Shown: positions 1 to 64,000 of the stretch, in pieces
How positions within the stretch are numbered: the stretch's first letter is position 1
Layout: each line of letters starts with the position of its first letter
Source of the DNA: Arsenophonus endosymbiont of Aleurodicus dispersus
Lineage (GTDB): Bacteria > Pseudomonadota > Gammaproteobacteria > Enterobacterales > Enterobacteriaceae
Length of the DNA stretch: 64,000 nucleotides
Direction of reading: 5' to 3'
NCBI RefSeq assembly: GCF_900343015.1
Contig: NZ_LR025108.1
Span: 434,001 to 498,000 of the forward strand
The notes under the pieces: generated by a model
Seen by the model: the letters and a program-made list of their open reading frames with translations, nothing else
Databases searched by the model: none
Told to the model about the DNA's origin: nothing
Made by a program: the position numbers and the translations under genes

Positions 1-368
<368 letters not shown>

Positions 369-379
369 TTAGAGGATAA

Positions 380-661
<282 letters not shown>

Positions 662-672
662 GTGAGGAAGAG

Positions 673-2142
<1,470 letters not shown>

Positions 2143-2143
<1 letters not shown>

Positions 2144-2334
2144 TGAAAGCAAAAGATCTACGAGAAAAAAGCATTCAAGAGTTGAATACTAAACTACTTA
2201 ACTTGCTACGTGAGCAATTTAACTTAAAGATGCAGAAAGCAAGTGGCCAGCTGCAACAGTCTCACTTGTTGAAACAAGTACGTCGTGATATTGCAAGTGT
2301 TAAGACTTTGTTGACTGAAAAGGCGGGTGTGTAA
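2143..2334 (+). CDS. rpmC: 50S ribosomal protein L29
   Basis: L29 is a small helical-hairpin protein at the 50S exit tunnel, near the docking site for trigger factor and SRP. The 63-residue length matches E. coli, and the start [15 protein letters not shown] and the central [11 protein letters not shown] motif are typical. Both ends overlap neighbours by one base (TAATG type junctions), so it is translationally coupled to rplP and rpsQ. Confidence 0.96.
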
Positions 2335-2588
2335 TGAGTAATAAAATACGTACTTTGCAAGGTCGTGTAACTAGCAATAAGATGGAGAAATCTATTGTAG
2401 TTGCTATTGAGCGTATGGTAAAATATCCTTTATATGGTAAGTTTATCCGTCGTACTACTAAATTGTATGTACATGATGAGAATAATGAATGTAGTATTGG
2501 TGATCTAGTGGAAATCCATGAAACCCGCCCACTGTCTAAAACAAAGTCATGGACACTTGTTCGCGTTGTAGAAAAAGCTGTTCTGTAA
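2334..2588 (+). CDS. rpsQ: 30S ribosomal protein S17
   Basis: S17 is a primary 16S rRNA-binding protein of OB fold that acts early in 30S assembly. The 84 residues include the family motif [18 protein letters not shown] and the [16 protein letters not shown] end. It is the last gene of the S10 operon; the 174-base gap that follows separates it from the spc operon and holds a probable promoter. Confidence 0.97.
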
Positions 2589-2639
2589 TATAGTATTTAT
2601 TTCATACAATTAATAAGCATGACTTAATAAAGCGACAGT

Positions 2640-2700
2640 TTATTTGTCAATCCACATTGAAATTATGTTATTATAGTGCTATAACTTAATCTATATTGTA
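2640..2700 (+). promoter_or_regulatory. candidate spc operon promoter
   Basis: The gap between rpsQ and rplN is where the spc promoter lies in E. coli. Here a TTGTCA box (2644-2649) is followed by TATTAT (2669-2674). The spacing of 19 bases is longer than ideal, so the assignment rests mainly on position and AT-richness. Transcription from the S10 operon may also read through. Confidence 0.4.
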
Positions 2701-2762
2701 TAGCTTCTTCAATTTATATAAAAAGGAGCCAAGTTGTAGTTGATATTTAGCGGAGCATTTAA

Positions 2763-3134
2763 ATGATCTTAGAACAGACTATACTAAACGTAGCCGATAA
2801 CTCTGGAGCACGTGGTGTAATGTGTATCAAAGTTCTAGGTGGTTCTCACCGTCGCTACGCAGATATAGGTGATATCATTAAAATTACTGTTAAAGAAGCA
2901 ATTCCACGTGGTAAAGTAAAAAAGGGTGATGTGCTGAAAGCAGTAGTAGTACGCACCAAGAATGGTGTACGTCGACTTGACGGTTCTGTTATTCGTTTTG
3001 ATAAAAACGCTTGTGTATTGTTACACAACATAAGTGAGGAAGTTATCGGTACGCGGATTTTTGGGCCGGTAACTCGTGAACTTCGTACTGAGAAGTTTAT
3101 GAAAATTATTTCTTTAGCACCAGAAGTTCTTTAA
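2763..3134 (+). CDS. rplN: 50S ribosomal protein L14
   Basis: L14 (123 residues, standard length) lies at the subunit interface of the 50S and takes part in bridge B8. The start [17 protein letters not shown] and the basic region around [10 protein letters not shown] are typical. It is the first gene of the spc operon, preceded by a GGAG box ten bases before the ATG, and is followed 12 bases later by rplX. Confidence 0.97.
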
Positions 3135-3146
3135 GGAGTAGGCATA

Positions 3147-3461
3147 ATGGCCGCAAAAATCCGTCGTGATGACAAAGTCATCGTGTTAACTGGCAAAGAT
3201 AAAGGCAAGCGTGGTAAAGTAAAACAGGTTCTTTATTCTAGTAAAGTCATTGTTGAAGGGATTAATCTGGTTAAGAAACATCAGAAGCCTGTCCCCACTA
3301 TGAATCAACCAGGTGGTATTTTTGAAAAAGAAGCAGCAATTGATGTTTCTAATGTTGCAATCTTTAATGTGATAACTGGTAAAGCGGACCGAGTAGGTTT
3401 TAGAATTGAAGATGGTAAAAAAGTGCGATTCTTTAAATCTAACATTGAAACTATTAAGTAA
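3147..3461 (+). CDS. rplX: 50S ribosomal protein L24
   Basis: L24 is one of two proteins that start 50S assembly; it has a KOW motif ([18 protein letters not shown], residues 8-25). Its 104 residues match E. coli. An AAGGAG box lies upstream of the ATG. In E. coli the S8 repressor site lies at the junction of rplX and rplE; the AGGGGT box and ATGGCGAAACTGCATG start of rplE keep that local sequence, but I cannot confirm the fold by eye. Confidence 0.96.
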
Positions 3462-3476
3462 TTTTAGGGGTATACG

Positions 3477-4037
3477 ATGGCGAAACTGCATGATTACTAT
3501 AAAAACGAGGTAGTCCAAAAGCTGATGACTCAGTTTAGCTATAATTCTATCATGCAAGTTCCTCGGGTCGAGAAGATTACCATGAATATGGGTGTTGGTG
3601 GAGCTATTTCTGATAAAAAGCTGCTTGATAATGCAGCTGCTGATTTAGCAGCAATAACAGGACAAAAACCATTTATAACAAAAGCGCGCAAATCTGTTGC
3701 AGGATTCAAAATACGTCAGGGTTATCCCATCGGCTGTAAAGTGACCCTGCGTGGTGAACGCATGTTTGAATTCTTAGAGCGTCTGATTTTTATTGCTATG
3801 CCACGTATCCGTGATTTCCGTGGGTTATCCACTAAATCATTTGATGGTCGCGGTAATTACAGTATGGGTGTACGTGAACAAATCATCTTTCCTGAAATCG
3901 ATTATGATCGAGTTGATAGTGTACGTGGTTTAGATGTTACTATCACTACTAGTGCTAAATCAGATGATGAAGGGCTTGCACTGTTGATGGCGTTTAACTT
4001 TCCGTTCCGTCAAGTAAGGCGGGTTATTCATGGCTAA
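3477..4037 (+). CDS. rplE: 50S ribosomal protein L5, with short C-terminal extension
   Basis: L5 binds 5S rRNA and, with L18, forms the 5S ribonucleoprotein of the central protuberance. The sequence starts [13 protein letters not shown] and carries the [13 protein letters not shown] and [18 protein letters not shown] motifs. E. coli L5 ends FPFRK at residue 179. Here the reading continues through [12 protein letters not shown] to residue 186, because the ancestral stop is gone and the next stop is the TAA inside the ATGGCTAAA start of rpsN. It therefore overlaps rpsN by 8 bases. The extension probably has little effect, but this is inference. Confidence 0.96.
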
Positions 4038-4335
4038 ACAATCAATGAAGGCACGCGATGTCAAACGTGCAAAATTATCTGAAAAATTATTTGTAAAGCG
4101 TACAGAATTAAAGGTTATTATTTCTGATGTTAATAGTTCTAATGAAGAACGTTGGAATGCTGTTCTTAAGCTGCAAACGCTGCCACGGGATTCCAGCCCT
4201 TCTCGTCGACGCAACCGCTGTCGACAAACTGGGCGACCACATGGTTTTCTACGAAAATTTGGCCTAAGCCGTATTAAAGTCCGTGAATCAGCTATGCGCG
4301 GTGAAATCCCGGGCCTTAAGAAAGCTAGCTGGTAA
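4030..4335 (+). CDS. rpsN: 30S ribosomal protein S14
   Basis: S14 belongs to the 30S head and is needed for binding of S3 and S10 and for decoding-site structure. It has 101 residues, the long zinc-free form typical of enterobacteria, with no CxxC pairs. The end motif [23 protein letters not shown] is complete (residues about 64-86). Its start lies inside the extended end of rplE. It is followed by rpsH after 32 bases. Confidence 0.96.
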
Positions 4336-4367
4336 TTATCACCAATTGAACACGTGAGTAAAAACAG

Positions 4368-4760
4368 ATGAGCATGCAAGATCCAATTGCCGATATGCTG
4401 ACCCGTATCCGTAATGGTCAGGCAGTTAATAAAACTTCGATCAATATGCCTTCCGCTAAGCTAAAAGTAGCGATTGCTACAGTTCTTAAAGAAGCAGGTT
4501 ATATCGAAGATTATAAAATTGAAGACGAAATTAAGCCAACCTTGGTAATTACATTGAAATATTTTCAGGGTAAGTCTGTTGTAGAAAGAATTAATCGTGT
4601 AAGCAGCCCAAGTTTGCGCATCTATAAAAAAAAATATGAGCTACCACTGGTTATGGCTGGTTTAGGCATTGCTATTATTTCTACTTCTAAAGGTCTCATG
4701 ACTGATCATATAGCTAGAAAAGCAGGTTTAGGTGGCGAAATTCTCTGCTACGTAGTTTAA
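4368..4760 (+). CDS. rpsH: 30S ribosomal protein S8
   Basis: S8 is a primary binder of the central domain of 16S rRNA, and in E. coli it also represses translation of the spc operon. It has 130 residues as usual, the start [18 protein letters not shown], and the conserved [25 protein letters not shown] end. The gene stands in standard spc order between rpsN and rplF. Confidence 0.97.
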
Positions 4761-4774
4761 TTCCGGAGGAAAGA

Positions 4775-5308
4775 ATGTTTCGTTTAGCAAAAAAGCCGGT
4801 CATCATTCCTGTCGGCGTAGAGGTAAAACTTGACGGTCAAAATATATCGATTAAAGGTAAAAATGGCGAGCTTACTCGTACAATCCATAAAGCTGTTGAA
4901 GTCAAATATGTTTGTAATCAGTTAACGTTTGCACAACATCAAAGTTTTGATGATGCATGGGCAAAACTTGGTACTACACGTTCTTTATTGAATGCAATGG
5001 TTATTGGTGTTACTGAAGGTTTTACTAAGAAACTTCAGCTGATTGGTGTTGGTTATCGTGCAGCTATTAAAGATAATATTATAAGTTTGTCCTTAGGGTA
5101 CTCTCATCCGTTAGAGTATGAGCTACCAGCAGGTATTACTGCTAAATGTCCTTCACAGACTGAAATTGTGTTGGAAGGTTTAGATAAACAGGCAATAGGT
5201 CAAGTTGTATCAGAATTGCGTGCTTACCGTCGTCCTGACCCTTACAAAGGTAAAGGTGTTCGTTGCGTCGATGAAATCGTGCGTTATAAAGATGCTAAGA
5301 AGAAGTAA
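4775..5308 (+). CDS. rplF: 50S ribosomal protein L6
   Basis: L6 (177 residues, standard) has two similar beta-alpha domains and lies near the sarcin-ricin loop where elongation factors bind. The C-terminal motif [16 protein letters not shown] is complete (around residues 151-166). A CCGGAGGAAAG ribosome-binding site is among the best in the operon. It is followed 13 bases later by the start of rplR. Confidence 0.97.
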
Positions 5309-5321
5309 GGTAATAAATAGT

Positions 5322-5675
5322 ATGGATCAAAAAGTAATTCGTATACGTCGTGCAATTAGATCACGACGCAAAATTCGTGAACTAGGTGCAACGCGCTTGG
5401 TGGTACACCGTACCCCTCGTCATATTTATGCACAGGTTATTACTCCAACAGGTTCTGAAACTTTGGTGTTCGCTTCTACTACAGAAAAAATTATAAATAA
5501 GCAAGTAAAGTACACAGGAAACAAAGAAGCTGCCGCAGTAGTTGGTAAATTAATTGCTGAGCGAGCTTTGGGAAAAGGTATCAAAAATGTTGCTTTTGAT
5601 CGCTCTGGTTTCCAATATCATGGTAGAGTACAGATACTAGCAGATGCTGCTCGTGAAGCTGGACTTCAGTTCTAA
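5322..5675 (+). CDS. rplR: 50S ribosomal protein L18
   Basis: L18 binds 5S rRNA together with L5 and L25 in the central protuberance. I start it at the ATG at 5322 ([17 protein letters not shown]), giving 117 residues as in E. coli. Longer in-frame versions would begin inside rplF and add unrelated residues. The C-terminal [21 protein letters not shown] is typical. It belongs to the spc operon. Confidence 0.95.
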
Positions 5676-5689
5676 GATAGAGGGGTAAG

Positions 5690-6208
5690 ATGTCTCACAT
5701 CGAAAAACAAGCTTGCGAACTACAGGAAAAGCTGATCGCTGTAAATCGTGTAGCAAAAACCATTAAAGGTGGCCGTATTTTTAGTTTTACAGCACTAACT
5801 GTCGTTGGTAACGGTAATGGTCGTGTTGGTTTTGGCTACGGTAAGGCTCGCGAAGTTCCAGCAGCAATCCAGAAAGCAATGGAAAAAGCCCGTCGCAATA
5901 TGAAAAACTTTGTTCTAAATAATGATACTCTATATCATCCTGCAAAAGGTGCTTATACAGGTTCTCGTGTGTTTATGCAACCTGCTTATGCAGGGACAGG
6001 TATTATCGCAGGAGGTGCAATGCGTTCTGTATTGGAAGTAGCTGGTGTTCATAACGTATTAGCTAAAACCTACGGTTCTACGAATCCAATTAATGTTGTT
6101 CGTGCAACGCTAGATGCTTTAGACAGCATGAAGTCTCCAGAAATGGTTGCAGCTAAGCGTGGTAAATCTGTTGAAGAAATTCTTGGTAATGGATCATGTC
6201 ATGGCTAA
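5690..6208 (+). CDS. rpsE: 30S ribosomal protein S5, with short C-terminal extension
   Basis: S5 lines the mRNA entry channel and affects decoding fidelity. The N-terminal double-stranded RNA-binding fold ([18 protein letters not shown]) and the [15 protein letters not shown] motif are present. E. coli S5 ends EEILGK after 167 residues; here the protein reads on as [11 protein letters not shown] to 172, because the ancestral stop is lost and the next in-frame stop is the TAA in the ATGGCTAAG start of rpmD. The result is an 8-base overlap with rpmD, the same arrangement as at rplE/rpsN. Confidence 0.96.
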
Positions 6209-6380
6209 GACTATTAAAATTAAACAAGTTCGCAGTTCTATTGGTTGCTTGCCAAAACATAAAGCCACTTTGACTGGTTTAGGTCTGCGTCGTATTGGTC
6301 ATAATGTAGAACGTGAAGATACACCAGCGATCCGCGGCATGATCAATTTAGTTTACTACATGGTTAAAGTTGAGGAGTAA
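6201..6380 (+). CDS. rpmD: 50S ribosomal protein L30
   Basis: L30 is a small 50S protein, 59 residues here as in E. coli. I start it at the ATG at 6201 ([20 protein letters not shown]), since the family start is MAKTIKITQ and an earlier ATG lies in the coding part of rpsE. The motif [20 protein letters not shown] is complete. Its start lies within the 3' end of rpsE, and it precedes rplO by three bases. Confidence 0.95.
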
Positions 6381-6383
6381 GAG

Positions 6384-6818
6384 ATGCGCTTAAATACTCT
6401 GTCTCCAGCTGAAGGTACTAAACATGCACCTAAACGCGTAGGTCGTGGTATTGGTTCTGGTTTAGGTAAAACTGGCGGGCGTGGTCATAAAGGTCAGAAA
6501 TCTCGTTCCGGAGGTGGCGTACATCGTGGTTTTGAAGGCGGTCAGATCCCGTTATATCGTCGTTTACCTAAATTTGGGTTTACTTCACGTAAAGCAATGA
6601 TTACTGCAGAAGTTCGTTTATCAGACATTGCTAATGTTGAAGGCAATGTGATTAACCTGAATACGCTGAAAGCTGCTAATATAGTTGGTATTCAAATAGA
6701 ATATGCAAAAATTTTTCTTTCTGGTGAAGTTAATCGGTCATTAACTGTGTATGGTCTTCGTGTAACAAAAGGTGCCAGGATTGCAATTGAAGCAGCTGGC
6801 GGTAGAATTGAGGAATAA
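6384..6818 (+). CDS. rplO: 50S ribosomal protein L15
   Basis: L15 enters late in 50S assembly and has a long N-terminal extension that reaches into the 23S rRNA core. The 144-residue sequence begins [22 protein letters not shown] and has the glycine-rich [19 protein letters not shown] stretch. The stop TAA at 6816-6818 is followed at once by the secY start region. All positions match the normal spc operon. Confidence 0.96.
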
Positions 6819-6825
6819 GTTACAG

Positions 6826-8151
6826 GTGGCGAAGAAACAAGGGTTAGATTTTCTAAGTGCTAAAGGTGGTATAGGCGAACTTAAACGAAAGCTTTTGTTT
6901 GTAATTGGGGCGCTAATTATTTTCCGTATTGGTTCTTTTATTCCAATTCCTGGAATAAATTCCACTGTGCTTGCTAAATTGTTTGAACAGCAAAGAGGCA
7001 CCATAATTGAAATGTTTAATCTGTTTTCTGGTGGTGCGCTTAGTCGTGCTTCTATCTTTGCATTGGGAATTATGCCTTATATTTCAGCATCAATTATTGT
7101 TCAATTACTGACTGTAGTTAATCCTTGGTTAGCAGAGATTAAGAAGGAAGGTGAAGCCGGTCTACGTAAGATTAGTCAATATATACGTTATGGTACTTTG
7201 GTATTAGCGATATTCCAATCTATTGGTGTTGCAACAGGGTTACCTAATGTGGCTGGTATGCAGGGGTTAGTCATTAATCCTGGTTTTATGTTTTATTTTA
7301 CGGCTGTTGTTAGTTTAGTGACAGGAACAATGTTTTTGATGTGGTTAGGTGAGCAAATTACTGAAAGAGGTATTGGAAACGGTATCTCTATTATTATTTT
7401 TGCAGGTATAGTTGCAGGCCTCCTACCGGCTATTTGCCATACCATTGAACAAGCTCGGCAAGGTGATTTGCACTTCCTCTTATTGTTGTTGATTGTAGTT
7501 TTAGTATTTGCAGTGACTTATTTTGTTGTTTTTATGGAGCTTGGTCAGCGTCGTATAGTAGTTAACTACGCAAAACGTCAACAAGGTCGTCGCATTTATG
7601 CTGCACAAAGCACACATTTACCATTAAAAGTAAATATGGCAGGCGTAATTCCTGCAATTTTTGCTTCCAGTATTATACTATTCCCAGGTACAGTAGCTTC
7701 CTGGTTTGGTGATGGAACAGGAAGGGGTTGGCTTACAGCTATTTCAATATATTTGCAGCCAGGACAACCACTTTATACATTACTTTATGCATCTGCAATT
7801 ATCTTCTTCTGTTTCTTTTATACTTCATTAGTTTTTAATCCGAGAGAGACAGCAGATCACCTGAAGAAGTCAGGTGCATTTGTACCAGGAATTCGTCCAG
7901 GAGAGCAAACTGCTAAGTATATTGTCAAAGTAATGACGCGCCTAACATTAGTAGGTGCATTGTACGTTACTTTTATTTGCTTAATTCCGGAGTTTATGCG
8001 TAATGCAATGAAAGTTCCGTTCTATTTTGGTGGCACTTCACTTATGATTGTAGTTGTCGTTATTATGGACTTTATGGCTCAAGTGCAAACTATTATTATG
8101 TCAAGTCAATATGACTCTGCATTGAAAAAAGCGAACCTTAAAGGCAAATAA
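6826..8151 (+). CDS. secY: protein translocase subunit SecY
   Basis: SecY is the channel of the SecYEG translocon in the inner membrane, which exports and inserts proteins. The sequence has ten membrane segments, the plug region ([20 protein letters not shown]), and the cytosolic loop [10 protein letters not shown] used by ribosomes and SecA. I chose the GTG at 6826, which gives VAKKQGLDF and 441 residues, close to the 443 of E. coli. A longer frame would begin inside rplO. A GAGG box lies about 13 bases upstream. Its gene follows rplO in the spc operon. Confidence 0.95.
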
Positions 8152-8193
8152 TTTCCTTTAAATTAATTTGCTTTGTAAGTTACGGAGAGTAAA

Positions 8194-8310
8194 ATGAAAG
8201 TTAGTGCTTCAATCAAGAAATTATGTCGTAATTGTAAAATCATTAAACGTAATGGTGTTGTTCGTGTAATTTGTAGCGTTGAACCAAGACATAAACAGCG
8301 TCAAGGCTAA
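8194..8310 (+). CDS. rpmJ: 50S ribosomal protein L36
   Basis: This 38-residue protein translates as [20 protein letters not shown] followed by a basic tail ending in HKQRQG. It is L36 with the zinc-ribbon ligands C11, C14, C27 and H33 all present (the C+ form). L36 binds 23S rRNA near the sarcin-ricin loop. A GGAGAG ribosome-binding site lies just before the ATG. It is the last gene of the spc operon, between secY and rpsM, as in E. coli. Confidence 0.95.
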
Positions 8311-8358
8311 GAAAGCGGTATTTTCCACTTATACAGTATTTAACTTTAGGAGTGCATA

Positions 8359-9118
<760 letters not shown>

Positions 9119-9153
9119 TTTAATTATATTGTTTTTTTAGGATTTTGGGATAA

Positions 9154-9777
<624 letters not shown>

Positions 9778-9802
9778 AGCTTAGTACCAAAGAGAGGACA
9801 TA

Positions 9803-10786
9803 ATGCAGGGTTATGTGACAGATTTTCTTAAACCACGCTTAGTTGATATCGAGCAAATTAATTCTATGCACGCCAAGGTGACCCTTGAACCATTAGAACG
9901 TGGTTTTGGCCATACTCTTGGTAACGCACTACGCCGTATTTTGCTTTCCTCTATGCCGGGTTGTGCTGTTACCGAGGTTGAAATTGATGGTGTACTGCAT
10001 GAGTACACCACTAAAGAAGGTGTGCAGGAAGATATTATGGAGATTCTCCTTAATCTGAAAGGGCTAGCGGTAAAAGTTCACGGTAAAGATGAAGTTATTC
10101 TGACCTTGAATAAATCTGGAATTGGACCAGTTAATGCCGCCGATATTAACCCTAATGATGATATCGAAATTGTCAATCCACAATATGTTATCTGCCATCT
10201 AACTGATGAAAGCTCTGCTATTAATATGCGTATTAAGGTACAGCATGGTCGTGGGTATGTTCCGGCTTCTGCCCGTATTCATTCGGCAGAACGACCTATC
10301 GGTCGTTTATTAGTTGATGCATGCTATAGCCCTGTGGAGCGTATTTCATACAATGTTGAAGCGACGCGTGTAGAACAACGCACTGATTTGGATAAGTTAG
10401 TTATCGAGATGGAAACTAACGGTATAATCGATCCAGAAGAGGCAATTCGTAGAGCAGCAACTATCTTGGCTGAACAACTTAAAGCTTTCGTTGATTTACG
10501 CGATATTGCCAAGGTGGAAGTGAAAGATAAGAAGCCAGAGTTCGATCCTATTCTTCTGCGCGCAGTTGACGATTTGGAATTGACTGTTCGCTCTGCTAAT
10601 TGTTTAAAAGCAGAAGCTATCCACTACATCGGTGATTTAGTTCAGCGCACTGAAGTTGACTTACTTAAAACTCCTAATCTAGGTAAAAAATCACTTACTG
10701 AAATTAAAGATGTTTTGGCATCAAGAGGTTTATCGCTAGGCATGCGGTTAGCAAATTGGCCTCCAGCAAATATTGCTGATGGCTGA
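9803..10786 (+). CDS. rpoA: RNA polymerase subunit alpha
   Basis: The alpha subunit dimerises to start assembly of RNA polymerase, and its C-terminal domain binds UP elements and activators. The sequence is 327 residues against 329 in E. coli. The N-terminal domain shows [26 protein letters not shown] (about 32-57, the beta-contact loop). The C-terminal domain shows [26 protein letters not shown] and ends [13 protein letters not shown]. It follows rpsD by 25 bases in the alpha operon. Confidence 0.98.
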
Positions 10787-10831
10787 TGAATGATATATAT
10801 CACTAGTTAAGTTTTTACTGGGGGGAAGGTA

Positions 10832-11209
10832 ATGCGCCATCGTAAGAGTGGTCGTCAATTGAACCGCAATAGTAGCCATCGCCAAGCTATGTTTCGTAAT
10901 ATGGCTGGTTCTTTAGTTCGTCATGAGATTATCAAGACAACTTTGCCTAAAGCAAAAGAGTTGCGGCGGGTAGTTGACACACTGATTACTCTTGCCAAGA
11001 CAGACAGCGTAGCTAATCGTCGTCTGGCATTTACACGTACTCGTGATAATCAGATCGTGGCAAAATTATTTAATGAACTTGGGCCACGTTTTACGTGCCG
11101 TGCAGGTGGATATACTCGTGTTATTAAGTGTGGCTTTCGAGTAGGTGACAAAGCGCCGATGGCTCACATCGAGCTTGTTGATCGTACTGTTAAAAGCATA
11201 AGTGACTGA
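10832..11209 (+). CDS. rplQ: 50S ribosomal protein L17
   Basis: L17 lies near the 50S exit tunnel. It has 125 residues against 127 in E. coli, and the start [20 protein letters not shown] and the motif [21 protein letters not shown] are typical. A strong GGGGGGAAGG ribosome-binding site precedes it. It is the last gene of the alpha operon and converges on fmt across a gene-free spacer. Confidence 0.97.
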
Positions 11210-11622
11210 ATAATAAATTTACAATTAGATATCTGATCTAGTAATGAACTTTTTCGAGTTTGCTATCATAGTGAATAATATTGGATAATATATATTGATG
11301 TATTAAAATGGGCGATAAAACAGGTGATATAGCTCAATTACTTCTACTTGTACAATATCTCTTAATAAGGACTATCACTTTCTTTGCACTAATTTTTAGT
11401 AAGCATAGCTGACATAATATTTGCTTACTTATGTAAAATAGTTTTATCTTTATTTGAGATATTTTTTTACATTCTAGAAGAACAGTACTGAACTAGTATT
11501 TTTTATCAATAACCTGTGCAATGACTTGATCACAGAATATTCTAAGGTTAGATTTTTTATTTCTATTGAATAAAATAGAAATATTACCTACTAATTATAT
11601 ATGTAATTAATAAATTAAATTA
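11210..11622. other. gene-free spacer; site of lost zntR, mscL, trkA and rsmB
   Basis: In E. coli the genes zntR, yhdN, mscL, trkA and rsmB lie between rplQ and fmt. Only 413 AT-rich bases remain here, and I can recognise no piece of those proteins in any frame. One inverted repeat, AGTAAGCA (11398-11405) with TGCTTACT (11422-11429), could be a weak terminator for the alpha operon, but it has no good T run. Confidence 0.6.
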
Positions 11623-12594
11623 TTAATTTAGCTGCATTTGTGAATAGATCATTCTATTAGGTATAAACCATTCGTGATGAGAGTTTAAAAAATCACTAGC
11701 TAACATTATTTTTTTACCTGCCGGCTGTATTTTTAATATATTTAAAATACCTTTCGCGGTTGCCACTTTAATCCCTGTTTTATCAGCACTTAAAATTATT
11801 CCTGGTGATCTATCAATTTCATGATTGATTACTTCTGCATACCAAACTTTAATAGGTTTATCTGCCATCATAAAATAACTTACTGGCCAAGGATTAAATG
11901 CTCGTATACATCGTTCAATTTGTTCAGCAGAAAGTGTCCAATCAATTAATGCTTCATTTTTACTCAGTTTTTTTGTATAGTTAGCTAATCTTTCGTGTTG
12001 CTTTTCTGGTTTTGCTTTACCTGAAGTGAGCAGATCAAGAGTATGTAGGAGTGCAATAGGGCCAAGTTTTGCAAGTTTTTGATACAGTGTTGCGCTTGTT
12101 TCTTTTAGTTCAATGGGGCAACTTACTTTATATAGCATATCTCCAGTATCCAGTCCAATATCCATTTGCATAATCGTAATACCTGTTTCTTTATCACCAG
12201 CCCAAATGGAGCGTTGAATTGGCGCCGCGCCTCTCCAGCGAGGTAGTAGTGATCCATGAACATTTATGCAGCCCATTGGTAGCATATTTAATACCATTTC
12301 AGGTAAAATTAGGCCATATGCGACAACAATTATAACATCGGCATGTTGATTTTCAATCCAGCGCTGACTTTCTGCTGTTTTTAGAGTTGTTGGCTGTAAA
12401 ATAGGAATGTTATTTTTTTCTGCTAATGTTTTTACTGTGCTTGATGTGAGTCTTCGTCCTCTTCCAGCTGGTTTATCAGGTTGTGTTATAACACCAACAA
12501 TTTGGTACTTATCCTTGATAAGTAGCAAGGCAGCTAAATGTTGTGCTGCAAAATCCGGAGTGCCGGCAAAAATAATTCGTAGATTATTTAACAC
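11623..12594 (-). CDS. fmt: methionyl-tRNA formyltransferase
   Basis: Fmt adds a formyl group from 10-formyl-tetrahydrofolate to the methionine on initiator tRNA in the cytoplasm. The 323-residue protein has the start [16 protein letters not shown], the catalytic region [20 protein letters not shown] (Asn, His and the downstream Asp in [10 protein letters not shown]) and the C-terminal tRNA-binding domain. The start is GTG at 12594. Def, which later removes the formyl group, lies directly upstream on the same strand, 32 bases away, as in other enterobacteria. Confidence 0.95.
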
Positions 12595-12626
12595 TTCACT
12601 ATATTATGATATATGATAACATATCA

Positions 12627-13139
12627 TTATGTTGTTTTTGCTTTTAGCAGTTCAAGCTTTTTAATTTTATTACTAATGCGTTGGCGTTTTAATGCTGAAA
12701 GATAGTCAATAAATAACTTGCCATTTAGATGATCTATTTCATGTTGAATACAGATAGCCAGTAAATCATTTGTTTCTAATTTAAAAGGTTTACCATTAAG
12801 ATCTAATGCTTTAATTTTGATCCCCTTAGCACGAAGTACAAATGCCCGTTGTTCTGGTACAGAAAGACAACCTTCCTCAATTCCCATTTGACCAGATGTA
12901 TCTAAGATAACAGGATTTATAAGTACTAATCTTTCATTACGATATTTTGAAACGTCAATAACGATAATTCTTTTAAGAATATTAACCTGTGTTGCGGCTA
13001 AACCAATACCTTTTTCTTCATACATTGTTTCAAACATATCATTAACGATACGTTGTATTTCTAAATCAACTTTTTTTACCGGTTCTGTAATTTTGCGAAG
13101 ACGTTCATCTGGGTAATGTAATATATTTAATACTGACAT
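12627..13139 (-). CDS. def: peptide deformylase
   Basis: Def removes the N-formyl group from new proteins. The 170-residue sequence holds the three metal-site motifs in order: GIGLAATQ (about 45-52), EGCLSVP with the ligand cysteine (about 89-95), and QHEIDHLNG with the two ligand histidines and catalytic glutamate (about 132-140). It forms an operon with fmt. The upstream partner dprA, divergent in E. coli, is not seen. Confidence 0.96.
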
Positions 13140-13830
13140 AAATATTTCAAGTTATATCTAAAAAGTGAAAGGTATTTAACACCTATTATAGACCTTTCTT
13201 ATTAATATTGATAGTATTGGTTATAAATAAAACACACTAATTGCCAATTATGAGCAAGACCTACGAAGTATTAAAATATGCTGATTGTATTTGGCTTCTG
13301 CTTTTAAATTATAGCACAGTAAATTAACGGATATTTAATCAGTATTAAATAGATTAAAAGAATAATTGAGGATAGTATTTTTTCAATTTTTATAATTATT
13401 TGTGGACTTTAACTAAGCCTTCTAACTCTTCTGACGATAATTTTATCATTTATTTTATAGGATTTTCAATATATAAATAATCACTTTAAAATTTTTTTAT
13501 GACTACACAATCATCACTGCTTACGACATCATCATCAATCTATGTTCCCTATGTTTCATTGAAAATAATTAACCTCATATATGTAACATAATTTTATGTT
13601 CAATGATAACGTTTTCTCCAATAATTAAAAGATATCTTTTATGGTTTTTATGATTAACATGAAATACTGAACTATCTTGAATATTAGTTCTTGCTCTAAT
13701 ATAGATTTAGTGGCTAAAAGCTTATATCATATGTTCAAATTTTTAAAATTATAAATTATCATAAATACTATAAGATCTAGCTAGCTTTGTAGAAGCTTAA
13801 TTCATTATGACGAAAATAAATTCATATAAA
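13140..13830. other. gene-free AT-rich spacer upstream of def
   Basis: I see no protein that can be recognised in either strand here; all frames are broken by stops. In E. coli, dprA and smg start here divergently from def, but I could not match either. It probably holds the def promoter and decayed sequence. Confidence 0.5.
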
Positions 13831-13850
13831 TAAAACTAGCAAAAAAATAG

Positions 13851-13885
13851 TTAAGTAAATTTTTAGGCGCTCTATAATGCGCCCT
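13851..13885 (+). promoter_or_regulatory. rRNA operon P1-like promoter
   Basis: TATAAT (13873-13878) is followed directly by GCGCC, the G+C-rich discriminator of stringently controlled rRNA promoters. TTAAGT (13851-13856) lies 16 bases upstream, the spacing typical of rrn P1. The A/T-rich stretch before it resembles an UP element. The string CTATAATGCGCC equals that in E. coli rrnB P1. It stands at the head of a collapsed rrn operon. Confidence 0.7.
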
Positions 13886-14311
13886 GACTGAGTAAGTAGT
13901 GAAATAATTGATTAAATTTAATTACATCTACTCAGGATAATGAGACAATCTGTGTGGCGCTGATAAGATATCATCAAAAAATATTTGATTTAAAAGTCTT
14001 GAATAGTGATAAAATAATTAATATATGAATTAATTAGTAGGTAACGACGAAGGCGATAAAATTAAGTAAAGGTTAAAGCTAACACAGTTGGTTTAACTAT
14101 TATGCTATTTAATAATCTGGAACAAGCTAAAAATTGAACCACACATTTTGAAAAAATGATAATGATGAGGATAATTCTCAAAACTTCCACCATAAGTTTT
14201 TTTAGAGATAGAATTTTAGTTGGTTTTAAGATTAAATTAGTTAGTATTTAGTTTAGTAACGTGTTATACGTGTTAGCAAGGCAGCTAAATGAAGCAGGAT
14301 GAATAAAAAAT
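13886..14311 (+). pseudogene. remains of an rRNA operon: leader and 16S-23S spacer, with 16S and 23S deleted
   Basis: Two stretches match conserved non-coding parts of enterobacterial rrn operons. The first, GACAATCTGTGTGG at 13943-13956 and AAAGTCTTGAATAGTGA at about 13993-14009, matches the leader ahead of 16S (E. coli: GACAATCTGTGTGGGCACTC, then AAGTCTCAAGAGTGA). The second, ATAATCTGGAACAAGC at 14112-14127 and AAAATTGAACC after it, matches the 16S-23S spacer. No 16S or 23S body lies between or after them, although the truncated 5S and tRNA-Trp follow. The operon has therefore lost about 4.5 kb in at least two deletions. The matches are from memory and by eye. Confidence 0.75.
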
Positions 14312-14413
14312 TGTCTGGCGGTAATAGCGCGGTGGTCCCACCTGACTCCATACCGAACTCAGAAGTGAAATGCCGTAGCGCCGCATTGTGGGGGTCTTAC
14401 CAGCTACCAGACT
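14312..14413 (+). rRNA. rrf: 5S ribosomal RNA gene with an internal deletion (probably non-functional)
   Basis: The first 72 bases follow enterobacterial 5S rRNA closely, including GCGCGGTGGTCCCACCTGAC and CCGAACTCAGAAGTGAAA. After GCGCCG the 3' part is only about 30 bases instead of 48, and the helix IV hairpin (GGGGTCTCCCC in E. coli) and loop E are lost. The outer helix I still pairs (GTCTGG with CCAGAC). Total length is about 102 bases against 116-120. It stands at the 3' end of a collapsed rrn operon. A working copy must lie elsewhere in the genome. Confidence 0.85.
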
Positions 14414-14443
14414 TTAATTTATGGGACCATTAGTGACATAATG

Positions 14444-14495
14444 GTGTTGTGGTAATCCAGTTAGTTAGAATACAGGCTGGTTATTCCGTGAGCTT
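14444..14495 (+). pseudogene. tRNA-Asp remnant
   Basis: The stretch GGTAATCCAGTTAGTTAGAATAC aligns with the D-arm part of tRNA-Asp (GGTAGTTCAGTNGGTTAGAATAC); I cite it by position, 14451-14473. After it the anticodon arm is altered, the GTC anticodon is gone and the T arm and acceptor 3' half are absent. In E. coli rrnC the order is 5S, aspT, trpT, which is exactly where this lies. Confidence 0.75.
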
Positions 14496-14571
14496 AGGGG
14501 CGTAGTTCAATTGGTAGAACACCGGTCTCCAAAACCGGGAGTTGGGAGTTCGAGTCTCTCCGCCCCTGCCA
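14496..14571 (+). tRNA. trpT: tRNA-Trp (anticodon CCA)
   Basis: The 76-base cloverleaf runs from AGGGGCG to CGCCCCT plus an encoded GCCA end. The anticodon loop is CTCCAAA (14527-14533) with anticodon CCA. It differs from E. coli trpT by only a few bases. It is the intact tail of a collapsed rRNA operon (5S, aspT remnant, trpT), so its own transcription must now rely on the rrn promoter at 13851 or on something downstream of it. Confidence 0.97.
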
Positions 14572-15414
14572 TAAAAGTTTGGAAAAGGACATAAGGGTGG
14601 GTGTATAAAAAATAATAATCCTATTAATGTCACTGCATCTATATAGTTACCACTTGATTTTAACAATTTTCGTTTAGTTTTATTTTTTGTACATAACTTT
14701 TTTATAAAATAATACACGGCATAATAACAAATCTCCTGCTACATAAAGCGATATTTACTTTAGAACTTAAAGTGTACCATGATATCTTTCACACCCAAAT
14801 GCTAAAGAGTTATGAACTAGATTGAAGTATCCCAGATATTCATTAGATCTTTAGGTGCCAAATAAAGATTGTTCTCTTTTCCTTAAATGCAGCATACCAA
14901 TAATCCATATTGCGTACTATATACTTACTCTTAACCGACCATAATCTTATTACGCTCGGACTATTTAACGCCCAGGCAATAAAGAAGCGTTGTAACCACG
15001 TCATTCCATCGATAATCAGTAGTTTACCATTTCAGAAAAAACTTGATTCAAGTAATCTGCTTTACTACTCAGATGTAGAGTACGGTGTAATATTTTGGCC
15101 AGTTTATCAACTGCACTGTCATTTTCTACAACTATTTTGGCCAGCTGTTAATATGATAAATTCCATTGTTGAATAAAACCCTGCTAATCTGGCGTAAACT
15201 TTTTTAGTTGGCTAATTGCTTGGCTTACCTGCTGATTGTTATCTAAAAAATTTTTACTGTTACTTACTGCAGCAGCTGGCGGAGATTGACATCTCGGCAT
15301 ATCCGCTTACATAAAGTTCTATGTAAAGCATTAAGCATTCTGGCTGAATGCCTTAATTTAAGATCATAAGATCAAAAAGCAGAAGCTGTAATAATAGCTC
15401 CTACTGTCAGGAGA
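14572..15414. other. gene-free spacer with an unrecognised decayed reading on the minus strand
   Basis: No intact gene is seen. On the minus strand between about 15250 and 14930, one frame gives protein-like text broken by several stops (for example SKNFLDNNQQVSQAISQL, then QLAKIVVENDSAVDKLAKIL). It looks like a decayed gene, but I cannot name the family. A plus-strand open frame at 14910-15176 lies over it and has no recognisable features. Confidence 0.4.
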
Positions 15415-15441
15415 GACAAAAAAGGTAAAATAATTACCTTT
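15415..15441 (-). terminator. probable intrinsic terminator of the rpsF-priB-rpsR-rplI operon
   Basis: AAAGGTAA (15421-15428) pairs with TTACCTTT (15434-15441) across a five-base loop. On the minus strand the hairpin is followed by a TTTTTTTGTC run. It lies about 85 bases after the stop of rplI. The stem is AT-rich, so strength is uncertain. Confidence 0.5.
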
Positions 15442-15524
15442 ATACAATTAATTTATATACAATTCATTTATTAAGGATAGCAATAGCTAGCACAAATAAA
15501 AACACTAGCAGAATCAGAAAGCAA

Positions 15525-15974
15525 TTATTCAGCAATAATATTCACATTTATTTTTGCAAATACATCACTATGCAATTGAAAAATAATTTCGTGTTCCCCA
15601 ATAGTACGCAATACACCATTTGGTAAGCTAACTTCGCTTTTTACCACCTTAACACCGGCAGCAGTAATTGCCTTAGCAATATCTCGAGTCCCAATCGAAC
15701 CAAATAGTTTACCTTCATCACCGACTTTAGAAGCTATGGTTACTGTTGCTAATGAATTAATTTTTTCAGCGCGGCTTTTTGCTACAGTCAGAACATAGGC
15801 GAGTTTAGCTTCTAATTCTGCACGACGTGCTTCAAAAAATTCAACATTCTTTTTAGTTGCAGGAACAGCTTTTCCTTGCGGGACTAAATAGTTACGAGCA
15901 TAACCTGATTTAACATCAACCTTATCACCTAGGTTACCCAGGTTTTCTACTTTATCCAATAGAATAATTTGCAT
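15525..15974 (-). CDS. rplI: 50S ribosomal protein L9
   Basis: L9 is a two-domain protein joined by a long helix; it reaches from the L1 stalk toward neighbouring ribosomes and helps hold reading frame. The 149 residues (usual length) begin [30 protein letters not shown], the N-terminal domain signature (given in part as family motif, residues 1-30), and keep the C-terminal domain. It ends the rpsF-priB-rpsR-rplI operon. Confidence 0.96.
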
Positions 15975-16007
15975 TACCTTATCCTCTTTAAGTCGTTAAT
16001 GGACAAT

Positions 16008-16557
<550 letters not shown>

Positions 16558-16565
16558 AACCCAAA

Positions 16566-16958
16566 TTACTCTTTGGAATCTTCAGCTCCCTTAATTACTT
16601 CCAGGGTTTCATAACCTAAATCACGACTGCGCCAATCAGCTTTAGCTTTAACCATTGGAGAAGATTCAGTAACCGCATGCTTAACACGCATAATCATGCT
16701 GCGGACAACGGCATCATTTAAGCGGAAGTTTATTTCTAACTCATCAATCACTTCTTGCGTCACTTCAACGTTCATCAGAACATAGTGTGCTTTGTGCAAT
16801 TGATTGATTGGATAAGCCAATTGACGGCGACCCCAGTCTTCTAAGCGATGGATTTGACCTTGTGCTTCGGTAATAGATTCACTATAACGCTCAATAATAC
16901 CTGCAACTTGCTCGCTTTGATCTGGATGAACCATAAAAACGATTTCGTAATGACGCAT
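16566..16958 (-). CDS. rpsF: 30S ribosomal protein S6
   Basis: S6 binds S18 and the central domain of 16S rRNA on the platform. The 130 residues begin [18 protein letters not shown] and carry the motif [30 protein letters not shown] ribosome-binding site precedes the ATG. It is the first gene of the operon, and the hairpin upstream may be its S6:S18 control site. Confidence 0.96.
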
Positions 16959-16992
16959 GAGTTTTGCTCCTCACGGATTAATCAGCTTCCTG

Positions 16993-17015
16993 CCATGGTC
17001 AGCCGCCTACCATGG
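16993..17015 (-). promoter_or_regulatory. leader hairpin upstream of rpsF, candidate S6:S18 binding site
   Basis: CCATGGT (16993-16999) pairs perfectly with ACCATGG (17009-17015) around a nine-base loop, which on the minus strand reads AGGCGGCTG. It lies 35-57 bases upstream of the rpsF start. Bacterial rpsF leaders are known to hold an RNA motif bound by the S6:S18 complex to repress the operon; position and a G+C-rich loop fit, but I cannot verify the consensus by eye. Confidence 0.5.
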
Positions 17016-17112
17016 AGGTAAGTAACTTATTTTAGTGCGGCTAAAAATAGACAACTATACCTATCCTCTAGTTAAATCTCAAGCAATAGATTAAATCATA
17101 ACTTATCGCACA

Positions 17113-17877
17113 TTAAATTGAGTCAGGTAATCTTGCCATAATGACACGCCGTTGACGTACTGCTTCAAATAAACAAATGCCCGTCGCAACAGAGACATTT
17201 AAAGATGAAACGATACCGGCCATTGGAATATTAATTAGTTCATCACAATGTTCCCTTGTTAATCGCCGCATACCTTCATCTTCAGCTCCCATCACCAATG
17301 CAATAGCCCCGGTTAACTTACTATCATATAATGTATGATTGGCGTTCCCCGCAGTACCAACAATCCATATATTATTCTGCTGCAGCAATTGACGTAGTGT
17401 CCGCGCAAGATTGGTAACCCGTATTAATGGCATACTATCAGCTGCACCACAGGCAACTTTTTTAGCAATTGCATTAAGTTTAGCCGATTTATCTTTTGGT
17501 ACAATAACAGCATCAATACCAGCTGCCTCTGCACTACGTAAACAAGCGCCTAAGTTATGTGGATCGGTAATCCCATCTAATATAAGCAAAAAGGGTGATT
17601 CCGTTTGAGAAATAATAATATCTAAATCACTCTCTTGATATTGTCTTCCTGGGGTTACCTTGGCAATAATACCTTGATGAACAGCGTTACCTATTTTCCT
17701 ATCCATCCATTTACGATTGGCTAACTGGATAATAATACCTAATTTTTCAAGCTGTTGAATAATAAGCAATAGACGTCTATCTTCACGCCCTTTGAGTGCA
17801 TAAACTTGTTTAAAACTCGAAGGATCACGTTGCAGCAGTGCGTGCACTGCATGAATACCATAAATAATTTCACTCAT
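17113..17877 (-). CDS. rlmB: 23S rRNA (guanosine-2251 2'-O) methyltransferase
   Basis: RlmB is a SPOUT-class enzyme that methylates G2251 in the P loop of 23S rRNA. The 254 residues carry an N-terminal RNA-binding domain ([18 protein letters not shown]) and the knotted catalytic domain with motifs [32 protein letters not shown] and [18 protein letters not shown]. It lies just downstream of rnr on the same strand, as in E. coli. Confidence 0.95.
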
Positions 17878-17947
17878 AAATTTATCTATTACTTAATAAC
17901 TATTAAAGAGCGTCAATAACTTACTATAAATATAATTAATAAACAAA

Positions 17948-20176
17948 TTAATATTTTTTTTGTGCTTTTTTGATAGCTTTTTTTGCTCTTAATTTTAAGC
18001 TAATTTTTTTTCTTTTATCAGCACCATTATTAGTGCCCATTAAATTAGATTTAACAGATGCTCCATTGAGATCTAATTTTTTGTTTTGGCTGTGCTTGCT
18101 ATGAGTTGAAATTGTGTTTTTAATTTTTTTTTTTGCTTTTTCTGTCTTACCTAGATTTTTTACCTTACGTAAAGTTGATATCAACGTGAAATTAATCTTG
18201 CGTTCATTTATATGTACAGCTTCAACACTAATTTCTACTTCATCACCAAGACGATATACCATACCTGAAGACTCACCAATAAGTCGCTGTCCTACATTAT
18301 CGTAGCGATAGTAATCGTTATTAAGTGAAGATACATGCACCAAACCATCAATAAAAAGATCTTTTAAACGGACAAAAAAACCAAAACCAGTGACACTGGT
18401 GATAATACCAGTAAATAGATTACCTACTTGATCTTGCATAAAATCACATTTCAACCAATCAGCAACATCTCTTGTTGCTTCATCAGCCCGCCGTTCTGTC
18501 ATGGAACAATGTTCACCTAATTGTAACATTTTATGGGTATCAGTATGCCAACCACCAGTTAGTGTCGAGCGAGGTTGATTATTTGTATGTTGGCTAGATA
18601 AAAGATATTTAATTGAACGATGTAGGGCTAGATCAGGATATCGACGGATGGGTGAAGTGAAATGGGCATAAGATTTCAATGCTAAGCCAAAATGCCCTCT
18701 ATTTTCAGGATCATAAATAGCCTGCTTCATTGAGCGTAAAATCATTGTTTGCAGTAATTCATGATCTGGACGTTCAGCTACTGCGTCCATTATTTTAGCA
18801 TAATCAGCTGATTGTGGTTTCATGCCACCTGGCAATGTCAAACCAAATTCACTAAATACCGTCTGCAAGTTTATAATACTATCTTGTTTGGGTCTATCAT
18901 GAACACGGTATAAGCTAGGTTCTTTATTTCTCTCAACAAAACCAGCGGCCGCGATATTTGCTAATATCATACACTCTTCAATTAATTTATGCGCATCATT
19001 ACGTTCAACCGGCACTATCTGCTCAATGCGTTTTTCTTTATTAAAAATAAATTTAGCTTCTTCAGATTCAAAGCATATAGCGCCTCGTTTTATGCGCGCG
19101 CTATCTAACGATTTATATAATCGATGAAGTTGTTCTATATGTGGTACTAGATCTTTATAATGTTGACGTAATTCTTTGTCACCCTGTAAAATTTTATCTA
19201 CTTTGGTATAAGTCAATCTGGCATGAGAACGCATCACGGCTTCATAGAATTTAGATGAAGTTATTTGTCCCTCTGCCGATAACTGAATTTCACATACGAG
19301 GCAAAGCCTTTCTACTTCAGGGTTTAATGAACATAATCCATTAGATATAATTTCAGGCAACATGGGGATCACCCGTGATGGAAAATAGACAGAATTTCCT
19401 CGACTAAACGCTTCATTATCCACAGCTGTTTGTGGCCGTACATAATAACTAACATCAGCAATTGCGACCAACAGACACCAACCACCGTCTTCTTTAGACA
19501 TGCAATAAACTGCATCGTCAAAATCACGTGCATCTTCATCATCAATAGTGACTAAAGGTAGATGGCATAAATTTACTCTTCCTTTTTTTGCTGACGCAGG
19601 GATCTGTTCAGAAAAATCAGCAACTTGTTTCTCCACTTGTAGCGGCCAAATATATGGAATTTCATAATTTCTTAATGCAATATCTACCGCCACATTAATA
19701 CCTATGCTTTCGCCTAATACTTCAACAATATTTCCTACTGCCTGGGTATGGCGTGCTGGCCTGGTTATCATCTCAACGACCACCACATTTCCCATTCTAG
19801 CACCATTAATATGTTCTTTAGGAATAAAAATATCAAAGGATAGTCGACTATCATCAGGAACTACATGTCCTATACCAGATTCTAAAAAATAATGTCCTAC
19901 AATATGATTACTTCGTGGAACAAGCACGCGAATAATGCGAACTTCTGTACGTCGTACCGGATCTTTGCATAATGCTTGGATAAGCACAACATCACCATGC
20001 AGCGCCTTTCTCATTTCTTCTAAAGAAAGGTAAAAATCGTTTTTCTGACCTTCTACTCGTAAAAAACCAAAACCATCACGATGGCCAATAACAGTACCCT
20101 TTAATATATATTCACGACTTAAAATTGGTAAATGATATTTCTCAGCCTCTCGAGCTTTATATGGATTTTTTGCCAT
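17948..20176 (-). CDS. rnr: ribonuclease R lacking the N-terminal helix-turn-helix domain
   Basis: RNase R is a 3'-5' exoribonuclease that degrades structured RNA and faulty rRNA. From about residue 26 the two cold-shock domains, the RNB catalytic domain ([17 protein letters not shown]. coli has [15 protein letters not shown]) and the S1 domain ([20 protein letters not shown]) follow, then a lysine-rich tail. The N terminus is unusual: [15 protein letters not shown] is joined directly to [13 protein letters not shown]. About 63 residues that form the winged-helix domain in E. coli are cleanly missing in frame. I chose the ATG at 20176, well placed after GGAGG (742 residues; E. coli has 813). 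Catalysis is probably kept; RNA unwinding may be changed. Confidence 0.93.
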
Positions 20177-20226
20177 CACCAACCTCCACTACCACATCGA
20201 TTAATAAAATACATTAGGTCTATTAT

Positions 20227-20650
20227 TTATTTTAAAAGTAACTTATAAAGTGGCTGATCATTATTATTGATAAGATCAGCCTGGGTATATTTATCTAATA
20301 TATTTTAAAATGATCAATTAGGTTATTTAATATTTGTTTTAATCGACAAGCATAAGTTCTATAGAAATAATTACTGCGGCCATTTCCTAATATTATAGTC
20401 TCTAATAGAAGCTCACTTATTCGAAGCTGATCAGCTAGCTTGTCTAAGTAAATACCAATATTTTCTCTCTCACAGCCAAAACAAGTCTAACTAGGCTTGG
20501 CTTAATTGATTAATTATTTTTACCATATGGTTACGCAATACACCGTAAATATTAGTCACTTCAATAATATTAGTAATTTTATCCTTAGGTAAGGACTTAA
20601 TATAAATCAATGTTCTTCAATCATAATTAGTAACCCTTGTTAACTAACTA
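20227..20650 (-). pseudogene. nsrR: nsrR remnant (nitric-oxide-sensing repressor)
   Basis: Between purA and rnr, where E. coli has nsrR, the minus strand reads [16 protein letters not shown], then [20 protein letters not shown] before a stop, matching the Rrf2-type winged helix of NsrR. Farther on, CRLKQILNNLIDHF and ADLINNNDQPLYKLLL match its end. Internal stops and frameshifts break it, and the cysteine cluster is not readable. NsrR normally represses NO-detoxifying genes. Confidence 0.9.
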
Positions 20651-20829
20651 CACATAAACACCTAGTTATAAAACAAAAATATAAAGACAACTTTTTGACA
20701 TTAATTGATTTAGTTATATCTATTTAAGCAAAATAAATCAGTAAAGCAGGTAACATGAATTACTAGATATAAAAATAACGCCTGAATGTTCAAAATTATT
20801 TAAGATATATTATTGAGTAGTAAAATTAA

Positions 20830-22167
<1,338 letters not shown>

Positions 22168-22301
22168 TTAGCAGCTCTAAATTTTTATAACAAAAATACC
22201 TTTTATCATGATAATATTAACAGATTAAAGCATACCTAAAGGGTGCTTATCTAGAATAATTTAGCAATTCGCTTATCTTTTTAATGATCACGCACCGCTA
22301 T

Positions 22302-23297
22302 TTATTTAATTGGTGCTCGCATATAGCGAAAAAAATAGATATCTGGGCTTAATACCATCACATCATCACCATTTTTTTTACTAAAGCTCTTATCGTATGC
22401 CCGCAAACTACGAATGAAAGCATAGAAATCTGGATCTTGATTAAATCCATCAACAAATAGCTTAGTCGCCATAGCATCTCCTTCACCATGTAATCTCAGT
22501 GCGGTGCGCTCCGCTTCTGCCAATGTTTTTGTTACTATTTTATCTGCTGCTGCACGGATCTTAACTGCCTCTTCTTGACCGTGTGAACGGTGCTGACGCG
22601 CTACAGCCCCTTGTTCAGCGCGCATACGCTCATATATAGATTCTGAAAATTCACTTGGCAATTCAATACTTTTTATACGAACATCGACCACTTCAATCCC
22701 TAGCGTAGCTAGGCTGTTTGGATTAACAGCCTGCCAATTATCCTTGATCTCTTTATTAAAACTTGCTGCTGCTGAAGCTACAGTCTGATCAGCTTCTTTT
22801 GTTACTTCAATATCTGAAGCAGAACCTTTATTAAGTGCACTAAGTACATTAATAGTCAAGTGCCCACTTGAATCTGTAATAATATCTTTCATATTTAAAC
22901 GGCTAAATTCTGAACAAATGCGATCGCTAACTTTACGTTTCAGTAAAGTATTAGCTTGGTAAGGATCACCGCCCCCGGTCGCAACATAGTAACGACTAAA
23001 ATCAGTAATTCGCCATTTTAAATAAAAATTAATAATTAAATATTTATTTTCGCTAGTCAGATAGCGATCTGCCTGAACATCTAATGTCTGAATACGAGTA
23101 TCTAACATCTTGACCATTTCAATAAATGGTATTTTTAGATGCAACCCTGGCTCATAAATAATAGGGTTATTATCACTATAACGTACAACCTTACCAAACC
23201 GTAGAATAATACCTCTTTTTGTCTGTTGAACAGTGAAAACGGACATATACAACACAACTAATGCGGCAACAATGATAACAATCACTGATTTACGCAT
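22302..23297 (-). CDS. hflC: FtsH protease modulator HflC
   Basis: HflC and HflK form a large SPFH-family complex in the inner membrane that surrounds FtsH and controls its degradation of membrane proteins. The 331 residues begin with a membrane anchor (VIVIIVAALVVLYMSVFTV, residues about 4-22) and continue with the SPFH/band-7 domain. A GGGGAGAT ribosome-binding site overlaps the end of hflK five bases upstream, so the two are co-translated. Confidence 0.95.
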   Translation of the reverse strand: MRKSVIVIIVAALVVLYMSVFTVQQTKRGIILRFGKVVRYSDNNPIIYEPGLHLKIPFIEMVKMLDTRIQTLDVQADRYLTSENKYLIINFYLKWRITDFSRYYVATGGGDPYQANTLLKRKVSDRICSEFSRLNMKDIITDSSGHLTINVLSALNKGSASDIEVTKEADQTVASAAASFNKEIKDNWQAVNPNSLATLGIEVVDVRIKSIELPSEFSESIYERMRAEQGAVARQHRSHGQEEAVKIRAAADKIVTKTLAEAERTALRLHGEGDAMATKLFVDGFNQDPDFYAFIRSLRAYDKSFSKKNGDDVMVLSPDIYFFRYMRAPIK

Positions 23298-23302
23298 GAT
23301 TA

Positions 23303-24490
23303 TTATCTCCCCACACGAGTTGAATTACTGCCCCGAGCACTATCTAGTGTGCGATAGCTATAAGGCGATTTAGGAGAAATAGCTGAATAATGAATAACTG
23401 TTGGTGTTTTTATTTTTTGTATATCCGCTGCGTTATATTTGTTTCCATTACGTATAATTTGCTCTAGTGATAACACTAACATATTATTGCTCTTGTCGTT
23501 AATAATAACCTTACGCGTATTACCTAGTACTCGTTCCATTGTCTCAATATATAAAAGCTCACGAGCGATCTGAGGAGCTGCTCGATATTCCGGCAAAATT
23601 TTGGCAAAGTTGGCCACTTCACCTTCAGCCTTGAAAACTACACTTGTCTTATAAGCTGAAGCTTCTTCAATTAATTTTTGTGCATTACCTTTTGCTAATG
23701 GCAGGACTTCATGGCAATAAGATTGCGCTTCACGAATAGTCTTCTGTTCTTCTTCTCGTGCCGCAATAACATCATCAAATGCCGTTTTAACCGCTTCCGG
23801 TGGACGAGCAGCCTGTAAGTTAACATCTAATATTGTTATACCTATATTATATGGTCTTATCATATTTTCTAACTCTTTTTTTGTTTCATCACGGATAAAG
23901 GCACGTTTCGTTGTTAATACTTGTTCCATTGCTGATTGACCAACAATTCGGCATACTGCGCTATCTATTGCCTGACGCAAACTGTTATCCGGGTTAGTTA
24001 CATTAAATAAATATTGAACCGGATCAGTTACTAGATACTGGACGTTCATTTCTACTTGAATAATATTTTCATCCGAAGTTAACATCATACTATTAGTCGC
24101 TTGTTCACGTATGGTTTCAACATTAACAGGAATAACTTTTTCAAAAAAAATTAAATTCCAATTTAACCCAGGTTCAACAGTATGAATATATTTACCAAAA
24201 CGGAAAACAACGCCACGATCACTCTCTTTGATCGTATAAAAACTACTTACAGCAAAAATAATAATAATTGATGTAATAATAAATACGATAAAACGGCCGG
24301 TTATATTGACGTTATTTTGATTACTCGACTTACCTAAACCACCAAGTTTACGACTTAACTTGCTGAATAGATCTTCAAGATTAGTTCTTCTCTTTTTCCG
24401 ATTACCTTTATTACCACTGGAGTTGCCGCTATTGCAGCTTCCCCACGGGTCACGGTCCTGTCTGTTATTACCGGGCTGATTCCACGCCAT
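23303..24490 (-). CDS. hflK: FtsH protease modulator HflK
   Basis: HflK is the partner of HflC. Its 395 residues (E. coli 419) begin with a glycine- and asparagine-rich cytoplasmic part (MAWNQPGNNRQDRDPWGS), then one membrane segment (about residues 68-88) and a band-7 domain (ESDRGVVFRFGKYIHTVEPG). The C-terminal tail is somewhat different from E. coli. The gene precedes hflC; the hflX gene that normally lies upstream is a remnant. Confidence 0.95.
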   Translation of the reverse strand: MAWNQPGNNRQDRDPWGSCNSGNSSGNKGNRKKRRTNLEDLFSKLSRKLGGLGKSSNQNNVNITGRFIVFIITSIIIIFAVSSFYTIKESDRGVVFRFGKYIHTVEPGLNWNLIFFEKVIPVNVETIREQATNSMMLTSDENIIQVEMNVQYLVTDPVQYLFNVTNPDNSLRQAIDSAVCRIVGQSAMEQVLTTKRAFIRDETKKELENMIRPYNIGITILDVNLQAARPPEAVKTAFDDVIAAREEEQKTIREAQSYCHEVLPLAKGNAQKLIEEASAYKTSVVFKAEGEVANFAKILPEYRAAPQIARELLYIETMERVLGNTRKVIINDKSNNMLVLSLEQIIRNGNKYNAADIQKIKTPTVIHYSAISPKSPYSYRTLDSARGSNSTRVGR

Positions 24491-24630
24491 GTTATAACTC
24501 CATTCATTATGATTGGTGTTTCAGGGCTAAGAGCAAAATATTTACTCTTAATTTGTTAAAATTGTTAACTATATTTAATGTTTTTACTTAAAAATGTGTT
24601 CAGGTAAAGGTTGTTATTGTTTACAAACTT

Positions 24631-24662
24631 GTTGCCCATTTTGCCAATTAACAATGGGCAAC
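24631..24662. repeat. perfect 10-bp inverted repeat between hflX remnant and hflK
   Basis: GTTGCCCATT (24631-24640) is repeated as AATGGGCAAC (24653-24662) with a 12-base spacer. It sits just after the stop of the dead hflX and about 140 bases before the start of hflK. No T run follows on the minus strand, so it is not a standard terminator. It could be an operator-like or RNA-hairpin element. Confidence 0.6.
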
Positions 24663-24667
24663 TTTAC

Positions 24668-25450
24668 TTAAAGAATGATACTGCTATCTTTATCAATTTT
24701 TTCATATTCGATTACTTTAATTTGATAGAACCGACTGCTTAAACTACCAGCTTTTGGAGGTAAACGTAATTTATAATGTACAATTTCATCAAATGGAATT
24801 ACTTAACCTGTTTTAGCTAAGAGCTAGCTCAGAATATGAACATTATTCTCATCACGATCAATAGGGGTAGCTATTCAACATGTTAATTTCATTCATGACT
24901 AACAATTCTGAAATTTCATTAGCCTGAATTTTTTATAATACACTTTCAACTACTAGAATATTTTCTTCAGTTATCCGCCGCATCGAATAATAAACTGGCC
25001 TTCTATGTTTCCTGTAATATAGCGGTAGCTATAAGATCATTATGAAGAAAGACTATTGCTCTAATATTATCAGGATCTAATTATGATATGGTAGGAATAC
25101 TAGCTTTACTTTTAGCTTGTCTACCCTGTTTTTTTTGCTTTTCAAGCTTACCGAGAAATAATTTGCCAAATTAGATCTATAAGCAATCTAAGATCTGTTT
25201 AAAGTTACGTTTTACCAGAGCTACGAAGGACGCACCCTCATCTGTATTTTAATATGAGTCCTGCTACGTACTAAAAAAGAGAACTACATCAGCATTACTG
25301 ACTTTAATAGCTGCTGTTATTTTTTCTGCTTTACCTTCAAAATCTTTAGCCTGTAGCGCGATTATCATTGATTATCTATATTGGCTTCCTTATAGATGAC
25401 TAACAATTCAAATTCAATAAGGTCTTCAGTATTTTTTCATTAGAGAAAAA
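24668..25450 (-). pseudogene. hflX: hflX remnant (ribosome-associated GTPase)
   Basis: HflX is a GTPase that splits stalled ribosomes. The minus strand reads EDLIEFELLVIY and LQAKDFEGKAEKITAAIKVS near its start and EIVHYKLRLPPKAGSLSSRF followed by YQIKVIEYEK near its end, all matching HflX. The G-domain motifs in the middle are not readable and several stops intervene. It lies between hfq and hflK in the ancestral order. Confidence 0.9.
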
Positions 25451-25536
25451 ATATGTATAAGAACCGCTAATCCCCCACTTTTTATTTCTATTAAATAAAA
25501 ATACAAATACTTAACCTTAAAAAATATTAGAAAGAC

Positions 25537-25570
25537 AAAATACAGGTAAAGTTCCCTTTACCTGTATTTT
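25537..25570 (-). terminator. strong intrinsic terminator after hfq
   Basis: AAATACAGGTAAAG (25538-25551) pairs with CTTTACCTGTATTT (25556-25569) over a TTCC loop, a 14-bp perfect stem. On the minus strand it is followed by a TTTGTCTTTC tract; on the plus strand a T run also follows, so it may work both ways. It lies 16 bases after the hfq stop. Confidence 0.8.
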
Positions 25571-25585
25571 TTATTTAGATATAAA

Positions 25586-25879
25586 TTATTTAGTAACATT
25601 ACTATCCAGTGGAACTGCTACATTACCTGCATTGTAATTACCTAATCCTGTACCCCCTTGATTACTATAGTGAGATACAGTACGAGAAGGTACTACAGTA
25701 GAAATAGCATGCTTATATACAATTTGGCTTACTGTGTTTTTAAGTAAAATAACAAATTGATCAAATGATTCGATTTGACCTTGTAATTTGATGCCATTTA
25801 CCAAATAAATGGAAACAGAAACCCTTTCACGACGTAACACGTTTAGGAACGGATCTTGCAAAGATTGCCCCTTAGACAT
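25586..25879 (-). CDS. hfq: RNA-binding protein Hfq
   Basis: Hfq is the hexameric Sm-like chaperone that pairs small RNAs with mRNAs. The 97 residues contain the Sm1 motif ([20 protein letters not shown]) and Sm2 motif ([14 protein letters not shown]), with the conserved YKHA at about 55-58. The tail is short and asparagine-rich. It is preceded by miaA on the same strand and followed by a strong terminator. Confidence 0.97.
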
Positions 25880-25988
25880 TCTATATTTTCCTTATTTTGT
25901 TGTTTTTAACTAAGAACCTTTATGGTTCTAAAAAATTAACTACTCACAAAATTGTACCTTTACCACCATTTGTACATAAATAGCAAAC

Positions 25989-26930
25989 CTATGCATTAAT
26001 AAAATGCAATATTATGTTAATAATTCCCTTAATATCATCGCTATCGCGTCTATGCACGTTTTTCCAACCTCTTAACCATGTAATTTGACGTTTAGCTAAT
26101 TGACGTGTTGCACATATACTACGATAAACCATTTCATTATAGCTGCTTTCACCAGATAAATATGACCACATCTGACGATAACCAACTGAACGAATAGCAG
26201 GTAGATCTTCATCTAGATCCCCTCTAGCATAAAGAGCGCTAACTTCGTTCTCAAAACCAGTTCTCAATATTTGTTGAAAACGCATCTCGATACGTTGGTG
26301 AAGAATTTTACGATCTGGCGGCGAAATCGCAAACTGTAACACATTATAAGATAATTCTGCTTCTACAATTTCAGTTAATTCTGTCAATCTCTTACCGGAA
26401 ACTAAAAAAACCTCTAAGGCACGAGACAATCGTTGAGGATCATTAGGATGGATTCTACCTGCTGAGATAGGATCAACTTCTTGTAACATTTTATGAATTA
26501 CACCCCAACCAAATTGTTTTGCTTGTCTTTCAATTTCTGCCCTAATTTTAACATCAGCTGAAGGTAATGGTGATATCCCATCTAGCAATATTTTAAAATA
26601 TAGCATAGTCCCTCCAACAAGTAATGGAATACGGCCTGATGCAACAATTTTACCCATTTCTAATAAAGCATCATGGCGAAAATCAGCAGCAGAATAAGAC
26701 TGCGAAGGATCTAAAATGTCAATCAATCGGTGTGGAGCAATTTGTTGCTCTTCCAGTGTTGGTTTTGCTGCTCCTATATCCATCCCGCGATAAATTAAAG
26801 CAGAATCTACACTAATTATTTCAACTGGTAATTGTTGACGCAATGCCATTGCCAGTGCTGTCTTTCCTGATGCTGTTGGCCCCATTATAAAAATTGCTGG
26901 AGGTTTATGTTGAAAAATTTGTCTACTCAT
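25989..26930 (-). CDS. miaA: tRNA dimethylallyltransferase
   Basis: MiaA adds a dimethylallyl group to A37 of tRNAs that read UNN codons. The 313-residue protein starts with the P-loop [11 protein letters not shown] (about 17-27), has [17 protein letters not shown] and the tRNA-binding Arg/Asp motifs ([11 protein letters not shown]). Its ATG overlaps the stop of mutL by 8 bases, indicating coupled translation, as in E. coli. Confidence 0.96.
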
Positions 26931-28863
26931 AAGTTAAAGCCGTTATCACTGATTCTAAATCAATTAATTGTAGTAATGTTTTCGGTGGTTCTTTAACTAA
27001 TTCAGGGTAAGCCTGCTCAAGATCAGCTAATAACTGGACCCCTTGTGCAACTGTCCATACTTGTTTTTCATTGACTAAATGATCTGCTAACCAAATCACT
27101 AACTCTTTAATCTGACAAGAAGTATTATCAGCAAGAGATTTCAATAGTTGTGGAAATAGCTCCGCTAAATTTTGTGATCTTAAGGGATAAGATACACCAC
27201 TAATTATTGCTTTATTATGATAAATATTGATGTCAAAACCTAAGGTACTTAATAATACCTTTACTTGATAAAAAGTTTTAATTTCCTTTGCTGTTAAAGT
27301 GACCTTTATTGGCCTTAGTAAAGGTTGAGATTTTAATCCTTTATCAGTAGGAATTAATTGACTTAGTTTCAAATATCGCTCAGCTTGCGCTAATGATAAC
27401 AAACCTATTCCAAATGATGATTCAATCAAGGCAAAATTTTTAGAACAAATTGTTAATATTTTACCAAATTGATAATTTTTATCATTTTTTTCTATAACAA
27501 CTGATTTTACTGCTATTTTCTCAGTTTGGATCGGGTTTCGCTCTGGGAAAAGTGGGATTTTTTCTTGTTTACATAGTTCATTCTGCATGAATTGCTGATA
27601 AAGATCAGCCGTTTTTTTATTATCTATTTTTTTAACTAATTTTCCATTATCGTAACAATAAAATGATGCAGTTTCAGATGGCGTAATTTGGCTACTGGTA
27701 CTTAATTCTATTATTACTTGCGCTTTTTGCTCTTCAATAACTAAATGCTGCTTTGAATCATCTGAAGCAAAAAAATTTTTGCCGGCAGATAATCTATTTT
27801 GCAATCCTAAAACAGGATTCTTTTTATGTTTTGAACTAATCTCGACTTGATTAAATTGTTTTTGGTTTTGTTGGCTAAGTACCATGTTAACACCCTGATA
27901 AATAAAATCATGAACCAATCGCGCTTGGTGAAAACGAATTTCCTGTTTAGCTGGATGAACATTAACATCAACCTGACGAGGATCAATCTTTAAGTAAAGT
28001 ACATAAGCAGCTTGCTGTTCTTCTTGCATATGATCTGCATAGGCCTGACGAATTGCATGATTGATTAATCGATCACGTATCATGCGATCATTAACATAAC
28101 AATATTGAATTTCAGCTGCTTTACCTAAATAGGGGTTAGTTATCCAGCCTTTGATAGCTAAATCACCATGTTGCCAACATAATTTCAGTACATTTTTGAT
28201 AAAAGTATTACCACAAATAGCAGCCAAACGTCTTTCATATTGCTCTTCACTATTTATCGCACGATACTGACGAACTAATTTACCATTATGGTGAAAATTG
28301 ATTGCAACATCGAAACGCGCTAAAGCTATTCTACGTATTACCTCATTAATATGGCTAAATTCAGTTTTTTCTGTACGTAAAAATTTACGTCGAGCGGGCA
28401 TATTATAAAAAAGATCAATTACTTCAACAGTTGTTCCTATTGGGTGAGCTGCAGGTTTTAGCGTAATATTCATCTCACGCCCTTCAGCGTAAGCTTGCCA
28501 TGCTTCTGTCTGGGTCTTAACGCGTGAAGTTAGTATTAAACGAGAAACAGAACTAATACTGGTCAGCGCTTCTCCTCTAAATCCCATACTCATAATAGCG
28601 GCAAGATCTTCTAGTGTTGCTATTTTGCTAGTAGCATGTCGCTCCAACGCTAGTGTTAAATATTCTTTAGCTATACCACTACCATTGTCATGGATACGGA
28701 TAAGTTTTGTTCCACCGCGCTCAATTTCAATATCAATACGGCTTGCGCCAGCATCGAGACTATTTTCAACTAACTCTTTCACAACCGATGATGGGCGTTC
28801 AACTACTTCACCAGCCGCAATTTGATTAGCTAATTGAGGAGAAAGAATTTGTATCGATGACAT
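26923..28863 (-). CDS. mutL: DNA mismatch repair protein MutL
   Basis: MutL links mismatch recognition by MutS to strand nicking by MutH. The GHKL ATPase motifs are all present: [21 protein letters not shown] and [11 protein letters not shown], in the first 110 residues. A variable linker (about 330-440) and the dimerisation domain follow. I start it at 28863 ([19 protein letters not shown]) after a GAGG box, giving 646 residues against 615 in E. coli. It overlaps miaA downstream. Confidence 0.95.
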
Positions 28864-28879
28864 AATAACCTCTGCCATA

Positions 28880-29320
28880 TTACATCATTTTTGTGCTACT
28901 TATAAGGGATGTTGGATAAAATAATTTAATCATCCTAATAGCTATTGCTAAAAGTTCCAGATAATGATCTGAAACTAAAAGACGTTCTTCGGAACGATTT
29001 GTAATACAATCTGTTTCCACAAGAATAAATGGAATATAGGGAGAATGAAGTACATGAAAAATGGCATATTTTGGATAAAATTTATGTATATTACCAATTT
29101 TACTTGGTTATCTTAGTACTTTACCTCCAATAAAGCTAAAATAGTTTGGCTAAGATAAAGATCTACGCCATTTGCTCACACATCACCTGTACTATTGAAT
29201 AATTCAAGTGGCTTTTATTGGAAAGCTACCAACAAGCAACACCTATTTTTAGCTTCGCTGCGCTGCCCACTACAGAAATAAAATAGTCTCCATTGGGTGT
29301 TATAACTAACTTAAACATGG
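28880..29320 (-). pseudogene. amiB: amiB remnant (N-acetylmuramoyl-L-alanine amidase)
   Basis: AmiB splits septal peptidoglycan during cell separation. On the minus strand VITPNGDYFISVVGSAAKL and, after a gap, SPYIPFILVETDCITNRSEE and RLLVSDHYLELLA match the catalytic and C-terminal parts. Reading-frame breaks and a shortened middle make it dead. It lies between tsaE and mutL as in E. coli. The N-terminal part (up to about 29770) can no longer be recognised. Confidence 0.88.
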
Positions 29321-29770
29321 TATTTGTCTTTCAGTGGTTCTATAATTTATGCGCGATACTTACCGTTATATTTTTTTCACGATAACTATTTTATCTCATT
29401 GCTACTGGAACTGCCATGTCTCAATGGTAACGATAACTTACCAAGTACCTTTAGGTAAAATTTTATCTCTTAAAGGGGTTAGTAATTAACTAACTTTTTC
29501 TCAGCAATTCATTATAGGACTAATGCCTTTAATCAACTTTTTATTTATAAATTTCATTGTTAATCAAAATTACTGATAAGATTGTAAAAATCAACAACTC
29601 AAAGCACTTAATTCATTAAGTGGAAAAAAGTAATTTTTATCTTAGATAAATTATCATTTACGTGAATATTGGATAAAGTGACAGTCTTTAATTTAATAAA
29701 CTAAAGATATGAGTTTGCCATTTTTTTATCATAATCATATTAATTATCTAAGTCGTCATTAATAATATTA
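29321..29770. other. spacer, probably decayed 5' part of amiB
   Basis: AT-rich sequence between the recognisable amiB remnant and tsaE. I see no readable protein; by position it should be the eroded N-terminal half of amiB. Confidence 0.4.
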
Positions 29771-30229
29771 TTATGATAATTGTTCTAATACCATTTCCCC
29801 ATATGTTGACAACGCAACAAGTCGTGCTTGTCTTCCATTATTATCATATAATAGATAAAGTTCAAGATCAGCGTAGGTTAACATCCCTTCACCTTTATTA
29901 GGCCATTCAACTAAACATATAGCCTGCCAATTAAAATAATCACGGATACCCATAAATTCTAGCTCTTCAGGATCAGTTAAACGATATAAATCCAAATGGT
30001 AAACTGGATGAGGAGTTAGTAAATACGGTTCAACTAAAGTGTAAGTTGGACTTTTTACATGTCCTTGGTAACCTAAACCTTGCAAAAACCCGCGACAAAA
30101 AGTAGTTTTCCCTGCCCCCAAATCTCCATATAAATAAAGAATAACACATTGCTTACAAAGATAAGCTAAACGATGCCCTAAAGCTATAGTTGCTTTTTCA
30201 TTAGCAAGTAATAAAATAAGTTCTTTCAT
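29771..30229 (-). CDS. tsaE: tRNA threonylcarbamoyladenosine synthesis ATPase TsaE
   Basis: TsaE is the small ATPase that works with TsaB and TsaD to make the t6A modification at tRNA position 37. It has the Walker A motif GDLGAGKTT (about 34-42), SPTYTLVEPY, and the YHLDLYRL and EWP motifs. I favour the ATG at 30229 (MKELILLLANEKATIALG, 152 residues), which aligns with the family; an in-frame ATG at 30265 would add 12 residues. nnr, upstream in E. coli, is not seen. Confidence 0.93.
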   Translation of the reverse strand: MKELILLLANEKATIALGHRLAYLCKQCVILYLYGDLGAGKTTFCRGFLQGLGYQGHVKSPTYTLVEPYLLTPHPVYHLDLYRLTDPEELEFMGIRDYFNWQAICLVEWPNKGEGMLTYADLELYLLYDNNGRQARLVALSTYGEMVLEQLS

Positions 30230-30265
30230 GAAAAGATTGCCATATTTAATATTATTTATTACCAA

Positions 30266-30862
30266 TAAAACATATACTATATACTTATTATTGAGCTAGC
30301 TAATCTTTAAAAGTTACTTATAAAGTAACTTATTTTTATTAATAAGATCATTTAATTAGATCAAATTAATAATAAAAAATAAACATATAAAAATGTTTAT
30401 TAAAATCCAATAATGAAATTTTTTTATGCGATAAAATCGATAGATAATCATATTAAATAAAAAAATGAAATGTTTTATCTTTAAAAATTAGCGTTTTTTA
30501 GTTAAAAGGAGCTTTTTTACATTACTAAGTAAGCTTGATATTATTTTAATACATAGTTAAATATCCGCTATTTAACAATTTTATATTATTATAGGTAGTT
30601 ATAGCTTGAAATATATTGATAAAATAATACTTATTACCATATGCCTGAGGAAAATTATATGTAACACAGAACCCATGGTACTCTAATTAAAATTAAATAA
30701 AATAAAAAACAGAAAAATAAAATTAACTAACAAAATAGGTAAAAATAGTAGGTTATATCACATGATTTTATGCTAATAATATTACCAATCACTATGAGTT
30801 GCAAATGATAATAAAATTATCACATAGCAAATAACTCATAATTAGCATGATAATAACACGAT
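30266..30862. other. AT-rich gene-free spacer
   Basis: In E. coli, glycine tRNA genes, queG and nnr lie between orn and tsaE. Here about 600 very AT-rich bases remain, with no tRNA fold and no readable protein fragment in either strand. I see nothing else. Confidence 0.5.
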
Positions 30863-31408
30863 CTAAAGGTTGATAAAGTGTTGGCGATAATAAGCTAACT
30901 CTGCAATAGATTCCTTTATATCTTCTAAAGCTTGATGGGTATTTTTTTTTGTAAAACCAGGCAATATATCAGGCTTCCAACGGCGAGCCAGCTCTTTTAA
31001 AGTACTTACATCTAAGTAACGGTAATGAAAGTATTTTTCTAACTCAGGCATATATTTGAATAAAAAACGACGGTCTTGAGCAACACTATTACCACAAATA
31101 GGTGAAACACCCATGGATAACCATTTTTCTAAAAATGCAATTGTGGCTAATTCTGATTTTTTTTCATCATATCGACTAGATTTAACTCTATCAATCAATC
31201 CACTTTCAGTATGAGTTTTAACATTCCACTTATCCATAAGTGATAACTGTTGCTCAGATTGATGAATTGCAATAACAGGCCCTTCAGATAAAATAGTTAG
31301 ATTGAAATTAGTTATGATTGTTGCGATCTCAATAATACGATCTTTTTCTGGATCTAATCCAGTCATTTCCAAATCTATCCAAATCAAATTTTTATTACTA
31401 TTTACCAT
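30863..31408 (-). CDS. orn: oligoribonuclease
   Basis: Orn is an essential 3'-5' exoribonuclease that turns di- and short oligonucleotides into mononucleotides. The 181 residues show the DEDDh motifs: [21 protein letters not shown] (ExoI, given by position about 8-28), [10 protein letters not shown] (ExoII) and [14 protein letters not shown] (ExoIII). A GGATAT box precedes the ATG. It is divergent from the rsgA remnant, as in E. coli. Confidence 0.96.
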
Positions 31409-31539
31409 GTTATATCCTGGGTTCTATTCTAAACTTATAGCATACAATACTTAGTATATGATAGCTGTTTAAAAGCACAACTGCGATAATTCTTGATAAG
31501 AAACTTAATCAATAAACCACCAAAATTATTGAGGTCAGG

Positions 31540-32035
31540 TTGCTAAAAAAAATTACCACAGGCCAACAGCGCAGAATATATGCCACCCATCAAACTAAGC
31601 TCAAAAAACAATCAATGATAATCAACTTGGCATTACTTAAAAGGAATAGATACTCTTATTCAGATCCTGATAGAAAAAATATCTATTGTTGTCTGGCAAT
31701 CTGGTGTTGGGTAGTCCAGTTTTATTAATAACTTATTAGCAGATAATGAACAAAAAATCTTACTCAACCAAGTATCTAATAATTCAGGATTAGGTCAACA
31801 TGCACGTATTTACCATTTCACCAAAGGTGGTTTATCGATTCATCAGTTATACGTGAGTTTAAATTATGGCAGCTGACAAAGTAACAAATAAATAAATTAT
31901 TTATCAAAGTCAGGCAATATTTTGGATACTGCAAATTTCGTGATTGCAAGCATTTATCCGATCCTGGATGTTCATTATAACAAGCCTTAGTCGCTAGAAA
32001 ATAGCAAAATAATGGTTTGAAAAACATCATCTAAT
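31540..32035 (+). pseudogene. rsgA: rsgA remnant (ribosome assembly GTPase)
   Basis: RsgA is a circularly permuted GTPase that aids late 30S assembly. The start region reads KKITTGQQRRIYATHQTKLK, matching the E. coli KGQQRRVNANHQRRLK. Later, sequence encoding [22 protein letters not shown] and [10 protein letters not shown] matches the P-loop and zinc parts. A large internal deletion (the OB fold) and frame breaks make it dead. It lies between orn and psd, the ancestral place. Confidence 0.9.
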
Positions 32036-32178
32036 TTTAGCAAAAATGGAATAAACCCACGGTTATCTTTTATAGATAATAAAATTTTATAACCATAACT
32101 CTGGAATACATAAAAAGCAGAGGTAGAATACCTATATGTTTTTGATTATAACCGAATAAGATCAGATTAGAGGTTAAT

Positions 32179-33057
32179 GTGCTGGAAAAAATAAAGATAA
32201 AATTACAATATCTATTGCCAAAACAAGGATTAACACAATTATTGGGTTGGCTTGCTGATCAAAGGGCGGCTAGTTTTACCCAATTAATGATCAAGCTTTT
32301 TGCCAAATTTTATAAAGTTGATATGTCAGAAGCCAAAGAAAATGAATTTTCTGCTTATTCAACTTTTAATGAATTTTTTACTCGTCCATTAAAAGAAAAT
32401 ATTCGTCCTATTGTTACAGATAGTAATCAACTTGCTCTACCAGCCGATGGTGTAATAAGCCAATTAGGATTAATTATGAATGATCAGCTCCTACAAGCTA
32501 AAGGTAATTATTATAGTTTAGAGGCATTATTAGCAGGTCATTATATACTGGTAGATCAGTTTAGAAATGGATTGATTGTAACTACTTACTTATCTCCACG
32601 GGACTATCATCGTGTCCATATGCCTTGTGATGGCTTACTAACTGAAATGATTTATGTTCCTGGTGATCTCTTTTCTGTTAATCAACTTACTGTAACAAAT
32701 GTTCCTAATCTTTTTGGCCGTAATGAACGTATAATATGTATTTTTGAAACATTGTTTGGAACAATAGCACAAATTCTAATAGGGGCAACAATTGTTGGCA
32801 GCATAGATACTATTTGGTGTGGCTGCGTCAATAATCAACGGGAAGGAATTATTAAACGCTGGACTTATCCTGAAAAAGATAAGACAGGCGCAGTTTACCT
32901 AAAAAAAAGCAAAGAAATGGGAAAATTCAAACTTGGTTCCACCGTTATCAATTTATTTGAATCAAACCATATCAAACTAAATTCTGCTCTAAAGCAAGGA
33001 TCTGTTACTAGAGTAGGGGAATTATTAGCAGAATCAATTTATCTAAATTATGAGTAA
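32179..33057 (+). CDS. psd: phosphatidylserine decarboxylase
   Basis: Psd makes phosphatidylethanolamine from phosphatidylserine at the inner membrane. The pro-enzyme cleaves itself at the Gly-Ser of LGST to form the pyruvoyl group; the motif is complete ([12 protein letters not shown]). The YHRVHMP motif is also present. Translation starts at GTG 32179 behind AGAGG. It has 292 residues; the acidic C-terminal tail found in E. coli (322) is missing, which probably does not harm function. mscM, the next gene, is dead. Confidence 0.95.
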
Positions 33058-33116
33058 CATACAAATATCCCAAATTTAATTGATAGATATGAATAATTTT
33101 ATCTAAGGAATTATAT

Positions 33117-35026
33117 TGTGCGTCCTATTTAGTCTCTTATTCATCACTATACCTGCATTTGCAGCAATCTTGATGAAATACAAATTTTAAAAGAGATTAA
33201 ACAACTTGAAGCAAATAAAAATACAAAAACGGGAATGCAGAGATTATTCAGGCATTAGCAGAAAAATTCAGCAAGAACAAGATAGAAATTGTGAAATAAG
33301 CTACTCCATTGCCTCAGAGGCTAGCTAGCCGCCTACTTTCTGACCCCTACCGTAAGACTACAATCGCTGCCTGTTCCAGTTTCTCCTTTAGCTGAAGCAC
33401 AATATAACTTAGCACAAACAGAAGTCATGGCAAGAAAGGCGAAAACCAATGAACTATAAATAGCACAGCTTTCAGCTAATAATCGCCAATAAATTGCTCG
33501 CTTCCGCATTGAGCTTTTTAAAAAAAGTTACCAACGAATCGATCAAGAGCTTCAAAAATTACGAAATCATCTATCTAAACTGTCAACGACAACCGAAAGC
33601 ACAACTGGCACTTAAAAACACTGAAATGTTAGCTGCTCAAGGTGCGCGCACAGTTATACCATTTGCCATAAATTCCCCAAAATCAGCAAATTGACAGATA
33701 AATTATCAACAAACGGGTTGATTCAAGATATGTTGGAAAATATTGCAATAACGAAGAAACCCCAGCTGAAATAAAAAATTTGACATCAGAAAAAACGCAA
33801 ATTTATGATTCAGCTATCCAAACTAGGAATTATTAAGCTTTATTAAGCTCAATAATTTCTAGTTATGACAGTGAAAGATGGGAATTAACCAAGCTCTATG
33901 TTGTGGCAACCCAGTTAACTAACTGATGCATTAATTAACAGATATCAAAGATGCTACCCATCGTTATATGTTCTGGATCGCAGATACAGATCCTATAAAT
34001 CTCAACTATCCAATTACCATAGTAAAAAGATCTAACTAGCTTAATACTTTATCTCAACTTAGTGGCGTAATTAGAGCTATATTAACGCTATACTACTGCT
34101 GTTGCTATCGTTTTAGGGATCGCTTTGCTCTAACCTTACGAACCGTATTTTGGTCTATTAAGATCGCCCTTCCTTTACCTATTTTATGGTCAGCAATTGG
34201 TTACGGTCTACAAAGTGCTTGGCAATTTCCAATTGCTACTGCTATTGGCTCTGGGGTAAGATAGACAACACCGGTTTTATTGATTTTTCTGATTAGTGCT
34301 ACTTTTTGTTTATTTCCCATTTTTGCTGGTCTAAATAAAATGTAAAAAGGGCGATGCGTTACTATCAATTATTAATTTTTGTTATCCAAGCTTAGGTAGA
34401 CTATGCTTCATTAGAACTAGCCCTGATTTAACCCCGGGAACAGGGTATGCAATCACCACGTTGACTAAATTGCGCTTATAGGTAAGTCTGATTTTACATG
34501 CTTGGGATTGATTGGTCAAAACTACAATGGTTAATTGCCGCGATGGGTGTTGGACTAGAATTTGGTATACAGGAAATTTTTGCTAATATCATTTCTGGGT
34601 TAATGATCTTATTTGATAAACCTATTCGTATTAGTGATACCGTCACGTGAATTAACTGGAAGTATTACTACAGGGCAACAACCTTAACAGATTTGGATCG
34701 CAAAGACATTATTGTTCCTAATAAAGCCTTTATTACCGAACAATTTATTAACTGGTCTTTATCCGATACAATTACCATTCCAGTACCATCTAGAGAGTAC
34801 AACAATCAGTCAGATATTACTTAATGCTGCCGCGAAAACGCCGATGATTTTAATTAACCCGGCACCTGAAGTATATTTAGTTGATTTACAACAAGGTATT
34901 CAAATCTTTGAATTACGTATCTATGCAGCAGAAATAGGGCATAGGCTGACCGCAATGAAGTTAAATATATTAATCTGTTTTGCACAAACTGCTGTATTTG
35001 GGTATTATTTTATTGCTTTATCATAG
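33117..35026 (+). pseudogene. mscM: mscM remnant (miniconductance mechanosensitive channel)
   Basis: MscM is a large inner-membrane channel of the MscS family, about 1100 residues in E. coli. A signal-peptide-like start (FSLLFITIPAFAA) is followed by pieces of the periplasmic coiled-coil part. Later MGVGLEFGIQEIFAN and ISGLMILFDKPIRISDTVT, then VPNKAFITEQFINWSLSDT, and VDLQQGIQIFELRIYAAE match the channel core. Many stops, frameshifts and deletions are present. It follows psd as in E. coli. Confidence 0.93.
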
Positions 35027-35216
35027 TAAATTACTTGCTAAGGCAAATATTTTTACTCTAGTTCATACTGATATTTATCATTACCCTGTACAGCTAATTG
35101 CTGTAATTGTGTTATTCTATTGGATTTTGCAGTTGTTATATCAGCAGATACTGAAGAACCATAACATTCCTAGCGGAAATACTAAAATGTTTCATATTGT
35201 TAGCTTTTTTTTATAA
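35010..35216 (+). pseudogene. short hydrophobic fragment, possibly the N-terminus of hemY
   Basis: This frame gives LAKANIFTLVHTDIYHYPV, then a hydrophobic stretch and LLYQQILKNHNIP. The pattern (a V-x-TD-x-Y motif, a membrane segment, basic residues) resembles the HemY N terminus, which reads VLIQTDNYNIETSVTGL in E. coli. hemY is otherwise missing, but this would be a displaced location. The match is weak, and chance is possible. Confidence 0.25.
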
Positions 35217-35460
35217 CTAACGCTTCAAAAATATACTTAAATAATAGTTAATCTTAGTATCCAAGCTCATTTCATATAATACAAATTACAAATATATTTA
35301 AGCAACTTATTTTCCTTTATATAAAGTTGATACTATAAGTCATCATAAATTTTAAAAATTCATTATTAATTAACTTGTTGATATAATCGAAAGCAATCCA
35401 GCAAATTAATAATAAATTATTTTTTTCGAACCGAGGTAACCTAAATTTATATGGAAATAT

Positions 35461-36267
35461 TTAAATACCAGTATAAAGTCTACGCAAATAATAGGAAACA
35501 GCTTCTTCTTCATTAGAACCGATAATTTCCATATCTGGTAAATGATCTCGCAATAATTTATGTGAGTTTTTCATAATGCATCCTTTTCCCACCATAGTTA
35601 ACATTTCATAATCATTCATTCCATCACCAAAAGCGATACAATTATGCAAAGTATAACCTAATAAATTAACTACATGCTTTAGTGCATTTCCTTTGGAAAC
35701 ACTACCATTCATAACCTCTAAACAACTTGGTAATGAAAAACTAACGTTGACACGATCACCCCAAAGATTTCTTATTTGTTCCTGCAATAGCAATAATTGC
35801 TGATGATCTTCACAAGTAAAATAGACTTTGCTTACATCTGTAGTCGAAAAATTATCCCGCTTAAAAAGTTGATAGTGAAAAATAGACTCTTGAAAAAATG
35901 CTTTTTGTTCCGTGCTCTCCCGATTAATTAACCAATTATCGCTAGAATAGTAGTTGGTCAGAATATTGGGATTATCAAACTCCATTAAACAGAGCTGATG
36001 AACAATATCAGGATCCACATTATGTGTTAAAATAAGATCTCCATTGGTATTATGTACCCTAGCGCCATTAGATGTAATCATATAGGTATTAATACCTAAC
36101 CCATTACGGATCTGATCAACATCAATATAGTGACGACCAGTAGCAAAAATGAAATGAATATTTTTTTCTGCTAATAATTTTAACGTTTCTTTTGTATAAA
36201 GCGGTAAAGTGTGGTCAGGAGACAGTAAAGTACCATCTAAATCTGAAGCAACAACAGAATAATTCAT
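35461..36267 (-). CDS. yigL: HAD-family phosphatase YigL
   Basis: YigL is a Cof-type haloacid-dehalogenase phosphatase; the E. coli enzyme dephosphorylates pyridoxal phosphate and sugar phosphates. Motif I is SDLDGTLLSPDHTL (residues about 8-21), motif II FATGRH, and motif IV AFGDGMNDYEML. The 268 residues match E. coli YigL throughout. The dead pldB gene lies directly upstream, as in E. coli. Confidence 0.94.
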   Translation of the reverse strand: MNYSVVASDLDGTLLSPDHTLPLYTKETLKLLAEKNIHFIFATGRHYIDVDQIRNGLGINTYMITSNGARVHNTNGDLILTHNVDPDIVHQLCLMEFDNPNILTNYYSSDNWLINRESTEQKAFFQESIFHYQLFKRDNFSTTDVSKVYFTCEDHQQLLLLQEQIRNLWGDRVNVSFSLPSCLEVMNGSVSKGNALKHVVNLLGYTLHNCIAFGDGMNDYEMLTMVGKGCIMKNSHKLLRDHLPDMEIIGSNEEEAVSYYLRRLYTGI

Positions 36268-36284
36268 TATTTTTCCTTGTTTAA

Positions 36285-37000
36285 TTAATGTTGATCAAAA
36301 AAATCATTAAGTGCCATAGCACGTAATGCATAGTTTTTTACTAAGATTTCATTGTCTACTAATTTAATAATTAAAGGTAGCTTTTCTTCCCATCTGTATT
36401 TTTTGCCTAGCGATACAAAATATTTAAATATCCTGATTACTAACGAACTTATCTTCAGGATATTTTAATACCATAACTAGAACGGCAATCTCTGCTGCTT
36501 TTGCAGTAAACTGCAGACTCTCTGCCTTATCCAATGATAAAGATAGACCATCAAGATGTAGTTCAGGATAATAGATGCTATCTACCGGATGATACTGCAT
36601 AATCATCAATCACTGTTATTAGATCTTTAGCACATTGAATGGTAAAATTTGACAACTAACGCGAAACCGGTAAATTAATGCCTATTATTAGAGCACATAA
36701 AACTGCTAAATTAAAAGTTAGACTGTAAGACTGTATTATGTAAGCAAATAACTAGCAAGAATAGATCTTACCATTGAGTGGGATAGTACATAATGAATAA
36801 TATCTTGGAAAAATTTAAAATTATCAATATAAAATGTATCTTCTAAAAATCTAAAAGCTGGCCATACTAGTAAGCCAAAACTAAATTAGCAATGATTTTT
36901 CGTAATTTACCTCATTTAGCAGATAATTTTTTATCTTAATGACCTTTTTGCTAATTCTTGGTTTTTCGATAAAACTCTAGCAACCACCGGTTATAAGAGC
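36285..37000 (-). pseudogene. pldB: pldB remnant (lysophospholipase L2)
   Basis: The minus strand ends with LGKKYRWEEKLPLIIKLVDN, EILVKNYALRAMALNDFFDQ and H before a stop, matching the C terminus of E. coli PldB (HEILFEKDAMRSVALHAIVD). An open piece at 36424-36609 carries LDKAESLQFTAKAAEIAV, which fits the preceding part. The N-terminal alpha/beta-hydrolase motifs are not readable. The gene is dead; the upstream limit is uncertain. Confidence 0.85.
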
Positions 37001-37659
37001 ACCTCTACTTGTACTGGCAATCTAGGCAGAGCTCTTAAAATAAGTAATATTTTTTTCTTATTAAAAGAATATGAATCATTTGCCGACACACACTCTGCGA
37101 ATTACTCTTTTTTTAAGCCATAAGCTGGCAGCTCATCATGACTAAATTAACGAATATTTCGATTATTTACTACACGCAAAATTTCAACAGTAATACTACA
37201 ACTATGCTCTGTATGATAAATACAAGTGGTGAACCAACTATTTTATGAAACCAATAATAGAAAAACTGTTAATCTTTGCATGGTATCAATCATTAATGTA
37301 TTATCTAATAATAAGAGAATATTTATGCGCCTGCCTTTACATTAGGCTATATAAACTTATAATTGCAAAATTTATTAATGTAGGTATTAAGATAAAATAG
37401 ATATAGAGTTGATTATTAATCACAAATCACAATTGATAGTAAACTTTCAATAGAAAATATTACATAGTAGTGTGATTTATGCATTATTAGATGTTGCTAA
37501 TTGCTTAGCTAGTGGAACCATATATTTAAATATTAATTACTTCCATCTAAGTTTAAGTTGTGGAAAAAAATTGATTGCGATGGTAAAAATAATTACCACA
37601 TCTGATCTCTGTTTTTTACAGTCTACTCTGCTCAAGCTATCTTTATTTATCGAATAAAC
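37001..37659. other. gene-free spacer where rhtB, rhtC, recQ and pldA were lost
   Basis: In E. coli, rarD, yigI, pldA, recQ, rhtC and rhtB lie between corA and pldB. I see none of them here; frames on both strands are short and unlike known proteins. An open frame at 37472-37657 has no supporting features. Confidence 0.45.
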
Positions 37660-38610
37660 TCATAGCCAATTTTTACGTTTAAAATAAACGTATGGTGCCA
37701 GTCCGGCAATGATCATCAATATGATTGCTGCTGGATAGCCAAAATGCCAGCCTAATTCAGGCATAAATTCAAAATTCATCCCATAACTTGACGCCACTAG
37801 CGTTGGTGGTAAAAATACCACAGAAACCACGGAGAAAATTTTAATAATCCTATTTTGTTCAATATTAATAAAACCCATCGCAGCTTGCATAAGAAAGTTT
37901 ACTTTTTGAAATAGCGATTCATTATGGGGCAACAGTGATTCAATATCACGTAAAATATCTCTCGCTTGCTCTAGTTGACCTGCAGGTAATCTTGCCCGTC
38001 GTATTAAAAAATTTAATGCTCGTTGACTATCCATTAAACATAATCGCATTTTCCAGCCAATATCTTCTTGTTCAGCTAAATTAGCGAGTGCGCTATCAAG
38101 TTCATCACCTTGTTTACCTTCCAGAATAATCCTGCTTAACGATTCTAATACGCTATAAATATTTTCTATTACATCAGCAAGTTGTTCAATTTTTGTTTCA
38201 AATAAATCTAAAAATAACTCATAAGCATTAGCATCGATCAGCTTTTGACTTCTTAAACGCATACGATACAAACGAAAAGCAGGCAGGTCACGCTCACGTA
38301 ATGTATATAAGCGGCTATCACGAAAGGTAAAAGCAACCGTCGAATTCCCAACATGTTCATCGCTGTCTTGATAATAAAAAAATGAATGAATATGTAACCC
38401 ATCTTCATCCTCAAAAAAGCGCGCCGATGCCTCAATATCAGTTAATTCTGATGGGGTGACTAATAATTGTTTCAATTCATTTTGCACTGTTTGCCGTTCT
38501 TTTTCATCAGGCTCCATCAAATCAACCCATACTGCATCTGTAAGTTTTTCCCCTTCATCAAGCTCAAGGCGAGACAAACGGTGGTTATCTAATTTAAATG
38601 CCAGCAGCAT
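37660..38610 (-). CDS. corA: magnesium/cobalt transporter CorA
   Basis: CorA is the main pentameric Mg2+ channel of the inner membrane. The 316 residues (E. coli length) consist of a large cytoplasmic domain and two C-terminal membrane segments. The signature YGMN lies between them ([15 protein letters not shown]), and the protein ends in a basic KRKNWL. An AAAGGAGG ribosome-binding site is ideal. The gene is downstream of uvrD, the ancestral order. Confidence 0.97.
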
Positions 38611-38699
38611 ATTTTAGCGCCTCCTTTAGAACCACAAAATAATAGATAGTTAATTAGTAACAAAAATGTCCATGTTTCGAGCATTCTTTATTGCAACTC

Positions 38700-40834
38700 T
38701 AATTTAGCATAAGCTGCAACTAGCAGCTTGATCACCTTTCCCTGAAAAGCGATTTGCAAACGGTACCTTAATAATAGTTCCTTCACCAAACTTAGGATGA
38801 CGAACCAGTTAGCCTAATACATAGCAAATATCGTTTTTATTAATTGAAGTACTTCCTAAGTCGTTGATGGCTAATAGGGCGTGAAACTGTTGCACGTAAA
38901 CGAACTTCTTCAATACATTCATTCGGTAATTCAGCAATAAAACGCGATGGACGATGGTAGACTTCTTTCCCATATAATCGACGGCTTTCTGCATAAGTCA
39001 GCGTTAATTTATGCATCGCTCGAGTCAATCCAACATAAGCCAACCGACGTTCTTCTGACAGTCGTCCGCTCTCTTCTACACTCATCTTGCTTGGAAATAT
39101 ACCTTCTTCCATACCAACAATAAAAACTAATGGAAACTCTAGACCTTTTGCCGAATGTAGCGTCATTAACTGAACTGCATCAAGATGCCGCTCCGCCTGT
39201 ATATCACCAGATTCTAACGCCGCATGAGACAAAAATGCCTGTAATGGTATTAGATCTTGATCATCTTCTTGATAACTAAATTGACGAGTAGCAGTAACTA
39301 ACTCCTTAAGATTTTCAATACGCGCTTGTGCTTTTTCACCTTTTTCCTGCTGGTACATTCCAAGTAGACCTGAGTCATGGATCATACGATCAGTTTGCAC
39401 ATGCAATGGCATATCTATAGCATTTTTAGTAAATGCATCAATTAACTCAAGAAACCGTTTAATAGCACCAGCCGATCGACTACCAAGGATTTTTTCAGCT
39501 AATAAATATTCACAACTTTCCCAAAGAGTTAGTTTTTTTTCGCTAGCTACCTTACGAATAGTGTCTAATGTTAGTTCGCCTATCCCGCGCGTTGGTATAT
39601 TAACTACTCGCTCAAATGATGCATCATCATTACGGTTAGCAACCAAACGTAAATATGATAGCGCGTCTTTAATTTCCTGCCGCTCAAAAAAGCGTTGGCC
39701 ACCATAAATACGATAATGTATTGAAGACTGCAACAAGGCCTCTTCAAGCACTCGTGATTGTGCATTGCTGCGATAAAGAATTGCGCACTGTTTTAATGTG
39801 CCACCTTTCTTATACCATAGCTTAATGCAACTAACAACATAACGCGCTTCATCTAACTCATTGAAGCCACAATAAAGCGATATAGGTTCACCATCTGTCC
39901 CTTCTGTCCATAGATTTTTTTCTAACCTGTTATTATTATTGGCAATCAGCGCATTAGCAGACTTCAAGATATTTTTAGTCGAACGATAATTTTGTTCCAA
40001 CCGGATAATTTCCGCGTCCGGAAAATCTTGCAAGAAACGTTGAATATTTTCTACCTGTGCACCACGCCAACCATAAATTGACTGATCATCATCGCCAACA
40101 ATCATCACCTTACCAGTATCATAGGCCAAAACACGTATCCAGGCATACTGGATACTATTGGTATCTTGAAATTCATCAACCAGAATATTAGTGAAACGTT
40201 CACGATGATGTTGTAGTATATGCGGGTTATTCAGCCATAATTCATGGGCACGCAATAAAAGTTCAGCAAAATCAACCAATCCAGATCGATCACACTTATC
40301 CTGATAAGCCTGGTAAACTTGTAGCCAAATGGCCTCTGTTGGATTGTCATAACTTTCAATATGCTGTGGCCGCAAGCCTTCATCTTTTTTTTTATTTATG
40401 TACCACATAGCCTGACGTGGTGACCACTTACTCTCATCTAGATTTATGGCCTTGATAATTCTACGCAATAAACGATATTGATCATCACTATCCAAAATTT
40501 GGAAATCTTGCGGTAAATTTGCATCCGAATAGTTATTCCGCAACATACGATGCGCCAAGCCATGAAAAGTCCCTACCAACATACCGTCTTGATTGCTACC
40601 TAATAATATATTAATACGATTACGCATTTCAGTCGCAGCTTTATTAGTGAACGTCACCGCCATAATCGAGAAAGGAGCAACCTTATCAACCTCCAGTAAC
40701 CAGGCTATTCGATGAACCAGTACTCGTGTTTTACCACTACCCGCGCCGGCAAGTATTAACATGTTAGTTCTAGGTGCAGCAACAGCTTCGCATTGCTTAT
40801 TATTTAAGTTTTTAAGTAAAAATGATGCTTTCAT
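38700..40834 (-). CDS. uvrD: DNA helicase II, C-terminal end frameshifted
   Basis: UvrD unwinds DNA 3'-5' in excision and mismatch repair. Walker A (LAGAGSGKTRVLVHRIAW), Walker B (LVDEFQDTN) and motifs III-VI (GDDDQSIYGWRGA, LMTLHSAKGLEF, VGLTRA) are complete. The intact reading frame is 40834 to 38840 and ends SHQRLRKYFN, about 50 residues short of E. coli. Beyond it, in a different frame, FQGKVIKLLVAAYAKLE still matches the lost end, so a frameshift truncated the Tudor-like C-terminal domain. I chose ATG 40834 (MKASFLLKNLN); an ATG at 40843 is also possible. Helicase function is probably kept. Confidence 0.92.
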
Positions 40835-40898
40835 GGTTATCATTAAATTAAGAGATAAGTCAATAAATTACTATTTTATTTTTAACTAGATGAGCTGA

Positions 40899-41612
40899 TT
40901 ATATCAGCGCAATAAGTGAAGCTAAACCGGTAATCTCAACATGAGGTAATATTTTATTATCATTGGTTAATAAGTTGCTATTGTTAGCATTGATCCAACA
41001 GGCTTGCATGCCACTATGTAAAGCACCTTGAATATCAGTTGTTAAACTATCACCGACATGCAAAATATTATCTAATACAATATTAAATTTCTGCGCGGCA
41101 AGATAATACATATCACTAAACGGTTTAGCGCGACCATCTTGCCCCGCTTTTAAAACAAATTGAAAATAATCGCCTAATCCACAAGCATAAGGATCTGCAT
41201 TACCATTAGTAATTACTGCTAGTGGGACTTTTTCGGCTAAGGTAGATAAAGTTTTATGGGTTAATTCTGGTATTACGATTTTACTACGCCAATAAGAAAA
41301 GTGTGCTATTATATCATTAGCACCATCAACCGACTGTTCTAGATCGTAACCATAATGACAAAGTAACGCTTTCACTGCTAACCAACGCCAATGTGTGACA
41401 TCATGATAAATTTCAGGATACTGATTAAAAATCAAAGTTTGATATTTTTTAAAATCTGAAAATTGAAGTTTATTTAAGCGATCATCATAACAACGAATAA
41501 AATTTAATAACTTCTTTTCAGTTTTAGCAATAACGGGGCGATTATCATATAATGTATCATCCAAATCAAAGGTAATCGCTGTAATAGAAGTTAATTGCCG
41601 ATAAAAACGCAT
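40899..41612 (-). CDS. yigB: HAD-family phosphatase YigB (flavin pathway)
   Basis: YigB dephosphorylates 5-amino-6-(5-phospho-D-ribitylamino)uracil in riboflavin synthesis and acts on other phosphates. Motif I is TFDLDDTLYDNRP (about 15-27), motif II ITNGNA, motif III a Lys near RAKPFSDMY, and motif IV HVGDSLTTDIQGA. The 237 residues match E. coli YigB end to end. A GGAG box precedes the ATG. It is upstream of uvrD as in E. coli; xerC and dapF are missing. Confidence 0.94.
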   Translation of the reverse strand: MRFYRQLTSITAITFDLDDTLYDNRPVIAKTEKKLLNFIRCYDDRLNKLQFSDFKKYQTLIFNQYPEIYHDVTHWRWLAVKALLCHYGYDLEQSVDGANDIIAHFSYWRSKIVIPELTHKTLSTLAEKVPLAVITNGNADPYACGLGDYFQFVLKAGQDGRAKPFSDMYYLAAQKFNIVLDNILHVGDSLTTDIQGALHSGMQACWINANNSNLLTNDNKILPHVEITGLASLIALI

Positions 41613-42050
41613 TAAAGGTTTCTCCCTTTTTGCCCTTGGGTGAGTGAGTTACATCATAATCATAAACTTTAGCTAAATACTTAAAATCTGTTTGTTGTTG
41701 AGTTCTAATTATAGAAGTTTTCTCAGCTTTTTGCTCTTTAAATAGTATTGAACTTAGTTAAAATTAAGAAACTACCATATTGATACAAATATCTCCATTT
41801 TATCCTACCGATAATGTAAAAAAGACAAACAAAACAAGCAAAACAATAATCCCTTTACTACCATCATCCAGCTCAGGATTAGGATTATAAGGTGATTAAA
41901 CAATTAAAAGCTGATAACATCCAATCTTATTATATTGATCTAATAACCGACAAATAAGCTTATGAGAAAAATCAACATTCTTAGTAATTAGATCTAAGAT
42001 CATAAAATTATTATAGAAACTATGAATTGTGTATAATTGCAATTTCTACG
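41613..42050. other. spacer where xerC, dapF and lptM were lost
   Basis: In E. coli lptM (yifL), dapF, yigA and xerC lie between cyaY and yigB. Only 438 AT-rich bases remain. A plus-strand reading ISPFYPTDNVKKTNK recalls LptM, but it lies on the wrong strand for that gene, so I do not assign it. I see nothing else. Confidence 0.5.
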
Positions 42051-42200
42051 ATGACAGACACAGAACTTCATCAATTGGTTGACAAATTGATGGATAAAAC
42101 AGAATAATAATTTTATTGGTTTGATGGTAATCATCATTTCAATTACGAAATACATAGCGGTATTATGACTTCTAACCTTAAAATGATCTCTAACTGCTTA
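42051..42200 (+). pseudogene. cyaY: cyaY remnant (frataxin)
   Basis: CyaY is the bacterial frataxin that regulates iron-sulfur cluster assembly. The plus strand reads MTDTELHQLVDKLMDKTE then two stops, and later FDGNHHFNYEIHSGIMT, matching the start and the acidic ridge region of E. coli CyaY (MNDSEFHRLADQLWLTIEE). The rest cannot be read. It converges with the cyaA remnant, as in E. coli. Confidence 0.82.
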
Positions 42201-42329
42201 ATGTATATAAAAACTAATACCTAATTCTTTTCGATATACATTCTTATTGAACTGTAAGTTTTAAAATTAGCAAGACAAATAATAAATAACTTGATTTTTA
42301 TCTTCTATTTTTATTATCTGATAAAAGTG

Positions 42330-42780
42330 CAGTAAATTGAAATTAATTAAATTTGCACAGTAGGTAGATAAGGATGAGTAAAAACAGCTGACGTCCCTAT
42401 TTTTTCCTCTAAAATAGAGATATTAAAACCATGATTTTCTTCTGTCTTTTTAAAAAAATTGTATAATCACTTCACTGGCATAACTATCAACAACTAAAGG
42501 TAAATAATAATTTACCTTTACATCTAATTTTACCGGTAAGCCATGCCATTTATTCTGAGAAATTGCACCATAAAATTCGACTGCATTTTCTAATTTCCGC
42601 ACTGAAACATTCAATCGCTAAAAAAATAATCACCAGGCATTCGTGGTGATGCTTTTATATCCAAGTAGTGTAATTGCCCTAGCTATAAACTGGAACATCA
42701 TAGCCTAGCCTAAGTTTGCTCACCGCGTTATAGATCTACGTGTTAATGTGGAAATATGGTTGAGCAAATTAGTTAATGGG
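42330..42780 (-). pseudogene. cyaA: cyaA remnant (adenylate cyclase, class I)
   Basis: The minus strand reads [20 protein letters not shown], then [20 protein letters not shown] and [17 protein letters not shown], matching the regulatory C-terminal part of E. coli CyaA (RLNVSVQKLENAIEFYGAIS). The catalytic N-terminal half is gone. Cyclic AMP signalling by this gene is therefore lost. It lies between the argX tRNA cluster and cyaY, the ancestral place, with the hem operon deleted. Confidence 0.88.
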
Positions 42781-42921
42781 GAAGACTATGCTTGCTGTAC
42801 CTAAAACGTCTCAGTATAGAAACACAAATACGTTGCCAACTTAATCTGTAGGCGTACTAGTCAGTAGCCATTGCATTGGTATTGAATGCCATATTGATGA
42901 CAATTCCTAAAATTTAACATT

Positions 42922-42998
42922 TGGTCGGCGAGAGAGGATTTGAACCTCCGACCAACTGGTCCCAAACCAGTTGCGCTACCAGGCTGCGCTACTCGCCG
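42922..42998 (-). tRNA. proM: tRNA-Pro (anticodon TGG)
   Basis: The 77-base minus-strand cloverleaf begins CGGCGAGTAGCGCAGCC and ends in an encoded CCA. The anticodon loop TTTGGGA gives anticodon TGG. It differs little from E. coli proM. It is the last member of the argX-hisR-(leuT)-proM cluster. Confidence 0.97.
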
Positions 42999-43140
42999 AA
43001 AATAATAAAATCTTTATTTTAAATATGTTTTTTATGTAATTTTAAAAACTTATTTATATTATGTTGGAAAAGGGTTAAATATCTATAAGAATACTAACAT
43101 CTTAAGTATGCCACTATAGCATAATTTAATAAAACAAATA
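42999..43140. other. spacer at the position of the lost tRNA-Leu (leuT)
   Basis: E. coli has leuT (anticodon CAG) between hisR and proM. This 142-base interval is long enough for it but is pure AT-rich sequence, with no acceptor stem, no GGTTCGA box and no anticodon arm. The gene has been deleted or erased. Confidence 0.7.
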
Positions 43141-43217
43141 TGGGGTGACTAATGGGATTCGAACCCACGACAACCGAAATCACAATCCGGAGCTCTACCA
43201 ATTGAGCTATAGCCACC
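43141..43217 (-). tRNA. hisR: tRNA-His (anticodon GTG)
   Basis: The minus strand gives GGTGGCTATAGCTCAATTGG and ends CACCCCA. The anticodon loop contains TTGTGAT (anticodon GTG). The acceptor stem has one G.U wobble (a T in the 3' strand where E. coli has C). It lies between argX and the missing leuT. Confidence 0.97.
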
Positions 43218-43283
43218 ATAAAAATCTTTTAAAATTTAATTTTATATAAAATTAATCTGCTATCACGTAGCAGAGCAAGTAAA

Positions 43284-43360
<77 letters not shown>

Positions 43361-43861
43361 TTAACACCGTTGCAGGTGAGGATGGTACGGATTTAATAGC
43401 ATGCTGTCCAGTGATTTTTTGAATAAATAAGGTTATTTTCTTATGCTGTATCTCTTTCAATCATAAAATTAACTTTGCCATCAGTTTATAACCAGTTTAA
43501 TAGGAAATGTGATTCTAAATACGCTGTAAATAATTAATGATAAACGTGTATACGGACTAATTACTATGCTAATAAGCAAGCAAAAATTCTAAAAATAATC
43601 AGGTACTGCTCACTTGTACTATCAAAGCCCATAAATAAACCAACAAAACCTTATTTCACTTAATGAAATAAATTCATTCAGCCTATCTTATCTTCAAGGA
43701 TAAGAATGAGTCCTTGTTCTTGTTTCGACAGAGCAATTTCCTGTCCTTAATCACTTAATACCATATGACCTTCATGGTTAAAATTACAGATAATAGTGCC
43801 GTAATGAAACCATATATATTATTTAACGATAACTAAATAATAATTGATAAATGTCATCAAA
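43361..43861. other. gene-free spacer upstream of the argX tRNA cluster
   Basis: E. coli has yifK, an amino acid permease, between wecG and argX. I cannot recognise yifK in any frame here. The tRNA promoter should lie just upstream of 43360 on the minus strand, but I see no clear consensus. Confidence 0.4.
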
Positions 43862-44410
43862 CAGTTTGCCCCCATGTAACGTAGAAAACCTAATAATTTT
43901 ATCTGTCGTTTGATACGACTAGGCTGAGAAAGTAATCTAACCATTCTAATCCTAATTGTTGCCATAATTTGCTCGTTTTACATGTCCGGTAAAAAAATCT
44001 AAAGTGCATTGGGATATACTTGCTTATAATCTATGAGTAAAATGTCTTGCTGACCGCTACCGTAACAATTTTTGCTCCACTAGCCTTGATTTGCTCAAAT
44101 AATATTTCACGTTGTTCTGGCTTAAAGTAACCGTACTTACTACCAATAATATTTACTTTCCAATGAATACGAAGTTTATTTTCGGTCTGTTTAAGAATTT
44201 ATGCTTTTCCACCCACTAAAAACACGGGGACAGCATTTTGGCTCGCGATTGCCATCAATGACAAATCAGTCAGTACCCGCAATACGTGAAATCTTTGCTG
44301 GTGGATATTTATGACGAATAGCTATAACAATCCATCTATAACAGCGCATTTAAGTCACGGTCTTGCTCTGCAGTTAAGATTTTTTCCGCCTTAATAGCCA
44401 CCAATATTTA
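43862..44410 (-). pseudogene. wecG: wecG remnant (ManNAcA transferase)
   Basis: WecG transfers N-acetylmannosaminuronate to lipid I in enterobacterial common antigen (ECA) synthesis. The minus strand reads LVAIKAEKILTAEQD, VPVFLVGGKA, then [20 protein letters not shown] and [20 protein letters not shown], all WecG motifs, followed by SRIKRQ near the end. Stops and frameshifts interrupt it. Confidence 0.92.
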
Positions 44411-44529
44411 ATACTTAACCTTTTGATCTAAAATAGATCATTAATGAAATGGTTTATATCAGGAAACCAACATATGACCTAGAATGTTATATTTATGGAG
44501 GACTTGTGGCTTATTATTTAGCTTATTTT

Positions 44530-45395
44530 TTACAAAAATTCGTGGTCTGTATATATCCGAATTAACCCAGCTTTAGCAAATAACAAACCAATCGCAAATA
44601 CCAAACCCCAAAATACCACTAGCGATACAAAAGAGTCCACACCCTCACGGACCAAGACAATAATATTTAAAATAGCGCTAAAACATAAAACTGGAAGAAT
44701 AATTGCTTTATAGCGATTAGTTTCAATCTCACTTTTTTCGTAAAGCAAATCAAACAATTTAATAATCAAGCCAACACAACACCTAAGGAATAGGAATAAA
44801 AATAACCCCACCCATAACTACTAAAGAACCAATTAGTGTGGGCGATATAGCTAAACCAGAGTGGTTATCAAGCACTTGCCAGCTAAAATAATTAGCTGAA
44901 TTAAATATCGTATTAGGTCGTTCATTCAGGCCATAGCCAAGTGGGAATGAAAACATAAAAATAACGTACAATAGCGGCCAAGCCTTGTAATTATATTTTG
45001 TCATAGTTATCTAGCAAAATAGCTAAATTAGGGGAAAAGGTATCCACCGTTAAATAGATAAAAGTATAAAACCTGACCACTAACATCTAATCCATAACGT
45101 CTTAATGCTAACCAAAACATACCGACAAACACCAGCAATAATTAACATCCAGAAATTAATCCAGCAACGGACGATTCCAATAAAAAAGTGCAAAGGAGAT
45201 AATAATATTAGCCAGTGTTCCGCCCACAACTCAATAAATGAGTATTCCAAAATAAATTGTGCTAAATAGAAAAAATAACCAGCGATACTGAGCTGTTAAA
45301 AATAGGGAATTAACATTGCAGGGATGAAAAAATAAAAAAAACGGTTTAATGCCACACTTGAAACTTCATCAGAAAAAATCCTCCTATCCTATAGG
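44530..45395 (-). pseudogene. wzyE: wzyE remnant (ECA polymerase)
   Basis: WzyE is the membrane polymerase of ECA. Readable pieces on the minus strand include [60 protein letters not shown] and, after a frameshift near 44790, [20 protein letters not shown], all in WzyE order. The gene is broken by at least one frameshift, several stops and a deletion in the middle. Confidence 0.93.
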
Positions 45396-45397
45396 AC

Positions 45398-45612
45398 TGT
45401 AAACGAAATAGTAAAATACATTTTTTCCCTAATAATTGTCACTTCACCATTAGAAAAATAATTTTCTGCTGCATGGGCAACTTCGGAAATATATATTTGA
45501 TTATTATCTTGATATCCCATAGGGACGAAAATTTCGACTTGATGATCAGTCGATTGGATTTATCACCGGAGTTACCTACCAAAATTTTTATTTTATCCAT
45601 TTTATTAATCTA
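45398..45612 (-). pseudogene. wecF: wecF remnant (Fuc4NAc transferase)
   Basis: WecF adds 4-acetamidofucose in ECA synthesis. Only a middle piece is left: KIKILVGNSGDKSN, then VPMGYQDNNQIYISEV in a shifted frame, matching E. coli MTILVGNSGDRSN and VPMGYPPNNEAYIEEV. It begins right at a deletion junction with wzxE and is followed by wzyE pieces. Confidence 0.88.
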
Positions 45613-46106
45613 TTTAGCGCCCCTTGATAACCATTTAATCTAAAACAAAAATAGTCAGCAATCACTCCTGCTGACGATAATCGATAGGGCATTTTTGCAT
45701 CACGGTATTTAGTATTGCTAAAAATTAATTTGCATAAGCGATTCCTATTTGGATTAATGCTAAGGCAAAAATGACCGTTTGATAATGTTTATGACCAAAT
45801 AGCACCAGGAGCTAAATATTTTTAAAATAAACGCTAAGATAGTTGAAACCACTAAAATCATTGATGATGATGTGCCTAATATAATATAGCGCTCAATTTT
45901 GTTGGTGTCTGATTATATTCAGCAACATATTTCGTCACGCCATTGAATATCCAGGAGAAAAAACCAAGTACCGTCCGTAATCAATTGCCGGAAATTTCCT
46001 GACTGGCCAATACCACAATAGTAAAAAAATTGATAACTACTAATCCTGTACTAATTTTTATCAAGGTTGAAATTGCTGTCCAAATAGACGCTTTAGCTAG
46101 TGACAT
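45612..46106 (-). pseudogene. wzxE: wzxE remnant (ECA lipid III flippase)
   Basis: WzxE flips lipid III across the inner membrane. It still has its start MSLAKASIWTAISTLIKI at 46106 and later IFNGVTKYVAEYNQTP and RLSSAGVIADYFCFRLNGYQ, matching WzxE. The second half is deleted; the sequence passes straight into wecF. Confidence 0.9.
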
Positions 46107-46143
46107 ATTAATCAAAAAAACATTGAATTTGATTGATTACTTG

Positions 46144-47115
46144 TTACTGCTCTTCGTCAGTAAGATTATAAAACATCGGTAAACGAACTAAACGATTACT
46201 TTCTTGTATAAAGATCATAACCATAAAAACGGCTAAATTTATATCCTGCTTATAATGTAAAGCCACATAATGAAATGCTGATAAAATATTTGCTGCTGGC
46301 ATATACTTATTGAAAGCGGTTCTTTGTTCAATATCTTTTAATTTAATATAAAACATATGGGCATTATGTTCTATATTCGCCGGTATCACCGCTAACTCTA
46401 ATTTACTAAGTTCAGCGAAAGGTTTAAGCTTATTATTTTTCCATAAAGCTAGCCTACGCTGATTAATTTTATTCGCTCCAATTGCGCCCATAAATAAGCA
46501 GCTGGTAAATCTGACATTAAGTAAGTAACTGGAACCAATGTCTCGCCAGGTATATTTATCAACTGGGCTGCGGAAAAACTGACTACGATCCGTGCCTTTT
46601 TCCAGCACAATTTCTGCTCTGTCAATAAGTTATGGTTAACAGCTCCCTATTCTCCACCTTCCTGAAAACTATAACAACCAATATGCCCTCAAGCACTTTT
46701 CCCTTTCCCTTATAAGTGGACGCCCTGATCCGCGTCTTTTGTGTTGTTCTGCTAATTAATAGTATCCATTTCACACGCCACACCAGCATAGTGAACAGGT
46801 AGCCGCTTCAATTTTACTCTCATCGATATTCATCGTACCAGGAAGTATATCGATAAATACAATCTTTGCGCCCCTTAGCACAAAAGCATTAGCAGTATAA
46901 ACCTAGGTAAAACTTGGCATAATGACTTCATCGCCCATCGCCAGGTTGAATATCAAGCAAAATAGCCGCCATTTCCAATGATGCAAGAAGGAACAGCGCT
47001 TTCTACAACGCTAGTAAAGAGAGATACCATTACTACATCACTGGCCACTCTGCATAGCTTCTTGAATGTAATGTAATTCAGTACCAATAACTGGTGGTTT
47101 ATTAAATGTGATCAT
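46144..47115 (-). pseudogene. wecE: wecE remnant (dTDP-4-amino-4,6-dideoxygalactose transaminase)
   Basis: WecE is a PLP-dependent sugar aminotransferase. The start MITFNKPPVIGTELHYIQEA is at 47115. The pieces TANAFVLRGAKIVFIDILPG and, at 46144-46608, EKGTDRSQFFRSPVDKYTWR and QNAHMFYIKLKDIEQR-like text (here HNAHMFYIKLKDIEQR) follow in order. The PLP lysine region is lost, and stops interrupt the frame. Confidence 0.92.
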
Positions 47116-47169
47116 GTCGTCCTAGATACCTATTTGCGAATACAGACGGACTAATATTACTGATTTTAG

Positions 47170-47667
47170 TTGATCTAGCCCATTGGCAGGCGGCTGTTAG
47201 TAATTTACCCCTTATGGTTAGGAAGCTAATAACCCAATGCGCGCATATTTTTCAACTGTCAGTTTTCTTATGGTGATAAATGAATATTTCCTTGTTTATC
47301 ATTAACTAATAAACCAAGATCATCAAAAGTACCGATAACTGCTTTTTCAATCCAAACATAATAAAGCCGGGCATTATCTATCAATCGGGCGAAAACGGCT
47401 ATGTGAAAAAGCGGTAGCAGCAATACTTTTTACTACTTAAATCTCATTTTCAGCTGAACTGTACTTTTTATGCTAGCCACATTCAGACAAAAATATACTT
47501 CACCTTCTACCAGCCAAAACCCCATAGCTAAATAAATCAATTTAATTTCTGCTGTAGCAATTTTTGCTTGCACAATGTCGTAGTCGGCGCATCTGGTGCC
47601 AAATGCAACTTGGCGGTTTTACGATTTTAAAAACCACTTTCCCAACTATTTCCATATTGGAATGGAC
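47170..47667 (-). pseudogene. wecD: wecD remnant (dTDP-fucosamine acetyltransferase)
   Basis: WecD acetylates dTDP-Fuc4N. The minus strand reads VQAKIATAEIKLIYLAMGFW and LVEGEVYFCLN, then RLYYVWIEKAVIGTFDD, matching E. coli [20 protein letters not shown] and FYAQWIENAVRGTFD. The C-terminal GNAT core cannot be read. It is dead. Confidence 0.85.
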
Positions 47668-48465
47668 AAACATGCAGTAAATCCTGTAAATATTTACCAT
47701 AACTGGTTTTAGCTAGTTTATCCGCTGATTTTCTAATCTGTAACCAGCCGTTACGCCAGGCGATTTCTTCTAAACAAGCTATTTTAAATCCTTGCCTTTT
47801 CTCAACTGGTCTTCAATCAACATGGGTGCCGGTATCTAACCCTAACCAAGCAAATTCACGGCCTAATAGCTCAACATTTAGCTCACCACGCTCAAGATAT
47901 ATTTGATTGATACATGTTATCTCAAGCTCCCCACGTAATGAATGAAGGCTTAATTTGTTTAGCAAAATTAATTACTTGATTATCATCAAAATATAGTCCA
48001 GTAACGGCCCAGTTAGATTTAGGTTGCTGTGTTTTTTCTTCAATAGAAAGTATTTTAACAATTTTATCAAATTCCACTACTCCAAAACGTTCAGGATCTA
48101 CCACCTGATCCGCAAAAATTGTTGCTCCTAAATGACGACCCCCGATTTTAATTTTTTGCGAAAAGCCTGTCCAAAATAGATATTATCAACTAATATCACC
48201 TACCTATAAAACTTTCACCGTTCAAGAACGCCTGTGCTAACCAGTCTGGTGAGGTTTGTATGGCATAACTGAAATGAACACCGAAAGCATCGCCATCGCC
48301 AAGTAACCGCTGATAATCCGGGAGATCTTCAGGCGTTGAAATAATTAATTAATATTTCTCTGAGACCAGCTAACATCAGTACCGAAAGCTGATAGTAAAT
48401 CATAAATAGGTAACAGTTGCTTAGAAACACCTAGTGGGGTGGTTCCAGAGCACAATGCCTTTCAT
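47668..48465 (-). pseudogene. rffH: rffH remnant (glucose-1-phosphate thymidylyltransferase)
   Basis: RffH makes dTDP-glucose. The start MKGIVLWNHPTR is at 48465, with the GGSGTRL nucleotide motif destroyed. Then [38 protein letters not shown] and, near the end, EKRQGFKIACLEEIAWRNGW and SYGKYLQDLL are readable in different frames. The order matches rffH throughout. Confidence 0.92.
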
Positions 48466-48484
48466 CACTTTTCCTCGGTTGCTG

Positions 48485-49393
48485 AAGCGATGCCTAAATC
48501 TTCACCTAACCATCTTGCGCTTGTCGCCACCAGGTTTCATTGCTCAAATACCATTCAACGTGGTTACGAATACCAGATTCAAAAGTATCTTGTGGCTTCC
48601 ATCCTAACTCTTGTTCTATCTTGCTGGCATCACCGGCATAACGCATATCATGGCCTAGGTAATTAAATCATGATAATGAGCTTACTCCTTCAGGCTTGAC
48701 CGGACGTAACAGCTAGCTGGCGGCAAATTGTCTTTACCACATCAATATTTTTACGTTCATTATTGCCGCCAATATTATAAGTATTACCTGAATATGCTTG
48801 ACTGATGACTACAATGCACCTCCATGATCTTCAACATATAGCCAATCACGTATCTGTGCACCTTGACCATAAATAGGCAATGATTTACCAGCTATCGCAT
48901 TCAAGATCATATAAGAAATTAATTTTTCAGGTAAATGATAAGGACCATAATTAAAGGATAAGTACGCTGCCTGCCAGGCTCTTACTAAATGGTCACTGGA
49001 AGCCTTTGAAGCTGAATAAGGGAAGTGGTTCGGTAAATAGACCCTCAGTGGTATGCAAATAGCCATAAACTTCATCGGGAGAAATATATATGATGGAAAC
49101 GAAATATTTTTTGTTCTCCTGATTGAAATTATTCCAATAATTGCGTGTTACCTCTAATAAAGTACCAACAATATTAGTTTTGATAAAGATAGTTGGCTCA
49201 TCGAATGCATAACAGCATCAGGGTGATATTGCTTAAAAATTTTATCAAGCTAAGGTTGATCACAAATATTTATCTGGGCAAAAGTATAGCGATAGCTTTC
49301 TATAACTGACGCTAACGCAGATTACCGGCATAAGTCAAACTATCAACGACGAGCACATTATCGTTACCGATAAATCCAGCACCCCCAGTTATT
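48485..49393 (-). pseudogene. rffG: rffG remnant (dTDP-glucose 4,6-dehydratase)
   Basis: RffG forms dTDP-4-keto-6-deoxyglucose. Readable pieces include KITGGAGFIG (NAD-binding), [60 protein letters not shown] and [20 protein letters not shown]. It is split by stops and frameshifts. Its first residues are replaced by a fusion with wecB. Confidence 0.93.
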
Positions 49394-49760
49394 TTAAAAT
49401 GAACCGGATAGACAACTTGAACATCATAATTATTTTTAGCAATTTCAGCTAATGCATGACAAATACATTCAAATCAGCCAAGCCACCAAAACTTTACCGG
49501 CGATGTCCTGTAACTAACAGCAGTTTTTTATTTTGATCAAGAAAAGAATATTGCGCGGCAATGCTTGCTCGTATTGTGGCATAATTCATAACTTTATCAT
49601 GCACCCATCACAATGCATCGATAAAAGGCAGCCAGGCTAGTTGCCATCGCGGTGGTAGTATCACCATGAACAAATACCACATCAGGGTTAACTGGTATCA
49701 TTCCTTATCTTGTCCTGGTGTCATAATATCTAAATCATAATCTGCTCTGATATTTAAATT
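49394..49760 (-). pseudogene. wecB: wecB remnant (UDP-GlcNAc 2-epimerase), fused to rffG
   Basis: WecB makes UDP-ManNAc. The minus strand reads [48 protein letters not shown], and ICHALAEIAKNNYDVQVVYP followed by VHF. At that point it passes in frame into ITGGAGFIG of rffG. The rest of wecB and all of wecC are deleted. The pieces lie in different frames with stops between. Confidence 0.88.
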
Positions 49761-49764
49761 ATTG

Positions 49765-49880
49765 GTAACTGATTATCTTGTGTTTGATTAATATGCGAAT
49801 CAAAATTTTGCAATAATTGTTGTTGGGTGTACCTAAATTATTAACTGTCGGTAAGTTAGTGACAGCATTTCCGAATAACC
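49765..49880 (-). pseudogene. wzzE: wzzE fragment (ECA chain-length regulator)
   Basis: A short minus-strand piece reads NAVTNLPTVNNLGTP, then QQQLLQNFDSHINQTQDNQL in another frame, matching E. coli WzzE (AITDRPTVNMLGGYYSQQQF and LRNLDVRSN). Both ends are cut by deletions that join it to wecA on one side and wecB on the other. Confidence 0.75.
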
Positions 49881-50330
49881 CTAAATAATAGATAAGGGAA
49901 AATGGCAGCAATAACAGCAAAAAACCAAAAAGCTAATGCCTGCCATTTTGATAAAGCAAAATACCTCATGCTGCAAAAGAGATACAAGAAAGCCCACCAA
50001 GTAGACCATCAATACTTAAAAGCATGCGCCTGCGCCCCAAACAGCAAATAACGTCACTAAATAGCTTAAAGGCCCCACCAAAAACATCACCTAAGTTATC
50101 TAACGTTAGACCGGAAAAATAAATCATAACCAATGCAACAATAGCTTGAAGAGTTGCTCGAACTTGAACACTAATATCAAAGCGATCATCCAATACTCCA
50201 ACAAATACTAAAATTCCAGCACAAATCAAATACCACAATTTATGTGGAATAAATTCTGGTGTAATATTGCACTTCTGATTTAGAAGTAAAATCTCTACCA
50301 AAGACCCTATTAGAAAAGCTCCACTTTTCT
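49880..50330 (-). pseudogene. wecA: wecA remnant (UDP-GlcNAc:undecaprenyl-phosphate transferase)
   Basis: WecA starts ECA synthesis. The open piece at 49966-50301 reads LICAGILVFVGVLDDRFDIS and VQVRATLQAIVALVMIYFSG, then IDGLLGGLSCISFAA, with LAFWFFAVIAAIFPYLLF in another frame. The conserved DDRFD is intact, but the motif NAFNMVDG is damaged, the first 45 or so residues are deleted, and the C-terminal half is missing. It is directly after rho, as in E. coli. Confidence 0.92.
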
Positions 50331-50371
50331 TTTATGTAGCGCTTTTTAGTAAATAATTTTTTAATAGAAAT

Positions 50372-51631
50372 TTAAGAACGCTTCATAAAATTGAAAAATT
50401 CATCATTCGTTTTCGTCATTGCTAATTTATTAATTAAAAATTCCATGGCATCAATTTCACCCATAGGATGAATAATTTTGCGCAATATCCACATCTTCTG
50501 TAACTCATCTGGTAAGGTTAATAATTCTTCCTTCCTAGTACCGGAACGGTTATAATCAATCGCAGGGAATACGCGTTTTTCCGCTATTTTCCGTGACAAA
50601 TGTAACTCCATATTTCCAGTACCTTTAAACTCTTCGTAGATCACTTCATCCATTTTGGAGCCGGTATCAACTAATGCCGTAGCAATTATTGTTAGACTTC
50701 CACCTTCTTCTACATTACGTGCTGCACCAAAAAAACGTTTTGGACGGTGCAAAGCATTTGCATCTACCCCACCTGTTAAGACTTTTCCAGAGGAAGGAAC
50801 TACTGTGTTGTAAGCACGAGCAAGACGCGTAATTGAATCTAACATAATAACTACATCTTTTTTATGTTCAACTAATCTTTTAGCTTTTTCTATAACCATT
50901 TCAGCAACCTGAATATGACGAGATGCAGGTTCATCAAAGGTTGATGCAATGACCTCACCATTAACCAGGCGTTGCATTTCGGTCACTTCTTCTGGTCGCT
51001 CATCAATTAATAATACCATTAAAACACAGTCTAGATAGTTATTGGCAACATTAGCGACAATATTCTGCAATAACATGGTCTTACCTGCTTTTGGTGGAGC
51101 AACAATTAAACCACGCTGACCACGTCCAATAGGTGCGGCTAAGTCTAGAACACGAGCGGTCAAATCTTCTGTTGATCCATTGCCACGCTCCATACGTAGA
51201 CGGTTATTAGTATGTAGAGGTGTCAGGTTTTCAAACAGTATTTTACTACGGGCGTTTTCAGGTTTATCAAAATTGATTTCATTCACTTTTAGTAAGGCAA
51301 AATAGCGTTCTCCTTCCTTTGGAGGTCGAATTTTTCCTGATATTGTATCTCCTGTTCGTAGATTAAAACGACGAATCTGACTAGGAGAAACATAAATATC
51401 ATCAGTACCTGCTAGATAAGAGCTGTCAGCAGAACGAAGGAATCCAAATCCATCCTGCAAAATTTCTAGTACTCCATTACCAAAAATATCCTCTCCACTT
51501 TTCGCATGTTGCTTCAAAATTGAGAAAATAATATCCTGTTTTCTCATGCGGGCTAGGTTCTCTAGCCCCACTCTTTCGCCAAGAGTAATCAATTCTGATA
51601 CGGGCGTATTTTTTAATTCGGTAAGATTCAT
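50372..51631 (-). CDS. rho: transcription termination factor Rho
   Basis: Rho is the hexameric RNA helicase that terminates transcription. The 419 residues equal E. coli in length and run from [19 protein letters not shown] to FFNFMKRS. The N-terminal RNA-binding fold has [15 protein letters not shown]; the ATPase has Walker A ([11 protein letters not shown]), Walker B ([13 protein letters not shown]) and the R-loop region [18 protein letters not shown]. It lies between trxA and the dead ECA cluster. Confidence 0.98.
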
Positions 51632-52176
51632 AATGGTGGGTTCTTAAACTCGGGGTATATTTTGGGAAAATATGAACAATAAATATTACTGTAATCTTTA
51701 AGTGCCTATTTAAATAAAAATACAAAAACCTTAAACATTATTGATGAATATATCAATTTCATTAGAATATAAATTCATGTAGTCGGAGTAGTTTGTTACT
51801 TTACTACCTTAAAGAACACTCTTTATACAACCAAGACAGAATAAGACTATAATAATTCATTTCAAAGTTAACGAATAAATCTCACTTTATACTTATTAGG
51901 CCCTAAACAACAGCACCAAGTAAATAACAAATGTAATGGGTCTGTCTAAAAGAATTATTTATATGAGAGTAAATGAAATTCTTGGAGGATATAAGATTAT
52001 CCAGAGATAACAAATATGGTTATACAACAATATATTGAATATGTACACATTAAGATAAAAACGTGTATCATATTGATTAGTAGCGCTAAATTACCATGTT
52101 TCAAAGTAGACGTCTAACAGTAATTTTAGACAAGTTTTAGCTGATTAAACGTCTATTATTAATATTTTATTAAAAT
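51632..52176. other. spacer between trxA and rho
   Basis: E. coli has the rhoL leader and the rho promoter here. I cannot recognise a rhoL-like leader peptide. An inverted repeat TAGACGT (52107-52113) with ACGTCTA lies just downstream of trxA, too widely spaced to call a terminator. The rest is AT-rich and untranslated. Confidence 0.4.
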
Positions 52177-52503
52177 TTAGATTTTTTTATCTAAAAATTC
52201 TTTTAATTCAGTTTTAGACAAAAGACCAACTTGCTTACTAAGCAGTTCACCGTCTTTAAAAAGTCCTAAAGTAGGAATGCTACGAATACTATATTTATCC
52301 GCTGTTTCAGGATTATTGTCAATATTCAATTTTCCAATGATCAATTTATCTGCATATTCACCAGCAATTTCGTCTAAAATAGGAGCAATCACTTTACAAG
52401 GTCCACACCATTCTGCCCAAAAATCAACTAAGACTGGCTTTACTGACTCTAGTACCTTTGTATTAAAATCTCCATCAGATAGATGAATAACTTTGTCTCT
52501 CAT
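52177..52503 (-). CDS. trxA: thioredoxin 1
   Basis: TrxA reduces protein disulfides in the cytoplasm with electrons from NADPH via thioredoxin reductase. The 108-residue sequence carries the active site [16 protein letters not shown] (about residues 28-43), and [11 protein letters not shown] includes the cis-proline. A GGAG box precedes the ATG. In E. coli rhlB is divergent from it; here rhlB cannot be found. Confidence 0.97.
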
Positions 52504-52984
52504 TACGATACTCCAAGGATAAAAATTTTATGCCATTTCAGGCTAACATTAATTTAACCACTTTGGCTTTATTTTAAAAAATCTGCTTTTATAAAGCAAC
52601 CGTTCGCTTTTATTATATCAAAATATGATTAAAATATATTTAATATAAAGAAGTTTATTAATTTCATATTACACCATAAAGTTATTTACAAACTTAATAA
52701 AAATGACTTTTATAATTGTAGATATAGAGGTTAACATTGTATTTTACTGTAGAAGGGGGAGATATTGCGGAGTAAAAACCAAAAATAACAGGTAAAAAAT
52801 TGATTTTAAAAATCAACATTTCATTATTTACTAGTATATCCAACAAATTAGGAACATCAAGTTAATCAAACCATAGCTCTAATTATAGCTTCTACACGAT
52901 AATGAGTGATTTCAATATATACCGCGATGCAAAATAATTATCACCTATAACTGGCTTTTAAAAATGAGAAAAAATTCTCATCAT
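52504..52984. other. spacer where rhlB was lost
   Basis: In E. coli the RNA helicase gene rhlB starts here, divergent from trxA. I see none of its motifs (Walker A, DEAD) in any frame. The sequence is AT-rich and broken by stops. Confidence 0.45.
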
Positions 52985-53495
52985 AATGATTACTGAAGAA
53001 GAAGTTTAACTCATTTATCAGGTATTAGTATATCCAACTGGAGGTTTAGATAACCGATTAGTAATATTGGCTGTAGTAGGACTGAAATAATTACCGGTAC
53101 TAATGTTAAAAATGGTAAACTTGTGAGCCATAACATAGGTTGAGTGACCTAGCTTGAACAAGATTTTAAAGATAATTTTTCGCCAGCTTAAAACTGCCAC
53201 ACATAGCTAATTAAGCAATTTTGGCCAATTTTTATCGGCACTTCAGTATAGGCTATTCAAAAAATTATGTTGGTAGTTAGCATGGACGAATATATTACGA
53301 TAAATAAATCGCAATTTTTTTTAAAAAAGTAGCGATCATAAAAAATAGATGAATTATAAATTAAAGGGTTAAAGCTTAAAAGCTTTTTACCCAGTATTTT
53401 AGAGATATAAATTGTCATATTTGCAGAATTTAAAATAGATAATATGATATTAGCCGGTGGAACATTGCGTGAAATATTCATGTCTCATATGTTTG
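52985..53495 (+). pseudogene. gppA: gppA remnant (guanosine pentaphosphatase)
   Basis: GppA turns pppGpp into ppGpp in the stringent response. The plus strand reads ITEEEV, then LIYQ and PTGGLDNRLVI, matching E. coli [20 protein letters not shown] and RLVVDIGG, and near the end MILAGGTLREIFMSHMF, matching MTLAGGALREGLVYGML. Stops and shifts are frequent. It is on the strand and in the place expected next to rhlB and trxA. Confidence 0.85.
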
Positions 53496-53974
53496 ATCTG
53501 CCTACAACTAGTATATTGTGATACCAACCAAGTTGGTAAGCAATTAAATTGAAGTAACGTTATTTGAGTACTGATTATTCCTATATAAGATTGATATTAT
53601 CTAAAATATTATTTTCATCAATACTTGTTTGATGGGGTAATACCATACCAAATAAAAACACGCTCTATCATATTCATAATATGTAAAGCGTTAGATAACT
53701 TGCTCTAAAATCATATGCATGACTTTTTTAACTCAACACATCATATTTTGAATGTAATAACTGCTAAAAATTGCATTTGCAACATAGAAAAAATATTAAG
53801 GTTAAGTATTTTTAGGATTATTTCACAACAAGCTTCAAAAAATTGTGAGATTATCATTCCAATAAAAGATCTAGATAAAGCTAGTAAGTTTGCTTTAGCT
53901 ACAGTAAAATTATTAATTTAGAATGGCTACAAATTGATATACAGAGAATATTTGCATGGATTAATCCTGATGAA
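53496..53974. other. gene-free spacer at a break in gene order
   Basis: To the left the order follows E. coli trxA-rhlB-gppA; to the right it follows valU-gltX. An ancestral rearrangement or large deletion therefore lies here. lysV and further valine tRNAs, expected near gltX, are not seen. An open frame at 53715-53921 shows no family features. Confidence 0.5.
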
Positions 53975-54050
53975 TGGTGGGCGATACCAGATTCGAACTG
54001 ATGACCCCCTCCTTGTAAGGGAGATGCTCTACCAACTGAGCTAATCGCCC
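53975..54050 (-). tRNA. valT: tRNA-Val (anticodon TAC)
   Basis: The minus strand gives GGGCGATTAGCTCAGTTGG and ends ATCGCCCACCA. The anticodon loop CTTACAA gives TAC. The acceptor pairs GGGCGAT with ATCGCCC. In E. coli the valU-valX-valY-lysV cluster is divergent from gltX; here one copy remains. The name valT is used loosely. Confidence 0.96.
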
Positions 54051-54250
54051 GTCATGATGTAGGTGTATTATAGGGATAGTTCTGCATGAGTCAACGGTTT
54101 TTCAAAAGAAAATATTCGTACGTTACAAAATTTTAATAAACCTAATATTTTTAACACCAAATAATATTTATTTAGACTTATTTAATCTGGATCCTAACTG
54201 TGCCAACTTCATTGAGTAATTAAATTAAAGGAAATTATAATAAAATCCTC

Positions 54251-55657
54251 ATGAATAAAATAAAAACCCGTTTTTCGCCAAGTCCAACAGGTTATCTTCA
54301 CGTTGGCGGCGCTCGTACCGCACTCTATTCATGGCTTTATAGCCGACATAATAAAGGAGAGTTTGTCTTACGTATTGAAGACACCGATCTTAAGCGTTCA
54401 ACACAAGAAGCAATTGCCGCTATAATGGATGGAATGAACTGGTTAAGTTTAAATTGGGATGAAGGTCCTTACTATCAAACTAAAAGATTTGAACGTTATC
54501 ATTTCGTTATTGATAAAATGCTTACCGCAGGTACCGCCTATCGCTGTTACTGTTCTAAACCACGATTAGACCATTTACGTGAAGAACAGATGGCAAGAGG
54601 TGAAAAACCGCGTTATGATGGCTGTTGCCGAGATTATGTTCATAATCATATACCGAATAAACCTCACGTAGTGCGCTTTCGGAACCCACAGCAAGGTTCC
54701 GTTATTTTTGAAGACCAAATCCGTGGCCTAATTGAATTTAATAATCTTGAGCTAGATGATCTTATCATACGCCGTACCGATGGTTCTCCTACCTATAATT
54801 TCTGTGTTGTTATTGATGACTGGGATATGAAAATTACGCATGTGATCCGTGGTGAAGATCATATTAATAATACCCCGCGTCAAATTAATATATTAACCGC
54901 TCTCGGGGCGCCAATACCGGCATATGCGCATGTTTCAATGATTTTGGGTGATGATGGTAAAAAATTATCTAAGCGTCATAGAGCAGTTAGTGTCATGAAA
55001 TACCGTGATGACGGTTATCTACCAGAAGCATTATTAAACTATTTGGTTCGTCTCGGATGGTCTCATGGTGATCAGGAAATTTTTAACCGCGAAGAAATGA
55101 TCAGTTATTTTTCCTTAGATGCGATTAATAAATCTGCGAGTGTTTTTAACACTAATAAATTATTATGGATGAATCATCATTATATCAACTCATTACCAGC
55201 TGAATATATTGCAGCTCATTTAGCATGGCACCTTGAACAGCAAGGTATTGATACCAAAATTGGGCCAAGCTTAGCAGATTTAGTCAAGCTTCTTGGTAAG
55301 CGCTGTAAAACCTTAAAAGAAATAGCTGATTCGTGTCGCTATTTCTATCAAGATTTTGTTGCATTTAACAGCGACGCCGCTAAAAAATATTTAAGACCTA
55401 TAGCGCGCTTACCATTAGAAATGGTACAGGCAAAATTAGTTGCTATTAGCGACTGGACATGTGATAATGTTCATCAGGCAATTGAAGCAACTGCTAAACA
55501 ACTGGCAATTGGTCTAGGTAAAGTGTGTATGCCTCTGCGGGTAGCGGTGACAGGAACAGGCAAATCACCTAGTGTTGATGCAACTGTACATGCTATTGGC
55601 CAAAATCGCTCATTAAAACGCATTGATAATGCTTTGGTTTATATTAATAAACGTTAG
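54251..55657 (+). CDS. gltX: glutamate--tRNA ligase
   Basis: GltX charges tRNA-Glu. The class I signatures are [19 protein letters not shown] (HIGH type, about residues 9-27) and [15 protein letters not shown] (KMSKS type). A zinc-binding region CYCSKPRL...YDGCCRD is present, with an Asp where E. coli has His after the last Cys. The length is 468 residues against 471. The AAAGGAAA box is rather far from the ATG. Divergent from tRNA-Val as in E. coli. Confidence 0.96.
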
Positions 55658-56531
55658 AATAGTATTGCATAAGGACACATTATCACTGTCATTTTAGGCT
55701 AGATGAATATTTTTCCAATAGTGAAGCACTATTTTCCAATTAATAGATTCATAGTATTATTCAGCTTGCGGGGCATCTATAATTTTGCTTTATGATCTTT
55801 AGATCAAGCGTTCCCATATAAGCATCTATAATCCCCATAGAAACCGTCAGGTGGAATATGGATAGGATGTTGTGACATTCTACTTAATATATATTTATCA
55901 GCTATAAAATTTTATGATTGGTCAAAGGTTAATGAACAACCAGCATAGCATTAAACGATTACATTTTTCCTATTTTATATTCTTAAAAGAATATAAGGTA
56001 GCATTTTGCTATGTTTCAGGATGCTAATCTAATTAACTAGGAAACAAAAATAATTGTATATAGTTATCTGTAAAAAGAAGATAGCGAGATTGGCATCTAT
56101 CATGCTACCAAATAAAAAATCGGTTTCTGCTGCGGCAGAAACTAATAAATAGTCTAGCAAAGCCAGCCACAAATTGCTGATTAATATCATCATTTAGGAA
56201 TAACTAGGCTAATATAAACTTAATAAATAATAGTTTAAAAACATAACTAGCACGATCACTGCTGTTTTAAATAGATAACTTACTAATGATAACAATGGAT
56301 CAAATAAAGTAAAAAACTGTAGACATAAATATTGACCAGTATGTTATTAATTGAACAAATAGCTATATTTTTTTATGTTATTTATAGAAAATAATCTCGA
56401 GTTAGTTTAATTACTAAACCCGTATTAAGTGAGTAATTTAGTGATTTATCTTACAGATAACTAATTGATAATGAACAAAATAATATCATCCAAATTAGGA
56501 AGCTGAAAAAAACTATCAAATATTAATGATT
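55658..56531. other. gene-free spacer between gltX and ligA, with one orphan terminator
   Basis: Several genes lie between gltX and ligA in E. coli (xapABR, yfeN, yfeR, yfeH, ypeB). I recognise none of them. The spacer is AT-rich with stops in all frames. One clear hairpin with a T run is listed separately. Confidence 0.5.
56107..56142 (-). terminator. intrinsic terminator, minus strand
   Basis: GTTTCTGC (56123-56130) pairs with GCAGAAAC (56135-56142) over TGCG; on the minus strand the stem is followed by CGATTTTTTATTTGG. It lies about 390 bases beyond the ligA stop, so it may have served a gene since erased (ypeB in E. coli), or it now ends the ligA transcript. Confidence 0.65.
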
Positions 56532-58538
<2,007 letters not shown>

Positions 58539-58594
58539 TCACCATACAACTAAAGATAAAATCCCCGCGATCACGGGGGTCGATTACTAATCCT

Positions 58595-58800
58595 TTAAGA
58601 TTTAAGTGAGTGCTTTTCTAATTTAGCGGTGATATTCCTCTGGTGTGATAACATTTTGCGATCCTCATCAAGCACAACACTACCAACATCAGCCTAAATA
58701 CGTTAATGTTGCTTGCAACATCATAAACTAAAACTTGACCTTGCAGTGCAGAAACATGTAAAATAACAACAATATATTTATCTTTTTTATTAACTCTATC
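58595..58800 (-). pseudogene. zipA: zipA remnant (cell division protein)
   Basis: ZipA tethers FtsZ to the membrane. The minus strand reads KDKYIVVILHVSALQGQVL, then INVFRLMLV, and in another frame ADVGSVVLDEDRKMLSHQ near the stop, matching the ZipA FtsZ-binding domain (E. coli [20 protein letters not shown]). Most of the domain and the whole membrane anchor are missing. It lies upstream of ligA as in E. coli. Confidence 0.82.
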
Positions 58801-59234
58801 GTTTAAGTTAGCTCAGCTGTTTTATTATAATTTTCAATTTTCTCAACAATTTGTTGGCAGCATTAATTATGCTGTGTTTGCTACAAAATATCCTGACCTA
58901 GCTTCACTATTAATTAAATTTAACGCAGGTTCATACTTAATGGCTATCTTTAAATGGCTTCGTTGCTTTTTATAGCTGGTAACAGTAAAGCTATTATAGT
59001 TATTGCACCAACAACCACTAATATTAGACGCCAATCTGGCATGTTGTTTTAAAACAATGGCCACTATGGCCGTCATATGACGAATATTTGCTAATAACGT
59101 TAAGTGTAACCAGCTACATACTTTTCTTACCATCAAAATTAGATATTTATTATTTTTCGCGGTTTTTTAGCTAACAAAGTACTAATAAACTGATAGGTAT
59201 TAGTTTTATCACTGATAATCTAGATCATTAATTT
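58801..59234. other. spacer where the zipA 5' part and cysZ were lost
   Basis: By gene order the start of zipA and divergent cysZ should be here. I cannot read either. A minus-strand open frame at 58867-59136 shows no ZipA membrane anchor and no other family motif, so I leave it unassigned. Confidence 0.4.
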
Positions 59235-59420
59235 TATTTAAGTTTACTTTTAACGATGATAAAGTGATACAACGCGCTCATCGGTATATCATCAGGTGCT
59301 AAGGTGATCGCGCGGGAAAATTATAATAACCCCGGCTTAATAATATTGTAGTTATTTTACCTTATTCTGATGAACGTTATTTAAGTACAGATTTATTTTC
59401 TACTATTTTATTGAAAAGTA
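59235..59420 (+). pseudogene. cysK: cysK remnant (cysteine synthase)
   Basis: CysK makes cysteine from O-acetylserine and sulfide. Only the C-terminal part is left: LIGISSGAKVIARENYNNPG, then IVVILPYSDERYLSTDLFST in another frame, matching E. coli ILAGISSGAAVAAAL and NIVVILPSSGERYLSTALF. It lies directly upstream of ptsH, its normal neighbour. Confidence 0.88.
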
Positions 59421-59499
59421 ATACGCACATCCAGCTTTTTTTAGCTAAAATATTTTTTATTTACTAATAAAAAATATCAATTTTTTTGAGGGAAAAAGT

Positions 59500-59757
59500 A
59501 TGTTCCAACAAGAAGTTACCATCACAGCACCTAATGGTCTTCATACTAGACCGGCGGCTAAGTTTGTCAAAGAAGCAAAAAATTTTTCTTCTGAAATTAC
59601 ACTTTCCTATAACGGCCAATCTGCTAGCGCTAAAAGTTTATTTAAACTACAAACACTCGGCCTGACTCATGGAACTGTTATCATGATTTCAGCTGAAGGG
59701 GAAGATGAGTATAAAGCAGTAGAACATCTGGTTAAGCTCATGGCTGAATTAGAATAA
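59500..59757 (+). CDS. ptsH: phosphocarrier protein HPr
   Basis: HPr carries phosphate from enzyme I to the sugar-specific enzymes II of the phosphotransferase system. The 85 residues contain the phosphorylated His15 in [14 protein letters not shown] and Ser46 in [17 protein letters not shown] box precedes the ATG. ptsI follows after 132 bases, and crr, the third gene of the operon, is dead. Confidence 0.97.
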
Positions 59758-59889
59758 TGACTACATACTGGCAATATAACATGTATCTTCTATTTTTATC
59801 CCTGGATACCTTAATCCTGGGATACCTATTTAACTATAAGTATCAATAGTCCTATGAACCAACTATTTTGGGGTAGTAAGGTAACATTT

Positions 59890-61614
59890 ATGATTTCAGG
59901 AATTTCAGTATCACCAGGTATTGCCTTTGGCAAGGCATTAATTCTCAAAGAAGCGCCAATTGTTGTCAATCAAAAAAAAATTTCTGGTTACCAAATTAGT
60001 AGTGAAATTAACCGCTTTGTTGCTGGTCGCAAAAAATCAATAGTACAATTAAAGATGATAAAAAAAACTACAGAAAAAAATATTGGTGAAGAAAAAGCGG
60101 AAATATTTGAAGGTCATATAATGCTGCTTGAAGATGAAGAACTTGAGCAGGAAGTTCTTTTTTTAATAAAAAAAGAGCGCAAAACTGCTGATTCAGCAGC
60201 TCAAAAAGTAATTGAAGAACAAGCAACAGCATTAGAAGAATTAAATGACCAATACCTTAAAGAGCGTGCTATTGACGTAAGAGATATTGGTAAACGCTTA
60301 CTAAAAAATATTTTAGGGTTGCCTATTGTTGATCTTAGTTTAATTACAGAATCGGTCATTTTAGTTGCCGCAGATCTTAGCCCCTCTGAAACAGCACAAT
60401 TAAATTTTAAAAAAGTTCTTGGCTTTATTACTGATTTAGGCGGACTTACTTCTCATACTTCAATTATAGCCAGATCGCTAGAAATTCCGGCTATTGTTGG
60501 CACAAGTAATGCAACCAAGAACATCCAACTAAACGATTATCTTGTTTTAGATGCTATCAATAATCATGTTTATCAAAATCCATCTGATAGTGAGATTGAT
60601 AATCTTAAACAAATTAAAGAAGAATATTTACTTAAAAAAAGCGAGCTTGTAAAATTTAAAGGTTTGCCAGCAATAACTTTAGATGGTCATAAAGTTGAAG
60701 TTTGCGCTAATATTGGTACTATACGTGATGTAGAAGTTGCAGCACTTAATAGTGCTGAAGGTGTAGGTCTGTATCGCACTGAATTTATGTTTATGGATCG
60801 CAATAATTTACCTAGCGAAGAAGAACAATTTCAGGCTTATAAAGCAGTAGCAGAAGCTATGTGGCCACAAGCTATTATTATTCGTACCATGGATATTGGT
60901 GGAGATAAAGATCTTGCATATATGAACCTACCAAAAGAGGATAATCCATTTCTTGGTTGGCGAGCAATTCGTATTTCCCTTGATCGCAAAGAGATTCTGC
61001 ATGCTCAATTGCGTGCTATCTTAAGAGCATCTGCCATCGGCAAACTACGTATTATGTTTCCTATGGTCATTTCTGTAGAAGAAATTCGTACCCTTAAAGA
61101 AGAGTTAGTAATACTTAAACAGCAGTTAACTGATGAAAAGCACGCTTTTGATCATTCGATTGAAGTTGGAATAATGATTGAAACACCAGCCGCTGCGATT
61201 ATTGCGCATCACTTAGCAAAAGAAGTTGATTTTTTTAGTATCGGTACCAATGATCTAACACAGTATACATTAGCCGTTGATCGTGGGAATGATCTTATTT
61301 CTCATCTTTATAATCCCATGTCTCCTTCAGTGTTAAAACTTGTTAAACAAGTTATTGATGCATCTCATTCAGAAGGTAAATGGACAGGTATGTGTGGTGA
61401 GCTTGCTGGTGATGAACGTGCTACAGTATTATTACTTGGTATGGGATTAGATGAATTTAGTATGAGTGCAATATCCATCCCAAATATAAAAAAAATTATC
61501 CAAAATGCAAATTACAAAGATGCAAAAACATTAGCAGAACAAGCTCTTAATCAACCAACAGCAAAGGAATTGATGGATTTGGTTGAAACATGTTTAAAAA
61601 AAACACTTTGCTAA
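59890..61614 (+). CDS. ptsI: phosphotransferase system enzyme I
   Basis: Enzyme I takes phosphate from phosphoenolpyruvate and passes it to HPr. I start it at 59890 ([17 protein letters not shown]), giving 574 residues against 575 in E. coli; an ATG at 59854 would add 12 unrelated residues. The phosphorylated His189 lies in [13 protein letters not shown] (E. coli GGRTSHTSIMARS). The PEP-binding region ([37 protein letters not shown], catalytic Cys) is complete. The gene is intact although crr downstream is not. Confidence 0.96.
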
Positions 61615-61663
61615 AATCATCAACTAACTTATGATAATAAAATAATTAATTAGTAGAAGATCA

Positions 61664-61930
61664 ATGGGTCTGTTTGATCCACTTAAATCACTGGTTTAAG
61701 ATGATAAAAATAGTGCCCCTATTGATGTAGAAGATGTTCCAGACGTTGTTTTTTCCGAAAACATTGTTTGTTATGGCATTGCCATTAAGCCAACAAAATT
61801 GTGGCTCCAGTTGATGGTACTGTTGGTAAAATCTTCTAAACAAACAATGCCTTTTCTATTTAATCAGATAATGGTATTTAGTTATTTTTCCATTTTGGTG
61901 TTGGAATTAAAGGTCAAGGGTGAAGGCTTC
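61664..61930 (+). pseudogene. crr: crr remnant (glucose-specific enzyme IIA)
   Basis: EIIA-Glc takes phosphate from HPr, and it activates adenylate cyclase and inhibits sugar permeases. The sequence starts MGLFDPLKSLV, hits a stop, then gives IDVEDVPDVVFSENIV, GIAIKPT, IVAPVDGTVGKIF and, with further stops, LFFHFGVGI, all matching E. coli Crr. The C-terminal half cannot be read. It is in its normal place after ptsI. Confidence 0.93.
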
Positions 61931-62923
61931 ACACGTAAAAAAATAAACCACGATTCTTATCTTCATTAATTATTTATTAATGGAACTTATCCTCTGTTTC
62001 GCTGTTTAATAATAATGACCCAGTGGAAAGAGAGCGATCTCCTACAAATATAAGTTATTATTGTGCAGATTAAATCTAAATAATACCACTTACTTGCTAA
62101 GTAGCTAAAACATTATTTTATGGCACTTAATTTTTAAGGATACTCCATTTGCTAAACTATGAGTTATATGAGTAGTGAGAAATACAATTAATTGTTAACA
62201 TATTAGTTTAATTTTAATCATGGGAATAATTCCCTTGCACTGCATTTGGTTAGATTTTAGGAAATAGTATTTCTATCTATGTATTCTATACTGTGTTAAT
62301 ATCTTCATTGATGATTTAAATTCCGGATATTAAAATCTGGAACAATTGTTGAGCAGGGATCAACTTTTAAAATTTAGCAATTCCCTGCGTCTGCTACAGA
62401 AAATATTATAATACTGGTAGATCACCGCTATCAAGCAATGGTGGTACTCTATAATAGCCTACCTACCTCTATTTTTTTCTAAAAAACACGTGAACCATAA
62501 GTATGATTGTTTGGCTGTGGATTTTATTTAACTACTGATTATAGTTTTGAATAAGATTTTATGCACTGGCATAAAAATGCTGTGATATATATTTTGTTAT
62601 TAAATATCGCAATAAGCCACGCGGCGCAGGATGTTGGTAATAATTTACTTAAGGCATACCTCATATTTGAAAAAATAAAGAGCCTGGTGTGAGCACGAAC
62701 TCCAATTTCAATTACGAAGGCGATGAGGCGATGTTACACAGAATTTAATCCGGTATGCGTTCGTGTAATCCTGTTCTGGCTGGCAGTAGAACAGAATCAA
62801 TTTTCATGTCCTTATCACCACTAGTACGCTTGGAATATAACGATTATCTTAAATCGTCCAATTAAGATGAAGAAAAACTTTATAACTATTTTGGAATAGA
62901 AAAAATTGGGTATAAAGATTTTT
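61931..62923. other. spacer with an unrecognised decayed gene
   Basis: Near its end, about 62690-62940 on the plus strand, one frame reads VSTNSNFNYEGDEAMLHRI, a stop, SGMRSCNPVLAGSRTESIF and, after another stop, [20 protein letters not shown]. This looks like a lost protein gene, but I do not recognise its family. Upstream, ILVDHRYQAMVVLYNSL is also protein-like. Nothing here is intact. Confidence 0.4.
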
Positions 62924-64000
62924 TTAAGTGTGTAATTTGTCATTAATTTTTTTACGATGTGTTATTAGAAGTTTTCGCTTATGTAAATACGTTGACGTCA
63001 ATTTATTTTTCTTACCGGCATAAGGGTTATCGCCTTCTTTAAATTGAATACGAATCGGTGTCCCCGTAACCTGTAATGTACGGCGAAAATAGTTTATTAA
63101 ATAACGTTTGTAAGAATCTGGTAATTTAGCTACTTGATTGCCATGGATGACCACAGTAGGTGGATTATAACCACCGGCATGAGCATATTTCATTTTTACT
63201 CTGCGACCTTGTATCAGAGGTGGCTGATATTTTTCTTCTGCTATTTTCATAATACGCGTTAATAAGGACGTACTTATTCGCCGTGTTGCCGACTCATAAG
63301 CTTCATGAATAGATTCAAATAAATTACCTATCCCACTACCATGTAACGCTGAAATAAAATGCACTTTGGCAAAATTAATAAAACCTAATCGCAAATCAAG
63401 CATATCTTTTATCGATTGGCGAGCTTCTTGCGACATACTATCCATTTTATTGAATACAATCACAAAAGAACGTCCAGCATTTAAAATAAAGCCTAGTAAT
63501 GATAAGTCTTGACTAGAAATGCCTTCTCTGGCATCAATAACAAGTAAAACAACATTAGCATCATCAATTGATTGCAACGTTTTGATCACCGAAAATTTTT
63601 CGAAAGTTTCAGTTATTTTCCCCCGTTTACGAACCCCCGCAGTATCAATCAGGATATACTCACATCCGTCCCGTTCCATCGGAATATAAATGCTATCACG
63701 GGTTGTACCTGGAATATTATAAATAACTACCCGATCTTCTCCTAAAATACGATTAGTTAAAGTTGATTTACCGACATTAGGCTGACCAACTATTGCTAAT
63801 TTAATTGGTAGTGAACGCTGATTAAAGACTTTTTCTTCATTATTGTAAATATTATTTTTCTCTTCCTGAGCAAGCAAATAAGCTGCATTGGATTTCTCTG
63901 GAGAGAATTCAATATTATTAGCTAATTTTAGCGATGAATATGTAGAAGCCAGTTTTTTAACCAGTTGATTAATACCGCGTCCATGAGATGCGGCAATAGG
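62924..64000 (-). CDS. der: ribosome assembly GTPase Der, C-terminal part (5' end outside window)
   Basis: Der has two tandem G domains and a KH-like domain and is needed for 50S assembly. The frame is open to the window edge, where [17 protein letters not shown] closes the first G domain. The second G domain shows [14 protein letters not shown] (G1), [10 protein letters not shown] (G3) and NKMD (G4). The KH-like end is complete. A TTG at 63877 is internal, not a start. The linker between the G domains differs from E. coli and is less acidic. Confidence 0.95.

Follow-up and report, generated by a model that had tools for sequence, protein, structure and literature searches.

Is the short 5S rRNA gene of this Arsenophonus genome a decaying copy, or does it encode a shortened 5S rRNA that the ribosome tolerates? 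The gene lies at 14314–14413 (plus strand) of the window, the 64,000-nucleotide stretch that we analyzed, which corresponds to positions 434001–498000 of a 663,125-bp genome that consists of one contig. We put the probability at roughly 0.85 that it is a 5S pseudogene whose rRNA operon has, through reductive evolution, been stripped down to a promoter and an indispensable tRNA-Trp gene.

We compared the gene with the intact 5S found elsewhere in the genome and with the Rfam family RF00001. From UCUGG to CCAGACU, the window 5S measures 100 nt and the intact 5S (7517–7634 of locus sequence L008, which carries the intact operon) 118 nt, a net loss of 18 nt. In a scan of 2,001 bases, RF00001 matched 14314–14405 (92 nt, with the end as set by Rfam) across model positions 1–120 at 51.5 bits (E = 2.4e-9), above the gathering threshold of 38 and yet 36.6 bits under the intact copy. 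Both ends of the model are reached only by skipping helix IV, where 4 nt stand for 30 model positions, so that the covariance model does not in substance score a complete 5S. Across the whole genome, RF00001 gave three matches: the intact gene (88.1 bits, 117 nt), a second damaged copy (61.9 bits, 108 nt), and the window copy. The original prediction that some 18 bases, helix IV among them, were gone from this gene was thus borne out by length (100 against 118 nt) and by score (51.5 against 88.1 bits), and the full 5S for which it advised a search was found, ∼20 kb from the window copy.

What is left of the gene resembles a gammaproteobacterial 5S rRNA in having helices II and III with the intervening loops and the greater part of helix I. 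It differs in lacking helix IV and loop E, in falling short of the usual length near 117–120 nt, and in belonging to an operon without 23S or 16S. Ribosomal protein L25 binds the helix IV/loop E region of 5S rRNA, whereas L5 and L18 bind helices II and III, which are intact here. The first 64 nt are an exact copy of the intact 5S, and the clean 5′ part that had been predicted is real. The outer helix, described at the time as nearly perfect, is slightly damaged: as read from the sequence, helix I forms seven of its eight pairs, one of them G-U, and UCUGGCGG facing CUACCAGA leaves one C-A mismatch, at a place where the intact copy has CUGCCAGA. Folding-energy z scores were −0.01 for 14312–14415, 1.39 for 14314–14405, −0.71 for the second damaged copy, and −0.72 for the intact 5S; because even the intact gene does not stand out, folding energy says nothing about function in either direction.

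The sequence around the gene is an rRNA operon without its large genes. Reading along the plus strand, it begins with a P1-like rrn promoter at 13851–13884, recognized by comparison with relatives (−35 TTAAGT at 13851–13856, a 16-nt spacer, −10 TATAAT at 13873–13878, and then GCGCCC). An operon leader follows at 13943–14043 and matches that of the intact operon (L008 2098–2202) at 91.4% identity in 105 columns. The 3′ end of the 16S–23S spacer (ITS1) occupies 14103–14209 and runs into the junction where the 23S gene was lost (84.1% over 107 columns to L008 4128–4228); a StyR-44 match at 14107–14219 is sub-threshold (33 bits, gathering 54). The 23S–5S spacer (ITS2, 14199–14313) lies within 180 bp (14199–14378) that match the intact operon exactly, and ITS2 with the first part of the 5S matches that operon at 98.0% over 196 positions. 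Behind the short 5S come the 5′ part of a broken tRNA-Asp (14446–14493, limits set by eye), which aligns with the tRNA-Asp of the relatives’ 5S–Asp–Trp operon, has its 3′ part deleted, and is called by neither ARAGORN nor Rfam, and then tRNA-Trp (CCA; 14496–14571), identified by Rfam, ARAGORN, and genome-wide tRNA typing as the sole copy in the genome. The Rfam scan found neither 16S nor 23S in the window. Promoter, leader, ITS1, ITS2, 5S, and distal tRNAs therefore stand in operon order with 16S and 23S absent, and a complete operon exists elsewhere in the genome.

The rrnC operon of Escherichia coli ends in 5S–tRNA-Asp–tRNA-Trp. The window has the same order with spacers that align, but it has only truncated forms of 5S and tRNA-Asp and lacks the upstream rRNA genes. 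Elsewhere in the window, two ribosomal regulatory elements are retained in this reduced genome, an Alpha operon ribosome binding site (8293–8391, 53.3 bits) and an RpsF leader (16956–17041, 52 bits). A neighboring gene, named def from its sequence, has its nearest named relative in the Arsenophonus endosymbiont of Bemisia tabaci (87%). A 16S comparison with plasmid records located the genome only in the vicinity of Proteus and Providencia. An 18-bp exact match to the 23S–5S spacer inside a gene named fmt from its sequence (12524–12541, accurate to about one base) is probably due to chance.

The genome as a whole contains one complete operon and three remnants. Whole-genome Rfam searches placed the only complete set of 16S, 23S, and 5S at 423309–428633, with a tRNA-Ala in the spacer; otherwise, 16S matched just two short pieces near 37.8–38.0 kb. 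The second remnant (L009) has the same promoter type, a leader with a 16S stub, tRNA-Glu, an ITS1–ITS2 fusion at the same place as in the window, and a 108-nt 5S (L009 6438–6545; genome 600438–600545) with a 9-nt gap in the helix IV region relative to the intact gene. Its 5S is followed by a terminator-like hairpin shared with the intact operon, and no tRNA lies behind that 5S within the 12 kb of locus sequence. The third remnant (L010, minus strand) holds a leader, a 16S piece (196 bp, 96.4%), tRNA-Ile, and tRNA-Ala. A tRNA search of the genome gave 34 matches above the cut-off, all typed by ARAGORN, and one below it (26.1 bits). Three of the single-copy tRNAs fall one to a remnant: Trp in the window, Glu in L009, and Ile-GAT in L010. 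tRNA-Ala-TGC occurs twice, in a remnant and in the intact operon, and another tRNA-Asp gene is present at 174616. The genome also encodes L25. A full 5S in the sole complete operon, a short copy in a remnant without 16S or 23S, and the continued presence of L25 together support the pseudogene arm of the original prediction.

How the large genes were lost can be read in part from the junctions. An 11-bp direct repeat, GTGTTTTTAGA, flanks the 23S gene of the intact operon (at L008 4215 and 7399), and the ITS1–ITS2 fusions of the window and of L009, which differ from one another by three bases, are both located at this repeat. This arrangement suggests that 23S was lost by deletion between the repeat copies. 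Two deletions, that of 23S and that of a boxA stretch upstream of the leader, sit at the same places in the two remnants, which suggests either that one was copied from the other or that their origin is shared.

A 172-bp tract (14206–14377), made up of 108 bp from the spacer and 64 nt from the 5S, is shared without a difference by all three 5S loci. The spacer matches as perfectly as the gene, so the identity is no sign of selection on the 5S; it fits gene conversion or a recent common origin. The tract has no mismatch in 172 positions, compared with 16 in 212 for the leader plus ITS1 (Fisher p about 1e-4) and 5 in 105 for the leader by itself (p = 0.007), figures that are indicative only, as the tract was picked for being clean and the ITS1 part overlaps it by a few bases. 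Beyond the tract, the window aligns with the 5S 3′ end, spacer, tRNA-Asp, and tRNA-Trp of the relatives’ 5S–Asp–Trp operon. On balance, we favor a recent conversion or common origin for the clean 5′ part, ending at 14377, with the 3′ sequence being the locus’s own and longer decayed. The claim that the pseudogene is recent holds in part at best: its clean 5′ portion is shared with the spacer and may reflect gene conversion, and the 3′ part and tRNA-Asp look older. Gene conversion is itself insecure, because the identity is longer than the 100-base reads of the assembly and repeat merging could also produce such a tract. Parts of the published genome description name a recA-encoded protein among the clusters that this symbiont, ARAD, has of its own (PMC6167482).

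We searched for 5S genes in nine genomes of the genus, this one included. Eight gave a match above the cut-off, the exception being G008. The order 5S–tRNA-Asp–tRNA-Trp occurs in G001, G003, G004, G005, and G006, and the 5S of this operon is undeleted in G001, G004, and G005 and has a 4-nt insertion in G003, which also holds further poor 5S matches (125 nt at 40.3 bits and 85 nt at 17.4 bits). The window tRNA-Trp has two differences from those of G001, G003, G004, and G005 in 76 columns. In G006, a 92-nt match at 34 bits, below the cut-off, recurs on three contigs; these agree throughout the 1,933 bp compared and are perhaps one locus assembled three times. Its 5S has a 24-nt gap in the same domain, with ends that differ from those of the gaps in the window copy. 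We rejected common descent of the two short genes as the simpler reading on account of these differing gaps; most simply, the alignments would point to a separate loss of the same 5S region in G006. Among the five genomes searched for L25, it was found in G000 (the genome of the window), G002, G003, and G008 and not in G006.

Side observations concern the rRNA genes of two other genomes of the genus. In G008 (836,724 bp), a 23S gene (L172) is present without an Rfam match to 16S (E ≤ 0.001) or 5S (E ≤ 10), and no 5S was seen directly after it; missing data are the likely cause. In G002 (853,149 bp; L121, L173, and L214), the rRNA genes are split: 16S, tRNA-Ile, tRNA-Ala, and 5S lie together near 68.5–70.4 kb, the tRNAs being read by eye, and 23S stands alone at 222.7–225.7 kb.

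Whether the remnant is transcribed bears on why it persists. Between 13849–13884 and the rrn promoter region in G004 there is a single base difference, located in the −35 box (TTGAGT in G004 and G007, TTAAGT in the window), and TATAATGCGC of the promoter region also occurs in G005, G007, and L009. A stretch of ∼100 bp containing boxA, present between P1 and the leader in G004, G005, and G007, is absent from the window and from L009. A generic promoter scan of the window stretch returned 6 sites where 5.7 were expected, P1 not among them; the P1 of the remnant was recognized through comparison with relatives. The same scan of the intact operon leader gave 6 sites against 3.7 expected, with no clear P1, and TATAATG is absent from the 2.3 kb up to the 16S of that operon. 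No terminator-like site was found after tRNA-Trp in the scan of the window stretch. The altered −35 box, the lost boxA, the miss by the generic scan, and the lack of a terminator-like site all count against the use of P1, whose activity at this locus we infer.

We weighed several other explanations against this evidence. The exact first 64 nt, a score that passes the Rfam gathering threshold, and a P1-like promoter upstream would suit a short 5S that lacks helix IV and loop E and is produced and accepted by ribosomes alongside the full-length RNA. The identity, however, covers the spacer equally, a full 5S and L25 are both at hand, helix I carries a mismatch, and the region has been deleted differently in two genomes of the genus, as expected of decay; we give such a ribosomal role almost no credence. 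Because helices II and III are unbroken, a partial 5S fold could still form, and this point tells against a mere pseudogene. These L5 and L18 sites also lie under P1, and the short 5S RNA or its DNA might have taken on a new role, for instance as the part of a precursor that tRNA-Trp needs in order to mature, or as an RNA bound to the two proteins. That is very unlikely, the 5S part being no better conserved than the spacer and the deletion in the second remnant being another one, with no tRNA following the 5S there within 12 kb. Equally improbable to us is a scenario in which the stripped operons still exchange sequence with one another and with the intact operon, keeping the spacer and the 5′ half of the 5S identical while their flanks decay, and in which the short 5S, driven by P1, is abundant as RNA and serves some residual or new purpose, for instance to hold L5 and L18.

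The short gene could also be an artefact of repeats longer than a read being merged or misjoined. The parts of the published account that describe the assembly report whole-genome-amplified DNA and 100-base mate-pair reads (PMC6167482), both of which favor such an error, as does the identical tract of 172 bp, longer than a read. Against it, the ITS1–ITS2 fusions of the window and L009 differ by three bases, flanks and leader differences are peculiar to each remnant, the direct repeat where 23S was deleted is just 11 bp long, the 3′ part of the truncated 5S is unique sequence that aligns with its own operon type, and coverage is given as 1,698 in those parts of the account (PMC6167482). We consider an assembly error improbable.

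We thus favor a 5S pseudogene in a stripped operon. The locus has lost 16S, 23S, the boxA stretch, the 5S helix IV region, and a portion of tRNA-Asp, and it keeps the P1-like promoter and tRNA-Trp, an outcome that we attribute to reductive evolution. What is kept is a promoter and an indispensable tRNA: tRNA-Trp and the promoter are nearly unchanged while 5S and tRNA-Asp are damaged. The locus would persist since P1 presumably transcribes the only tRNA-Trp gene, and the short 5S would be carried along as a passenger without entering ribosomes.

Such a locus is known in kind. In SOPE, the endosymbiont of Sitophilus, the available parts of the genome report describe rRNA operons lost in place with operon-borne tRNA-Glu, tRNA-Ile, and tRNA-Ala retained (PMC3914690). 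The loss in place and the retained tRNAs are alike in the two symbionts; SOPE differs in that, as far as those parts of the report go, its tRNAs sit in two complete operons and it has isolated 16S copies, whereas Trp, Glu, and Ile lie here in remnants without complete rRNA genes (PMC3914690). In the literature on short 5S, 5S pseudogenes, and rRNA operons of Arsenophonus and other endosymbionts, searched mostly among papers outside subscription, we found no report of this locus; the papers listed for bacterial 5S rRNA pseudogenes dealt, by title, with innate immunity or disease. The locus is ordinary genome decay, clearly recorded. It qualifies the published count for Arsenophonus ARAD of the whitefly Aleurodicus dispersus (663,125 bp, 34 tRNAs, and 16S, 23S, and 5S in 1, 1, and 3 copies, as given in the parts of the paper available; PMC6167482): two of the three 5S genes are damaged and lie in operon remnants. 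A 5S without a whole arm can pass the Rfam gathering threshold, so lengths should be checked when the 5S genes of reduced genomes are counted automatically. All three remnants keep a tRNA gene (Trp, Glu, or Ile-GAT) that has no other copy, and rRNA operons can thus shrink to tRNA transcription units.
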